Shown here in pieces: positions 1 through 53,333 of a stretch of 53,333 nucleotides of DNA. Every line of letters starts with the position of its first letter. The stretch's first letter is position 1. The position numbers and the translations under genes were made by a program. Location of the stretch: NCBI GenBank assembly GCA_030610655.1, contig JAUWRG010000004.1, positions 1 through 53,333 on the forward strand, read 5' to 3'. The DNA is from Dehalococcoidia bacterium (lineage in GTDB: Bacteria > Chloroflexota > Dehalococcoidia > E44-bin15). The notes below the pieces were generated by a model. It worked only from the letters and a program-made list of their open reading frames with translations, did no database searches and was not told the origin of the DNA.

Positions 1-135
1 CTCCAAGATTTGCCGGAGTGTCAGAAAATGGTAGAATTGTTCCTGGAACGTTATCACTACCACCGACCCCACATGGGATTAAGAATGAACACACCACTCA
101 GGAAGGAGGATGAGTGTCGGATTTCTACGGAGAAC
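1..135 (+). pseudogene. C-terminal end of an rve/integrase-core transposase (truncated by window edge)
   Basis: Frame 1 reads LQDLPECQKMVELFLERYHYHRPHMGLRMNTPLRKEDECRISTEN*, resembling the C-terminus of IS481/IS3-like DDE transposases; only the tail is visible. Confidence 0.55.
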
Positions 136-220
136 TAAGCGCTTGTTTTACTCGTGGAATACATTGGTAATGTATCACCTCTTCCTCATTATCCCTGTCA
201 TTGCGGGGGAAGCAACACTC

Positions 221-287
221 TTTGTCATTCTGAGCGAAGCGAAGAATCTCGCCCAGATTCTTCGGTCGCTTTGCTCCCTCAGAATGA
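221..287. repeat. Dispersed imperfect palindromic repeat, copy 1
   Basis: tttgtcattctgagcgaagcgaagaatct...agattcttcggtcgctttgctccctcagaatga; inverted arms; related copy at 10045-10113. Confidence 0.75.
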
Positions 288-492
288 TAGATGGTCCTGC
301 CCACCCACCCCAAGATGTACTTCTGCTCCGAGGCCGACAGGTCGGCCGTCCCACGGCTCGGGTCGGAGAGACCCCCGCAAGAGAGGAACCACCTTAGACT
401 CTGTAAGTATCGTTGTGAGTCGAAGGCAATGATAGGTTGTGGACAACACCCTCTATGCTATAATAACTAGCCATTTCACATAATGGGGGATA

Positions 493-1530
493 ATGATGGA
501 ATTTCGGAAAGATGTCAAGACTGTTGAACTCTTAAGCCCTTCGCTTCAATTTGAAAGTGAGATTCAGCGGATAGAGTATCGGGAAGACCCATTGACGGGT
601 TCCCAGAGCAGGCTGAATTTGGGGAGGGCAGGAAGAGTGAGGCAAGCGCAACAGGATGAGTTGGATTTGGGACGGGCGATAGAGGAGACTAGGGCTAGGT
701 GCTTCTTCTGTCCGGACAATATGGAAAGGGAAACGCCAAGATTTCCCCCCAAGCTCTGGCCAGATGGCAGAATCAGGAAGGGTGAATGTGTGATCTTCCC
801 TAATCTGTTCCCTTTTGCTGAATACCATGCCGTTGGGACGCTGACGCAGAGGCACTTCTTAGAACTCAATGAATTCACTCCTGAGATGCTGATAGATAAT
901 CTAATTGCCTGTAAGCAGTATATCGCTGTGGTGCATCAACAAGATGAAGGGGCAAAATATCCGATGTGGATTTGGAATCATCTGCCGCCCAGCGGTGCCA
1001 GTATAATTCATCCCCATGTCCAAATAATAGTGGAGCGAGATCCAGCGCCAGAAGTAGGGAAACTTCTGGAAAGAAGCGAGGAATATTTCCGAAGGTATGG
1101 CAGAAATTATTGGCAGGACTTGATCAAGGAGGAGAGGGGGATGGGCGAACGGTATATCGGCGAGAACGATTCCTTGGCGGTCGTCGCAAGCTATGCGCCA
1201 CGGGGAAACAGAGAGGTCCAATTGATATTTAAAGAAGTAGGTAATCTAGCGGAGCTGGATGAAAAGCAAATAACAGATTTTGCCACCACTATTGCAAAAG
1301 TATTGTATTGCTACAAAGGGATGGGGGTAAATTCGTTCAACTTGATTACTTATTCAGCACCTGTTGGGGAGAACCCTGATTACTACCGTCTCAATGCTCG
1401 GATCATCTCGAGGCCGATTTTCCAGCCATTGTATACCAGCGATAGCGGTTTTATGGAGCGATTCTTCGATATTTGGGTTATTGAGAGCCTGCCCGAGGAA
1501 GTCGCACGAGCAATGAGAGAGTTGTTTTGA
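493..1530 (+). CDS. galT: Galactose-1-phosphate uridylyltransferase-like (HIT superfamily) protein
   Basis: 345 aa; CFFCPDN zinc-type motif, HPHVQII HIT-like motif, GalT-like N- and C-domains. Confidence 0.75.
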   Translation: MMEFRKDVKTVELLSPSLQFESEIQRIEYREDPLTGSQSRLNLGRAGRVRQAQQDELDLGRAIEETRARCFFCPDNMERETPRFPPKLWPDGRIRKGECVIFPNLFPFAEYHAVGTLTQRHFLELNEFTPEMLIDNLIACKQYIAVVHQQDEGAKYPMWIWNHLPPSGASIIHPHVQIIVERDPAPEVGKLLERSEEYFRRYGRNYWQDLIKEERGMGERYIGENDSLAVVASYAPRGNREVQLIFKEVGNLAELDEKQITDFATTIAKVLYCYKGMGVNSFNLITYSAPVGENPDYYRLNARIISRPIFQPLYTSDSGFMERFFDIWVIESLPEEVARAMRELF

Positions 1531-1537
1531 AAGCCAG

Positions 1538-2851
1538 CTAATCATCCCAGAGGGGGTTGATAACCAGACCAGCGGGCGTCTTGGGATGGAAATAGGTGGA
1601 TTTTTGGGGCATCCTGGCGCCCTCATCAGCGACGGTCAGGACGCTGGAGACGGGGGTGGGATTGAGTAAGAAGGCTAGCTGATACTCACCGGAATCCACC
1701 CGAGACGTGGCCTCTAATGCGTCCCGAGTGTAGCCCAAGCAATTCTCTGCCATTTCTTGGCTACTTATCCCCATCATGCGGTCCAGAATCGAGCGGTGAA
1801 GAATGTAAACATCCAAATCATTTAGAGCGCTTAGCTGATCGGTGAACATCAGTTTCTGTTTGAGTGTCAGCAAGCGGAGACACAGCCCATCGAGGCCATA
1901 GAGGCCAAACGTTGTTCCTTGATGCTCCCATTCTTGCAGCGTATTGAGCCAGTTTTTCAGAGTTTCGGTGGCATTTGGTAAAGGTGAGAGCAAATTCTGA
2001 TCACAGCATGCTGCCAGTTGCTCACTAAATTCGGGAAAGATTCTTTTGTTGAGCCCCCGTACCAAGCGGTGGGTGGGTTCCATGATGAGGTTTGGATCCT
2101 CAGCATCGGTTAGGGTCATCATTACGAAATCGAAGGCTTCTGTTCCTGTATGGTAAGAATGCTTAGGGCGCTGCTCCTGTTGGTGTGCAAGGGCTGTCTC
2201 GTAGCGATGATGACCGTCAGCAATGTAGAGTGTCTTGTCGGCGAAGAAATCGGACACTGTGGCGATAGCCTCTTTTTCAGTCACCAACCACATTGCGTAG
2301 CCTACACCATAGTGATCCACTGCACTTAAAATTGGCCGGTCAATGGTGTTGGGAAGTAACGAGAGGATTCCCGCTCCGTGGTGGCGAAACAATCCCATTA
2401 TGGGGCTGAAGTTAGCGTGGCAGGACTTGAGAAGGCGGAGACGGTCCGCACCGGCCCCTCCTATGGTCACTTCGTGGGGGCGAATCTGCCCACTGCTGAA
2501 GTCCTCTAGACGCACTCGTGCGATGAGGCTAAAGCGACTCTTTTCGATATCTTGATAGGGAAAGCGGTGCTCTACAAGGTAGAAAGCAGGACTCTCCTCT
2601 CTAGTTAGAATGTTGTCCCTCAGCCAGCTTTTCATAGTGAGGGCAGCCCTGGTGTATCTATTGTCTTGAGGGGAATCCTCAGGGCGTTCCTCTCCGAACT
2701 CAAGCCTGACCACATTGTATGGGCTCTTGCGATGATAAGAAAGCTGTTCCTCAGGGGAGATCACATCGTAAGGGGGGCAAATCAGAGCGGAGAGGTCATC
2801 AATTTGTTCGAGATTGTAGCGAATGCCCCGGAATGGTTGCACATCGGCCAA
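1538..2851 (-). CDS. DUF1015 family protein
   Basis: 437 aa; MADVQPFRGIRYN...ICPPYDVISPEEQ and YIADGHHRYETAL motifs typical of DUF1015. Confidence 0.85.
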   Translation of the reverse strand: MADVQPFRGIRYNLEQIDDLSALICPPYDVISPEEQLSYHRKSPYNVVRLEFGEERPEDSPQDNRYTRAALTMKSWLRDNILTREESPAFYLVEHRFPYQDIEKSRFSLIARVRLEDFSSGQIRPHEVTIGGAGADRLRLLKSCHANFSPIMGLFRHHGAGILSLLPNTIDRPILSAVDHYGVGYAMWLVTEKEAIATVSDFFADKTLYIADGHHRYETALAHQQEQRPKHSYHTGTEAFDFVMMTLTDAEDPNLIMEPTHRLVRGLNKRIFPEFSEQLAACCDQNLLSPLPNATETLKNWLNTLQEWEHQGTTFGLYGLDGLCLRLLTLKQKLMFTDQLSALNDLDVYILHRSILDRMMGISSQEMAENCLGYTRDALEATSRVDSGEYQLAFLLNPTPVSSVLTVADEGARMPQKSTYFHPKTPAGLVINPLWDD

Positions 2852-2899
2852 GCTGTTGCTCCTTTACCAATTGAGTATAACAAGGAGGACATCTAAAGG

Positions 2900-3682
2900 T
2901 CAATGAGGGGATATGGCGTTCCTTATTTGCTCTATGAATGCTTGTGCTGCCGAGGCAGGCTGCTGGCTGGTCTCCACAATCTCAATAATGCGACTGCCTA
3001 TAATCACCCCATCGGCTATATTGACTACTCGGCGAGCCTGCTCTGGGGTAGCGATGCCGAAGCCGACACAAAGTGGTTGAGATGTTATATCCCTCACCCT
3101 GGCTAGGAAGCTCTCCAGGTCGGCAGGCAGGGTCTCTCTGGCTCCAGTAATTCCTCTGAGCGATACTGCATAGATGAAGCCGCGCGATCTAGCAGCGACC
3201 AGACGGAGACGCTCCTCAGTGCTGGTGGGGGTGATTAGGTAGATGAGGTCCAGTTGATATCTTTCGGTTAGCCTTTCAAGTTCCACCCCTTCTTCGGGTG
3301 GCAGGTCAGGAATAATCAGCCCATCGACGCCTCCCTCTGAAGATGCAGCACAAAAAGCTTCCAATCCGTAGTGAAGTAGAGGGTTGAAGTAGCTCATGAG
3401 TATCAACGGCACATCGACCATTTGGTGCAGCTTGTGAGCAACCTCGATGCATAGCTTAGGGGTGACTCCTTGCTGAAGCGCTCCAAGGCTTGCTCTTTGA
3501 ATAGTGGTGCCATCGGATAGGGGGTCGGAGAAGGGAATACCCAGCTCGATCATGTCGCACCCACCTTCTACCAGGGCAGGCACCACTTGAAGTGTAGCCT
3601 CGATGCTGGGGTAGCCCACGGTTACATAGGCAATAAGAGCCTTATGCTGCGGCGTGGCAAAAACAGCGCCAATGCGGCTCAT
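2900..3682 (-). CDS. trpA: Tryptophan synthase alpha chain
   Basis: 260 aa; [25 protein letters not shown] signature. Confidence 0.97.
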
Positions 3683-4887
3683 AGTTGAACCCTCAGTGCC
3701 TCAACTACAATATGCATATCCTTATCGCCGCGCCCGCTCAGGTTCACCAGGATGGTGTGGTCTTTCGATAGCTGACGTGCGAGTGTGGCGGCGTAGTAGA
3801 TAGCATGAGCAGGCTCGAGGGCGGGTATGATACCCTCCTGTCGGCTCAGCAATTGGAACCCTTCAAGGGCTTCGTCATCGGTTACGGCAACATAGCTTGC
3901 CCGTCCACTCTCCTTATAGTAGCTGTGCTCGGGGCCGACGCCAGGGTAATCAAGCCCTGCCGAGATACTATGGGTCTGGCGAATCTGCCCCGCCTCATCC
4001 TGGAGGATGTAGGATTTTGTGCCATGAAGTACCCCGATGCTTCCTGCAGCCAGGCTGGCACCGTGCTTCCCCGTATCAAGGCCCAGCCCGGCGGCCTCAA
4101 CCCCAATCAACTGAACCTCATGGTCGTTAGCCAGGGGATGAAAAAGCCCCATGGCATTGCTGCCGCCGCCGACACAGGCTATGGCATAATCAGGCAGACG
4201 GCCGGTAGCTTCGATGGTCTGCTGACGCGCCTCCATTCCGATGACTGACTGGAAATTGCGCACCATCATGGGATAAGGGTGGGGACCAACGACGCTGCCC
4301 AGGAGGTAGTGCGTGGAATCGACATTGGTCACCCAGTCGCGGATTGCCTCGTTGATGGCGTCCTTAAGGGTTCGGCTGCCGCTTGAGACTGGTCGCACCT
4401 CGGCGCCAAGCAGCCTCATGCGGAAGACGTTTAGCGATTGGCGTTGAATATCCTCCTCTCCCATATACACGACGCACTCCTGTCCAAGCATGGCGCAAAC
4501 GGTGGCGGTGGCTACGCCATGCTGTCCTGCCCCCGTTTCGGCGACGACTCGTGTCTTTCCCATGCGCTCAGCCAGTAGGCCCTGCCCTACAGTGTTGTTA
4601 ATCTTATGGGCGCCAGTGTGGGCCAAGTCCTCCCTTTTGAGGTAGATCCTGGCACCATCACAATATTTGGTCAGCTTGGCTGCGAAGTAAAGGGGAGTGG
4701 GTCTGCCGACAAAGTCTCGGAGTAGTTCAGCCAGGCGCTGTTGAAATACTGCGTCCCGTTGCGCTTCCCGGTAGGACTTCTCCAGATCTTCCAGGGCGGA
4801 CATCAGGGTTTCTGGAGCAAAGCGGCCTCCGAATTTTCCGAAGTGGCCGAGGCCATCAGGTAATGGGGCTAATATCTTATCAGCCAT
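3679..4887 (-). CDS. trpB: Tryptophan synthase beta chain
   Basis: 402 aa; [19 protein letters not shown]-lysine motif. Confidence 0.98.
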
Positions 4888-5527
4888 CTTCCGCCCTCAC
4901 TGTTTGGATAAACCTCTCTATCTTGGAAGCGTCTTTTGCACCCTTGGTTTCCACGCCACTGGAGACATCTACTCCCCAGGGCTTGGTGATTTGGATTGCC
5001 TCTGCTACATTTTGCGGCGAGAGGCCACCGGCTATAATCACGGGGAATCTCTGGGAAACCTGCCTTGCCAGCCGCCAGTCGAAGGTCTGCCCGGTGCCAC
5101 CGTAGCTCCCTTCAACATGACAATCCAACAGGCAAATAAAACTTTCCCCCAGCAATCGTCGGCCACCACTTATTTCAGCGATGATATCCTCGCTGTCCTG
5201 CTGGCTTCGCACCCTTATAGCTTTAATAACCTGCTTCTCGATGTCCATCAAGTAATCCCAGGGCTCATCGCCGCTTAACTGTACCCAATCGAGCCCGCAG
5301 TATTCTGCGATATGGTTCACCTCAGAGGGGGGCATGTTGACGAAAACGCCGACAATTTGAGGGCGGGCTTTTAGTCCCTTAACTGCCAGAGCGATCTCCC
5401 GTGCCTTCTCGATACACACCTGGCGTTTCGATGGGGCAAAGACCATTCCTATGAAGTCCGCTCCTGCTTGCGTTGCCGCCAGAGCATGGGGAGTTTCAGT
5501 AATGCCACATATCTTTACCCTGGTCAT
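4880..5527 (-). CDS. trpF: Phosphoribosylanthranilate isomerase
   Basis: 215 aa; VKICGIT..., [29 protein letters not shown] motifs. Confidence 0.97.
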
Positions 5528-6300
5528 AGAAGTTCCTTCATTTTTCTTGCTACATCGCCAGCAGCAACCAGAGCCTCACCGACGAGAATGGCGTCAACTC
5601 CCCATTCCCTGAGCATCTGGACATCACCCCGATTCTCGATGCCGCTTTCGCTGACCACTATACGATCCGGTGGCACCAGGGGACGAAGCCGCTTTGTGGT
5701 GGCAAGGTCGATGGTAAAGGTCTTCAGGTCGCGATTGTTGATGCCGATGATGTGTGCTCCGCTCAAGAGGGCGCTCTCTAGCTCGGCCTGGTTATGAACC
5801 TCCACCAGGCATTGCATGCCGAGGTTATGGCTTAGCCAAAGCAGTTCTGTTAACTGCGCGCTGCTCAAAATGGCGATGATGAGGAGCAGGGCATCAGCGC
5901 CAAAAGCGCGAGATTCATGGATCTGATATGGGTCGAAGATGAAATCCTTTCTGAGCAGAGGGATTTTCCCCCCTTGCAGTTCCTCGCTAATGGTAGAAAG
6001 CTCCTCTAGGGTGCCCTGGAAGTATCTTTCCTCGGTTAGAACAGATATAGCAGCAGCGCCATTTTGGGCGTAGGTCTGGGCCAATTCTACCGCATCGAGG
6101 TCAGGGCGAATTTGTCCCCTTGATGGCGATGCTCTTTTGATTTCGGCGATGAGCTTGACGCCATCTCCCTGAAGGGCGGAGGCGAAATCCCGGGGCGGTG
6201 GCTTTCTTGAACTGAGCGCCTCCAATTCGGATACAGATACGCTCAGCTTGCTTCTTGCCAGTCCTTCCTTCTTTGACTTAACAATCTCGTCCAGTATCAT
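5524..6300 (-). CDS. trpC: Indole-3-glycerol phosphate synthase
   Basis: 258 aa; LIAEIKRASPSRG, LLRKDFIFDPYQI, GINNRDLKTF motifs. Confidence 0.97.
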   Translation of the reverse strand: MILDEIVKSKKEGLARSKLSVSVSELEALSSRKPPPRDFASALQGDGVKLIAEIKRASPSRGQIRPDLDAVELAQTYAQNGAAAISVLTEERYFQGTLEELSTISEELQGGKIPLLRKDFIFDPYQIHESRAFGADALLLIIAILSSAQLTELLWLSHNLGMQCLVEVHNQAELESALLSGAHIIGINNRDLKTFTIDLATTKRLRPLVPPDRIVVSESGIENRGDVQMLREWGVDAILVGEALVAAGDVARKMKELL

Positions 6301-6324
6301 TTTTCTGACCTTTGTGAAAAGGGC

Positions 6325-7335
6325 CTAGAGGCGTTGGCTGAGTGCAATAAGCTTATCAAGTATCTCCGACGCTTTGCCGCTGTCTATCGCTTGTGCGGCG
6401 ATTTTGATACCTTGCTCAAGGTTTTCCGCCTTATCGCCAGCTACTAGCGCTGCTGCGGCGTTTATCAGCACGATGTCGCGGTGTGGCCCGGTTTCGCCTG
6501 CCAGCACGCGGCGAATTATCGCGGCGCTCTCCTGAGGTGGCCCGCCTCTGAGGCTTGCCATGCTTACCCTACGGAAGCCAAACTCCTCCGGGTCTATAAG
6601 ATACCTTGTGATCTCGTCTTCCTTTAGCTCACAGACCGTGGTTTGCGCTCCCAGTGTAATCTCGTCCAGGCCATCCTCGCCATGAACCACCAGGGCGTGG
6701 TGGCAACCGAGGAGGCTGAGCACCTCAGCCATTTTCATCGTCAGTGCTCCGTCGGCTACCCCCAGCAATTGGGACTCGGCGCCAGCGGGGTTGGTCAGGG
6801 GGCCGAGGATATTGAAGACGGTGCGGATGCCGATCTCACGCCTGGGGGGTGAGGCGTACTTCATCGCGGGATGAAATATGGGGGCAAACATGAAGCCAAT
6901 GCCCACCTCATCGAGACACTTCTCGACCTCTTTAGCGCCCAAGTCTATCTTAACCCCCAAAGCATCGAGCACATCGGCGCTCCCGCAGCCGCTGCTCATC
7001 CCGCGATTGCCATGCTTGGCTACCTTGAGCTCGGCCCCGGCTACAACAAATGCGGCGGTAGTGGAGATGTTGAAGGTCTGCGATGCATCGCCCCCCGTAC
7101 CGCAGGTATCGACCACTGGTCCGGATGTGGCTACGGGGATGGCTTTCTCTCTCATCGCTCTTGCCATACCGGCGATCTCGTGCACCGTCTCCCCCTTGAG
7201 CCTCAACGCGGTAACGAAAGAGCCGAACTGGGCCGATGTGGCCTCGCCGTTCATTATCTCGTTCATCACCCCCGCCGCCTGCTCCAGGGTAAGCGAGTTT
7301 CCCGAAACCAAGGTGTCAATAGCTTCACGAATCAT
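6325..7335 (-). CDS. trpD: Anthranilate phosphoribosyltransferase
   Basis: 336 aa; DTCGTGGD and KHGNRGMSSGCGSADVLDALG motifs. Confidence 0.98.
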   Translation of the reverse strand: MIREAIDTLVSGNSLTLEQAAGVMNEIMNGEATSAQFGSFVTALRLKGETVHEIAGMARAMREKAIPVATSGPVVDTCGTGGDASQTFNISTTAAFVVAGAELKVAKHGNRGMSSGCGSADVLDALGVKIDLGAKEVEKCLDEVGIGFMFAPIFHPAMKYASPPRREIGIRTVFNILGPLTNPAGAESQLLGVADGALTMKMAEVLSLLGCHHALVVHGEDGLDEITLGAQTTVCELKEDEITRYLIDPEEFGFRRVSMASLRGGPPQESAAIIRRVLAGETGPHRDIVLINAAAALVAGDKAENLEQGIKIAAQAIDSGKASEILDKLIALSQRL

Positions 7336-7348
7336 TTTGGTTTGCTCC

Positions 7349-8005
7349 TTATTCCGAAAGTGGCCATATACTCTCTATAATCTTACTATCTTCGGTTTTA
7401 TCTAACTTGCGGTGCTTCAGTGGGCCTATAATCCATGAAGGCCCTTCTTTGTCCGCGGTTACCTCTCGCTTTGACTCAAAGCATCTGTTATATATATCTC
7501 TGTAATATGCTACCAAGAATCTCCGGTTGCCAATTTGTTGTAAGGATAATCCTCCGGCTTGCTTGCTATCTCCAATTTTAATGGTTCCAAAATCGCGTCC
7601 TCGAGTTTTTCCACCAATGGCCATATATGAATATACATCAGTCGCTGGTCCGACACCAATATTATCTAAAACACACCAAAATCCATAAGAGAATTCCTCT
7701 AACCGAGCGGCTAGTCCTTCTCTTATTTTTTCCTCCTCTAATACGTATCTCTCAATATCTATTACAGGACGAAATGAGTCATACCTTTGTTCCCTCGTCT
7801 CTTGAGCCATCTTTATGCTTGCATCGGCTTGCTGCCTTACTCTAGAGACGTAAACGGCTGTCAACAAGACCAGTATTATCGTAACCCAAACCTGCGCAAC
7901 AATACCGTGCTGTTCTACGAAGCCCGCCTTCAAAAAGGCAACCAGAGTAACAACAAACATTACACTCAAGAAAATGATGAGTTCAGTTTTCCGCATTTGC
8001 GTCAT
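7349..8005 (-). CDS. Hypothetical membrane-anchored protein inside the trp operon
   Basis: 218 aa; two N-terminal hydrophobic helices then a soluble domain; start overlaps the trpG stop, end lies 13 nt from the trpD start. Confidence 0.7.
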
Positions 8006-8571
8006 CCTCCTTTCCCCAGGAAATTTTTAAGTATATCCTTTCCCACCTCTGTCATGATGGATTCGGGGTGAAATTGCACTCCCTCCACTGGGTATTGTCG
8101 ATGCCTGAGCCCCATAATGATACCCTTTTCCGTCCAGGCAGTCACCTCCAGGCAGTCAGGGAGACCCTGTGGCATTACCACCAGGGAATGATAGCGAATC
8201 GCTGGGAAGGGACTGGGCAGCTCCTGAAGTACCCCCTGGCCATTGTGATGGATTAGCGAGGACTTGCCGTGCATGATCTCACTCGCCCGTTCCACCACCG
8301 CGCCGTAGCTGTAGCCGATGCACTGGTGGCCGAGGCAAACGCCGAGAATGGGGGTCTTAGGCCCAAAATGGCGAATGACATCGTTTGAGATGCCTGCACG
8401 GTCGGGAGTTCCCGGCCCTGGGGAGATCACGATGCGCTCAGGCGACATCTCCTCGATGTCAGCGATGCTGACCTTGTCATTGCGCAGTACCTGAACCTTT
8501 TCACCCAACTCGCTCAGGTACTGGAAGAGATTGTAGGTGAAGCTGTCATAGTTATCTATAAGTAGAAGCAT
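8002..8571 (-). CDS. trpG: Anthranilate synthase component II (glutamine amidotransferase)
   Basis: 189 aa; [24 protein letters not shown] class-I amidotransferase motifs. Confidence 0.96.
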
Positions 8572-10002
8572 TTATGCACTCTCCGCCTGTTCAATGGCTT
8601 TGACAAGAGCTTGAGCCTTATTCACGCTCTCTTCGTACTCACGCTCGGGGACGCTGTCGGCAACGATCCCGCCGCCTGCCTGTACAGAGGCGATACTATC
8701 GGCCATTACTATAGTGCGGATGGTTATCGCCGTATCGAGGTTGCCTGAGAAGCTGAAGTAGCCCACTGCCCCGGCATAGGGACCCCGCTTATCCCGCTCC
8801 AGTTCAGCGATGATCTCCATGGCGCGGACCTTGGGGGCACCCGATACAGTGCCGGCGGGAAAACATGCCCTCAGGGCATCGAACTGATTCAGACCGTGGC
8901 GAAGCTTCCCCTGAACATGCGACACCAGGTGCATTACATGCGAATAGCGCTCCACATCCATAATCTGAGTAACCTCAACTGTGCCTGGCTCTGAGACCCG
9001 ACCAATGTCATTGCGCCCAAGGTCGAGTAGCATGATGTGCTCAGCACGTTCCTTTTCATCATTCCGTAGTTCCTCCTCCAGGGCCAGGTCTTCGGCCAGA
9101 TTTGCTCCACGAGGGCGTGTTCCGGCGATGGGATGGGTTGCCACTATCCCATCCTCCACCCTCACCAGGAGCTCTGGCGAGGCGCCGATGATGTGACAGC
9201 CGTCCAGGTGAAGATAATACATATATGGTGATGGGTTTATACTTCTCAGTTCCCGATAGATTTGAAAGGGCTCGGCGGTGGTGGTTTTGCTAAGTCGCTG
9301 AGAAAGGACCACCTGAATAATCTCTCCAGCCTCAATATATTCTTTCGCTTGAGTAACGCTGGCTTCGAACTCAACCTTAGAGATGTTGGATACGATAGGG
9401 GAATAGGTGGCTGCTATCCTGGGGGCTTTTCTTCTCGCTTGCTGAATAGGTTGGCTCAGTCTCTCTACCGAAGCATCGATCCGTTCCACCGCTCTGCGGT
9501 ATGCCTCCTCTACATCGCCTTCCAGATAAGCGTGGCTGACGACCTTAATCTTGTGGGTCAAGTGGTCGAAAACGAGAACGTTATCGGCAAACATGAAGAG
9601 GGATTCCGGCAAGCTCAGGGGGTCGGAATCGGGCGAAGGTAACTCTTCAAAGTGTCTCACCGTCTCATAAGCGAGATAGCCCACCGCTCCGCCATGAAAG
9701 CGAGGCAGGTCGGGTAGTAATACTAACTTGTATTTGTCTAGCTCATTCTGCACCGCAAGCAAGGGGTCGGGTGTCTCACCGCTTGACTTGAGAACGAGAT
9801 AGGGTTCAGAGCCAATAAAGCTATAGCGTGCCAGTCGCTCCCCGCCCTCGACGCTCTCCAGGAGGAAAGAATAAGGATGGCGGGCAACCTTCAGGTAGGC
9901 GGAAACCGGCGTTTCCAGGTCAGCTACTATCTCACGATAAACTGGCACCAGATTGCCGTATCTCTTCAGTTTTCGTACCTCGTCAAGCGATGGGCAGTAC
10001 AT
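8572..10002 (-). CDS. trpE: Anthranilate synthase component I
   Basis: 476 aa; chorismate-binding motifs IAGTRPRG, FPAGTVSGAPKVRAMEII, GGGIVADSVPEREYEE. Confidence 0.97.
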   Translation of the reverse strand: MYCPSLDEVRKLKRYGNLVPVYREIVADLETPVSAYLKVARHPYSFLLESVEGGERLARYSFIGSEPYLVLKSSGETPDPLLAVQNELDKYKLVLLPDLPRFHGGAVGYLAYETVRHFEELPSPDSDPLSLPESLFMFADNVLVFDHLTHKIKVVSHAYLEGDVEEAYRRAVERIDASVERLSQPIQQARRKAPRIAATYSPIVSNISKVEFEASVTQAKEYIEAGEIIQVVLSQRLSKTTTAEPFQIYRELRSINPSPYMYYLHLDGCHIIGASPELLVRVEDGIVATHPIAGTRPRGANLAEDLALEEELRNDEKERAEHIMLLDLGRNDIGRVSEPGTVEVTQIMDVERYSHVMHLVSHVQGKLRHGLNQFDALRACFPAGTVSGAPKVRAMEIIAELERDKRGPYAGAVGYFSFSGNLDTAITIRTIVMADSIASVQAGGGIVADSVPEREYEESVNKAQALVKAIEQAESA

Positions 10003-10044
10003 TGAATTTCAACCTTGGTAATTGAGATTATTTAGCAATTCTAT

Positions 10045-10113
10045 TTGTCATTCTGAGCGTAGCGAAGAATCTCAGAGATTCTTCATTCCGCTTCGCTCCA
10101 TTCAGAATGACAA
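10045..10113. repeat. Dispersed imperfect palindromic repeat, copy 2
   Basis: ttgtcattctgagcgtagcgaagaatctcagagattcttcattccgcttcgctccattcagaatgacaa; same family as 221-287. Confidence 0.8.
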
Positions 10114-10154
10114 AAAGGGGAAGCATTTTAGCATAATAAACACTCTCCTAATAA

Positions 10155-10440
10155 TAAAACACCCTTCGCCCTTTAAGGGGCGAAGGGTTCAAATTCGCGG
10201 TGCCACCCTTATTACCCCGCATTAGCGGGGCATCTCTTTCAGGTACGCCCCGATATATCGGGGCGTACCCTGGGCTCTGATAACGGTGCCCTCTCCGTCA
10301 AAGCCTACTTCCCCGGCCTGTCGGGGTTTCGGTTTGCGACTCCCAGACCCATTCGTACGCCCGCGCTGGTATCGGCTCACACCTAACCCGACTCTCTGAC
10401 CCTCGCTTAGCGCCTACTACTCCTGTTCGCAGTCTTTGCC
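10155..10440 (-). promoter_or_regulatory. T-box leader (predicted tRNA-Trp responsive) of the trp operon
   Basis: Minus strand: AGAGAG...GGTGTGAGCC distal stem I, GAA-TGG-GTCTGGGAG specifier region (TGG = Trp, cca at 10349-10351), T-box AATAAGGGTGGCACCGCG (10197-10214), then a terminator hairpin (10161-10187). Confidence 0.92.
10161..10187 (-). terminator. Intrinsic terminator of the T-box expression platform
   Basis: Minus strand ACCCTTCGCCCCTTAAAGGGCGAAGGGTGTTTTATT immediately after the T-box sequence. Confidence 0.85.
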
Positions 10441-10496
10441 TTATTCTATTGTTGATAAAGTGTAACAAAAAGACCAGGGAAAAGTCAATGGTCTCA

Positions 10497-11636
10497 CTAA
10501 ACCTGTGGAAGTTGCCAGAACTTGCCCTCGCTCTTTATGGAGGGAGCGAGCACCATCTCGGTGTGTTGCATCTCTTTGATGGAGAGGGCGCCGCACATCC
10601 CCATGGAATTGCGTAACGCCCCAATAAAATTTTGTGTCCCGCCGGTGACCGTAGCTGGACCGAAGAGGATCTGCTCTAGACTGCTGCCGCTGCCTACCTT
10701 GATTCGTGTCCCCCGAGGTAAAGCTGCGTGAGGGGTAGCCATGCCCCACTGATAGCCTCTCCCAGGTGCCTCTGTTGCTTGAGCCAATATCGAGCCCAGC
10801 ATTACTGCATCGGCGCCGCAGGCGAATGCTTTACATAAATCTCCACCGGTGCGAATACCTCCATCGGTTATAACGGCAACATACCTTCCTGTCTCTTGAA
10901 GATACTGTTCCCTGGCTGCGGCGCAATCCATCGTCGCTGTCGCCTGTGGAACCCCAACACCCACAACTTCCCTTGTGGTGCACGCTGCTCCAGGCCCTAC
11001 CCCCACAAGAATCCCTGATATCCCTTCCCTCATCAATTCTAACGCAGCGCTATAACTGACGCAGTTGCCCACGATGATTGGCACTGGCATTAGCTGGTAA
11101 AGCTCGGAGAAGATGAGCCCGTGATAGCTTTTCGATATGTGGCGGGAAGAGGTTACTGTGGACTGGACGACGAAAATATCCACGCCGGCTTCCACGGTTA
11201 TGTGAGCAAACCTTTTGGTGTTCTGAGGCGTTACCGAAACGGCGCAGATACCTCCGGCGTTCTTGATCTGCTGTATGCGGTCGCCGATGAGATTCTCTTT
11301 GATCGGCTGAGAGTAGACCTTTTGAAGGAAAGTGGTGGCCTCATCCTGAGGGGTATTGGCGATTTCCGCTAGAATTTCGTCGGCATTTTCATAGCGGGTT
11401 TGCAGTCCTTCTAGATTGAGCACGGCTAATCCCCCCAACTTGCTCAGCAAGACGGCAAAGTGAGGGTCGACCACCGCATCCATAGCAGACGCAAGGATGG
11501 GAATGGGGAAGGTAAAATTGCCCAGGGTGAATTCAATGCTAACCTGCTCTGGGCTGATGGTGATATCCCCGGGTACAAGCGCTATCTCGTCAAACCCGTA
11601 GCCACGTCGTATGTCTTTGAACCGAGGGGCATCCAT
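10497..11636 (-). CDS. IMP dehydrogenase/GMP reductase family protein, GuaB3-like
   Basis: 379 aa; MDAPRFKDIRRGYGFDEIALVPGD..., GVGPGAACTTREV, ITDGGIRTGGDLCKAFACGADAVMLGS. Confidence 0.88.
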   Translation of the reverse strand: MDAPRFKDIRRGYGFDEIALVPGDITISPEQVSIEFTLGNFTFPIPILASAMDAVVDPHFAVLLSKLGGLAVLNLEGLQTRYENADEILAEIANTPQDEATTFLQKVYSQPIKENLIGDRIQQIKNAGGICAVSVTPQNTKRFAHITVEAGVDIFVVQSTVTSSRHISKSYHGLIFSELYQLMPVPIIVGNCVSYSAALELMREGISGILVGVGPGAACTTREVVGVGVPQATATMDCAAAREQYLQETGRYVAVITDGGIRTGGDLCKAFACGADAVMLGSILAQATEAPGRGYQWGMATPHAALPRGTRIKVGSGSSLEQILFGPATVTGGTQNFIGALRNSMGMCGALSIKEMQHTEMVLAPSIKSEGKFWQLPQV

Positions 11637-11842
11637 AGATTATCTTTCCTTGTCCTTGATTTTAGGGCACACTATATCAGAGGGGATATCCAAAGTCAAT
11701 TCGTTAACTGGACGGCGACGCCAGATAGTAGTATAATTTTCCAAGTCATCTTGGAAGTGTTGCCGCGAATCAGGGCAATGATGGAGTTCACGGGCATATT
11801 AGCATGGAGAAGCGGGTGCCCATTCTTTAGGGGGAGGTAAAA

Positions 11843-12481
11843 GTGAAGCGAGAGGAATTGACAGCCAGCAGGAGAGACGTTCTAGGCAAGAAGGTCAGAT
11901 TTCTGCGCCGAAAAGGGTTAACTCCTGCTAATGTCTATGGTGCAAATATCGAATCTATCCCTCTCCAAATAGAGACTTCCCTTTTGGAGCGACTTATTGC
12001 TAGCGTGGGCAGGAATGCTCTTATCACCCTCAGGATTGATGGAAAGCGAAAGGTGGCTATGATTCGCGATATCGACCGGGATGCGTTAACTGACGTTTTG
12101 CTCCATGTCAGTTTCTTCCAGGTAGAAATGACACATAAGGTGAAAGTTGAGGTGCCACTTGTCTTTGTTGGCGAGTCTCCTGTGGAGAAGGTTAGCCGGT
12201 TGATGTTGCTTCATAACCTATCTGCTCTCCATGTGGAAGCCTTCCCCTCAGATCTGCCCAAGAACATTGAGGTGGACATCTCACAGCTTGCGGAAGCTAA
12301 TCAGGCTATTCACGTCAGAGATATCCCGGTGGGCGATAATGTGGAGGTGCTCACCGAGCTCAGTGAATTGGTGGTTCAAGTAATGGAAAGCCGTGTTGAA
12401 GTTGAAGCTGAGAAGGTCAAACCTGAGGAGGTGGAGGGTGAGGAGGAAGTTGCACCGCAGGTTGAGGCTGAGTCGGAATAA
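11843..12481 (+). CDS. rplY: 50S ribosomal protein L25/Ctc
   Basis: 212 aa; L25/TL5 N-domain and Ctc beta domain with acidic C-terminal tail. Confidence 0.9.
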   Translation: MKREELTASRRDVLGKKVRFLRRKGLTPANVYGANIESIPLQIETSLLERLIASVGRNALITLRIDGKRKVAMIRDIDRDALTDVLLHVSFFQVEMTHKVKVEVPLVFVGESPVEKVSRLMLLHNLSALHVEAFPSDLPKNIEVDISQLAEANQAIHVRDIPVGDNVEVLTELSELVVQVMESRVEVEAEKVKPEEVEGEEEVAPQVEAESE

Positions 12482-12683
12482 AGCCTAGAACACCTCGGGC
12501 CCAGGGCGATCAGGACGAAAATAGGGGAGGTGTGATACCGCCTGAACCAGAGTGGCTGCATTAGGAGGACAAAAAAGAGAAGCATCCCTATCCCATATCG
12601 TATGGAGACCTATTAAGGTCGTCTGGTAGGAAACGGAAACCTTTGCCCTGCGAGGGAGAGATAGATATTAGCAGGTTCCCATC

Positions 12684-13613
12684 TCAACATGGGAGCAGTG
12701 CTCCGATGAAATCCCTCTGCCCCCGCACAAATTCCTCAGCGCTTATCTTCCTCTTCCCTTCAAGCTGGATCCTTAAAAGCTCGAGAACCCCCTCCGCGGT
12801 CTGAACGCCAACGCCTCCCCCCGCAAGCGTAATCACTCTCCCTGGCTCACCTTGTGCCCCAGGCAGGTGAGAGGCATCGACAACCTTGAGAGTTTCCCCC
12901 CGCCATCGAGTATAGCAACCAGGCCAGGGCTGAAAGGCTCGCACCTGGCGCCATATCTCGAGGGCAGGGAGGTGCCAATTTATCTCCCCTTGTTCTTTAC
13001 TGAGGGACTTGGTATAGGAAGCCTCATCATCGTTTTGAGGTTGGGGGATAATAGCGTGGGAAAGCCAGCGAGGCAGTGTTTCCTCCAGGAGTTGGGCGCC
13101 AATGTGAGCAAGATTTGTGGTGAGTGACTCGGCGCTATCTTCGGGCGCGATGGGCACTCTCTTCTGAGCAAGGGTGGGGCCGCTGTCAACTCCACGATCC
13201 ATGAGCATGATGGTGACACCGGTACAGTCATCGCCGCTAAGGATGGCTCCTTGAATGGGGGAGGGACCGCGATGCCTGGGTAGAAGAGAGGGATGGATAT
13301 TGATGCAGCCGAAGGGAGGCATATTGAGTACCTCTTCAGGCAGGATCTTTCCAAAGGCAGCCACCACAATGACATCGGGGTTAAGCTGAGCCAAAGATTC
13401 AAGCACATCAGCTTCATTGAAACTGTTCGGCTGGCGCACCTCAAGCCCGTACTCGATAGCCATCTTCTTCACTGGAGGTAGTGAAAGGGATCGCCCTCTC
13501 CCTGCGGGTTTATCAGATTGAGTGTAAACGGCAATCAAGGGGTGCTCACTGGCAACAAGCCGCTCAAGGGTCGGCACGCCAAACTCAGATGTTCCCATAA
13601 AGACAATTCTCAT
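12684..13613 (-). CDS. fmt: Methionyl-tRNA formyltransferase
   Basis: MRIVFMGTSEFGVPTLERL, INIHPSLLPRHRGPSPIQGAIL; likely start at 13613 rather than the ORF-track start 13646. Confidence 0.95.
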   Translation of the reverse strand: MRIVFMGTSEFGVPTLERLVASEHPLIAVYTQSDKPAGRGRSLSLPPVKKMAIEYGLEVRQPNSFNEADVLESLAQLNPDVIVVAAFGKILPEEVLNMPPFGCINIHPSLLPRHRGPSPIQGAILSGDDCTGVTIMLMDRGVDSGPTLAQKRVPIAPEDSAESLTTNLAHIGAQLLEETLPRWLSHAIIPQPQNDDEASYTKSLSKEQGEINWHLPALEIWRQVRAFQPWPGCYTRWRGETLKVVDASHLPGAQGEPGRVITLAGGGVGVQTAEGVLELLRIQLEGKRKISAEEFVRGQRDFIGALLPC

Positions 13614-13693
13614 TGCATTTCCTCGACGAATTCTAACATGGAACAAGGGAAAAGGGAATTATAAAATTGGTGCAAAATTGGTGCAAAAACCTC

Positions 13694-13722
13694 TTGACCA
13701 AGGGGGGAGGGTTTGTTATTCT
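13694..13722 (+). promoter_or_regulatory. Putative sigma70-type promoter upstream of dnaA
   Basis: TTGACC - 17 nt - TATTCT. Confidence 0.5.
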
Positions 13723-13953
13723 TTTGATGTTAATCCTCAGGAGGAGTTCCTCTAGATAGGGGCACCGCCCCAGGTTATTCGGAGGGGCTTAACCCCGCCA
13801 CTAGTGGTATTAGTGTATTGCCTTCAATAACGAGGCGCTCGTGTACGTCTAATGCCTTGAGAAAGGCAATCCTTAATGTAGAATAGTTTGGGCTCTCTGG
13901 GTTTTTTTTGCTCACCTAAAGGTATTGCTTGGAGAGCAGAGGGATGAGTCAAA

Positions 13954-15300
13954 ATGATAGCAGCGAAGGAAACCTGGGAGGCAGTGCTTGGTAAACTTCA
14001 ACTGCAGGTTACAAAGACGAACTATGATACATGGCTTGGGGGAACTGTTGGCCTGAGCTGTGAACATAACCAGTTTATGGTGGGCGTGCCATCGCCATTT
14101 AACGTGGAGTGGTTGGAGAGGCGGCTGCGCTCTCTTATTAAAAAGACCCTCATGGACATCACCGGGCGAGACATTGATGTCAAGTTCCAGGTTCAGCAAA
14201 TAGAAGAGAGCAATCCATCCTTTGCCAAATACAAGAAGCGTTCGTCAGGCTTTAATCTTAAGTACACCTTCGACTCTTTCATAATAGGCAATTGTAATTG
14301 TCTCGCTCACGCTGCTGCCGTGGGGGTAGCGGAGAAACCTGGTTCAGTCTATAACCCCCTATTTATCTATGGTGGTGTTGGGTTGGGAAAGACTCACCTG
14401 CTGCATGCCATAGGAAACCTTGTTTCCCAAAGCAATCTTCGAGTGCTTTATGTCAGTACAGAGCAATTTACTAACGATTTCATAAGAGCGATTAAGGAGA
14501 GGAAGACAGAGGAGTTTCGCCAAAAGTATCGGGGTGTTGACGTACTGTTAATCGACGATGTCCAGTTTATCATCGGTAAGGAACAGACCCAGGAAGGGTT
14601 CTTCCACACCTTTAATGACCTGCACAATGGAAATCATCAGATTGTAGTCACAAGTGACCGTTCACCGAAAGATATGCCCTTACTTGAAGACCGATTGCGA
14701 TCCCGCTTTGAATGGGGGCTCATTGCCGATATCCAACCTCCTGATCTGGAGACTCGCTTCGCCATACTTGAAGTTAAGGCAGAGCAGATGAGGGCAGAAG
14801 TACCCAACGAGGTTCTTGACTTCATCGCTCGTAAGGCCCACGACAGCATCCGGGATTTAGAGGGTTCACTGAATCGTATTGTTGCCTTTTCCAAGCTTGC
14901 CAGAGATCCCATCACCATTGAGTTGGCGGTCAAAGCTCTGGCAAATAACTCCAACAATTCCACCCATCGCGCTTCTAGCCCCTTGTTCATCATCGATGCT
15001 GTAGCTAAATACTTTGACCTAACTCCAGATGCTCTGAAAGGGAGGGCTAGGGATAGGCAAACTGCCCTGGCACGCCACATCGCAGTTTATCTTATCAAGG
15101 AGGAGACAGACCGCTCCTTTGCCGATATTGGAAGGGAGTTCGGCGGCAGAGACCACTCAGTCATTCTCCGTAGCTACCAGAAAATATCTTCCGAGATGGA
15201 GAACGACTATCAATTGCGTTCTGATATCCTTGAGATAAAGGCCAAGACCCACTGCAAAGCGGCAAGTGGACGGCCCGTACTCTCTAAAGTAGGGCGTTAG
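13954..15300 (+). CDS. dnaA: Chromosomal replication initiator protein DnaA
   Basis: 448 aa; Walker A GGVGLGKTHLLHAIGN, Walker B VDVLLIDDVQFI, domain IV GGRDHSVILRSYQKI. Confidence 0.93.
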   Translation: MIAAKETWEAVLGKLQLQVTKTNYDTWLGGTVGLSCEHNQFMVGVPSPFNVEWLERRLRSLIKKTLMDITGRDIDVKFQVQQIEESNPSFAKYKKRSSGFNLKYTFDSFIIGNCNCLAHAAAVGVAEKPGSVYNPLFIYGGVGLGKTHLLHAIGNLVSQSNLRVLYVSTEQFTNDFIRAIKERKTEEFRQKYRGVDVLLIDDVQFIIGKEQTQEGFFHTFNDLHNGNHQIVVTSDRSPKDMPLLEDRLRSRFEWGLIADIQPPDLETRFAILEVKAEQMRAEVPNEVLDFIARKAHDSIRDLEGSLNRIVAFSKLARDPITIELAVKALANNSNNSTHRASSPLFIIDAVAKYFDLTPDALKGRARDRQTALARHIAVYLIKEETDRSFADIGREFGGRDHSVILRSYQKISSEMENDYQLRSDILEIKAKTHCKAASGRPVLSKVGR

Positions 15301-15349
15301 TCGAATCGCGACAAGCTAGGGTTCGGACAGTGAGTAGCGTGTGCTTATA

Positions 15350-17356
15350 TCAGATTTGACGCGCTATCTCCGCACCTTCATGAATTGCATACAGGGCATC
15401 TCGTGGCGTTACACAGTCCCCTATAGTGTAAAGCTCTGAAGTCACATCCTTAAGGCTAGCGGCCAATTGGTTTTGGGACTTCATCCCCACGGCGAGAACC
15501 ACAGTGTCGGCCTTCAAGAACACGAGGTCACCGTTGAATGCCATATAAATACCATTCTCCCTGATCTCCACAAGCGGGCAATTTTGGAACATATGCACCC
15601 CTTTGTCAATCAACCTGTTCCTTAGGGCAAGGTAGATATTTCTTTCCACATCCCTGCCTAACAAGGAGCGTGTCGTTAGGTAGACTTCTTTGCCTTGGCC
15701 GGCGAGTTGATCAGCAATCTCCATACCGAGATACCGCCCTCCAACCACCACCACACTTTTGCCTACTTTAGCTTTGCCCAGAATTACATCGACTGCCTGA
15801 ACTACATTCTTTCCATCGGCACCCTCGACATCTAATGTCTGAGGCACCGCTCCGGTGGCTACCACCACAGCATCGGGTTTAACCTCCTTTACCATCTCGG
15901 GTGTGACTTCAGTGTTTAGCTTCACCGTGACCTTAGCCTTGTTCAAACCCTGTTCCAGATAGCTGAGGAAGGGGGAGTAGTCTTCCCTCTTTTGCTCTTG
16001 CTGGCAGGCAATAAACCATTGCCCCCCCAAATTAGCAGTCGCTTCATATAAGACAACCTCGTGTCCCCGCTCGGCCAGTGTTCTTGCTGCCTCCATGCCA
16101 GCTAACCCGCCACCAACAACCATCACCTTCTTGGAGGAAGTGGTGGGCTTTAGGGCAAATTCCCGCTCCCTTAGTTTGGCTGGATTGACAGCGCAAGGGA
16201 TACCATAAGTCAACACGTAATTGAGGTGGGAACGAAGGTTGAAGCAATTAAGGCAGTATACGCACGGGCGGATGTCAGCAAACCTTCCTTCCTTGAATTT
16301 ACTGGGCAGTTCCGGGTCAGCCATTAATGCTCTTGCCATAGCGATGAAGTCTGCTTTCCCCTGGCGTAAGACTTCCTCAGCGAGATGGGGGTCGCTCAAC
16401 TTTCCTACAGCTATAACTGGGACCTTAACCGCCTTCTTTATAGCTGCGGAATCGGAAACCAGAGTCCCCTTGGGGAAGAGGAAGCTAGGATACTGCCACT
16501 GGATGGAGCCCTGTTGGCTGGAAGATATATGCAACGCATCCGCCCCAGCCTCAACGAAGAGCGGTGCCTGGCGGGCGCTATCCTTTATGTTTATTCCTCC
16601 CTCCATGTAGTCACTACCACTTATCCTGAAGATAACGGTAAAATCTGGCCCCACCTTCCTCCTAACCGCTTCGATAACCTCGCAAGCAAACCTAGCCCTT
16701 TTCTCAACACTCCCTCCGTACTCATCCGTCCTGATATTATCCAAGGGGGAAAGGAACTGGCTTATAAGATAACCATGACCACCGTGGATTTCCACCGCAT
16801 CGAAACCAGCCTCTTTTACTCTCCTTGCCGCTTCAGCAAAGCCTTCGATCAGACGCTTGATGTCCTCCTTGGTTGCTTCCTCAGGGGGAGTATTATCACG
16901 AACCCAGAGAACTGCACCGGCATCTTCAACTGTGGTGGCCCCCATGATAGTCCGAAGTCTCGGTATGGCAGAGGGCGCTATCGCCCTTATTGCGTCGGGA
17001 TCGGGAGCGCTGGCCTTGTACTGGGTGAGCAGTTTTCCATGGTGCACTATCTGAAAGGCCACTTTGGCGCCATTTTGGTGTACTGCATCGGATAGCTCTC
17101 TCAACTTGGGGATAAATTTATCGTCATACATTGAAGGACGCCCGGGAGCCAGGGCTTCCTTCAAGATCAGGCTTGATTGAGCGATTATGAACCCTACGCC
17201 CCCCTTTGCTCTCTCTATATAATAGTCTATGACCTTGTCAGTGATCTCACCCTCGGGACCGTGGCCGGCAGTACCCGCCGGTGCCATAACGATACGGTTC
17301 TTCACCTCCATTTTCCCTATAGTTCCTGGCTCGAATAGCTTCGTTAATTTGGTCAT
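15350..17356 (-). CDS. OYE-family NADH:flavin oxidoreductase / 2,4-dienoyl-CoA reductase-like (FMN, FeS, FAD)
   Basis: 668 aa; N-terminal OYE barrel, CVYCLNCFN...CAVNP cysteines, GGGLAGMEAARTLAERGH dinucleotide fold. Confidence 0.9.
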   Translation of the reverse strand: MTKLTKLFEPGTIGKMEVKNRIVMAPAGTAGHGPEGEITDKVIDYYIERAKGGVGFIIAQSSLILKEALAPGRPSMYDDKFIPKLRELSDAVHQNGAKVAFQIVHHGKLLTQYKASAPDPDAIRAIAPSAIPRLRTIMGATTVEDAGAVLWVRDNTPPEEATKEDIKRLIEGFAEAARRVKEAGFDAVEIHGGHGYLISQFLSPLDNIRTDEYGGSVEKRARFACEVIEAVRRKVGPDFTVIFRISGSDYMEGGINIKDSARQAPLFVEAGADALHISSSQQGSIQWQYPSFLFPKGTLVSDSAAIKKAVKVPVIAVGKLSDPHLAEEVLRQGKADFIAMARALMADPELPSKFKEGRFADIRPCVYCLNCFNLRSHLNYVLTYGIPCAVNPAKLREREFALKPTTSSKKVMVVGGGLAGMEAARTLAERGHEVVLYEATANLGGQWFIACQQEQKREDYSPFLSYLEQGLNKAKVTVKLNTEVTPEMVKEVKPDAVVVATGAVPQTLDVEGADGKNVVQAVDVILGKAKVGKSVVVVGGRYLGMEIADQLAGQGKEVYLTTRSLLGRDVERNIYLALRNRLIDKGVHMFQNCPLVEIRENGIYMAFNGDLVFLKADTVVLAVGMKSQNQLAASLKDVTSELYTIGDCVTPRDALYAIHEGAEIARQI

Positions 17357-17412
17357 GGTGTCTCCTTTCCCTTTGTGTAGCGCGACCCTTTAGGGTCGCC
17401 TTATTTGCCAGG

Positions 17413-18783
17413 CTAAAGCCTCGCCCTACATTTAAAAGTAAGTATATCCATCAGGGAATTGATATCAGACAAAGATTCCAAGTGTGAAACCAGCTCCATG
17501 CACGTTTTTACATCTTGGGTGGGAAGAACTAAAGAGGCACAATCCCAATATTTAGAGCATACGTCGTCCCAGCTCATGGGGTTGGATGCGGAGCCTTTTG
17601 GCGACTTCTGCGTGCGAGAAAATGTCCTGCCATCTCGCAATTTTATAACCACTTCTGAGCCCAACACGGCCGATAAATCACTGGCTAACTCCGGGGAGTC
17701 CACATACTGCACCTTGGGGATGAGATGTTGAACTTCGGGCTGCCTTACCCTTTCATCGGTAAAATCCCCCAAGCCTACTTCACCGTCGAGGAGGGCTCTG
17801 GCGATGCAGTAGTTCATACTGAACTTGCCCTCTAGCGCGGTTTGTGGGCGGGAGTGAAATGCTACCGACTGTATGACTGGTCCCGTCCTTATCTCCACCT
17901 CATCCACATCTTCGGCTTTGATATCGTGCTCCTTCATTAGGTATAAAACAATTTCTATGCTGGTATGAGTATCGGCGCAGGAGGGCCAAGGCTTCAGTCC
18001 GACAGTGGAAATGATATCAAATCTTTCCCCTAGACCATCTCCGATTTTGTCAAGATCAAGGTCGGCCCCACCAGCCAGAACCTTACAGTAACCTTGAGGA
18101 GCTTCCAGAATGCTTTTATCGGCAGTAAACCCTCTTTGGGCCAGTAATGCCGCTACTATGCCATTCCTGGCTGCATTGCCAGCATGGAGTGGTTTGGTCA
18201 TCGTGCCGATGTTCTGCTTTAGTCCAGATGCAAGGGAGGCGGCAATACCTATGGCCGTCTTGGTTTGTTCGATGTCCAGCTTCAGTAGCTTGGCAGCGGC
18301 AGCGACAGCAGCAATACTTCCCAAGCTGGAGGTCATGTGCCACCCTATCATATAATGTCGAAGACAAACAGGGCCCAACTTAGTTGCCGCCTCAAATCCA
18401 GTAATATAGGAGAGCAGAACTTCTTTGCCTGAGGCATAGTGTTTTTCCCCTAGGGCTAGGATCGCAGGCAGGATTACCACTGAGGGGTGACCGCCAAATG
18501 GTATGCACCAATCATCATAGTCCAAGGCGTGAGCCATTGTGCCATTAACCCAAGCAGCTTGAGAGGCGAGGGTCTTAAAGCCCCCGCCAATAACCCCTGC
18601 CTCAGGTTTGTTTTCCTCTTCCTTGACATATTCGGTAATCAGCTTACTTCCTGGCTCATTACAGCCTGCCAGCGTAACACCCAATGTGTCGAGGATTAGC
18701 TTTTTGGTGACGTCGAGCGCTTCATTGGGTATCTGTTCATAATTGGTTTCTACAATGTAGCGAGCTAGTTTCTCTGTGCTCAC
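17413..18783 (-). CDS. MmgE/PrpD family protein (paralog 1)
   Basis: 456 aa; MAHALDYDDWCIPFGGHPSVVILPAILALGE motif. Confidence 0.9.
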   Translation of the reverse strand: MSTEKLARYIVETNYEQIPNEALDVTKKLILDTLGVTLAGCNEPGSKLITEYVKEEENKPEAGVIGGGFKTLASQAAWVNGTMAHALDYDDWCIPFGGHPSVVILPAILALGEKHYASGKEVLLSYITGFEAATKLGPVCLRHYMIGWHMTSSLGSIAAVAAAAKLLKLDIEQTKTAIGIAASLASGLKQNIGTMTKPLHAGNAARNGIVAALLAQRGFTADKSILEAPQGYCKVLAGGADLDLDKIGDGLGERFDIISTVGLKPWPSCADTHTSIEIVLYLMKEHDIKAEDVDEVEIRTGPVIQSVAFHSRPQTALEGKFSMNYCIARALLDGEVGLGDFTDERVRQPEVQHLIPKVQYVDSPELASDLSAVLGSEVVIKLRDGRTFSRTQKSPKGSASNPMSWDDVCSKYWDCASLVLPTQDVKTCMELVSHLESLSDINSLMDILTFKCRARL

Positions 18784-18853
18784 GCCTATCCTCCTCCCCT
18801 GAGAATCCGATATTTAAAAGCAAGAAGCTCCTGAAGATGTTAGCAGGAGCCTC

Positions 18854-20224
18854 TTATTTGGGCCTAATGACTATTTCTAGTAATTCTGTTAAGTCCTTCA
18901 ATTCCTCTAGGTTCTCCATCAAGTGCAGCGAGCGCTCGACGTCCTTCAAGGGTAGCACCAACTGGGCACAATCTTTGTATTTAGACACCAGTTCCTCATT
19001 GGTGGGAGGCGATTGTGGGGAGCCTTTAGGTGCATCAGCCTGCTGGCTGAACTCGCGCCCATCGGTTAACTTGACGGTAACGCTTGCCCCAAGCGGAGGG
19101 ATGTTGGGGTCGATGCGTCTCTTCATTTTCTTGATAATCTGCTGAGTCTTGGGCTCATTAACCTTTTCGTCGGTAAAGTGCTCTAAGCTCACACAGCCAT
19201 CGAGAAGAGCCCTGGTCATGCAATACTCCAAGCTAAATTTACCCTCCAGGCCTCGTTTTGGGTCAGTATATAGGTTCACACCGGATGTTAGCTCATCAAC
19301 GGCAACCTCAATGCTTTCCACATCCTGGGGAGATATGTTGTGCTTCTTGGTTAAGTCTAGGACGAGGTCAATAGCGGCGTGAGTTTCACCACAACTGGGA
19401 TATAGTTTGAAAGCTATCCCGAAGGTGAGGATTGAAAAGTTTTCACCTAAACCGTCAGTGGCCTGTTCCAATTCACCCTGACCATTGCCTTTGTAGACAT
19501 TGAAGAATCCGAACCGTTCTTCCATGATGTCGGGGTGGGCGGTGAAGCCCCTCTTTGCCAACATTGCCGCCATCACCCCATTTCTGGCGGCGTTGCCTGC
19601 GTGAAACGGCTTGGTCATGGTGCCGAAGTTTTGCCTTAGGCCGCAGGCCTGGGAGGCTGCGATACCCAGGGCCATCCTGGTTTGCTGGACATCTAGCTTC
19701 AGCAGCTTGGCGACTGCAGCCGCTGCTCCTATGGTTCCTATAGTGCCGGTCGCGTGCCATCCCCGCATATAGTGACTGGCGCTTACACCACGCACCGTGG
19801 CGCACTGGGTTTCAAAACCGGCAATATAAGCCTCAATAGCCTCTTTCCCCGTGGCTTTACGCTGTTCACCTAAGGCCAAAATGGCTGGCAACATAGGCAC
19901 AGTAGGATGTCCCAGCGTAGCGAAGGTCCAATCATCAAAGTCCTCAGCATGAGCCATAGTCCCGTTCGCTAGGGCAGCAAGGGGCGCTGAAGTGCGGAAC
20001 CCTTTACCTATCACCGCAGCTACTGGATTACCCCCTAGCTCCCTTACGAATTCAGTTATCAGTTCACCCTCGTGAGTCACAACACCGGTGAAAACGACGC
20101 CAAGACAATCACGCATAGCTCTTTTAGCAGTCTCGACTGCCTGTGAAGGCATCTGCTCGAACTTGGTTTCCACAATAAAGCGAGCTAACTTCTCTGTGGT
20201 TTGCGATTTGACATCCTCTGTCAT
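18854..20224 (-). CDS. MmgE/PrpD family protein (paralog 2)
   Basis: 456 aa; MAHAEDFDDWTFATLGHPTVPMLPAILALGE motif; tandem paralog of the preceding gene. Confidence 0.9.
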   Translation of the reverse strand: MTEDVKSQTTEKLARFIVETKFEQMPSQAVETAKRAMRDCLGVVFTGVVTHEGELITEFVRELGGNPVAAVIGKGFRTSAPLAALANGTMAHAEDFDDWTFATLGHPTVPMLPAILALGEQRKATGKEAIEAYIAGFETQCATVRGVSASHYMRGWHATGTIGTIGAAAAVAKLLKLDVQQTRMALGIAASQACGLRQNFGTMTKPFHAGNAARNGVMAAMLAKRGFTAHPDIMEERFGFFNVYKGNGQGELEQATDGLGENFSILTFGIAFKLYPSCGETHAAIDLVLDLTKKHNISPQDVESIEVAVDELTSGVNLYTDPKRGLEGKFSLEYCMTRALLDGCVSLEHFTDEKVNEPKTQQIIKKMKRRIDPNIPPLGASVTVKLTDGREFSQQADAPKGSPQSPPTNEELVSKYKDCAQLVLPLKDVERSLHLMENLEELKDLTELLEIVIRPK

Positions 20225-20309
20225 TGCTCTTCCTCCTTCGCTTCAACTCCTTAAGTAGATTCTGTCAGGATCTTTTCCGCTGGTGACAAATGCCCAACCT
20301 TGGACTATA

Positions 20310-21236
20310 TCATACCCTACACCGCTCAAGCAGTTTGGCCCACTGCTGATCGACTATTTCCTGCAAGGCATCGACTATGTGCCTATTTTCTGAGGTGAGC
20401 AGGTGTCGGAATCTCCCCTGGGACTGGAGCCAATCGGTAATCGGCTTCTTTGGGGAAGGACGATAGTTCAGCTTCCACTCGCCATCGACTACCTCGTAGA
20501 TTGGCCAGACGCAGGTCTCAACAGCGAGCCTCGAGATGGCAATAGTCTCTTCTGGGGGGTATCGCCACCCCCTCTGGCAGGGAGCGAGCACATTGATAAA
20601 GGAAGGGCCATCGGCGGCAATAGCCTTTTGTGCCTTGGTTATCAGGTCGCGCCAGGCATGAGGCGCTGCCTGGGCCACATAGGGGATGTCGTGGGCGGCG
20701 ACTATTGCCGTGATGTCCTTACGATTCTCCCTTTTGCCAGGAATAGCAGTTCCCACCGGTGAGGTAGTGGTCCACGCTCCCAGAGGTGTGGCGCTGGAGC
20801 GCTGGATGCCAGTGTTCATATAGGCCTCGTTATTCAGGCAAACATAAAGGAACTTGTGTCCCCGCTCAAGCGCTCCACTGAGGAACTGGAGCCCAATATC
20901 ATAGGTGGCGCCGTCGCCGGCAAAAACGACAAACTTGATCCCCTTATCCTCCATCTTGCCCTGTTTAACCAGGGAGCGATACATGGTCTCCACGCCGGAT
21001 ATGGTGGAGGCAACATTCTCAAAGGCACTGTGGATCCACGGCACACGCCATGAGGTATAGGGGTATGGTGAGGTTGCCACTTCGAGGCATCCGGTAGGCG
21101 AAGCGACAACCACTGGCTGCCCTACGGCATGGAGTACCTGGCGCACCACGATGGACTCCGCACAGCCAGCGCACAGCCGGTGGCCTGGGGCAAGCAAATC
21201 TTGCTCTGCGGACATCTTCTTCAGGTTTATTACCAT
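20310..21236 (-). CDS. porB: 2-oxoacid:ferredoxin oxidoreductase, beta subunit
   Basis: 308 aa; GHRLCAGCAESIV, GDGATYDIGLQFLSGALERGH...NNEAYMNTGIQRS TPP-binding. Confidence 0.9.
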   Translation of the reverse strand: MVINLKKMSAEQDLLAPGHRLCAGCAESIVVRQVLHAVGQPVVVASPTGCLEVATSPYPYTSWRVPWIHSAFENVASTISGVETMYRSLVKQGKMEDKGIKFVVFAGDGATYDIGLQFLSGALERGHKFLYVCLNNEAYMNTGIQRSSATPLGAWTTTSPVGTAIPGKRENRKDITAIVAAHDIPYVAQAAPHAWRDLITKAQKAIAADGPSFINVLAPCQRGWRYPPEETIAISRLAVETCVWPIYEVVDGEWKLNYRPSPKKPITDWLQSQGRFRHLLTSENRHIVDALQEIVDQQWAKLLERCRV

Positions 21237-21248
21237 AATATTCTCCTG

Positions 21249-22448
21249 TTATTCTCTTAGCCCGAGGTATCTAAGGGACGGGCCAGCGAGCCCTTCCCTG
21301 TCGATATCGATGAGGTCTTTATAGACTTGATGAATTTGCGCTGGCACTATATCACGGCCACCGAGTCCATAGGCATAATTAAGCACTTTTGGGCTGAATC
21401 CATGAGTAAAGAGTGCGGTTATGACCTCGAGGAAAAGGGGACCGCATTGAGCACCGAATGAAAGGGAGCGATCGAGCACGGCGATGGCCTTCTTGTCACC
21501 CAGCGCCTCGGCCACTGTTGTTGCGGGGAAAGGCCTGAAGCAGCGAAGCTTGAGCAACCCGGCCTTGACTCCTTGGTCTCGTAGCTCATCGACGACAGTC
21601 TTAATAGTCCCTGCGGTAGAGCCAAGAGCGACGGTGGCAAACTCAGCATCTTCAAGGCGGTACCCTTCCATTAGCCCGTAGTAGCGCCCGGTGAGCATGC
21701 CGTACTCCTCCCCAATCTGCGGAATAATCTCCAGCGCTCTCTCCATCGCCGCTGCCTGTTGGCGCTTGTGTTCAAAGAAATAGTCCGTGAGTTCCATGGG
21801 GCCATAGGTAACAGGGTGATCTACATCTAAAAGAGAGTGCTCTGGCTTATAAACGCCGACAAACTCTCTTACCGCATCATCAGGTAACAGCTCCAGCCTC
21901 TCCAGGCCGTGGCCCAAGATGAAGCCATCCATGGCATGAAGCGTGGGGAGCATGACATCAGGGTGCTCGGCAATACGCAATGCTTGAATGGCATTATCAT
22001 AAGCCTCCTGAACGGTCTCATCATAAAGCTGAATCCATCCGGCATCGCGAGCGCCCATGGAGTCGGAATGGTCGCAATGGATATTCAGCGGGGCGGAAAG
22101 GGAGCGGTTAACCACATGCATCACGATGGGAAGACGGGTTCCAGAGGCAACCCACAGCACCTCCCACATGAAGGCTAATCCAGCTCCGGCAGTGGCCGTT
22201 TGGGCGCGCCCCCCGGCAGCGCTGGCACCGATGCAGGCGCTCATCGCCGCATGCTCGCTCTCCACTGGGATAAATTCCGTATCCACCTCTCCATTAGCCA
22301 CAAACTCGCTGAAGCGCATCACGATCTCTGTTTGTGGAGTAATGGGATAGGCGGCAACAACATCAGGACTCATCTGGCGTATTGCCTCAGCCACCGCCCT
22401 GTCGCCATCGAGGGCAACAGGCTTACCCCTCACCTTCGGTGATACCAT
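21249..22448 (-). CDS. porA: 2-oxoacid:ferredoxin oxidoreductase, alpha subunit
   Basis: 399 aa; AYPITPQTEIV, ESEHAAMSACIGASAAGGRAQTATA. Confidence 0.92.
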   Translation of the reverse strand: MVSPKVRGKPVALDGDRAVAEAIRQMSPDVVAAYPITPQTEIVMRFSEFVANGEVDTEFIPVESEHAAMSACIGASAAGGRAQTATAGAGLAFMWEVLWVASGTRLPIVMHVVNRSLSAPLNIHCDHSDSMGARDAGWIQLYDETVQEAYDNAIQALRIAEHPDVMLPTLHAMDGFILGHGLERLELLPDDAVREFVGVYKPEHSLLDVDHPVTYGPMELTDYFFEHKRQQAAAMERALEIIPQIGEEYGMLTGRYYGLMEGYRLEDAEFATVALGSTAGTIKTVVDELRDQGVKAGLLKLRCFRPFPATTVAEALGDKKAIAVLDRSLSFGAQCGPLFLEVITALFTHGFSPKVLNYAYGLGGRDIVPAQIHQVYKDLIDIDREGLAGPSLRYLGLRE

Positions 22449-22748
22449 CTACTGTACTCCTTCCTTAGCCAAAGCTTCCTCTACCCTACTGATTGCTTTC
22501 CTGGGGCATTCGTGGACACAAATACCGCACCCTTTGCAATGGGCAAGGTCGATGCCGATGACTTTTCCGTCGCTCACCATGATCGAGCCATCAGGGCAAT
22601 AGACCCAGCAGATCATGCAGTGGGTGCACTTGTCCATATCGATAATGGAACGATGAGAACGCCAGCTACCCGTTTCATATTCTTCGGTATTACCGGCGTC
22701 GGTGATCAGTCCCCCTGCGAGGATCTCCCTCCAAGTTTTCAGAGTCAA
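22449..22748 (-). CDS. porD: 2-oxoacid:ferredoxin oxidoreductase, delta (4Fe-4S) subunit
   Basis: 99 aa; CTHCMICWVYCPD and CKGCGICVHECP. Confidence 0.92.
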   Translation of the reverse strand: MTLKTWREILAGGLITDAGNTEEYETGSWRSHRSIIDMDKCTHCMICWVYCPDGSIMVSDGKVIGIDLAHCKGCGICVHECPRKAISRVEEALAKEGVQ

Positions 22749-22752
22749 GTTT

Positions 22753-23325
22753 CTAACCCTCCCTTACCTCTCTATAAGCTCGGTCAAAGGCCTCAACATT
22801 GGCCTTAGCCACTTCTTTGCTCACCCTCGTGTTGAAGCGATTCTTAATCTCCTCACGCACTACGTCTTTGCTTACCACCTCGAGAGCCCTGAGCAAGGCG
22901 CCGATCATCGGAGTATTGGTGATATTCCGTTTCATGGTATCGAGGGCAACACGGGTAGCATCAACTGTATATACTTTCCCCTTGTTAAAATCCAGCTCCC
23001 TTCGTAGCTCGGTAGGAGAGAGGGGAGTATTGACCAAGAGCAAACCTCCATCATCGAGGCCCTCGGTAAAATCGACGATCCCAAGCAATGTAGGGTCAAG
23101 CACTACAACAGCATCCGGCTCTATAACCTGATGGTGCTGCTTGATTGGGGAGGAGCTGATCCGGGTGTAGGCTCGAATCGGTGCCCCCATACGCTCAGGG
23201 CCGTAGTCCGGGAATGCCTGAAAGTATTTACCTTCGTGAAGTGCTGCTTCCGCGAGAAGCTCACTAGCGGTCACCGCTCCTTGGCCACCTCGACCATGCC
23301 ACCGAATCTCAACGAGATCGCTCAT
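22753..23325 (-). CDS. porG: 2-oxoacid:ferredoxin oxidoreductase, gamma subunit
   Basis: 190 aa; IRWHGRGGQGAVTASELLAEAAL. Confidence 0.92.
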   Translation of the reverse strand: MSDLVEIRWHGRGGQGAVTASELLAEAALHEGKYFQAFPDYGPERMGAPIRAYTRISSSPIKQHHQVIEPDAVVVLDPTLLGIVDFTEGLDDGGLLLVNTPLSPTELRRELDFNKGKVYTVDATRVALDTMKRNITNTPMIGALLRALEVVSKDVVREEIKNRFNTRVSKEVAKANVEAFDRAYREVREG

Positions 23326-23364
23326 TTAATACCCTTCTAGCCAACATGTCGGACGACAGATTTG

Positions 23365-23436
23365 CGCCCCTGGAGGGAGTCGAACCCTCGCCCCCAGCTC
23401 CGGAGGCTGGTGCTCTATCCTCTGAGCTACAGGGGC
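23365..23436 (-). tRNA. tRNA-Arg (anticodon CCG), copy 1
   Basis: Cloverleaf: GCCCCTG acceptor, loop CTCCGGA with anticodon CCG, T-arm GAGGG-TTCGACT-CCCTC, CAGGGGC. Confidence 0.95.
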
Positions 23437-23490
23437 ACTCGCGTTAGACACAGATTATAGCCCATCGCTCCTTTTCTGACAAGCTAGATA

Positions 23491-24741
23491 CTAACTCTTT
23501 GTAGGTGTCCTCTTCAGGAAGGGCTTCAGCATCGTCGGTGTCAGGAGGGTTGTAACAATGCTGACGGCAACTGCGGCACCAAATAGATCTCTGTTTATCG
23601 CGCCAGCCAGAAACCCGGTGCCAGCGATGATCAGACCCACCTCACCCCGCGGCACCATGCCTATCCCTACTATCATAGCGCGGCTGTTGCTCAGTTTTCC
23701 AACGAACTTGGCTGGTATGGCGCTGCCTACCACTTTCCCTATGATGGCCAGAACTATGAGGACGACCGCTAGAATTGCAGCCATTGGTGTTGCTAGCAGC
23801 CTCACGTCGACTTGCATCCCGAGGTAGGCGAAAAAGAAAGGTGCCAGGAAAAGCATTATCGGCCTTGCTTTCTCCGCTATCTCCCCTTTCTCTGCAGTAG
23901 CGGCGAACATTAGCCCGGCTACGTACGCACCGACAACTGGGTGTAGTTCAACCAATGTAACCAGGTAGGCGATGATAAAACCTATGATAATGGCAACGAT
24001 GGGCATGGTTCCTGATCTCTTGAAGGGATTCAGGAGTATTTTCGATATGTATTTACGAAACCTGACTCCGATTATGAGCAAGGCGAACCAGACGGCAAAA
24101 CCGATGGCAAACACCTTTATTATTTGAAGAACATTTACCGCACCGCCTGTTCGTGCCATGAAGATAACTGCGGACAGTATGACTATGCCAATTATGTCAT
24201 CGATTACCGCGCCAACCAGTATGGTTGTCCCTTCTGGTGTCAGCAGCCGGCCTATATCCATGAGTATTCGCACGGTAAGCCCGATGCTGGTCGCCGTCAA
24301 GGTCGCTCCAATGAACAGCCATCCCGTCATTCCCACGTCGGGGGCGAGCAGCATAGTGGCCAGAAAACCGAAGGCGAATGGCAAGACAAGTCCACCGAAA
24401 GCCACGGCTGCACCAGTTAGCCCGTATCTGAGAAAAGACCTGACATCGGTTTCCACGCCAGCGACGAAAAGCAGCACCACAACGGCTATCTGCGATATGA
24501 TCTCCATGACGTGAAATTCGCCCTCAAGCCCAAATGGATTAGGAATGGTGGCGAAGTTTAAGATTATGGGGTCTCCGATTAAACCACCTAGGGCGAAGGG
24601 TGAGATAATGATACCAGCCAGCAATTCCCCCAGAACTGCTGGCTGCTTTAGATAGCGTTCTGCTACCTCTCCACCAAGCCTGGCGGCTAATAGAATCAGA
24701 GCAAAGCTCAGTATGAACTTGAAATATATCTCAAGTCCCAT
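23491..24741 (-). CDS. CPA2-type cation:proton antiporter
   Basis: 416 aa, about 12 hydrophobic segments; LKQPAVLGELLAGIIISP and GAVIDDIIGIVIL motifs. Confidence 0.88.
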   Translation of the reverse strand: MGLEIYFKFILSFALILLAARLGGEVAERYLKQPAVLGELLAGIIISPFALGGLIGDPIILNFATIPNPFGLEGEFHVMEIISQIAVVVLLFVAGVETDVRSFLRYGLTGAAVAFGGLVLPFAFGFLATMLLAPDVGMTGWLFIGATLTATSIGLTVRILMDIGRLLTPEGTTILVGAVIDDIIGIVILSAVIFMARTGGAVNVLQIIKVFAIGFAVWFALLIIGVRFRKYISKILLNPFKRSGTMPIVAIIIGFIIAYLVTLVELHPVVGAYVAGLMFAATAEKGEIAEKARPIMLFLAPFFFAYLGMQVDVRLLATPMAAILAVVLIVLAIIGKVVGSAIPAKFVGKLSNSRAMIVGIGMVPRGEVGLIIAGTGFLAGAINRDLFGAAVAVSIVTTLLTPTMLKPFLKRTPTKS

Positions 24742-24744
24742 CGT

Positions 24745-25188
24745 CTATTCTTTACTTAGATAGTCAATCGATTTGGTGATTATGCCAAAGTAATTTATCT
24801 CCCCGATTAACTTCCCATCTTTGTCGGTAATGGGCACTTCGTAGAACCCCTCATCAAGCATGACATTGATCGCCTTCTCTATTTCATCGTCCGCCTTCAC
24901 ACTGATAGGACCGGTCATTATGTCTTCGGCATATCTTGAAGTTAGGAGGTGCAGAACCTCTGGTCCCTCAAAGAAGGGCTGTCTAGTGGCTCCGTATTCA
25001 CGCACCTCTATTACCTTCAGCAATTCCTTGGGGGTTATAACGCCTCTGAGTACGTTTTGCTCATCTACCACGCAGGCAAGCATTGTCTCCTTGTCCTCTG
25101 CAATCTTCTCGATCGCTTCATATATCCGGTCTTTCTGACCGACCTTCACACACTTGTTTGTCGCCAGTTCCTTGACCGTTTTCTTCAT
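24745..25188 (-). CDS. CBS-domain protein
   Basis: 147 aa; two CBS-like repeats. Confidence 0.8.
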   Translation of the reverse strand: MKKTVKELATNKCVKVGQKDRIYEAIEKIAEDKETMLACVVDEQNVLRGVITPKELLKVIEVREYGATRQPFFEGPEVLHLLTSRYAEDIMTGPISVKADDEIEKAINVMLDEGFYEVPITDKDGKLIGEINYFGIITKSIDYLSKE

Positions 25189-25199
25189 TTCGCCCCCTT

Positions 25200-25445
25200 T
25201 GTAGCCACCTAGGTTTAGCCTTCAACCCGCTAGCTCTCCATGAGGAAGAGGAAATACATGATGGTAACGTATACGCCTGATAAGAGCGGAGTATACCAAC
25301 TCATTGCATCAGTGTCTTGTGTTTAGTTTGGAAGATGAGGCCAGCGATAACGATGAGACTCATCACCACGACGACAGCGGTAGTGGCGAAATGGCTTTGA
25401 AAGGCCGCGGTAAAGATCGAGGCGCTTGTGTAGAAAAGGTCGCAC
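25200..25445 (-). pseudogene. Remnant of a CaCA-family exchanger gene
   Basis: Nucleotide similarity to 35455-35700 (e.g. ggaagatgaggccagcgataacgatgagactcatca vs ggaagatgaggccagcaataacgatgacactcatca). Confidence 0.75.
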
Positions 25446-25506
25446 AAATCTCAGTGAGATCGCTCATCTAATATCCTTCTAGCCATCGCGGCGGACAACG
25501 GATTTG
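25446..25506 (-). pseudogene. Duplicated stub of the porG 5' end
   Basis: aaatctcagtgagatcgctcat matches the porG start region at 23305-23325; encodes MSDLTEI before diverging. Confidence 0.7.
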
Positions 25507-25578
25507 CGCCCCTGGAGGGACTCGAACTCTCGCCCCCAGCTCCGGAGGCTGGTGCTCTATCCTCTGAGCTACAGGGGC
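25507..25578 (-). tRNA. tRNA-Arg (CCG), copy 2, possibly degenerate
   Basis: Near-identical to copy 1, but the T-stem is GAGAG/CCCTC (one A-C mismatch). Confidence 0.8.
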
Positions 25579-25625
25579 AACAATTCAAGCTATGAGCATA
25601 ACCCATTTCTGCTTTACAGCAAAGT

Positions 25626-26063
25626 TTACGCCATGATTTTTGGAGAAAAAACATACTGGGTTGTTGTTTTCAGCATCTTCCTTAGCAGGGCTAGCTGTGG
25701 TTTATATATTCTAATCCTCCCCTGGTCACAAGTAACAGGCATATTAAGGATTTTTGATGTAACCTTCTCCTCTATGTCTCCTTGACATATTACTGCTGCC
25801 TCAGCTTGATTTTCGCCCAGTTCTATAATCGTAGGCAATAATAATGCTTTTTGCTCATCAATACTTATCATGCTTGCAAGGTACTCAAGCTCTTTTCTCT
25901 TAAAAAAATGGGTGCTGCCATCGCTACACACTATATGAGGGTGTTCCTCACGTAATAAATCGCATAGCAGTTTTTGATTCCGCGGTAGCCCCGCGTTCAC
26001 CAACCTGAGCGCGCCTCTCAAACATTCTTGAAGCATCCTTTCGTAAGGTAATTCATTAGGCAT
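25626..26063 (-). CDS. DUF61-like protein at the end of the V/A-ATPase operon
   Basis: Likely start MPNELPYERM at 26063; LLREEHPHIVCSDGSTHFFKRKELEYLA... and KTTTQYVF resemble archaeal DUF61 from memory. Confidence 0.55.
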   Translation of the reverse strand: MPNELPYERMLQECLRGALRLVNAGLPRNQKLLCDLLREEHPHIVCSDGSTHFFKRKELEYLASMISIDEQKALLLPTIIELGENQAEAAVICQGDIEEKVTSKILNMPVTCDQGRIRIYKPQLALLRKMLKTTTQYVFSPKIMA

Positions 26064-26067
26064 CCAT

Positions 26068-26700
26068 CTACCCTCGCGCAACTAACATCTTCACCCGTTT
26101 CAGCCGTCCTTTCTCCTCTCTATCCCTTTCCTCAAACTTCATATTTAAGTAGTTTATCGTCACCTGTAACCCGGGGATAATTATATACTCCAAGGCGTTA
26201 GTTATTCTTTTTGTCCTATTTATTTCCATTCCCAATAGTTCCAAGCCCCTCTGAAGCTCGGCCAATTCGACAATAGCTTCAAGGCACCTTTCAAATAGTT
26301 GGGCTGCATGGTCCAACCATGAAGAGGTATCAACCAAATTGTACCCTCTCATTGGCTTTTCATTGTCCATCAGCTCAAAAGATGGAATTCTCACGCCGGC
26401 TATGTTTCTTAAGCTAGCAGTGAGTTTTAAATCAGCCTCGGTTGCTATAAGTTCCTTTTCCAGCGCTATGTACCCATGATACCCAGTGGCAATTGATAAC
26501 GCTTTGTAAGCCTCGGAGAACACGTCGACTAGTTTCCTTTTGGCTTCCACCGTCTCTCTGGTTGCCTGCAGGAATTCCATAGTCAGTATGGAGAGTCTGT
26601 CCTTTAGTATCTTCTGCACCCTCTCGGCTAGGGAAAGCCTGCGCTTCAGCTTTACTAACTCCGTTTTTGTCGGTCTTACTTTGATTAATTGTTGTGGCAT
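26068..26700 (-). CDS. atpD: V/A-type ATP synthase subunit D
   Basis: 210 aa; VRPTKTELVKLKRRLSLAERVQKILKDR. Confidence 0.93.
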   Translation of the reverse strand: MPQQLIKVRPTKTELVKLKRRLSLAERVQKILKDRLSILTMEFLQATRETVEAKRKLVDVFSEAYKALSIATGYHGYIALEKELIATEADLKLTASLRNIAGVRIPSFELMDNEKPMRGYNLVDTSSWLDHAAQLFERCLEAIVELAELQRGLELLGMEINRTKRITNALEYIIIPGLQVTINYLNMKFEERDREEKGRLKRVKMLVARG

Positions 26701-26709
26701 TTATGAGGA

Positions 26710-28128
26710 CTACCTCGCTTCACTCGCAACGGCGCTACAGTACTTTGGGTGGTATTTCTTGATGAGTTCCTCACTAATAAGTTTTAGGTCATCTTCAGGC
26801 AGTGCCGAAAATAGTTTCCACCCTGTATCCAAGGTATCTTCTATTTTCCTCTTTTCAAACTCACCTTGAGCTATGAACTTCTTCTCGAACTCGTCCGCGT
26901 TGGTTAGGTACACTTTATCCCTTTCACTCAATGCCTCAGCACCTACAATGGTTGATATCTCTCTAAGGTAACACCCCTCGGCATAGGCAGCATACAACTG
27001 CATGAAGACATTGTTGTGGTCCTCCCTCGTTTTGCCTGACCCGATCCCCTCTTTCATCATCCGTGATAGGGACAAGAACACATCTATTGGCGGATATACT
27101 CCCTTTCTTTCCAGAGTTCGGGAAAGCACAATCTGCCCTTCGGTTATGTAGCCAGTAAGATCGGGTATGGGATGCGTTATGTCATCGTCAGGCATGGTCA
27201 GAATGGGCATTATAGTTACTGACCCGTCCTTCCCAGAAATCCTACCTGCCCTCTCATACATTGTGGCAAGGTCGGTGTACATATATCCTGGGTATCCCCT
27301 CCTCGATGGTATCTCCTCACGCATAGAAGAAAGTTCACGAAGAGCCTCACAATAATTAGTCATATCAGTAAGTATGACCAGCACATGCATATTCTGTTCC
27401 CATGCCAGATACTCGCCCGCAGTCAAAGCTAACCTTGGGGTTGATATCCGCTCTATAACAGGATCTGATGCGGTATTGATGAAGGCTACTGTTCTCTCCA
27501 GTGCCCCAGTTCTCTCAAGATCCTTCATGAAAAAGGAGGCGTCGTCGTAACTCACACCAATGGCAGCAAACACTAGAGCGAATTTTTCCTCCGTGCCCTT
27601 CACTGTGGCTTGCCTGACTATTTGAGCCGCAATTCGGTTGTGGGGCAGACCTGAGCCACTAAATATGGGCAATTTCTGTCCCCTCACTAAAGCGTTTAAG
27701 CCGTCTATTGCCGAGATACCGGTTTCAATAAACTCGGCTGGCGGCTGGCGGGATGCGGGGTTTACGGGCTCACCGTTAATATCCAGGTAATCTTCAGGGA
27801 TCACGGGTGGCCCCCCGTCAATAGGCTCTCCCATCCCATTGAAGATCCTTCCAAGGATGTCAATAGATACTGGCAACTTTAGGGTCTCGCCTCTGCACCT
27901 TATTTTGCTCTCAATAAGGTCAATCTCGCTGACTCCGCCAAATACCTGGATTACAGTTGCCTCCTCACTGATGTCTATAGCCTGACCGCTTTTCACCTCA
28001 CCATTGCTGAGTTGAACGTCAACTATCTCGTTGAATTTTATACCTGGGATGCTTTCAACTATGAGCAAAGACCCTTTAGCCTTGCTAATTGCTCTTGCTT
28101 CCTTAACGTAAAGCGAGGAGAAATCCAT
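26710..28128 (-). CDS. atpB: V/A-type ATP synthase subunit B
   Basis: 472 aa; [33 protein letters not shown]. Confidence 0.96.
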
Positions 28129-28167
28129 AACAGCCCTCCTTTTTCACCCTACGGATTCTTCGAATTA

Positions 28168-29919
28168 TCAAGCAAGTCCCTTGCGAGTTACTAAGCTTTC
28201 TTCCATCTCCGACCACAATTCCTTGCCCCTTTGTTCAAAGACCTCGTTAGGTGTGTCCTTCATCCTGGAAATCCTGTACACTATCGGAGATGAGTGGATG
28301 CTCTCAATACTCATCCCCGAATTTAGCATTTCCTGGGCCAGTTCATAGAACTTCATTATAGTTTTGATCATAAGGCCAGCTTTTTCTGGTGTGCAGTAGG
28401 TATCGACTTCATGGTAGGCGCTTTGCTGAAGAAAGTCCTCGCGTATCATCCTGGCGATGAGTAGCAATAGTTTGTCCCCTTCGGGCAAAGCTTCAGGGCC
28501 TACAAGTCTCACAATTTCCTCTAGCTCAGCCTCCTGTTGTAATATCTTCAAAGCTGTGGCCCTGGTATCTACCCACCCCGGGTCAGCCTTATCCCACCAG
28601 TCTTTAACTGCGTTTATATAGAGACTATAACTAGTGAGCCAGCTTATGGCTGGAAAGTGTCTCTTGTTTGCCAAGGAAACATCCAAAGCGTATAAGGCAT
28701 CTACTATTCTAAGCGTATTCTGAGTTACTGGTTCGCTGAAGTCAGCTCCGGGAGGACTTACGGCACCAGCTACTGTTATCGAGCCTCTCCTTTCTGGACT
28801 GCCTAGGCATTCAACCATTCCTGCCCTTTCGTAAAAAGCGGAAAGCCGGGAACCCAAGTATGAAGGGAAGCCCTCCTCCCCGGGCATTTCTTCAAGTCTA
28901 CCCCCCATTTCCCTCATGGCTTCAGCCCATCTTGAAGTTGAGTCTGCAACCAGCAAAACATCATAACCCATGTCCCTGAAGTATTCAGCCATAGTAATAC
29001 CAACAAAAATGCTTGCTTCTCTAGCCACAACAGGCATGTTAGAGGTATTAGCGATGAATATTTCCTTCTCTTGCAACAATCTCCCTGTGTGGGGTTCCCT
29101 GAGTCTCCTGAAGCTATAGAGCACGTCAGCCATCTCATTGCCTCTTTCGCCACAGCCAACGTAGATATTGAGATGCGTCTGGGCCCATCTAGCCAACTGC
29201 TGTAGGGCAACGGTCTTCCCGGTGCCGAAGCCTCCGGGTATTGAAGCCTTACCGCCAAGGGCCAAGGGGAACATATAATCCAAAATTCGCATGCCAGTAG
29301 TGAGCAAGCCCGAAGGATCCAGCCTCTGCTTATAGGGTCTCGGTTTTCTTACTGGCCATTCTTGCATCAGCGTGAGTTCCCTTACTTCGCCATTATGCTC
29401 CACCCGTGCCACAGGCTCCTCGACAGTACGATCACCTTCACGTATCTCCTTTACTACGCCTTTAATGCCTATTGGCACCATTATTTTGTGTTCTATAAGT
29501 CCTGTCTCGGGAACTGTACCTATTATGTCTCCTTCGCTGACTGTATCCCCGACCTTGACATTAGGTGTGAACTGCCATTTTTTGTTGCGGGGCAGTGCAG
29601 ATGCCTTTGCACCTCGTTTTATGAATGAGCCGGTTTCCTCAGCTAGAGTAAGCAAGGACTTTTGAAGTCCATCATAAATAGACCCCACAAGCCCTGGGCC
29701 CAACTCCGCGCTCAAGATTCTTCCCGTTCCCGTCACCAACTCGCCAGTTTTTAATCCCAGAGTGTCCTCGTGTGCTTGAATTATCGCCTTATCCCCTTCC
29801 AGCCCTATTATCTCCCCCACAAGCCCTTCCTCTCCTATCTCGACAATTTCATAGACTTGGGAACCTTTCATGTCATCAGCTATAACCAAAGGACCAGAAA
29901 CCCTCCATATTTTACCCAT
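28168..29919 (-). CDS. atpA: V/A-type ATP synthase catalytic subunit A
   Basis: 583 aa; P-loop GGFGTGKTVALQQLARW; GERGNEMADVL. Confidence 0.97.
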   Translation of the reverse strand: MGKIWRVSGPLVIADDMKGSQVYEIVEIGEEGLVGEIIGLEGDKAIIQAHEDTLGLKTGELVTGTGRILSAELGPGLVGSIYDGLQKSLLTLAEETGSFIKRGAKASALPRNKKWQFTPNVKVGDTVSEGDIIGTVPETGLIEHKIMVPIGIKGVVKEIREGDRTVEEPVARVEHNGEVRELTLMQEWPVRKPRPYKQRLDPSGLLTTGMRILDYMFPLALGGKASIPGGFGTGKTVALQQLARWAQTHLNIYVGCGERGNEMADVLYSFRRLREPHTGRLLQEKEIFIANTSNMPVVAREASIFVGITMAEYFRDMGYDVLLVADSTSRWAEAMREMGGRLEEMPGEEGFPSYLGSRLSAFYERAGMVECLGSPERRGSITVAGAVSPPGADFSEPVTQNTLRIVDALYALDVSLANKRHFPAISWLTSYSLYINAVKDWWDKADPGWVDTRATALKILQQEAELEEIVRLVGPEALPEGDKLLLLIARMIREDFLQQSAYHEVDTYCTPEKAGLMIKTIMKFYELAQEMLNSGMSIESIHSSPIVYRISRMKDTPNEVFEQRGKELWSEMEESLVTRKGLA

Positions 29920-29940
29920 GCCTTTAACCTCCTACTCTTG

Positions 29941-30018
29941 CTGTCACTCCGAGGAGTGTAAGGACGAAGCAATCCCGGGAGCAACCGGGCGTTGCTTCGT
30001 TCCGTTCGCAATGACAAA
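29941..30018. repeat. Dispersed palindromic repeat between atpF and atpA
   Basis: ctgtcactccgaggagtgtaaggacgaagcaatcccggg...gttgcttcgttccgttcgcaatgacaa; inverted arms, noncoding. Confidence 0.7.
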
Positions 30019-30029
30019 GAATCACCATC

Positions 30030-30389
30030 TCAAATTTCTATGTCAAACCCTATAGATTCTCTAATAAGCGCTTTGTAATACTCCGTGATATCTGAATATC
30101 TTGTGCCAAACTTCGATGGAACTTCGATGATTACAGGAGTCATCCTTTTCCCTTTTCTAACTTGCGCCATCAAATCCTCAGCATATTTTACATAGTCTTC
30201 TAATATCACAACTGTACCAACATTGGGGTCGTCTATCAACTCGCCTAGAGCTTTCCTAATATCCTCAGGGGCATCATAATCTCCCTTTATCATGTAATAT
30301 CTACTAACACCAGCCAGCCTCAGGCCGCTCACCAGCTCTTCATCTCCTATGACAGCTATGTCTAGGTGTTTGACAGGCATCGTGCTCAT
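30030..30389 (-). CDS. atpF: V/A-type ATP synthase subunit F
   Basis: 119 aa; IAVIGDEELVSGLRLAGV... Confidence 0.88.
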   Translation of the reverse strand: MSTMPVKHLDIAVIGDEELVSGLRLAGVSRYYMIKGDYDAPEDIRKALGELIDDPNVGTVVILEDYVKYAEDLMAQVRKGKRMTPVIIEVPSKFGTRYSDITEYYKALIRESIGFDIEI

Positions 30390-31426
30390 AGCACCAAATA
30401 TTCCTTTATTCCCTCTAGGGGCATGCCATCGACTATCATTTTTAGAACTAGCCTTAAGTTCCGTATTTCAACCTCTTTAATGATTAAGTACCAGGCTATC
30501 ATCAAGGGGGATAACACCCTCGGTGACAATATCTCCTTAAGCAGCCTGAACTTATGCTTGTCAATGAGTTCCCCTACTGCCGTGATGCTTTTGGTCTTAT
30601 CATAACTACTTGATACTTCGCTTGCTACGTCTGCGTATTGAGTATTCTCTAGCCTATGAGGTATGTCGGTCATCTGAAGAGATGCTAAATCCTTGATGGC
30701 TCTTTCTGTAATGAGATATCCGCCAGCAATGATGTATTCAGCGGCATCAGGCCCCATCCCCTCGATTATACCTCTCGATACAATTTGCACGTTTGTGAGG
30801 TCTATAAGGACGCCGAAGGCTTTGGAAAACAGAGCGCCATCTTTTGTAGCCCTTGTGGTGTCTAGCATGTCCTTATAGTACTCGCTATCTAACCTGGCCT
30901 CAGCCAAGAGCCTCGACTCCGCCCCCCCACTTATGTGTTTTTCGTGTTCTTCTAGGATTTCGGCGTAATTGCCCAGCTTGCACTTGGTAAGTGTTTCCAT
31001 GATATCGTTCAGGTTTTTAGCACTAGCAAGCTCGTCAAGTAACCCATGAGTTTGAATAATACCTACTGGGATCATGCGAACCTTTCTACCGGTCGAAACA
31101 CCCCACAGGGCAGCTTTAATATTTGAGACATCGTACTTTACCATGTATGCTCTCAATACTTTCAGCATGTCAGCAGGCAAAAGCTTGAACCACTCCAGGC
31201 GCTCGAGACACTGGCGAAAATACACCCATAAATATTCATCGATATCATCGAAGGTTCTCAGCGTGATTTCCTCAAGGTAACTTCCTATATCAGTCTCTCT
31301 GATGACCCCCAATGCATCTTGAACATTGGATGTTCTTAACATTCGATCCACATACTCGGAGGTTACGAGTCTAGCCTCCTCACCTTTTAGATATGCCGAT
31401 GCAAAGGCATAACCTGCGCTAATCAA
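30386..31426 (-). CDS. atpC: V/A-type ATP synthase subunit C
   Basis: 346 aa; AC39/V-ATPase C-like, operon position. Confidence 0.85.
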   Translation of the reverse strand: MISAGYAFASAYLKGEEARLVTSEYVDRMLRTSNVQDALGVIRETDIGSYLEEITLRTFDDIDEYLWVYFRQCLERLEWFKLLPADMLKVLRAYMVKYDVSNIKAALWGVSTGRKVRMIPVGIIQTHGLLDELASAKNLNDIMETLTKCKLGNYAEILEEHEKHISGGAESRLLAEARLDSEYYKDMLDTTRATKDGALFSKAFGVLIDLTNVQIVSRGIIEGMGPDAAEYIIAGGYLITERAIKDLASLQMTDIPHRLENTQYADVASEVSSSYDKTKSITAVGELIDKHKFRLLKEILSPRVLSPLMIAWYLIIKEVEIRNLRLVLKMIVDGMPLEGIKEYLVL

Positions 31427-31437
31427 CTTTAGTCCCT

Positions 31438-32016
31438 CTAGCCTTTAAACAGTTCTCTATTCATCTCAGGCAGCAGCTTTGGCAGCAACATCTCAAGTCT
31501 GGTCTCATAAGTATTGTCTATCCTGCGTTTTTCCTCGATATCCTCAGCAATAACCCCTCCGGTGCAATCGAACTCCTTAACTTCCATTATCCTGTTAGCT
31601 AATTCTTTGTCCTCTGCAAGGAATTTTTCCACACTGCTTACATCTTTAGGAGAGACATAAATCCTACATTTAGCCCCACCCAGTCCGTTCATGGCCTCTT
31701 TAATTAAGCTCAGGAGATGGCTTTCATCACTTGCGATCCCTGATAAATTCTTCTTTACTCCCTCAATTATTTTGGCGATTATGTCAGCTTTCGCGCGTAA
31801 TAGTTCCTGACGCGCCTTTATAGAGGCCTGAGCGAGAATTCTAGCAGCTTCTACTTCAGCTTCTTCTAGCATTTTGTCTTTCTCTTCCATGCGTCTTGTT
31901 TCACGCTGTTTTTTGGCCTTCTCTATCTCTTCCTGTGCCCTTTCCTCAGCCTCCCTTACTATATTGTGAGCTTCCACCCTTATCTTACCGACAACAGCTT
32001 CACTTATTTTCTCCAT
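31438..32016 (-). CDS. atpE: V/A-type ATP synthase subunit E
   Basis: 192 aa; charged coiled-coil N-terminus, GGVIAEDIEEKRRIDNTYETRLE. Confidence 0.9.
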   Translation of the reverse strand: MEKISEAVVGKIRVEAHNIVREAEERAQEEIEKAKKQRETRRMEEKDKMLEEAEVEAARILAQASIKARQELLRAKADIIAKIIEGVKKNLSGIASDESHLLSLIKEAMNGLGGAKCRIYVSPKDVSSVEKFLAEDKELANRIMEVKEFDCTGGVIAEDIEEKRRIDNTYETRLEMLLPKLLPEMNRELFKG

Positions 32017-32030
32017 TTTCTAGGACACCT

Positions 32031-32510
32031 CTAGAAAAGTCCTAACATGCTTAGCGCCATTATGGTGAACACCAATCCTAACACACCTAGGAGCTCGACG
32101 AACACGGCTAGCATCATAGAGTTAGTCAGTATCCGCCCCTTTGTCTTGGGTAAAAGTGAGATACCTGAAGCACACACACAGCCTTGATACCATGCTGAGA
32201 AGAATTGGGCAGAGGCGGCTGCAACACAGCAACCAAGCACAGCAAAGCCACTGCCACCGGCATCAGGCATAGCAGCGAGCTTGGGAACTACCGTGGTTAG
32301 AACAAGTATCAGCACGATAAGCCCGTAAAAGGTTTGTGTCATTGGCAGAGATGCTAATACTATAACATTTCTGAGCTGTCCCGGCTCCTCAGCTAGTGTG
32401 GCTGCTCCAGCGGATCCAGCAGTACCTATACCTAACGAAGACCCTGCCAGACCGCCAGCCAATGCTATCGCCCCTCCGAAAATTGCTAGTGATTCAGGAC
32501 TGATTATCAT
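32031..32510 (-). CDS. atpK: V/A-type ATP synthase subunit K (proteolipid, double hairpin)
   Basis: 159 aa; four hydrophobic segments; LPMTQTFYG, FFSAWYQG, FVELLGVLG motifs. Confidence 0.93.
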   Translation of the reverse strand: MIISPESLAIFGGAIALAGGLAGSSLGIGTAGSAGAATLAEEPGQLRNVIVLASLPMTQTFYGLIVLILVLTTVVPKLAAMPDAGGSGFAVLGCCVAAASAQFFSAWYQGCVCASGISLLPKTKGRILTNSMMLAVFVELLGVLGLVFTIMALSMLGLF

Positions 32511-32641
32511 CGTACACCTCCGTTTTACAAGTTAGTTAATATGTGTCCTCTTGTCCTAGGTAAGGATGAAAAAGTTTAAAAAGACACGACGTCGCTTTGA
32601 TTCAAGATCAAGTATCATCTTTGTCATGTTTGTGCTCCACT

Positions 32642-34648
32642 TTAAGCTCCTCCTTTGACTGGCACAAATGCTCGCTTCCTCAGCCGAAATGGACTATACT
32701 CTCTGCCACCCCCTTCATAGAACTTGAAGAGAAACTCTACAAAGCAAAGTCTGAGAGAATGTACAAAACAACAGATACCACTAAGAATCAAGTTGATTGC
32801 ATGTCCAATAGCCAAAATTATGACAAATACTAAGCTGCCAACGATAAGGTGAACCATGCCGGCGGGCCCGTCAGGCACCATCCCGGATATCAAACTTGCC
32901 ATCAGGTTGAAACATGACGCCAAGTAGAACGTAGCCAAGCCCACTCCTGCTAGCCTGCAATATGACATGACATCACCTAGAATCCCAGTTACATCAAACA
33001 ACCAGAAGATGCCTCCTAAAAAGGCGCCTTTTTGTATAATAGAAGAGGCCACAATTAGTATCGTGCCCAGAATCATAACATATAACAAGATAGAATATAT
33101 TTGTGGGGTCAACAGAGGAATATCCACATGAAGTATGGCATGTATGATCCAGGGTATCCCGGCGATTTGAAGTGAAAATATCCCGAGTTTACTAAGCACT
33201 ACCCCCTTTTGCCCTTCTCTTATTCCCTTAACGAGCGCGAGCACGTGGGCTATGTTTACATGAACGAGACCTATGACTAACGAGAGCACTATGAATGACA
33301 TAGGATCTCCAAGCGCTTTTCTAATTCCTTCAGCAAGGGCTAAGCTCTCAATCCCAAAGAATTTGTAAAAATCACCCAAATAGTTTCCAGTAAGCAAACC
33401 AATAATTAGAGCAACACCACTACTTATATAAAGTGTCCTTTGGAATAACTTAACTCCCTCGGATTCTGGGTCATCATCGAAAAATCGCAAGCCATACCTC
33501 GCGAATAATATGATGGCGATAGCATAAACTACATCTCCCAACATAAGGCCAAAGAAAAAAGCAAAAGAGTAAGCTATTATCGGTGTAGGGTCCCACTCCC
33601 TATACTTTGGGGTGGCAAAGAGATTCACGATGACTTGGAATGGCTTAAGCGGGGTTAGGTTCCTCATCTTGGTAGGAGGTTCCTCTGCTTGTTCCGGCCT
33701 CCTTGTATCAATGAACACATAGCCTATGTTCTCCCTGACTTCAGATATTGTGGCCTCAGCATTGGTTTCTGGAATCCATCCTTCAATCAATGTGACATAT
33801 TTTGTTTCACAGGCTTTTTCTAAAACCGATAGCCTTTCATTTTCTGCTGACAATGCCTCTCTGAAGAGAACGAGCTTCTCCAAATTCTCCCTGGTTTTAC
33901 CTTCGATTTCCCTATTAAGTTCCGTCAGTTCCTCTTCAAGGCCATGAATCTTGTCACCAACTACTCTGAGAAATTCCGTGAGGGTCAAATCTTCACCGGG
34001 AATCTGCAGAATCTTGCCTCCGCTTTCCTTGACTATAGACTCGATGCTCTCTTTACCTTCAACCTTAGCAATTACATAGAGAATAGTCTCGTTTTCTATT
34101 GTGGCAGCCGTGCTTCCAAGTGAGTAGTTCTTAAGCTTAATAAGTGAAGTTTCAGGTATTTCACTGGGAAACGCGAAAACTCCAGAAAAAAGATAGCTTC
34201 CGGAGAAACTTAAGTCTCTTAACCTGATATTGGTCTGCTGCTCAAGAGGTCCAAGATACTTGCTTAGTTCTGTTAGCTCCTTAACCTCCTCGCTGAGTTT
34301 AGCAGATCTCTGGTGCATGTTGCTGAGCTTGGTACACAGTCTTCTGACCTCGCTATCGGTTTCGTCAAAGGGTCTAGTGTAAATGACCTCAATATCCTCT
34401 CCCAGAGGCACCCTCTCTCCCTTTGGTATGTAAGCCAATACATCGTCTATGGCTGTTAATAACTCACCAACTTCCCTTCTTTCATGTTCGATAGCTTCTC
34501 TATCTATAGGCCTCAGCTCCGCACTCTCCTCAACATGAAGCACCCCAACTCTATGAAGAGTTTTCAAAGCCTTATTTGAATAGTCCTTGGCAGTCACTAC
34601 TCTGACTTTGAGCATAGGCTCAGGAGAATTGAGGACTAAAGGTATCAT
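32642..34648 (-). CDS. atpI: V/A-type ATP synthase subunit I
   Basis: 668 aa; soluble coiled-coil N-half and multi-TM C-half, FFFGLMLGDVVYA. Confidence 0.93.
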   Translation of the reverse strand: MIPLVLNSPEPMLKVRVVTAKDYSNKALKTLHRVGVLHVEESAELRPIDREAIEHERREVGELLTAIDDVLAYIPKGERVPLGEDIEVIYTRPFDETDSEVRRLCTKLSNMHQRSAKLSEEVKELTELSKYLGPLEQQTNIRLRDLSFSGSYLFSGVFAFPSEIPETSLIKLKNYSLGSTAATIENETILYVIAKVEGKESIESIVKESGGKILQIPGEDLTLTEFLRVVGDKIHGLEEELTELNREIEGKTRENLEKLVLFREALSAENERLSVLEKACETKYVTLIEGWIPETNAEATISEVRENIGYVFIDTRRPEQAEEPPTKMRNLTPLKPFQVIVNLFATPKYREWDPTPIIAYSFAFFFGLMLGDVVYAIAIILFARYGLRFFDDDPESEGVKLFQRTLYISSGVALIIGLLTGNYLGDFYKFFGIESLALAEGIRKALGDPMSFIVLSLVIGLVHVNIAHVLALVKGIREGQKGVVLSKLGIFSLQIAGIPWIIHAILHVDIPLLTPQIYSILLYVMILGTILIVASSIIQKGAFLGGIFWLFDVTGILGDVMSYCRLAGVGLATFYLASCFNLMASLISGMVPDGPAGMVHLIVGSLVFVIILAIGHAINLILSGICCFVHSLRLCFVEFLFKFYEGGGREYSPFRLRKRAFVPVKGGA

Positions 34649-34980
34649 GCTGCCTTCGCCCCCGTGATGATGCTCACTATGAGATCAACAATTTCTGCTA
34701 CTTTCTTGTCGGCATTGGTACTAATTTCAGAGGCCTTCCTTACAGAATCTGCGATTTTCTCCTCGGCTTCCATACTAGCCTTATGAACAATCCCGTCACA
34801 CTCCAGTTTGACTTCAGCCATAGGCAACTCGGAGGAAAGGATTTCCTTAGCCTCTTCTCTGCCCTTAAGGAGAATTTCGTTGGCTCTAGTCTTAGCCTCT
34901 TCGAGTAGCTTTTCAGCTTCAAGCTCGATGTCTTCAACACTGCTGGAAATCTCCTTCATTGCCATAACACACCTCTTCAA
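34645..34980 (-). CDS. V/A-type ATP synthase subunit H/G-like
   Basis: 111 aa coiled-coil protein first in the operon; ends overlapping the atpI start. Confidence 0.7.
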   Translation of the reverse strand: MKRCVMAMKEISSSVEDIELEAEKLLEEAKTRANEILLKGREEAKEILSSELPMAEVKLECDGIVHKASMEAEEKIADSVRKASEISTNADKKVAEIVDLIVSIITGAKAA

Positions 34981-35059
34981 TAATTCTCCGGGTCATCACT
35001 AGCCGACTTCTGCATATGAGCTCTTCCTGCGAGTCGAGGAGGTAAGCATTTCGATTTCA

Positions 35060-35446
35060 GTTAGTAAGGTGGTCAATTAAGCCCTTGATTATAGCGAAAT
35101 AATTTACCATTGCTGTTACGCGACCTTTTCTCATCGACTATTGGTACTTCATAGACTTCTTGCTCAAGCATGATATCTATGGCCTCCTTCACTTGTCAAC
35201 AGCCTTCATAATTAACGAGGTACCCATTCAATCCTTGGCATATTTTTCTCTGTACTCGCGCACTTCTACCACCTTCAACAATTTCTCGGTGGTGATGATG
35301 CGTTTGAGTCTATTCTCGTGATTTACCGTACAAGCGAGCAATGTCTCCTCGTTCTCTGCTATCTTCTCTACACCTTCATACAACGGGTCTTTTTCACCGA
35401 TTTTCACAAACTTCTGTGTCATCAGGTCCTCGACTGTTTTCTTCAT
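35060..35446 (-). pseudogene. Degenerate paralog of the CBS-domain gene at 24745-25188
   Basis: 72-aa ORF (35228-35446) matches the N-terminus of the intact CBS protein; similarity to its C-terminal part continues out of frame to about 35060. Confidence 0.8.
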
Positions 35447-35480
35447 TTCGCCTTCTTATGTAGCAATCTAGGCGTAACCT

Positions 35481-36503
35481 TTAGCCCGCCGGCGCTCCTA
35501 TAGTGAAAAGGAAATACGCTCCGATAATATATATCCCCAGCAAGGCCACAGAATACCAACTCATCCCAATCGGTGTCTTTCGCTTGGGTCGGAAGATGAG
35601 GCCAGCAATAACGATGACACTCATCAGGACGACAATGGTTGCGGTGATAACATGGCTTTGGGAGACTGCGGAAAAGATGGGAGCATGGCGGTAGAAAATG
35701 TCATAACTGGCAATACCGATGCCCATATTGAACATATTGCTGCCTAGTATGTCGGCAATCGCCATATCTATAGCGCCAATCCTCAATGCTGCGAAACAAA
35801 CAGCCAATTCAGGGAGTGATGTGGTGATAGCCAAAAAAAGGCTGCCCACGAAGGTAGCACCCAATCCGGTCACCACGGCGATCTCATTTCCCACCATCGC
35901 CAGCCATGTTCCTGCTCCAATGATAGCAATCGCCGCAATCCCAAAGCCCAAATAGGCTTTTCTCGATGAAATATTCTTATATCGAAGTGCCCCGGTCTCA
36001 ACACTTAGGCCGCTCCGCTCACGCCGAAAAATCCTCCTTGATCCCCATAAATACAAAAGAACAAGCGCCAGACTGTAGACGCCTACCCACCCTATAGCTC
36101 CATCCCAAACCCTGGTTCCAAGTATAATACTACCACCAGCAAAGGCAACAAGCAATACCCCCAGACCCGCTGAGAGCTTATGCCCCTGACTTGCCTTCGT
36201 AAGTAAGGGCCCGCGACGGTATGTAATATCCAAAAGAGCAATGATAAAAAGGTTGAGCGCGTTGCTGCCAAAGATGGTTCCCATCGCTAGATCCGGTCCT
36301 TCCGGATCCCCGACTACAGTGACTGCGCTGATGCCGGTGATTATCTCGGGAAGGGAGGTTACAATGGCTAGGAGCAAGAGCCCGACCCAAATCCCGCTTA
36401 GTCCTGTTTTCTCTGCGATGACATCCCCGTAGTGCGCTAGCTTCGTTCCAAAGAAAAGGATGAGAACGACACAAATGAGTAATTTGACCCAAACCAAGAT
36501 CAC
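35481..36503 (-). CDS. CaCA-family calcium/sodium exchanger
   Basis: 340 aa; alpha-repeats TSLPEIITG...GTIFGSNALNLF and TTSLPELAV...ADILGSNMFNM. Confidence 0.92.
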   Translation of the reverse strand: MILVWVKLLICVVLILFFGTKLAHYGDVIAEKTGLSGIWVGLLLLAIVTSLPEIITGISAVTVVGDPEGPDLAMGTIFGSNALNLFIIALLDITYRRGPLLTKASQGHKLSAGLGVLLVAFAGGSIILGTRVWDGAIGWVGVYSLALVLLYLWGSRRIFRRERSGLSVETGALRYKNISSRKAYLGFGIAAIAIIGAGTWLAMVGNEIAVVTGLGATFVGSLFLAITTSLPELAVCFAALRIGAIDMAIADILGSNMFNMGIGIASYDIFYRHAPIFSAVSQSHVITATIVVLMSVIVIAGLIFRPKRKTPIGMSWYSVALLGIYIIGAYFLFTIGAPAG

Positions 36504-36760
36504 ACTTTGCTTCCCCAGGTATTCACTGAGCAGCGATTATACCATGCCCAGAGGCAAATTCACAAATGGGTCCCTTCACGATAACCATGCGCTTCGTTGA
36601 CAGGTAGCGTTCCATCTGATACATTACCGTACACAGGCGACAGAGGAATGAAAGTTTTGGTTCTAGAGCCACTGTCGGAAATGCGGGGCAACTGCAGAGA
36701 TTCTAAACCCAGGGATGAAGTTGCTTGGCATTTAATTCTATATGATGAGAGAGTACTAGA

Positions 36761-37183
36761 GTGGCCAACCGCTGGCATCTTGTAAATAGGAAAAAGCTAT
36801 TTTGCATCATGTCAATATTACTAGCTGGCATTTTTTTGGGCTACTTTTTCTTTGTGAGCTGGCTTCTAGGTTTTGTAGTGAGCAAATTGGGAGGGGGTAA
36901 AAAGACTGGAGAGCTAGGCAGGGTCAAGTCAATTCTCATTCCATTTGGCAAGCATAAGATTCATGTTCACCATTGGCTCATAGCCTTACTGCTAATTCCT
37001 GTTGGTTTCTTCGCATCTGTCCCGTTACTGTCTACGGTGACCATCTGTGGATTCTTAAGTGGTGTAGCCTTTCAAGGTATCTACAGTTACCGCGACTGGC
37101 ATAAGATTATGATCCTCAGGCATAGCAATCGAGAAATGTGCGGCGCTGAGGAAGGCGCCGTCCTCAAGGCGCAACTCGACTAG
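36761..37183 (+). CDS. Hypothetical integral membrane protein
   Basis: 140 aa with about three hydrophobic segments. Confidence 0.55.
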   Translation: MANRWHLVNRKKLFCIMSILLAGIFLGYFFFVSWLLGFVVSKLGGGKKTGELGRVKSILIPFGKHKIHVHHWLIALLLIPVGFFASVPLLSTVTICGFLSGVAFQGIYSYRDWHKIMILRHSNREMCGAEEGAVLKAQLD

Positions 37184-37286
37184 ACGGTTGGCTATGCACA
37201 TTGGTGGAACATGAACATAGATAGTTCGAGCGAGGATGGGAGCCGTTTTCTTGCGGAACGATGGCTAAGAAGGGGGGGGGCGTGCG

Positions 37287-38540
37287 GTGTTAAGCGATGC
37301 TAGCGTCTTATATTTAGTGCTTCTTTTTCTTTGCTTGGTTGCCTCAGCTTTCTTTTCCAGTGCCGAGACTGCGTTTGTCTCGTTGCCCAAGACGCGGGTG
37401 AAGCACATGGTAAGCACTAGGGTGAGTGGTGCGGAGCGGGTGGAAAGGATGATGGCACAACCGGAGAGATTGCTGGCGACAGTGCTGCTTTGCAATAACT
37501 TCGTTAATGTAGCCGCTGCTGCGCTGGGCACTGCGGTAGCGGTAACCATCTGGGCGGGCGATATCGGGGTGCTTATCGCCACTATAATAGTGACTATACT
37601 GCTTCTGATATTCGCTGAGGTGACCCCCAAAACCCTGGCTATGCGACACCCAGAGCGACTGGCTTTGCTCTACGTTTACCCTATGGGGGTGATCACTACG
37701 ATTGCCTACCCGTTAGCGGCTGGATTGAGCTGGATTGGCTCGGCGCTCGCCGGGGGCAAGGCTCGTGTGCCTAAGGCACTGGTGAGCGAGGAGGAGATCC
37801 GTAGCATGATCTCTGTGGGGCGTGAGGAGGGCACTGTGGAGGAGGCTGAGGCCGAAATGTTGCATAAGGTGTTCGATTTCGGCGATCGCAGCGTCCGTGA
37901 GGTGACAACCCCTCGCCCTGAAGTTACGTGGATCGAGGAGGGGACCGAGTTAGCCGACTTCCTTGCTACCTACGCCGAATCTCCTCATACTCGCTTCCCT
38001 GTTTATCGGGATAATATTGACAATGTGGTCGGAATCCTCTCGATAAAGGATGTGCTCATGGCTGAGGCTAAGGGTTCTCTAGATCAAGGGAGCGCAATTG
38101 ATGAGTTGGTACGTCCTGTTAGTTTTGTTCCTGAGACGAAACGCATTGCCCAACTCTTCGCTGAGATGCAGTCTCAGGGCTACAATATGGTGGTTGTCGT
38201 TGATGAGTTTGGGGTCACCAGCGGCATTGTGACCATGGAGCAACTGGTGGGCGAGATCGTGGGTCAGTTCGGGGATGAACTGATGGGTGAAACGAAAGAT
38301 TTCACGTTTATCGATGAGCAGACGGTTCGAATCGATGGCAGCATGCGCGTGGAGGATGCCAATGAAGAGCTAGGCTTTGGGCTGCCCGAGGGAGACTATG
38401 ACACGGTAGCCGGTTTTATTCTCAGTCTGCTAGGTTACATTCCTAAAGAAGGGGAACAGTTGAGGTACAACGGCTTGAAGCTGGTGATTACCGAGATGCG
38501 CGGATTAAAGGTCGAGAAGATCCTGGTGACCAAGGAGTAA
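37287..38540 (+). CDS. CNNM/CorC (hemolysin-like) family transporter
   Basis: 417 aa; FFSSAETAFVSLPKTRV, CBS pair, CorC_HlyC C-domain. Confidence 0.9.
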   Translation: MLSDASVLYLVLLFLCLVASAFFSSAETAFVSLPKTRVKHMVSTRVSGAERVERMMAQPERLLATVLLCNNFVNVAAAALGTAVAVTIWAGDIGVLIATIIVTILLLIFAEVTPKTLAMRHPERLALLYVYPMGVITTIAYPLAAGLSWIGSALAGGKARVPKALVSEEEIRSMISVGREEGTVEEAEAEMLHKVFDFGDRSVREVTTPRPEVTWIEEGTELADFLATYAESPHTRFPVYRDNIDNVVGILSIKDVLMAEAKGSLDQGSAIDELVRPVSFVPETKRIAQLFAEMQSQGYNMVVVVDEFGVTSGIVTMEQLVGEIVGQFGDELMGETKDFTFIDEQTVRIDGSMRVEDANEELGFGLPEGDYDTVAGFILSLLGYIPKEGEQLRYNGLKLVITEMRGLKVEKILVTKE

Positions 38541-38541
38541 T

Positions 38542-39189
38542 ATGCAGCGAATTCGAATCAACTTTTCTCGCGGCGAGAAGGTTAAGTACATCTCTCATCT
38601 CGATTTGATGCGCCTTTGGGAAAGAGCGCTCAGGCGGGCTAGCATCCCGATTGCTTACTCGCAGGGATTTAGCCCGCACCCCAAGATCTCCATTGCTGCC
38701 CCTCTCCCTATCGGGGTGACTAGCGATGGCGAGTTGATGGATATTTCGCTGAGAATGAGGGTTTCCCCTTACTATTTTACCAAGGTGGTAGGTGAACAAT
38801 TACCTATTGGCATTAGCCTCTTAAGGGCGGAACAGGTGGAGCTGAGGCTGCCCTCGCTACAATCGCAGGTGAGGCAGGCGGAATACCAGGTTGAGTTGGA
38901 GACCAATAAAGGGGCTGGTGAAGTGGAGGACATGCTTCACTCATTCTTGGCCAAAGAGCATATACCCTGGCAGCATCAGAGGGATACCGAGATGCGGTAC
39001 TACGATCTTCGTCCCCTGGTGTATCGCCTGTGGGTTGTGGGGTGGCAGGAATCGGTGTGCACCCTGGGGATGTGTCTACGTGCCGACAGCACCGCTACAG
39101 GGAGGCCCGAGCAGGTTACTGCGGCTCTGGGATTTGCCAATCGCCCAAGGTCGGTTCACCGAACCAGGTTGATATTGGCGGGCAGCTAG
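38542..39189 (+). CDS. TIGR03936/DUF2344 family (radical-SAM-linked) protein
   Basis: 215 aa; KVKYISHLDLMRLWERALRRA...AYSQGFSPHPKISIAAPLPIGV. Confidence 0.88.
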   Translation: MQRIRINFSRGEKVKYISHLDLMRLWERALRRASIPIAYSQGFSPHPKISIAAPLPIGVTSDGELMDISLRMRVSPYYFTKVVGEQLPIGISLLRAEQVELRLPSLQSQVRQAEYQVELETNKGAGEVEDMLHSFLAKEHIPWQHQRDTEMRYYDLRPLVYRLWVVGWQESVCTLGMCLRADSTATGRPEQVTAALGFANRPRSVHRTRLILAGS

Positions 39190-39190
39190 T

Positions 39191-40309
39191 GTGGCGGAGC
39201 TTGATCTAAAAAGGCAGGAGAAAGCAAAGGCTTACGCTAAGACTGTGCGCCGTCTTTCCTTTGTCGAACTGGGCCTCAGTGGTAGTTTCATCCTGATTCT
39301 CTTACTCACTCCGCTCTCCGCTGGCCTGCGGGATATCCTAGATTTCCCACAGCCTTTGAGGGTGGCTTTCTATTTCGCCACCCTAATGATATTCTTGGGG
39401 ATAGCGTCTGCTCCCCTGAGCTTCTATGGAGGGTTTGTGATACCTCGCCGCTTCGGCCTCTTGAGCCAAAACTTGAGGAGCTGGCTCCTCGATGGGATGA
39501 AGAGAGGGACTTTGGGTTTTTTCCTTGGTATTGGGGTCATTGTTTGTGTTTATTTGCTTCTGGGTAGTTTCCCCGACCTATGGTGGCTTTTCGCTGCTGT
39601 TTTTCTTGTTTTACTCACTGTGGTGATGAGCAATCTAGCTCCAATTATCATTGTCCCCCTTTTTTATAAGCTTGAACCTCTTACCGATGCCAGTCTGAGG
39701 GAGAGACTGGAGCGCCTTGCGGAGAGGGCGAAGACGAGGGTGCGGGGCGTTTTCGCTATTAACCTGAGCAGCAAAGCCACTACTGGTAACGCTGCTCTTA
39801 TTGGGTTTGGAAATACCAGGCGTGTTGTTCTTGGCGATACTATACTGGATCGATACTCCCCAGAGGAGATCGAGGTAATCATGGCGCACGAGCTGGGGCA
39901 TCATGTACACCGCGACATCACCAAACTCATCGCTCTTCAGTCGGCGATCATCTTGGTAGGATTTTACCTGGCGCACCTAGTTCTAGTGGTTGGCGTACCG
40001 TATTTTGGCTTTAAAGGCATTGACGATGTCGCTGCCTTCCCCCTGCTTGCTGGGGTGTTAGGCGTCTTTGCCCTTCTTTTGGAACCATTGATTAATGCCT
40101 ACAGGCGTCATATTGAGCGATCTGCTGACGAATATGCCTTGACTCTGACCGATAATCCTGTGGGCTTTATCACGATGATGACCAAACTTACCAACCAGAA
40201 CCTGTCTGAGGCGCAACCCAGTCGCTGGGTGGAACTGCTATTCTATGACCATCCCCCCTACTTCAAGAGGGTGGCTTGTGCTCTCAGCTACGAAAAGGGA
40301 GAAAAATGA
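39191..40309 (+). CDS. M48 family metallopeptidase (CAAX prenyl protease 1-like)
   Basis: 372 aa; zinc motif MAHELGHHVH; ERSADEYALTLT. GTG start assumed. Confidence 0.92.
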   Translation: MAELDLKRQEKAKAYAKTVRRLSFVELGLSGSFILILLLTPLSAGLRDILDFPQPLRVAFYFATLMIFLGIASAPLSFYGGFVIPRRFGLLSQNLRSWLLDGMKRGTLGFFLGIGVIVCVYLLLGSFPDLWWLFAAVFLVLLTVVMSNLAPIIIVPLFYKLEPLTDASLRERLERLAERAKTRVRGVFAINLSSKATTGNAALIGFGNTRRVVLGDTILDRYSPEEIEVIMAHELGHHVHRDITKLIALQSAIILVGFYLAHLVLVVGVPYFGFKGIDDVAAFPLLAGVLGVFALLLEPLINAYRRHIERSADEYALTLTDNPVGFITMMTKLTNQNLSEAQPSRWVELLFYDHPPYFKRVACALSYEKGEK

Positions 40310-40917
40310 GGCTTATTTTAGTGAGACACGGCGAAACGATGTGGAATCGGGAGAATCGAATTCTGGGGCATACCGATATCGAGCTAAGCGAGAAGGGGAG
40401 AAAACAGGCAAAGCGATTGGGCGTAGCACTCAAGGACGAAGACGTGACTGCAATCTACTCCAGCTCTCTGAGGCGTGCCAGAGAGACGGCTGATGAGATT
40501 GCACGTTATCATCATTTGGAAGTGATCCCGGAAGATGCCTTTATGGAACTGGATGCCGGCGAACTGGATGGGCTTACCTTTGAAGAGGTTATGAAGAGGT
40601 ATGGCGAGTTTTTGAAAGAATGGGCTAACAATGCATCATCATTGAAGATACCTGGGGGAGAGTCTATAGCCGAGGTCCAGAGAAGAGCATGGTCCGCCGT
40701 GAGCAAGCTGGTTGACATCCATGCGAATGAGACGGTTATCGTGGTGAGCCACTCCCTCGCTATCCAGAGTATGATCAATAAGGCATTGGAAATGAACCTA
40801 TCCAATCTTAGGAGGTTGCGGCTAGACCTCGCCTCGATAAGTATCCTCAACTTCGGCAAAAGCGGCATCTCACTGCTGCTGTACAATGATACCTGCCATT
40901 TGGAAAATGGGGTTTGA
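40306..40917 (+). CDS. Histidine phosphatase family protein
   Basis: MRLILVRHGETMWNRENRILGHTDIELSEKG; start at 40306 preferred. Confidence 0.93.
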   Translation: MRLILVRHGETMWNRENRILGHTDIELSEKGRKQAKRLGVALKDEDVTAIYSSSLRRARETADEIARYHHLEVIPEDAFMELDAGELDGLTFEEVMKRYGEFLKEWANNASSLKIPGGESIAEVQRRAWSAVSKLVDIHANETVIVVSHSLAIQSMINKALEMNLSNLRRLRLDLASISILNFGKSGISLLLYNDTCHLENGV

Positions 40918-42428
40918 AAATGGGGGATTTGGAGCAGCGAGTTCTTCAGCTCATTCGAGAACAAGGTCTTATCGAAGGCGGAGAAGTCCTTCTGGTTGGT
41001 GTCTCCGGCGGTCCCGACTCTGTCTGTCTATTGCACATCCTTAGCCAGCTTCGTGAGACCCTTGGGGCGAGCCTTCATGTGGCACACCTGGATCATATGC
41101 TAAGGGGAGCAGATTCTACTGCCGATGCCCGCTATGTCTCCGATTTAGCTCAGCGTCTGGGGACTCCAGCGACTGTAGAGAGACGGGATGTCGGGGCGTA
41201 CCAGCAGGAGCATCGCCTTTCGCTGGAGGAGGCGGCTAGAAAAGTGAGATATGATTTCTATTGTGAGGTAGCGGAGGCCACTGGGGCTAAGCGCATCGCT
41301 TTGGGGCATACTAAGGATGACCAGGTGGAGACCATCCTAATGCATCTGGTGCGGGGCACTGGCCTCGCAGGATTGCGGGGAATGCAGCTTGTTACCACAT
41401 GGCAAAGGAGAGGCGGAACACTGTTGCTGGTGAGGCCACTTCTTGAAGTTACCCGAGTGGAGATTGAGGAATACTGCCGAGCCCACGAACTTGAGCCGAG
41501 GAAAGATTTTTCTAATTACTCTCCCACTTTTTTAAGAAATCGCCTTCGTTATGAGCTAGTCCCACTCCTTGAAAGCTACAATCGTAATATCAGTGGTGCT
41601 TTGCTGCGTACTGCTCGTACAGCCGCCGACGCTCTGTCCTTCCTTGAGAAGCACGTCTCTGTGGCATGGCGTCAGGTGGTGACGGAGCAGCCCAATGGCC
41701 TCCTTCTCAATAGTAGAGCGTTGCTTTCGCTCCATCCGTCGCTTCAACGGCACCTTTTGCGCCGTGTTTTGGGCCAGATATTGGGAGAACTCACAGATAT
41801 CCAGTTGATTCATATTGAGAAGATGATGGATGCCTTATCAAAGCCAGCGGGTAGGAGGCTATCTCTACCCAGGGGGCTGGTTTTTCATGTAGGTTACCAC
41901 ACATGCCTGGTGGCAAAGGGAGACCAAGATACATGTCCTTTTACCCCATTGGAAGGAGAGCATGGACTAAATGTGCCTGGGGATACAGTGCTTCCAGGAT
42001 GGAATGTGCGGGCGAATATCACGACGCCTGGGTGGGGTGCTGAGGGCTTCTCCGAACGGAGTATCGGTCCGAACAGAGTATCGGACTCCGCAAGGCGGAG
42101 AGTCCGCCCCGCTTTGCGAGGGCGGGCTCGTGAAACGGCCCGCAGGGCGGACAGCGCATGTCTTGACCTTGACGAGTCAGGGACAGATTTAGTGGTGCGA
42201 GGGCGCAAGGCTGGCGATCGGTTTCAGCCCCTGGGAATGGCTGAACTCAAGAAGCTTCAGGACTTTATGGTCGATGCCAAGATCCCAAGGGCATGGCGAG
42301 ACCGTGTGCCGCTGGTGTGCTCGCCAGAGGGTATTGTCTGGGTAGTGGGCTGGCGCATCGCTGAGCGAGTCAAGGTCAAGGATTCAACGAAGCAGGTTCT
42401 CTACCTGGAGTTCGAAAGGCTGAGTTGA
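40914..42428 (+). CDS. tilS: tRNA(Ile)-lysidine synthase
   Basis: 504 aa; VGVSGGPDSVCLLHIL PP-loop; GDRFQPLGM C-domain. Confidence 0.94.
   Translation: MKMGDLEQRVLQLIREQGLIEGGEVLLVGVSGGPDSVCLLHILSQLRETLGASLHVAHLDHMLRGADSTADARYVSDLAQRLGTPATVERRDVGAYQQEHRLSLEEAARKVRYDFYCEVAEATGAKRIALGHTKDDQVETILMHLVRGTGLAGLRGMQLVTTWQRRGGTLLLVRPLLEVTRVEIEEYCRAHELEPRKDFSNYSPTFLRNRLRYELVPLLESYNRNISGALLRTARTAADALSFLEKHVSVAWRQVVTEQPNGLLLNSRALLSLHPSLQRHLLRRVLGQILGELTDIQLIHIEKMMDALSKPAGRRLSLPRGLVFHVGYHTCLVAKGDQDTCPFTPLEGEHGLNVPGDTVLPGWNVRANITTPGWGAEGFSERSIGPNRVSDSARRRVRPALRGRARETARRADSACLDLDESGTDLVVRGRKAGDRFQPLGMAELKKLQDFMVDAKIPRAWRDRVPLVCSPEGIVWVVGWRIAERVKVKDSTKQVLYLEFERLS
42042..42160. repeat. GC-rich palindromic element inside tilS
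   Basis: Nested hairpins ctccgaacggag, ggactccgcaaggcggagagtcc, cgccccgctttgcgagggcggg; encodes FSERSIGPNRVSDSARRRVRPALRGRARETARRADS in frame. Confidence 0.65.
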
Positions 42429-43633
42429 CCAAGCTTAAGATACATCAGGCCAAAACTGTTTTCCCCTTAAACTTCATTGTAACCTTCCTCGGCTTTCTCG
42501 ATACCCATCTTCTCATCCCGATAGTGGCTCTATATGCCTGGGACCTCGGTGCCGGTGTGGGGATGATCGGGTTGATCATAGGACTATACTCGATAGCCAA
42601 CACCCCGGCAAACATACTCTTCGGACGGGTGGTCGATAGGGTGGGCTACAAAAAACCCCTGATTATTGGTCTTCTGGGAGATGCTATCGCCATGTGTTGT
42701 TATGCCATATGTCGCTTGCCATTCCAGCTAGCCTTAGTACGCTTGTTCCACGGCATTAGTGGCGGCATTGTAGGTCCCGCCACCATGTCGGTGACTGCTG
42801 AGCATGCTGCTTATGGTCAGAAAGGTAGGGCAATGGGCTTCTATGGGATGGCGATGGGGATGGCTACGCTGGTAGGCTATGGCCTCAGTGGGGTTATGGC
42901 CTCTCGCTTGGGCTACAATTTCATATTCTACTTCGGATCAGGGATGCTTCTTTTGGGAGTTTTGTTAGCTGTTGTGATGCCAAAAGCGAAGGCCCCTGCT
43001 ACAGCAATGAAAACGTCTCTTAGCCAGGACCTGAAGAAGATAGGGGGGTTACTTCGCAGAAGGGGTTTGGTAACCTCATATTGCTCAATATTCGCCCAGT
43101 ACTTCGCCTTTGGAGGCGTTGTTACGCTGTTACCCCTATATGTTAAAGGTCTGGGCATGGAGGTGTTCCATGTGGGAATGTTGCTTGCGACCTTTACCAT
43201 TGTTTTTATATTGCTCCAGTTCCCCAGCGGGGCGATCAGTGACCGGATAGGACGGCTAATACCCGTTACCTTGGGCTTAGGTGTCTGCATTGTTTCCCTG
43301 GTGGTGATGCCTGCTCTGGGAAGCTTTGGTCTTCTAGCTGTAATCATGGCGTTGTATGGGGCCGCCTCTGCCCTGCTGTTTCCATCGATATCTGCGCTAG
43401 TGGCGGATCACACTACGCTAGACGAGCGTGGCAGAGCAACCGGCATATTCCACTCACTCCTTACCGCTGGTGTTGCTACAGGTGCACCGTTGATGGGCTG
43501 GGTGGCGCATTTTGTCGGGATTGAGTTGGGATTGGCCCTATGCTCTGGTGCTGCTGCCTTGGCTCTAATCATAGCCTGGGTGGACCTGGGGAAAAGGAAC
43601 CCTGGGCAAGACCCGCAGGGCGAGCGAGGGTAA
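42425..43633 (+). CDS. MFS transporter
   Basis: 402 aa, about 12 TM segments; FGRVVDRVGYKKPL MFS loop motif. Confidence 0.93.
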   Translation: MTKLKIHQAKTVFPLNFIVTFLGFLDTHLLIPIVALYAWDLGAGVGMIGLIIGLYSIANTPANILFGRVVDRVGYKKPLIIGLLGDAIAMCCYAICRLPFQLALVRLFHGISGGIVGPATMSVTAEHAAYGQKGRAMGFYGMAMGMATLVGYGLSGVMASRLGYNFIFYFGSGMLLLGVLLAVVMPKAKAPATAMKTSLSQDLKKIGGLLRRRGLVTSYCSIFAQYFAFGGVVTLLPLYVKGLGMEVFHVGMLLATFTIVFILLQFPSGAISDRIGRLIPVTLGLGVCIVSLVVMPALGSFGLLAVIMALYGAASALLFPSISALVADHTTLDERGRATGIFHSLLTAGVATGAPLMGWVAHFVGIELGLALCSGAAALALIIAWVDLGKRNPGQDPQGERG

Positions 43634-43680
43634 CGGATTCGACAAAACAGGTCTTGCAGTTGGAGTTTGAGAGGATTTGA
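43628..43680 (+). pseudogene. tilS 3'-end remnant 1
   Basis: gtaacggattcgacaaaacaggtcttgcagttggagtttgagaggatttga encodes VTDSTKQVLQLEFERI*, matching the tilS C-terminus VKDSTKQVLYLEFERLS*. Confidence 0.8.
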
Positions 43681-43964
43681 TTTTAGGCAATGACCAATAT
43701 GTATGAGCTATTGACAGAATTTGCTTTTTGTGGTATCTTAAAAGTGTATTTAGGCAGTACATTAATAATAAAATAATTGGATGCCACAAACGCATCATGT
43801 GGCGGATTTCCCTCCACGATGTTGACGCGTTTTAAGGAGGTTTAATCTGCTTTTCCATGGCGCTGTTTGACTCGTGCCTAAATCGTGGGCTAAGGAGGGG
43901 CCTGCATAGTGGATAGGCAGAAGAAGACAGCGTAAAATGGAATGCAGTAGAAGGAGAAGAGGGA

Positions 43965-44144
43965 ATGAATGTAAGAGCACCGCCATTAAAAAGCGTTGCG
44001 TTAAGTATCGCAGTGGTTATTGGCTCCTTACTAGTGATGTTTGCACTAGCTCAGATTAGCTGTATAACAGGTGCTAGTTTGATGAATTTGATACTAGGGT
44101 TCCCAGTTGTAGTAGTAGCGCTTAAATTAGCGTTAAAAACATGA
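43965..44144 (+). CDS. Small membrane protein (59 aa) missed by the ORF track
   Basis: MNVRAPPLKSVALSIAVVIGSLLVMFALAQISCITGASLMNLILGFPVVVVALKLALKT*, preceded by aaggagaagagg; two hydrophobic segments. Confidence 0.55.
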   Translation: MNVRAPPLKSVALSIAVVIGSLLVMFALAQISCITGASLMNLILGFPVVVVALKLALKT

Positions 44145-44253
44145 AAAATCGAAACTTTAATACAGAAAACGGTTGGAAAGTTTAGGGCTTGAAAATTTAG
44201 GGCAAGAAGAAAATTTAAATAACCCGAAAAAGTAATTACTTAGAAAACTATAA

Positions 44254-44281
44254 GAGCCGGACAAAAGTCCGGCTTTTTTTT
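44254..44281 (+). terminator. Rho-independent terminator
   Basis: agccggacaaaagtccggcttttttttt. Confidence 0.9.
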
Positions 44282-44289
44282 AACCTTCT

Positions 44290-44671
44290 TCCGGCTCCCC
44301 GAAGCAGGATTAGAACTCACATCACCCGCTTGATGCGTGGGTTTGGAGTGATGTCTGCTCTTGGAACCTTTGCTCTTCTAGCTGTAATCATGGCGTTGTA
44401 TGGGGCAGCCTATGCCCTGCTGTTTCCATCGATATCTGCTCTAGTGGCGGATCACACTACGCCAGACGAGCGTGGCAGAGCAACTGGCATTTTCCATTCG
44501 CTGCTTACTGCCGGAGTTGCCGTTGGTGCGCCGGTAATAGGGTGGGTGGCTCATTTTGTCGGGATTGAGTTGGGTTTGGCCCTTTGCTCTTGTGCTGCTG
44601 CCTTGGCTCTGATTGTAGCCTGGGTGGACTTGGGAAAACGGAATCCTGTGCAGGACCCGCCATGCGGGTGA
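44290..44671 (+). pseudogene. C-terminal fragment of an MFS transporter paralog (copy 2)
   Basis: 113-aa ORF highly similar to the C-terminal quarter of the MFS gene at 42425-43633. Confidence 0.9.
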
Positions 44672-44724
44672 AAATCAAGGGCTCAACAAAGCGGGTTGTG
44701 TCACTCGAATTCGAGAGGGTTTGA
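44662..44724 (+). pseudogene. tilS 3'-end remnant 2
   Basis: Encodes MRVKIKGSTKRVVSLEFERV*, matching the tilS C-terminus. Confidence 0.8.
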
Positions 44725-44729
44725 TCCGC

Positions 44730-44811
44730 TGCCCGATGTCCTTTAGTTCCTCATTCCAACGAGGCAAAACCATCCGCTCGATTGTGGCCTGAATGAACAT
44801 TATGGACTTTT
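44730..44811 (-). pseudogene. Truncated N-terminus of a third cassette ORF
   Basis: Minus strand MFIQATIERMVLPRWNEELKDIGQR, starting shortly after the attC core at 44831 and ending at the tilS remnant junction. Confidence 0.45.
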
Positions 44812-44824
44812 GTTTAGGCTTTCC

Positions 44825-44907
44825 ACACAACGTTCCCGGCATAAAAGAAGTTTTTGCAAAGCAAAAATTTGGGTGAGCGATAGCGAATCTTTTATGCTGT
44901 GTTAGGC
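44825..44907 (-). other. attC-like recombination site B (83 nt)
   Basis: Minus strand: inverse core GCCTAAC, stem GCATAAAAGA/TCTTTTATGC (10 bp), core GTTGTGT; 13 nt after the methylase stop. Confidence 0.75.
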
Positions 44908-44919
44908 GATGCGGCGGCA

Positions 44920-47124
44920 TCATAATAATGGCAGTTGAATGGGACGAGAACCCTCGGTCCTTTTCTTTACACTCTCAAAATTAGCGGTTACAAGGTTATC
45001 AAAATGTGTTAATGCCTCGAAAAACCATTCACGCGTGACCTTCTGAGTATCCCAAACTGCGCTTACCGCTTTCAGTAGTTCACCCATGAAATACAGAAAT
45101 AACTTATTCTTACTGTTGTTGTACTCCTCTATAGGTAAGTTGTCCTTCGCGCGCTGCGCTGCTTCATCTAACGACAGGGAAAAAGGCTCGGACATTACCG
45201 CCCTTTTCTGACAGACCAACACCAAATCCATATCTAACGTTTGCTTGTTACGAACGTGTGGATTGACCTTGTATTCGCTCATTACAGGAAATGAGTCGGT
45301 AACACAAAAGCCGCTTCCCGCAACAGCAGCAAGCATAGTCCACCACGCTTGCCATTTAGTGTGGTGAAACGTGAAGATAAGCTGCCCTTCATCTTTTAAT
45401 ACTCGTTCGCATTCTTTGAACACGGCTGTCAGCAGACTGCGATAGCCTTCCTCGTCCTTGCTCATGCCGGCATTCACAATGGCCTCTTGCTCCGTTGGCA
45501 CACAGTCAGTTGTGAAATATGGATGCTTATTGAGTAACATCCGCAGCCACACGTAGAAGAAATTGGATAACTCTGAGTAGTGAATGTTATCGAAGTAAGG
45601 TGGGTCGGTAATTACGAAGTCGACGGACTTATCGGGTACAGCGGGCATGCTTGACGAATCGCCGCAGAGCAGCAACGTGCCATGTTGCACCTGCTTAAGT
45701 TCATCAAAAGAAGAGACAAAGTTAGCGGCTATCCTCTCGCTATTAGCATAGACAGTTTTAACCCTGTTGCGAAAGTCTTTGAATTTATCGAAAGGATGTT
45801 GACAATACTGCTTGGCACGAACGTAGCGACCATAGCAGTTGACGAACGTCCCTGCTCCTTCTTCCGAAACACCCCATACTGCGTTTTCAACGGGAGTCGT
45901 TGTCAACGGCATTGCGTGGTAATTGAAAAGGTGATGCAGTTTCCGGTTGGGATAGTTGTAGGGGGTCATCATGTTGTTGTACTCAAGAGTGTTGGAGAAG
46001 ACGGTGATAAAAGCGTTACGATACACTTCTTCAGGAATCGCGCGAATCGCATGAATCAAGTAGTTGAAAGCAAGCAGTTGGCGGGCGTTGAACACCTCGT
46101 AGTAGTAGCGGTAGTTATGGAGACGCCAGCGAACAGACGACGCACCTTCCAAAATCGGCTGCGTGGGAAACATCAACCGATGTTTTGACTCCTCAAAGTT
46201 TTTCTCAATAGCGTCAATCTTTGCCAAGTCATCAGTATCAGGTGACTTATAAAGTCGGTCTTTGCAGCGTGGACACCAGTATTCGATAGCGACAAGTTTT
46301 TCGCGAAGCCGTTGCCCCGTCTTCATCGTTTGAATGAGAGAGATTCTATCCTTCTTACAATGGGGGCAGCTATAGTAACCCCGGTCATAGGTTCCCGCCC
46401 ATGGGTCGAAGGTATGGCCACATTGCTTGCAGGAACAAGTGCCCTCCCCATACCATTCATTCAACGCATAACATTGCGGACAGAAGGCAACGGCAGGATT
46501 GCTGCGGGATGCAGGCTTGTTCCGGCTACGCCCCTCATTAAGCAAAGTACGCTTGAACAGGTAAACATCTCTGCCGCAGTGCGGGCATTCCACGAAACGG
46601 ACCCAGAAGGCGTAAAGCCCATCAGCTTGCGTGACCCCACAGTGTCGGCAAACAGTTCGATAAAGGGACTTGATTTGTTCCTCTGCGGTTTGTTTCAATC
46701 GGTGGAAATAGGTATCCAGTTGCTCCAAGTCCATAGGCTTCAGCGTTTCACTCACAATCCAGAACGAAACAGGGTTGATGTCACACCCTACAACTTTCGC
46801 GCCAAGTCGATTCGCCTCGACTAAGATTGTTCCGCCACCCATGAAGGGATCAAGAATAATAACGTCGCCTAAGTCATGGTCTTGGAAGTAGTTGCTTCGC
46901 TCAGAGAGGTTACGGTTTTCGGCTGAGCCGAACAGCTCAACGCCTAAGTTACGATGAGTAGCTAACAGGATGATAGAGCGGAATAAGGCACCAGGACGAC
47001 GCGCCCACCACTTGTGCAAGGAGTAAACGGGACGGTAATATTGCCGCTTGCCCGTTTCTTCCTGGGCTATCTTGCTAATAATATCTTCAACGTAGGGGTT
47101 CGGAATGAATTTCATCTTGTTCAT
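44920..47124 (-). CDS. Zn-ribbon DNA methylase (COG1743/DUF1156-like adenine/cytosine-N4 type)
   Basis: Start MNKMKFIPNPYVEDII at 47124; LHKWWARRPGALFRSIIL, DPFMGGGTILVEANRLGA, CXXC pairs, DPPYFDNIHYSELSNFFYVWLR. Confidence 0.88.
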   Translation of the reverse strand: MNKMKFIPNPYVEDIISKIAQEETGKRQYYRPVYSLHKWWARRPGALFRSIILLATHRNLGVELFGSAENRNLSERSNYFQDHDLGDVIILDPFMGGGTILVEANRLGAKVVGCDINPVSFWIVSETLKPMDLEQLDTYFHRLKQTAEEQIKSLYRTVCRHCGVTQADGLYAFWVRFVECPHCGRDVYLFKRTLLNEGRSRNKPASRSNPAVAFCPQCYALNEWYGEGTCSCKQCGHTFDPWAGTYDRGYYSCPHCKKDRISLIQTMKTGQRLREKLVAIEYWCPRCKDRLYKSPDTDDLAKIDAIEKNFEESKHRLMFPTQPILEGASSVRWRLHNYRYYYEVFNARQLLAFNYLIHAIRAIPEEVYRNAFITVFSNTLEYNNMMTPYNYPNRKLHHLFNYHAMPLTTTPVENAVWGVSEEGAGTFVNCYGRYVRAKQYCQHPFDKFKDFRNRVKTVYANSERIAANFVSSFDELKQVQHGTLLLCGDSSSMPAVPDKSVDFVITDPPYFDNIHYSELSNFFYVWLRMLLNKHPYFTTDCVPTEQEAIVNAGMSKDEEGYRSLLTAVFKECERVLKDEGQLIFTFHHTKWQAWWTMLAAVAGSGFCVTDSFPVMSEYKVNPHVRNKQTLDMDLVLVCQKRAVMSEPFSLSLDEAAQRAKDNLPIEEYNNSKNKLFLYFMGELLKAVSAVWDTQKVTREWFFEALTHFDNLVTANFESVKKRTEGSRPIQLPLL

Positions 47125-47125
47125 G

Positions 47126-48229
47126 CTAATCAGCGCACCAGAAGGGCGATGAGGATTTTGAAACGCGGTCATATTCTCGCTCTTTGTAGAATCCTTCGAA
47201 CGTCTTAGTGTAGGAGAACTCATTTTGGAACTCTTGCCGCAAACTCTCCAATAGGTCTTTACCTAATTGGTCTGCAAACTTGCCTCGCAAGGCTTCTTCA
47301 TACCAACGTACCAGGTCAGTCTGGGTAATTATCCCCCGAATACGTTGTCCCAACTGTTGGCAAACTCGCTCTATAGTCTCTCTTTCCGCGTCCTTGCAGA
47401 CAATTACAATCCAATCTGCTGCAACTTCCTCGCAGATGTCCTCAGCGAGTTCATAAGTTAAGCTCAAATGCTTGACTTGGACAACTGGTCCGAAGTTCGC
47501 CCAAATGTCCAATCCTCGATCTGCAGCGTTCGTCACACCCGCCCGATACAGCATTGCATTCAGACAAACAGTTGGGTTCTGAGAATCTATGCCTAAAAGT
47601 AGGCGAGTGAAGTCCTCAAATGCTCGCAGCAAGTCAATTTGGTCGGGATCGGCAGCCAGTGTCACTTTGACTCTCAGGTGTCTGATAAGTGTGTTGAATA
47701 ATGCATACACCACAATTTCATACGCCTTGTCAATGCTCCGTCTGATGCCTCTCTCGTATTCAAACTCTGATAGAAAATCAGCAAGATTGAACTCGTCAAC
47801 TGTCGCCTTAGCCAGCAATTCATCCAATCGCAGTATACGCTGCTGCCTCTTCCGAAACTGCTGGTAAATGTAACGCTCGACAACGCCTTCATACTTATTG
47901 TTTTCTTCTGCAAGCAGAGCCAGCGTGGCCCGTGGTATAGCGTTTGCTTCAAACAAGTTGTCTTGGTATTTCTGTGAGGACGTGGAAACCTGGTTAATCA
48001 GCAACCGCGTTACGCTGTCACGCCAACGCTTAGATGGGTTACGGTACATTTCAAGGTTGTTGCGAATATCGTTGATACTTAGCTCCCCACGGCGCACTCG
48101 ATAAAGAATCTCGGCCACTTGAATCGGCTTGTAGAGAGCGACTCGCTGTTTCTGGATTAGTCTATCCAGTGTCACTTTTGCGACTATCAGATTTTTATTC
48201 ACATCTATCGCCTTCCTTGTTCCTGACAT
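47126..48229 (-). CDS. HaeII-family type II restriction endonuclease
   Basis: 367 aa; VSTSSQKYQDNLFEANAIP, RSIDKAYEIVVYALF, GVTNAADRGLDIWANFGPVVQVKHLSL and IVIVCKDAE blocks resemble HaeII. Confidence 0.8.
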   Translation of the reverse strand: MSGTRKAIDVNKNLIVAKVTLDRLIQKQRVALYKPIQVAEILYRVRRGELSINDIRNNLEMYRNPSKRWRDSVTRLLINQVSTSSQKYQDNLFEANAIPRATLALLAEENNKYEGVVERYIYQQFRKRQQRILRLDELLAKATVDEFNLADFLSEFEYERGIRRSIDKAYEIVVYALFNTLIRHLRVKVTLAADPDQIDLLRAFEDFTRLLLGIDSQNPTVCLNAMLYRAGVTNAADRGLDIWANFGPVVQVKHLSLTYELAEDICEEVAADWIVIVCKDAERETIERVCQQLGQRIRGIITQTDLVRWYEEALRGKFADQLGKDLLESLRQEFQNEFSYTKTFEGFYKEREYDRVSKSSSPFWCAD

Positions 48230-48249
48230 TTAATATTAGCCGCCGTTTC

Positions 48250-48337
48250 ACCTAACGGTCCGAGCGTATCTGAAGTTCCCCAAAGGGGAATTTTGGCGTA
48301 GTGCTGAAGGCACGAAGCCAGATACGCTCTGTTATAC
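48250..48337 (-). other. attC-like recombination site A (88 nt)
   Basis: Minus strand: inverse core GTATAAC, stem GAGCGTATCTG/CAGATACGCTC (11 bp), core GTTAGGT; lies between the 451-aa ORF stop and the endonuclease start. Confidence 0.8.
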
Positions 48338-48353
48338 GACGTGACCTTTGTTA

Positions 48354-49709
48354 TCATATCCTGATCCTTGCAGAGATTGTGTTAGTAAGTAAATCCAATG
48401 CATTTAAGAGTGTAGACCTTTCTGATATGGGATATTCCTCGATCATTTGGTGCAACGTCTTCTCTTTGTTCTTTAAATATAAGTCATAATTATTCATTTC
48501 TTTTCTACTTCTAAACCATTGACTTAAATTTATAAAAAACTCGCGCGACGTTAAAGGTAAGCTCGATGAAGTGGCGATAGTAGAAACATAAGGAACAAAT
48601 CCAGCTACACCAAGCCCCAAAGACAATGTACTTTTTCGGAGTCCCTTGGTTGTTTCTTTGTGTTTTTTCTTCATAAATTCTGGTAATTCTTGTTTGAAAA
48701 CCTCTTCAAATGTCTTAGAAATCTGCTCCAAAATCTCCAAAGGTTTTTCTATATCATATGCCACTGCATCAGAGTTGGTCTCTGAATCCCTTATAAATTG
48801 AACGCTTGTTTTAATTAAGTTATCGTATTTTCTACAGAATGATATATTCTCTAACGGTTTTCTTAAGTAATATATGTCCTCGAATGATAATATATCAAGT
48901 AACTCAACAGGGAGAGTGTTTCTATAAAGAGTTTCGAAGGCCAATTCGAAAAATATTTTCAAGAACACTTGTGTATCTGATACCATTACTCTATGCTCAG
49001 AGAAGTCTGTAAGAGAGTAATCTATGTAATTCTCTTGAGGTAGTGCACTCTCACAATTTACAACTCTTGCACCGGACATATGATAAACAAGATTAACAAA
49101 ATTTAAGAGAGTTTTCTGCTCTCTTGATGACCATGTTGAGATACTTTTAAGGATCAATTCTCGGGTTAGAATATCATTCTTTTCTATTTCACTAATCAGA
49201 AAGTGTAATTTCCCTTTAGGTAAATCTGTTAAGTTCCTTCTAATGACTGAATTATCGTTATTTAATGCTTTTAATAGATTTTCCCTGAACCAAGCAGCAT
49301 TTTCTATTAATTCCCAATCTACAACGTTATTCACGTGATCTCTGTAAAAATCTTTCATATTTTCTTTCAAATAACTCTTAATTCCAAGATCTTGGGCGAG
49401 CGGATATTCCCCAGGGGTTCTTTCTTCCAAGTAATCCGTTATGTGTTCTATATCTCTCCGTAAAGCAGGTAAGATCATATTTTCAGTTAGTAAGATTGGA
49501 TTATCTTTGAAAAGATTATAAGCAAACTCATGAGTTAGATGTGAGGCAGCACAGATAACAGTATTTTTAGTTAGAAGGATAATCTTCAATCTCCTCTCTA
49601 CTTCTCTTCTATATGCCTCTTTACGATGTTTAAATCTCACAATATTATAATCGAAATCAGTAAAATATGCTCTGGGCCCTAGGAAATTAATAGGGTCAAT
49701 TCTTTTCAT
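48354..49709 (-). CDS. Orphan 451-aa cassette protein of unknown function
   Basis: Long AT-rich ORF; no family recognised; hydrophobic segment LSLGLGVAGFVPYVSTIATSSSLP near the C-terminus. Confidence 0.75.
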   Translation of the reverse strand: MKRIDPINFLGPRAYFTDFDYNIVRFKHRKEAYRREVERRLKIILLTKNTVICAASHLTHEFAYNLFKDNPILLTENMILPALRRDIEHITDYLEERTPGEYPLAQDLGIKSYLKENMKDFYRDHVNNVVDWELIENAAWFRENLLKALNNDNSVIRRNLTDLPKGKLHFLISEIEKNDILTRELILKSISTWSSREQKTLLNFVNLVYHMSGARVVNCESALPQENYIDYSLTDFSEHRVMVSDTQVFLKIFFELAFETLYRNTLPVELLDILSFEDIYYLRKPLENISFCRKYDNLIKTSVQFIRDSETNSDAVAYDIEKPLEILEQISKTFEEVFKQELPEFMKKKHKETTKGLRKSTLSLGLGVAGFVPYVSTIATSSSLPLTSREFFINLSQWFRSRKEMNNYDLYLKNKEKTLHQMIEEYPISERSTLLNALDLLTNTISARIRI

Positions 49710-49750
49710 TATTAATCACTTCCCCTCAGATATATGCTAATGGTCATGGC

Positions 49751-49795
49751 GTATAACTATGGGTAAACGAACCTACTTCGTTTATCCCCAACTCT
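49751..49795 (-). other. Candidate attI-like hairpin site 2, junction with the 451-aa cassette
   Basis: Minus strand GAGTTGGGGATAAACGAAGTAGGTTCGTTTACCCATA|GTTATAC; inverted repeat; homologous to 51793-51838. Confidence 0.55.
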
Positions 49796-49829
49796 GGGTG
49801 AACCAAATCTTGCCATTCTTTATTGACCC

Positions 49830-50312
49830 TTACGGTTTTTGAAATGTATCCAGTGGACTGCGAATACGACCAATGTCTCGTTCGCTCACATGAGTGTATA
49901 TTTCTGTAGTTTTTGGGCTCTTATGCCCCAGCAACTCCTGAATATAGCGTAAGTCTGTGCCACCCTCAAGTAGATGAGTGGCAAAACTGTGCCGCAGGGT
50001 GTGGACGGTGCGGGTGGTAAGATGACTATCGGTCTTTGGTCCGGGGAAGATCCAGATCTTTGGATGGCAAGTTTCCCAATATTGGTGTAAAGCCTCTAAA
50101 AAACCTTTTATTAAGTCTTGGGCAGTCAAAATATTTTTAGCCCTGAATAAATAAGGATTTTTCTGCTTAAGAATTTTATCTAATTCAATTGTAGTTGAAA
50201 CATATTCAAATCGTTTTTGATGAAAAATGGAAATATGCTTTTCAACATATTCCCTTACTTCATTTAGATTCAATTTCATATTCCGCCTTTGGTTCAAATA
50301 ATAAATATTCAC
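49830..50312 (-). pseudogene. Chimeric ORF: N-terminus of a PmeII-like restriction endonuclease fused to a tyrosine recombinase C-terminus
   Basis: [16 protein letters not shown]...[22 protein letters not shown], then [46 protein letters not shown]...; lacks 18 aa present in the paralog at 51872. Confidence 0.8.
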
Positions 50313-51120
50313 ACTCTTTTATTTCAGACTTCACCATTTCATAATATTCTGAGACAATATCAATTCCTATTGAATTTCTTCTTAGTCTATTGGCAACTCT
50401 TAATGTTGTGCCCGAACCCATAAAGGGATCTAATACAGTATCCCCATCTTCTGTAAACAGTTTTATAAACCATTCTGGTAAACTTTCTGGGAAAACAGCA
50501 CTATGGTTTCTATTACTACATTCCGTTGCCAAATGTAATACATTTGTAGGATAAACTTTGTCACGCTTTAATCAATTTGAAATATTTTTCCCAAAGCCAC
50601 TTTTTGACCTTGATTCAAACCTTATTTTATCCTTTTCACTTAAGTTTTTAAATCTATCTTCCACCCAGTCACCAACAGGTAGCATAGCTGCTTCTTGGAA
50701 CATTTTAAACTTTTTAGTTTTATTGAACTGTATCAATCTTTCCCAAGCATCACGAAAACGATTTGGCCACTTTCCAGGATAACAATTCTTTTTATGCCAG
50801 ATAAATTCTTCTGTCCATAACCAGCCCTGTTTTCTTAATGCTAAAATTAGTTCTAAGACATAGGTATGTCGCTCACCTTTTTCTGCTTTTTCCTTAATAT
50901 TTAATATAAATGTACCTCCTGGCTTTAATACCCTTAAAAATTGTTCACTTCTTGATAGAAACCAATCAACATACTCTTCAGGTTTAATCCCACCATACGT
51001 ATGAACACGTCTATCTGCGTAAGGCGGGGATGTAAATATTAAATCAACACTATCATTCTCAAAATCTTTCAAAATATCTTTACAATCACCCAAGAATATC
51101 TGTGTTTCAATCTTTTTCAT
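50260..51120 (-). pseudogene. DNA methyltransferase interrupted by an in-frame TGA
   Basis: 50572-51120 (TSPPYADRRVHTYGG) and 50260-50532 (DPFMGSGTTLRVANRL) are in the same frame, joined by SN*LKRDKVYPTNVLHLATE. Confidence 0.88.
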
Positions 51121-51128
51121 AGTAATTC

Positions 51129-51326
51129 CTATTGAACATCAAAAGCTTCGTTTATTTTACATTCAATATCTTCTATTTCAAAGTTAAATTTTCTTCTATT
51201 ATCAATTGATGAAATATCTTGAATATCGCCCGTGAATAACTCTGAATATCCTTTTGCTTTCTTTTTGTCTTCTGCTTTTATTTTCACAATATATGATTTT
51301 GTTAAAACAACTTCAAATGTTTTCAT
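51129..51326 (-). CDS. Small hypothetical protein in the R-M module
   Basis: MKTFEVVLTKSYIVKIKAEDKKKAKGYSELFTGDIQD..., preceded by AAGGAG. Confidence 0.5.
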   Translation of the reverse strand: MKTFEVVLTKSYIVKIKAEDKKKAKGYSELFTGDIQDISSIDNRRKFNFEIEDIECKINEAFDVQ

Positions 51327-51720
51327 AATGTTCTCCTTTCTTGAATTCATCGGTATGAGAATCAAGAAAATATTCTACCAATTGAGGAATAAATTTACCT
51401 TTGTACGGATGTAACCTATGAACATGTTTTGTTCTTTCCGATTCTTTGTATTCTACAAATGACAAATGCCAATTAAGGTCTTCACCTAATTTCTTTTTCC
51501 ACTGTTTTTCTTTGTCATAAGAGTCGTAATATTCTTTTAATTCTTCAATATTTATCAAGGGATTCCCATTACTTCCATACTTTCTTATTCTTCCGTATTG
51601 CAGCAAATACGAAATATTAGAAATTGTAACTCTACGATTTAAATATTGCGAAGCCCAAACACTTGCTTCTCTTAAATTGATTAGTTTCCCTTCTTCTTCA
51701 AAAAATGTTGATTGATACAT
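51313..51720 (-). pseudogene. N-terminal fragment of a second DNA methyltransferase
   Basis: LNWHLSFVEYKESERTKHVHRLHPYKGKFIPQLVEYFLDSHTDEFKK then stops; no catalytic motifs follow. Confidence 0.7.
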
Positions 51721-51792
51721 ATCTGATTACCTTCGATTAATTTTTATATATAACATACCTTGATATTTGCTTTTCCCCCTGCCCGCAATTGC

Positions 51793-51838
51793 AGATAACT
51801 ATGGATAACCGAACTTATTTCGTTTATCCCCAACTCGG
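51793..51838 (-). other. Candidate attI-like hairpin site 1 downstream of the recombinase
   Basis: Minus strand GAGTTGGGGATAAACGAAATAAGTTCGGTTATCCATA|GTTATCT; same hairpin as 49751-49795. Confidence 0.55.
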
Positions 51839-51871
51839 GGTGAACCAAATCTTGCCATTCTTTATTGGCCC

Positions 51872-52973
51872 TTACAGTTTTTGAAATGTATCCAGTGCAC
51901 TGCGAATACGACCAATGTCTCGTTCGCTCACATGATTGTATATTTCTGTAGTTTTTGGGCTCTTATGCCCCAGCAACTCCTGAATATAGCGTAAGTCTGT
52001 GCCACCCTCAAGTAGATGAGTGGCAAAACTGTGCCGCAGGGTGTGGACAGTAATATGTTTTGGGATTCCTGCCTTCTGACAAGCATCCTCCAGAACCTTT
52101 TCCACGGTGCGGGTGGTAAGATGACTATCGGTCTTTGGCCCGGGGAAGAGCCAGATCTTCGGATGGCAAGTTTGCCAATATTGGTGTAAAGCCTCTAACG
52201 CCACACTGGAAAGGAGCGTATAGCGGCCTTTCCGCCCCTTGGCACCTCGAATATGAATCATATGTCGTTCCTCGTCAATGTCTTCAACCCTTAACCGAAC
52301 CACCTCACTTACCCTCAAACCTGCAGAATAGGTCAACATTAGGATTGCCCTATGCTTGAGATTGGTTACCACACCAAGAAGGCGCATCACATCATCCCGA
52401 CCGAGGACAACAGGTAGTTTGGTCTCCTTTCTGGGTCGAGGCAGATTGCCAACTACCTTTGGTGTCTGCAATACACATTCATACAAGAACTTGGCCGCAT
52501 TAACTGCTTGATTGTGATATGATCTCGACACCTTCTCATCATCAATGAGATGAAGCATATACTTCCGAATATCCCCCTCATCCAGTTGTCGAGGGTCTTT
52601 CATAAAATGGCAGACATAACGATTGATATGGTGTAGATAAGCCTTTCGAGTCTTTTGGCTGTATCCTCTCAATTTCAGCTCTTTCTCTGTATCGCTCAGA
52701 ACTTCTTTCCTTCGCCTTTCAAACTCTGAGGATTGCAGGAGAGGGTCTATTTCTATTTGTTGCCCGGCAAAAACCGATAGGATTTTTTTCTAGAATTCCA
52801 TCAGAACGGGGAGCACTCCAATACTTTTCCTTTGGATGCCATCTGCTACCTTCAATGGCCTTGATTTTCGCTACATGCGCAGGGTCATAGGGGAATGTAA
52901 TCGTTACTCTCCCAGCAATTCCACTGCTGATTTCTACATTCGCTCTCATTCCTGCCTCTATTATACCCAGCAT
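51872..52973 (-). CDS. Tyrosine recombinase with N-terminal extension, split by a single-nt frameshift at an A7 run
   Basis: C-part 51872-52672 ([39 protein letters not shown]); N-part 52719-52973 (VTITFPYDPAHVAKIKAIEGSRWHPKEKYW). Removing one A at 52783-52789 joins them. Confidence 0.85.
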
Positions 52974-53034
52974 TTAGAGATTGAACAATTCGCCCTTTTG
53001 TTCATAATGTCATGAAGTTTATCTATGGCACCGT

Positions 53035-53333
53035 TCGCCAATGAAGATTCGAGCTCACATTATCCGTTTCAGCCTTGGGTTTGGGGTGATGCCTGCTCTT
53101 GGAAGCTTTGTTCTTCTAGCTGTAATCATGGCGTTGTATGGGGCGGCCTATGCCCTGCTGTTTCCATCGATATCTGCTCTAGTGGCGGATCACACTACGC
53201 CAGACGAGCGTGGCAGAGCAACTGGCATTTCCCATTCGCTGCTTACTGCCGGAGTTGCCGTTGGTGCGCCGGTAATAGGGTGGGTGGCTCATTTTGTCGG
53301 GATTGAGTTGGGATTGGCCCTATGTTCCTGCGC
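53035..53333 (+). pseudogene. MFS C-terminal fragment (copy 3), running off the window
   Basis: Near-identical to 44320-44640 over its visible length. Confidence 0.9.

Follow-up and report, generated by a model that had tools for sequence, protein, structure and literature searches.

A probable integron of a second kind, run by a tyrosine recombinase related to IntI but lacking I2

The window (the whole 53,333-nucleotide stretch of Dehalococcoidia DNA that was analyzed) most likely contains a small integron of a second kind, run by a tyrosine recombinase that is related to IntI but has no I2 insertion. The genes, the sites, the chained complementarity, the polarity of the arrays, the absence of I2, and the scarcity of extrahelical bases were shown. 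The action of the I2-less recombinase on the attI and attC-like sites is inferred, since no recombination was observed.

RESULTS

Two cassettes end in attC-like sites that match their own starts

A first-pass annotation of the window had claimed two integron-like cassettes, in each of which the start pairs with the cassette's own attC-like site. This claim held, and both sites were found on the minus strand. The features are the following.

48256..49756, minus strand: cassette A, from G|TTATACGCC (G at 49757) to the G|TT of the next cassette
48354..49709, minus strand: 451-aa gene of cassette A, family not assigned
48251..48340, minus strand: attC-like site of cassette A, seen by folding, with an 11-bp perfect inner stem and spacers of 1 and 5 bases
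44825..48255, minus strand: cassette B, from G|TTAGGTGA (G at 48256) to its attC
47126..48229, minus strand: HaeII-type restriction endonuclease of cassette B (PF09554, 3.1e-114)
44920..47223, minus strand: DNA methylase (DUF1156-like) of cassette B, partner of the endonuclease (PF01555, 3.1e-17; PADLOC methylase families)
44824..44909, minus strand: attC-like site of cassette B, seen by folding, with a 10-bp perfect inner stem; weak alone by model

The inverse core of cassette A, CGTATAAC, is complementary to its own start at 8/8 bases, and that of cassette B, TCGCCTAAC, at 8/9 bases. The claimed perfect inner stems of 10 to 11 bp were also confirmed (11 bp in A, 10 bp in B). The distance of the sites from the preceding stop codon, given earlier as 13 to 17 nt, held only in part, with stop codons located about 13 (A) and about 10 (B) bases ahead of the sites. 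The claim that the next gene follows closely after both sites failed for B. Past this site no further cassette was found, an 82-aa ORF located there is probably spurious, and the next feature is a duplicated transporter 3' end. Searches of Pfam, NCBIfam, and PADLOC gave no match for the 451-aa gene of cassette A. The methylase of cassette B is listed from its first start codon, and its real start may be nearer 47123.

Folding of the bottom strands had been proposed as a check. In the circle form, the bottom strand was more stable than the top strand in all three cassettes tested (-25.9 vs -21.0, -17.0 vs -13.9, and -16.3 vs -13.4 kcal/mol).

A recombinase gene and two attI-like sites are located upstream

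The recombinase and the attI copies immediately upstream of the cassettes (49757 to 52672) had been missed in the first pass. This region and the flanks of the element contain the following features.

52673..52973, minus strand: region coding for the N-terminal extension of the recombinase; compared with L014, a related locus described below, an additional A in a homopolymer (52780-52799) puts it out of frame
51872..52672, minus strand: tyrosine recombinase, 266-aa ORF with core-binding and catalytic domains (Pfam PF00589, 6.6e-41); R-K-H-R-H-Y all present, no I2 insertion
51799..51825, minus strand: attI-like site copy 1, AAACGAAATAAGTTCGGTTATCCATA|G, from the alignment of five copies
50103..51798, minus strand: cassette 0 (truncated), starting with G|TTATCTGCAATTG, containing a type II methylase region and an EcoO109I-type endonuclease gene of which only the 5' end is present
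49830..50102, minus strand: second, partial copy of the 3' end of the recombinase gene, with 94-96% identity
49757..49783, minus strand: attI-like site copy 2, directly ahead of cassette A, shared with copy 1 into GTTAT, where the similarity ends
44308..44660, plus strand: transporter 3' end copy at the left flank, 94% identical over 276 bp to 53046-53321 and 88% to 43304-43616
53046..53321, plus strand: transporter 3' end copy at the right flank (the contig ends at 53333)

Both recombinase copies end in the same approximately 80 bases, followed by G|TTAT. The identity between the two copies is 55/60 before G|TT and 5/5 in GTTAT, and is then 19/55, which corresponds to background. An attI beside the recombinase with insertion at G|TT was expected of an integron, and the alignment of five copies met this expectation, although on sequence only. 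The attI core TTCGKTTAYYYWWAGTTA has three matches in the whole genome, two of them in the window and one on contig C47. No match to the core pattern was found in 196 other genomes of the class.

Cassette 0 is supported by PF14511 (3.4e-16) and PADLOC MTase_II. Its methylase is interrupted by a stop, and its EcoO109I-type endonuclease is truncated and joined to the second copy of the recombinase. The transporter 3' ends are direct copies flanking the element. The element in the window is probably decaying. It is possible that the frameshift, the truncated cassette 0, and the broken methylase reflect such decay, or that they are partly assembly errors.

The same attI is followed by other cassettes elsewhere

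Locus L014, from another Dehalococcoidia MAG, contains an intact recombinase with 91% identity to that of the window. The same recombinase and attI are followed there by a different cassette, a DUF3795 gene ending in attC. Its inverse core TCATATAAC pairs at 9/9 bases with its own start GTTATATGA (6/6 beyond GTT), and the homology between the window and L014 stops at the G|TT junction. According to the first-pass annotation, its reading would be refuted by repeats that are fixed and never exchange the intervening genes. This is contradicted by L014, where another cassette follows the attI.

In the window genome, the attI core on contig C47 is followed by GTTATACGCCATG, the start of a cassette, and then by a PIN toxin gene. 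Farther along this contig, an attC follows an ATPase/TOPRIM-like pair that is similar to HEC-01, a candidate defence system. This defence cassette has the start GTTATCTGC and the inverse core GTAGATAAC, which match at 8/9 bases (5/6 beyond GTT). The integron-like reading is supported by a cognate recombinase with attI, the presence of another cassette behind this attI in a second genome, a third site in the window genome, and a covariance model from unrelated loci that recovers the sites (see below).

The recombinase is related to IntI but lacks I2

All six catalytic residues (R-K-H-R-H-Y) were aligned to IntI1 in the window protein and in L014, L019, L020, L024, L161, L164, and L166. The 54 residues of IntI1 region 187-240 were aligned to only 17 residues in the I2-less recombinase. 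Between two flanking motifs, true IntI proteins of the same phylum (n = 30) have a median of 100 residues, and the I2-less proteins have at most 59. With the integron integrase profile TIGR02249, the window recombinase scored 224.3 bits in two stretches (234.5 was also obtained), both below the cut-off of 265. With the XerA-type profile NF040815, scores of 223.7 and 232.6 bits were obtained, above the cut-off of 220. The window genome contains two separate Xer-like genes besides the recombinase that adjoins attI and the cassettes.

The solved structure closest to the predicted structure of the L014 protein (pLDDT 84.5) is 2A3V, the Vibrio integron integrase (E 3.7e-18), and the phmmer match to 2A3V skips IntI4 residues 171-218. 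In the phylogenetic tree, the I2-less proteins grouped together (support 90/77), separate from the IntI branch (100/100) and from the Xer proteins of the window genome. The AU test (p 0.28) left a sister relationship between IntI and the I2-less group unresolved.

An extra N-terminal part is present in L014, L015, L161, L164, and L166. In L014, its predicted fold is beta-alpha-beta-beta-alpha. The extension had no match in Pfam, and a HARP-like identity was rejected for want of Pfam support.

A canonical IntI was also considered as the acting enzyme. It was rejected on the absence of I2, the TIGR02249 cut-off, and the attC models. No IntI above the cut-off was found in the window genome, and canonical IntI was present in 31/301 genomes of the phylum.

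Two covariance models separate two types of attC

We used two covariance models, a classical attC model built from 13 class 1 attC sites (R1) and a model built from 36 new-type sites, none of them from Dehalococcoidia (R2). When full-length new sites were aligned, MAFFT misaligned their variable center, and the centers were replaced by NNNN for the model. The R2 training sites were picked by a stem detector, which inflates stem statistics.

Among the canonical IntI loci of this phylum, R1 detected 23 attC sites, with scores of up to 51 bits. On the window it returned only noise (5.1 bits, E 6.4), and on 11 further I2-less loci only one weak match. The first-pass annotation had named the lack of a significant attC model score as a refutation, and for the classical model such a score is indeed lacking. 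We consider this failure as probably resolved: the window sites would represent another type of attC, one that goes with an I2-less recombinase. R2 scored 29.4 bits (E 2.6e-4) for site A of the window, 31.3 for C47, and 22.6 for L020. Scores were weak for L014 (16.0 bits) and for site B (15.6 bits, E 0.74), which is not convincing alone. R2 found nothing at class 1 or canonical IntI loci. It also gave no convincing match on Bacteroidota plasmids, and the sites of these plasmids therefore rest on chain matches. The E-values are from the default pipeline; with filters off on 8.7 kb, R2 did not return the two window sites, probably because hits above a length limit were ignored.

The stems of the new attC sites covary, with 155 cells changed on both sides vs 56 in shuffles, albeit in sites selected by the stem detector. 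The same detector was applied to canonical sites and to sites of I2-less loci. Among the outer eight pairs of the L stem, it found a one-sided bulge in 28/31 of the former vs 15/126 of the latter. No extrahelical bases were found in the L stem of window sites A and B. Unequal spacers are common to the new sites and the canonical attC sites of the phylum. Exactly these extrahelical bases are recognized by I2, and I2 and the bases are held to have coevolved (PMC4792948, PMC7790495). Thus, the matched features are missing on both sides, in the recombinase and in the sites.

Chained cassette arrays adjoin I2-less relatives

Chained arrays flanked by I2-less relatives of the recombinase occur on plasmids of Bacteroidota as well as in dozens of viral contigs. 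In L015 (Bacteroidia MAG KatS3mg027), three cassettes are located behind the recombinase, with own-start matches of 10, 8, and 9 bases, and every cassette start coincides with the end of the preceding site. L020 contains six consecutive cassettes with 9/9 matches. The Pontibacter kalidii plasmid pls1, a complete record, carries a chain of 8-9/9, and similar sites are present on Rufibacter and Chryseobacterium plasmids. The viral collection (IMG/VR) contained 166 relatives. Its contigs were predicted to be viral; a check was made on a single one (L024), whose flanks match phage families.

Pair statistics were taken over 80 kept viral relatives together with the host loci. Since attC is nearly palindromic, the reverse strand is useless as a null, and non-adjacent pairs were therefore used. 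A match between own start and inverse core of at least 5/6 bases beyond GTT was found in 137/532 adjacent vs 193/8796 non-adjacent site pairs (Fisher p about 1e-86; related arrays are not independent, so this value overstates the significance). At 11 control loci with other tyrosine recombinases, 2/32 adjacent pairs matched. These pair counts, together with L014 and C47, exclude chance as the source of the pairing, which the first-pass annotation had called unlikely.

With orientation set by the unequal spacers, the array was located on the far side of the recombinase in 36/42 calls. In 31 of these 36, recombinase and array are on opposite strands, as in classical integrons, and in five (L015, L016, L019, L020, and L086) they are on the same strand. 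The same-strand layout is also found in the window and in L014, whose sites are unchained.

As a separate observation, tet(X3) in Acinetobacter is located directly behind a relative of the window recombinase. An attC for tet(X3) was sought downstream and was not found.

DISCUSSION

Alternative explanations

We considered three other explanations. The one that survives best, although we regard it as unlikely, is a double-strand Xer-like system comparable to pdif modules, in which two strands are exchanged and the hairpin is a by-product of inverted binding sites. In its favor, the XerA-type profile is above its cut-off, and stems without extrahelical bases resemble a duplex, as described for the CTX phage site (PMC4792948). 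Against it, the new attC sites have no fixed duplex sequence beyond AACA...GTT, their stems covary as the sequence changes, and loops of 20 to 100 bases are kept between the arms. Moreover, the unequal spacers match canonical attC, and folding is biased toward the bottom strand.

A second alternative is that an ordinary attC cluster was built once by a canonical IntI and that the I2-less recombinase is a bystander. Canonical IntI does occur in the phylum at the frequency given above, and attC clusters without an integrase are common (PMC9024848). However, we judge this very unlikely: the genome itself has no IntI above the cut-off, the I2-less gene is abutted by attI in two genomes, and in dozens of unrelated loci, arrays of a single polarity lie next to I2-less genes. 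In addition, the classical attC model scores the canonical loci of the phylum and not the new sites.

Chance palindromes or terminators beside recombinases are all but excluded: single hairpins are common, site B is weak on its own, and some adjacent pairs match in control loci (2/32), but this explanation is refuted by chained matches of 8-9/9 over up to six cassettes and by the excess among adjacent pairs, even with the nonindependence of related arrays.

Proposed mechanism

We therefore return to an integron run by the I2-less recombinase. In the proposed model, the recombinase would bind a double-stranded attI just 3' of its own gene, at an imperfect inverted repeat (AAACGAA...TTCGGTT) with the crossover at G|TT. 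Cassettes with defence genes would terminate in attC, the ends of which would pair fully in the excised circle (R''/R'). The bottom strand of attC would then fold to a hairpin, which the recombinase would join to attI at G|TT; that the folded single strand is the substrate is an inference. New cassettes would enter beside the recombinase, and the array would extend away from it. In the type found in the window, the cassettes are on the same strand directly behind the recombinase gene, and read-through from this gene may express them.

Orientation may be set by the unequal spacers (1-2 vs 5 bases) and not by I2 reading extrahelical bases; in the absence of I2 and these bases, strand choice is likely to be guided by the spacers. 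IntI1 is inactive when I2 is deleted (cited in PMC7790495), and some other contact between enzyme and DNA, as yet unidentified, is therefore required. We infer that the N-terminal extension of the recombinase aids recognition. As a counterpoint, the window recombinase is frameshifted in this extension and L015 contains a stop codon; both copies may be dead.

A bolder reading, which we hold to be about as likely as not, is a separate integron lineage that never had I2. Capture of folded attC would then be older than, or independent of, I2 and extrahelical bases, and would still be at work in Dehalococcoidia, on Bacteroidota plasmids, and in large phages with long cassette arrays.

Relation to known systems

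I2 has been described as necessary for cassette capture and as absent from any other protein. The joint evolution of I2 and attC has been presented as a chicken-and-egg paradox that lacks any known intermediate (PMC7790495, PMC4792948, for both). If it works, an I2-less integron with attC sites that mostly lack the bases read by I2 is the missing comparison, making I2/attC evolution testable. IntegronFinder recognizes IntI via the extra domain and would therefore list such integrons, at best, as attC clusters that lack an integrase. In the open-access literature searched, no paper tied attC arrays to recombinases without I2; this search did not extend to preprints or to most subscription journals. 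Regarding cargo, the cassettes described here carry defence systems, and the viral contigs carry many small unknown genes.

The integron-like subgroup of simple tyrosine recombinases (PMC8138268) was compared as a known group of relatives. In the sections of that paper that bear on this subgroup, we found no link of insertion-less members to attI, attC, or cassette arrays. Phage integrons and attC clusters (PMC9892861) are likewise attC arrays in phage genomes. The three complete integrons of that study, detected with IntegronFinder, have canonical IntI, whereas the recombinases of the viral arrays described here lack I2. An unusual intI orientation is also known from spirochaete integrons, in which intI is reversed (mentioned in PMC9668308), but their integrases are IntI by the definition of that paper.

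The new system shares with IntI integrons (class 1 and sedentary chromosomal; VchIntIA, PDB 2A3V) the catalytic residues, an attI at G|TT, and tandem cassettes ending in attC. Also common to both are complementarity between the start of a cassette and its own inverse core, spacers of unequal length, and an array pointing away from the integrase. Unlike IntI integrons, the new system has no I2, mostly no extrahelical bases near the outer stem, and attC sites that are not scored by the classical model. It further differs in the N-terminal extension of the recombinase and, in host-type loci, in the location of recombinase and array on the same strand.

Truncated recombinases and cassette arrays at other loci

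On Acinetobacter and related plasmids, a truncated recombinase of the I2-less type is followed immediately by tet(X3). The loci are as follows.

L159:2967-4988, tet(X3) with truncated I2-less recombinase
L160:6046-8067, tet(X3) with truncated I2-less recombinase
L165:6046-8067, tet(X3) with truncated I2-less recombinase

The truncated recombinase shows about 50% identity to the intact one of the Dehalococcoidia MAG L014. At these loci, GTTATGTGCC may represent a cassette start. An attC was searched for downstream of tet(X3) at these plasmid loci and was not found. In an Actinobacteria MAG (L017:10000-10200), a truncated recombinase end precedes a near-identical attI, which reads AAACGAAGTAGTTCGGTTATTTTAAG|TTA; a methyltransferase gene of the arsenic type comes next.

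A long cassette array of small unknown genes adjoins a short I2-less recombinase at about 3200-9800 in the predicted phage contig L024, and some 30 other loci on large viral contigs (e.g., L025, L042, L063, L070, and L079) are similarly organized. Throughout this set, L024 included, array and recombinase lie on opposite strands, and cassette starts match their own sites at 9 of 9 bases. The loop of the recombinase-proximal attC of L024 (about 9760-9960) seems to hold a tRNA-like sequence.

Second cassette region and duplicated gene ends

The window carries a pair of tRNA-Arg (CCG) genes (23364-23436 and 25506-25578), both inside a 133-bp repeat with 91% identical copies.

Contig C47 of the same genome harbors a second cassette region, without a recombinase.

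L011:2900-9000, attI core and PIN toxin cassette; attC-bearing ATPase/TOPRIM-like cassette

Repeated copies of the tldD gene 3' end are interspersed among these cassettes. On either side of the window integron lies a direct copy of the neighboring transporter gene's 3' end (44308-44660 and 53046-53321). Duplication of gene 3' ends seems to accompany both insertions, the transporter-end flanks of the window element paralleling the tldD ends around the C47 region.
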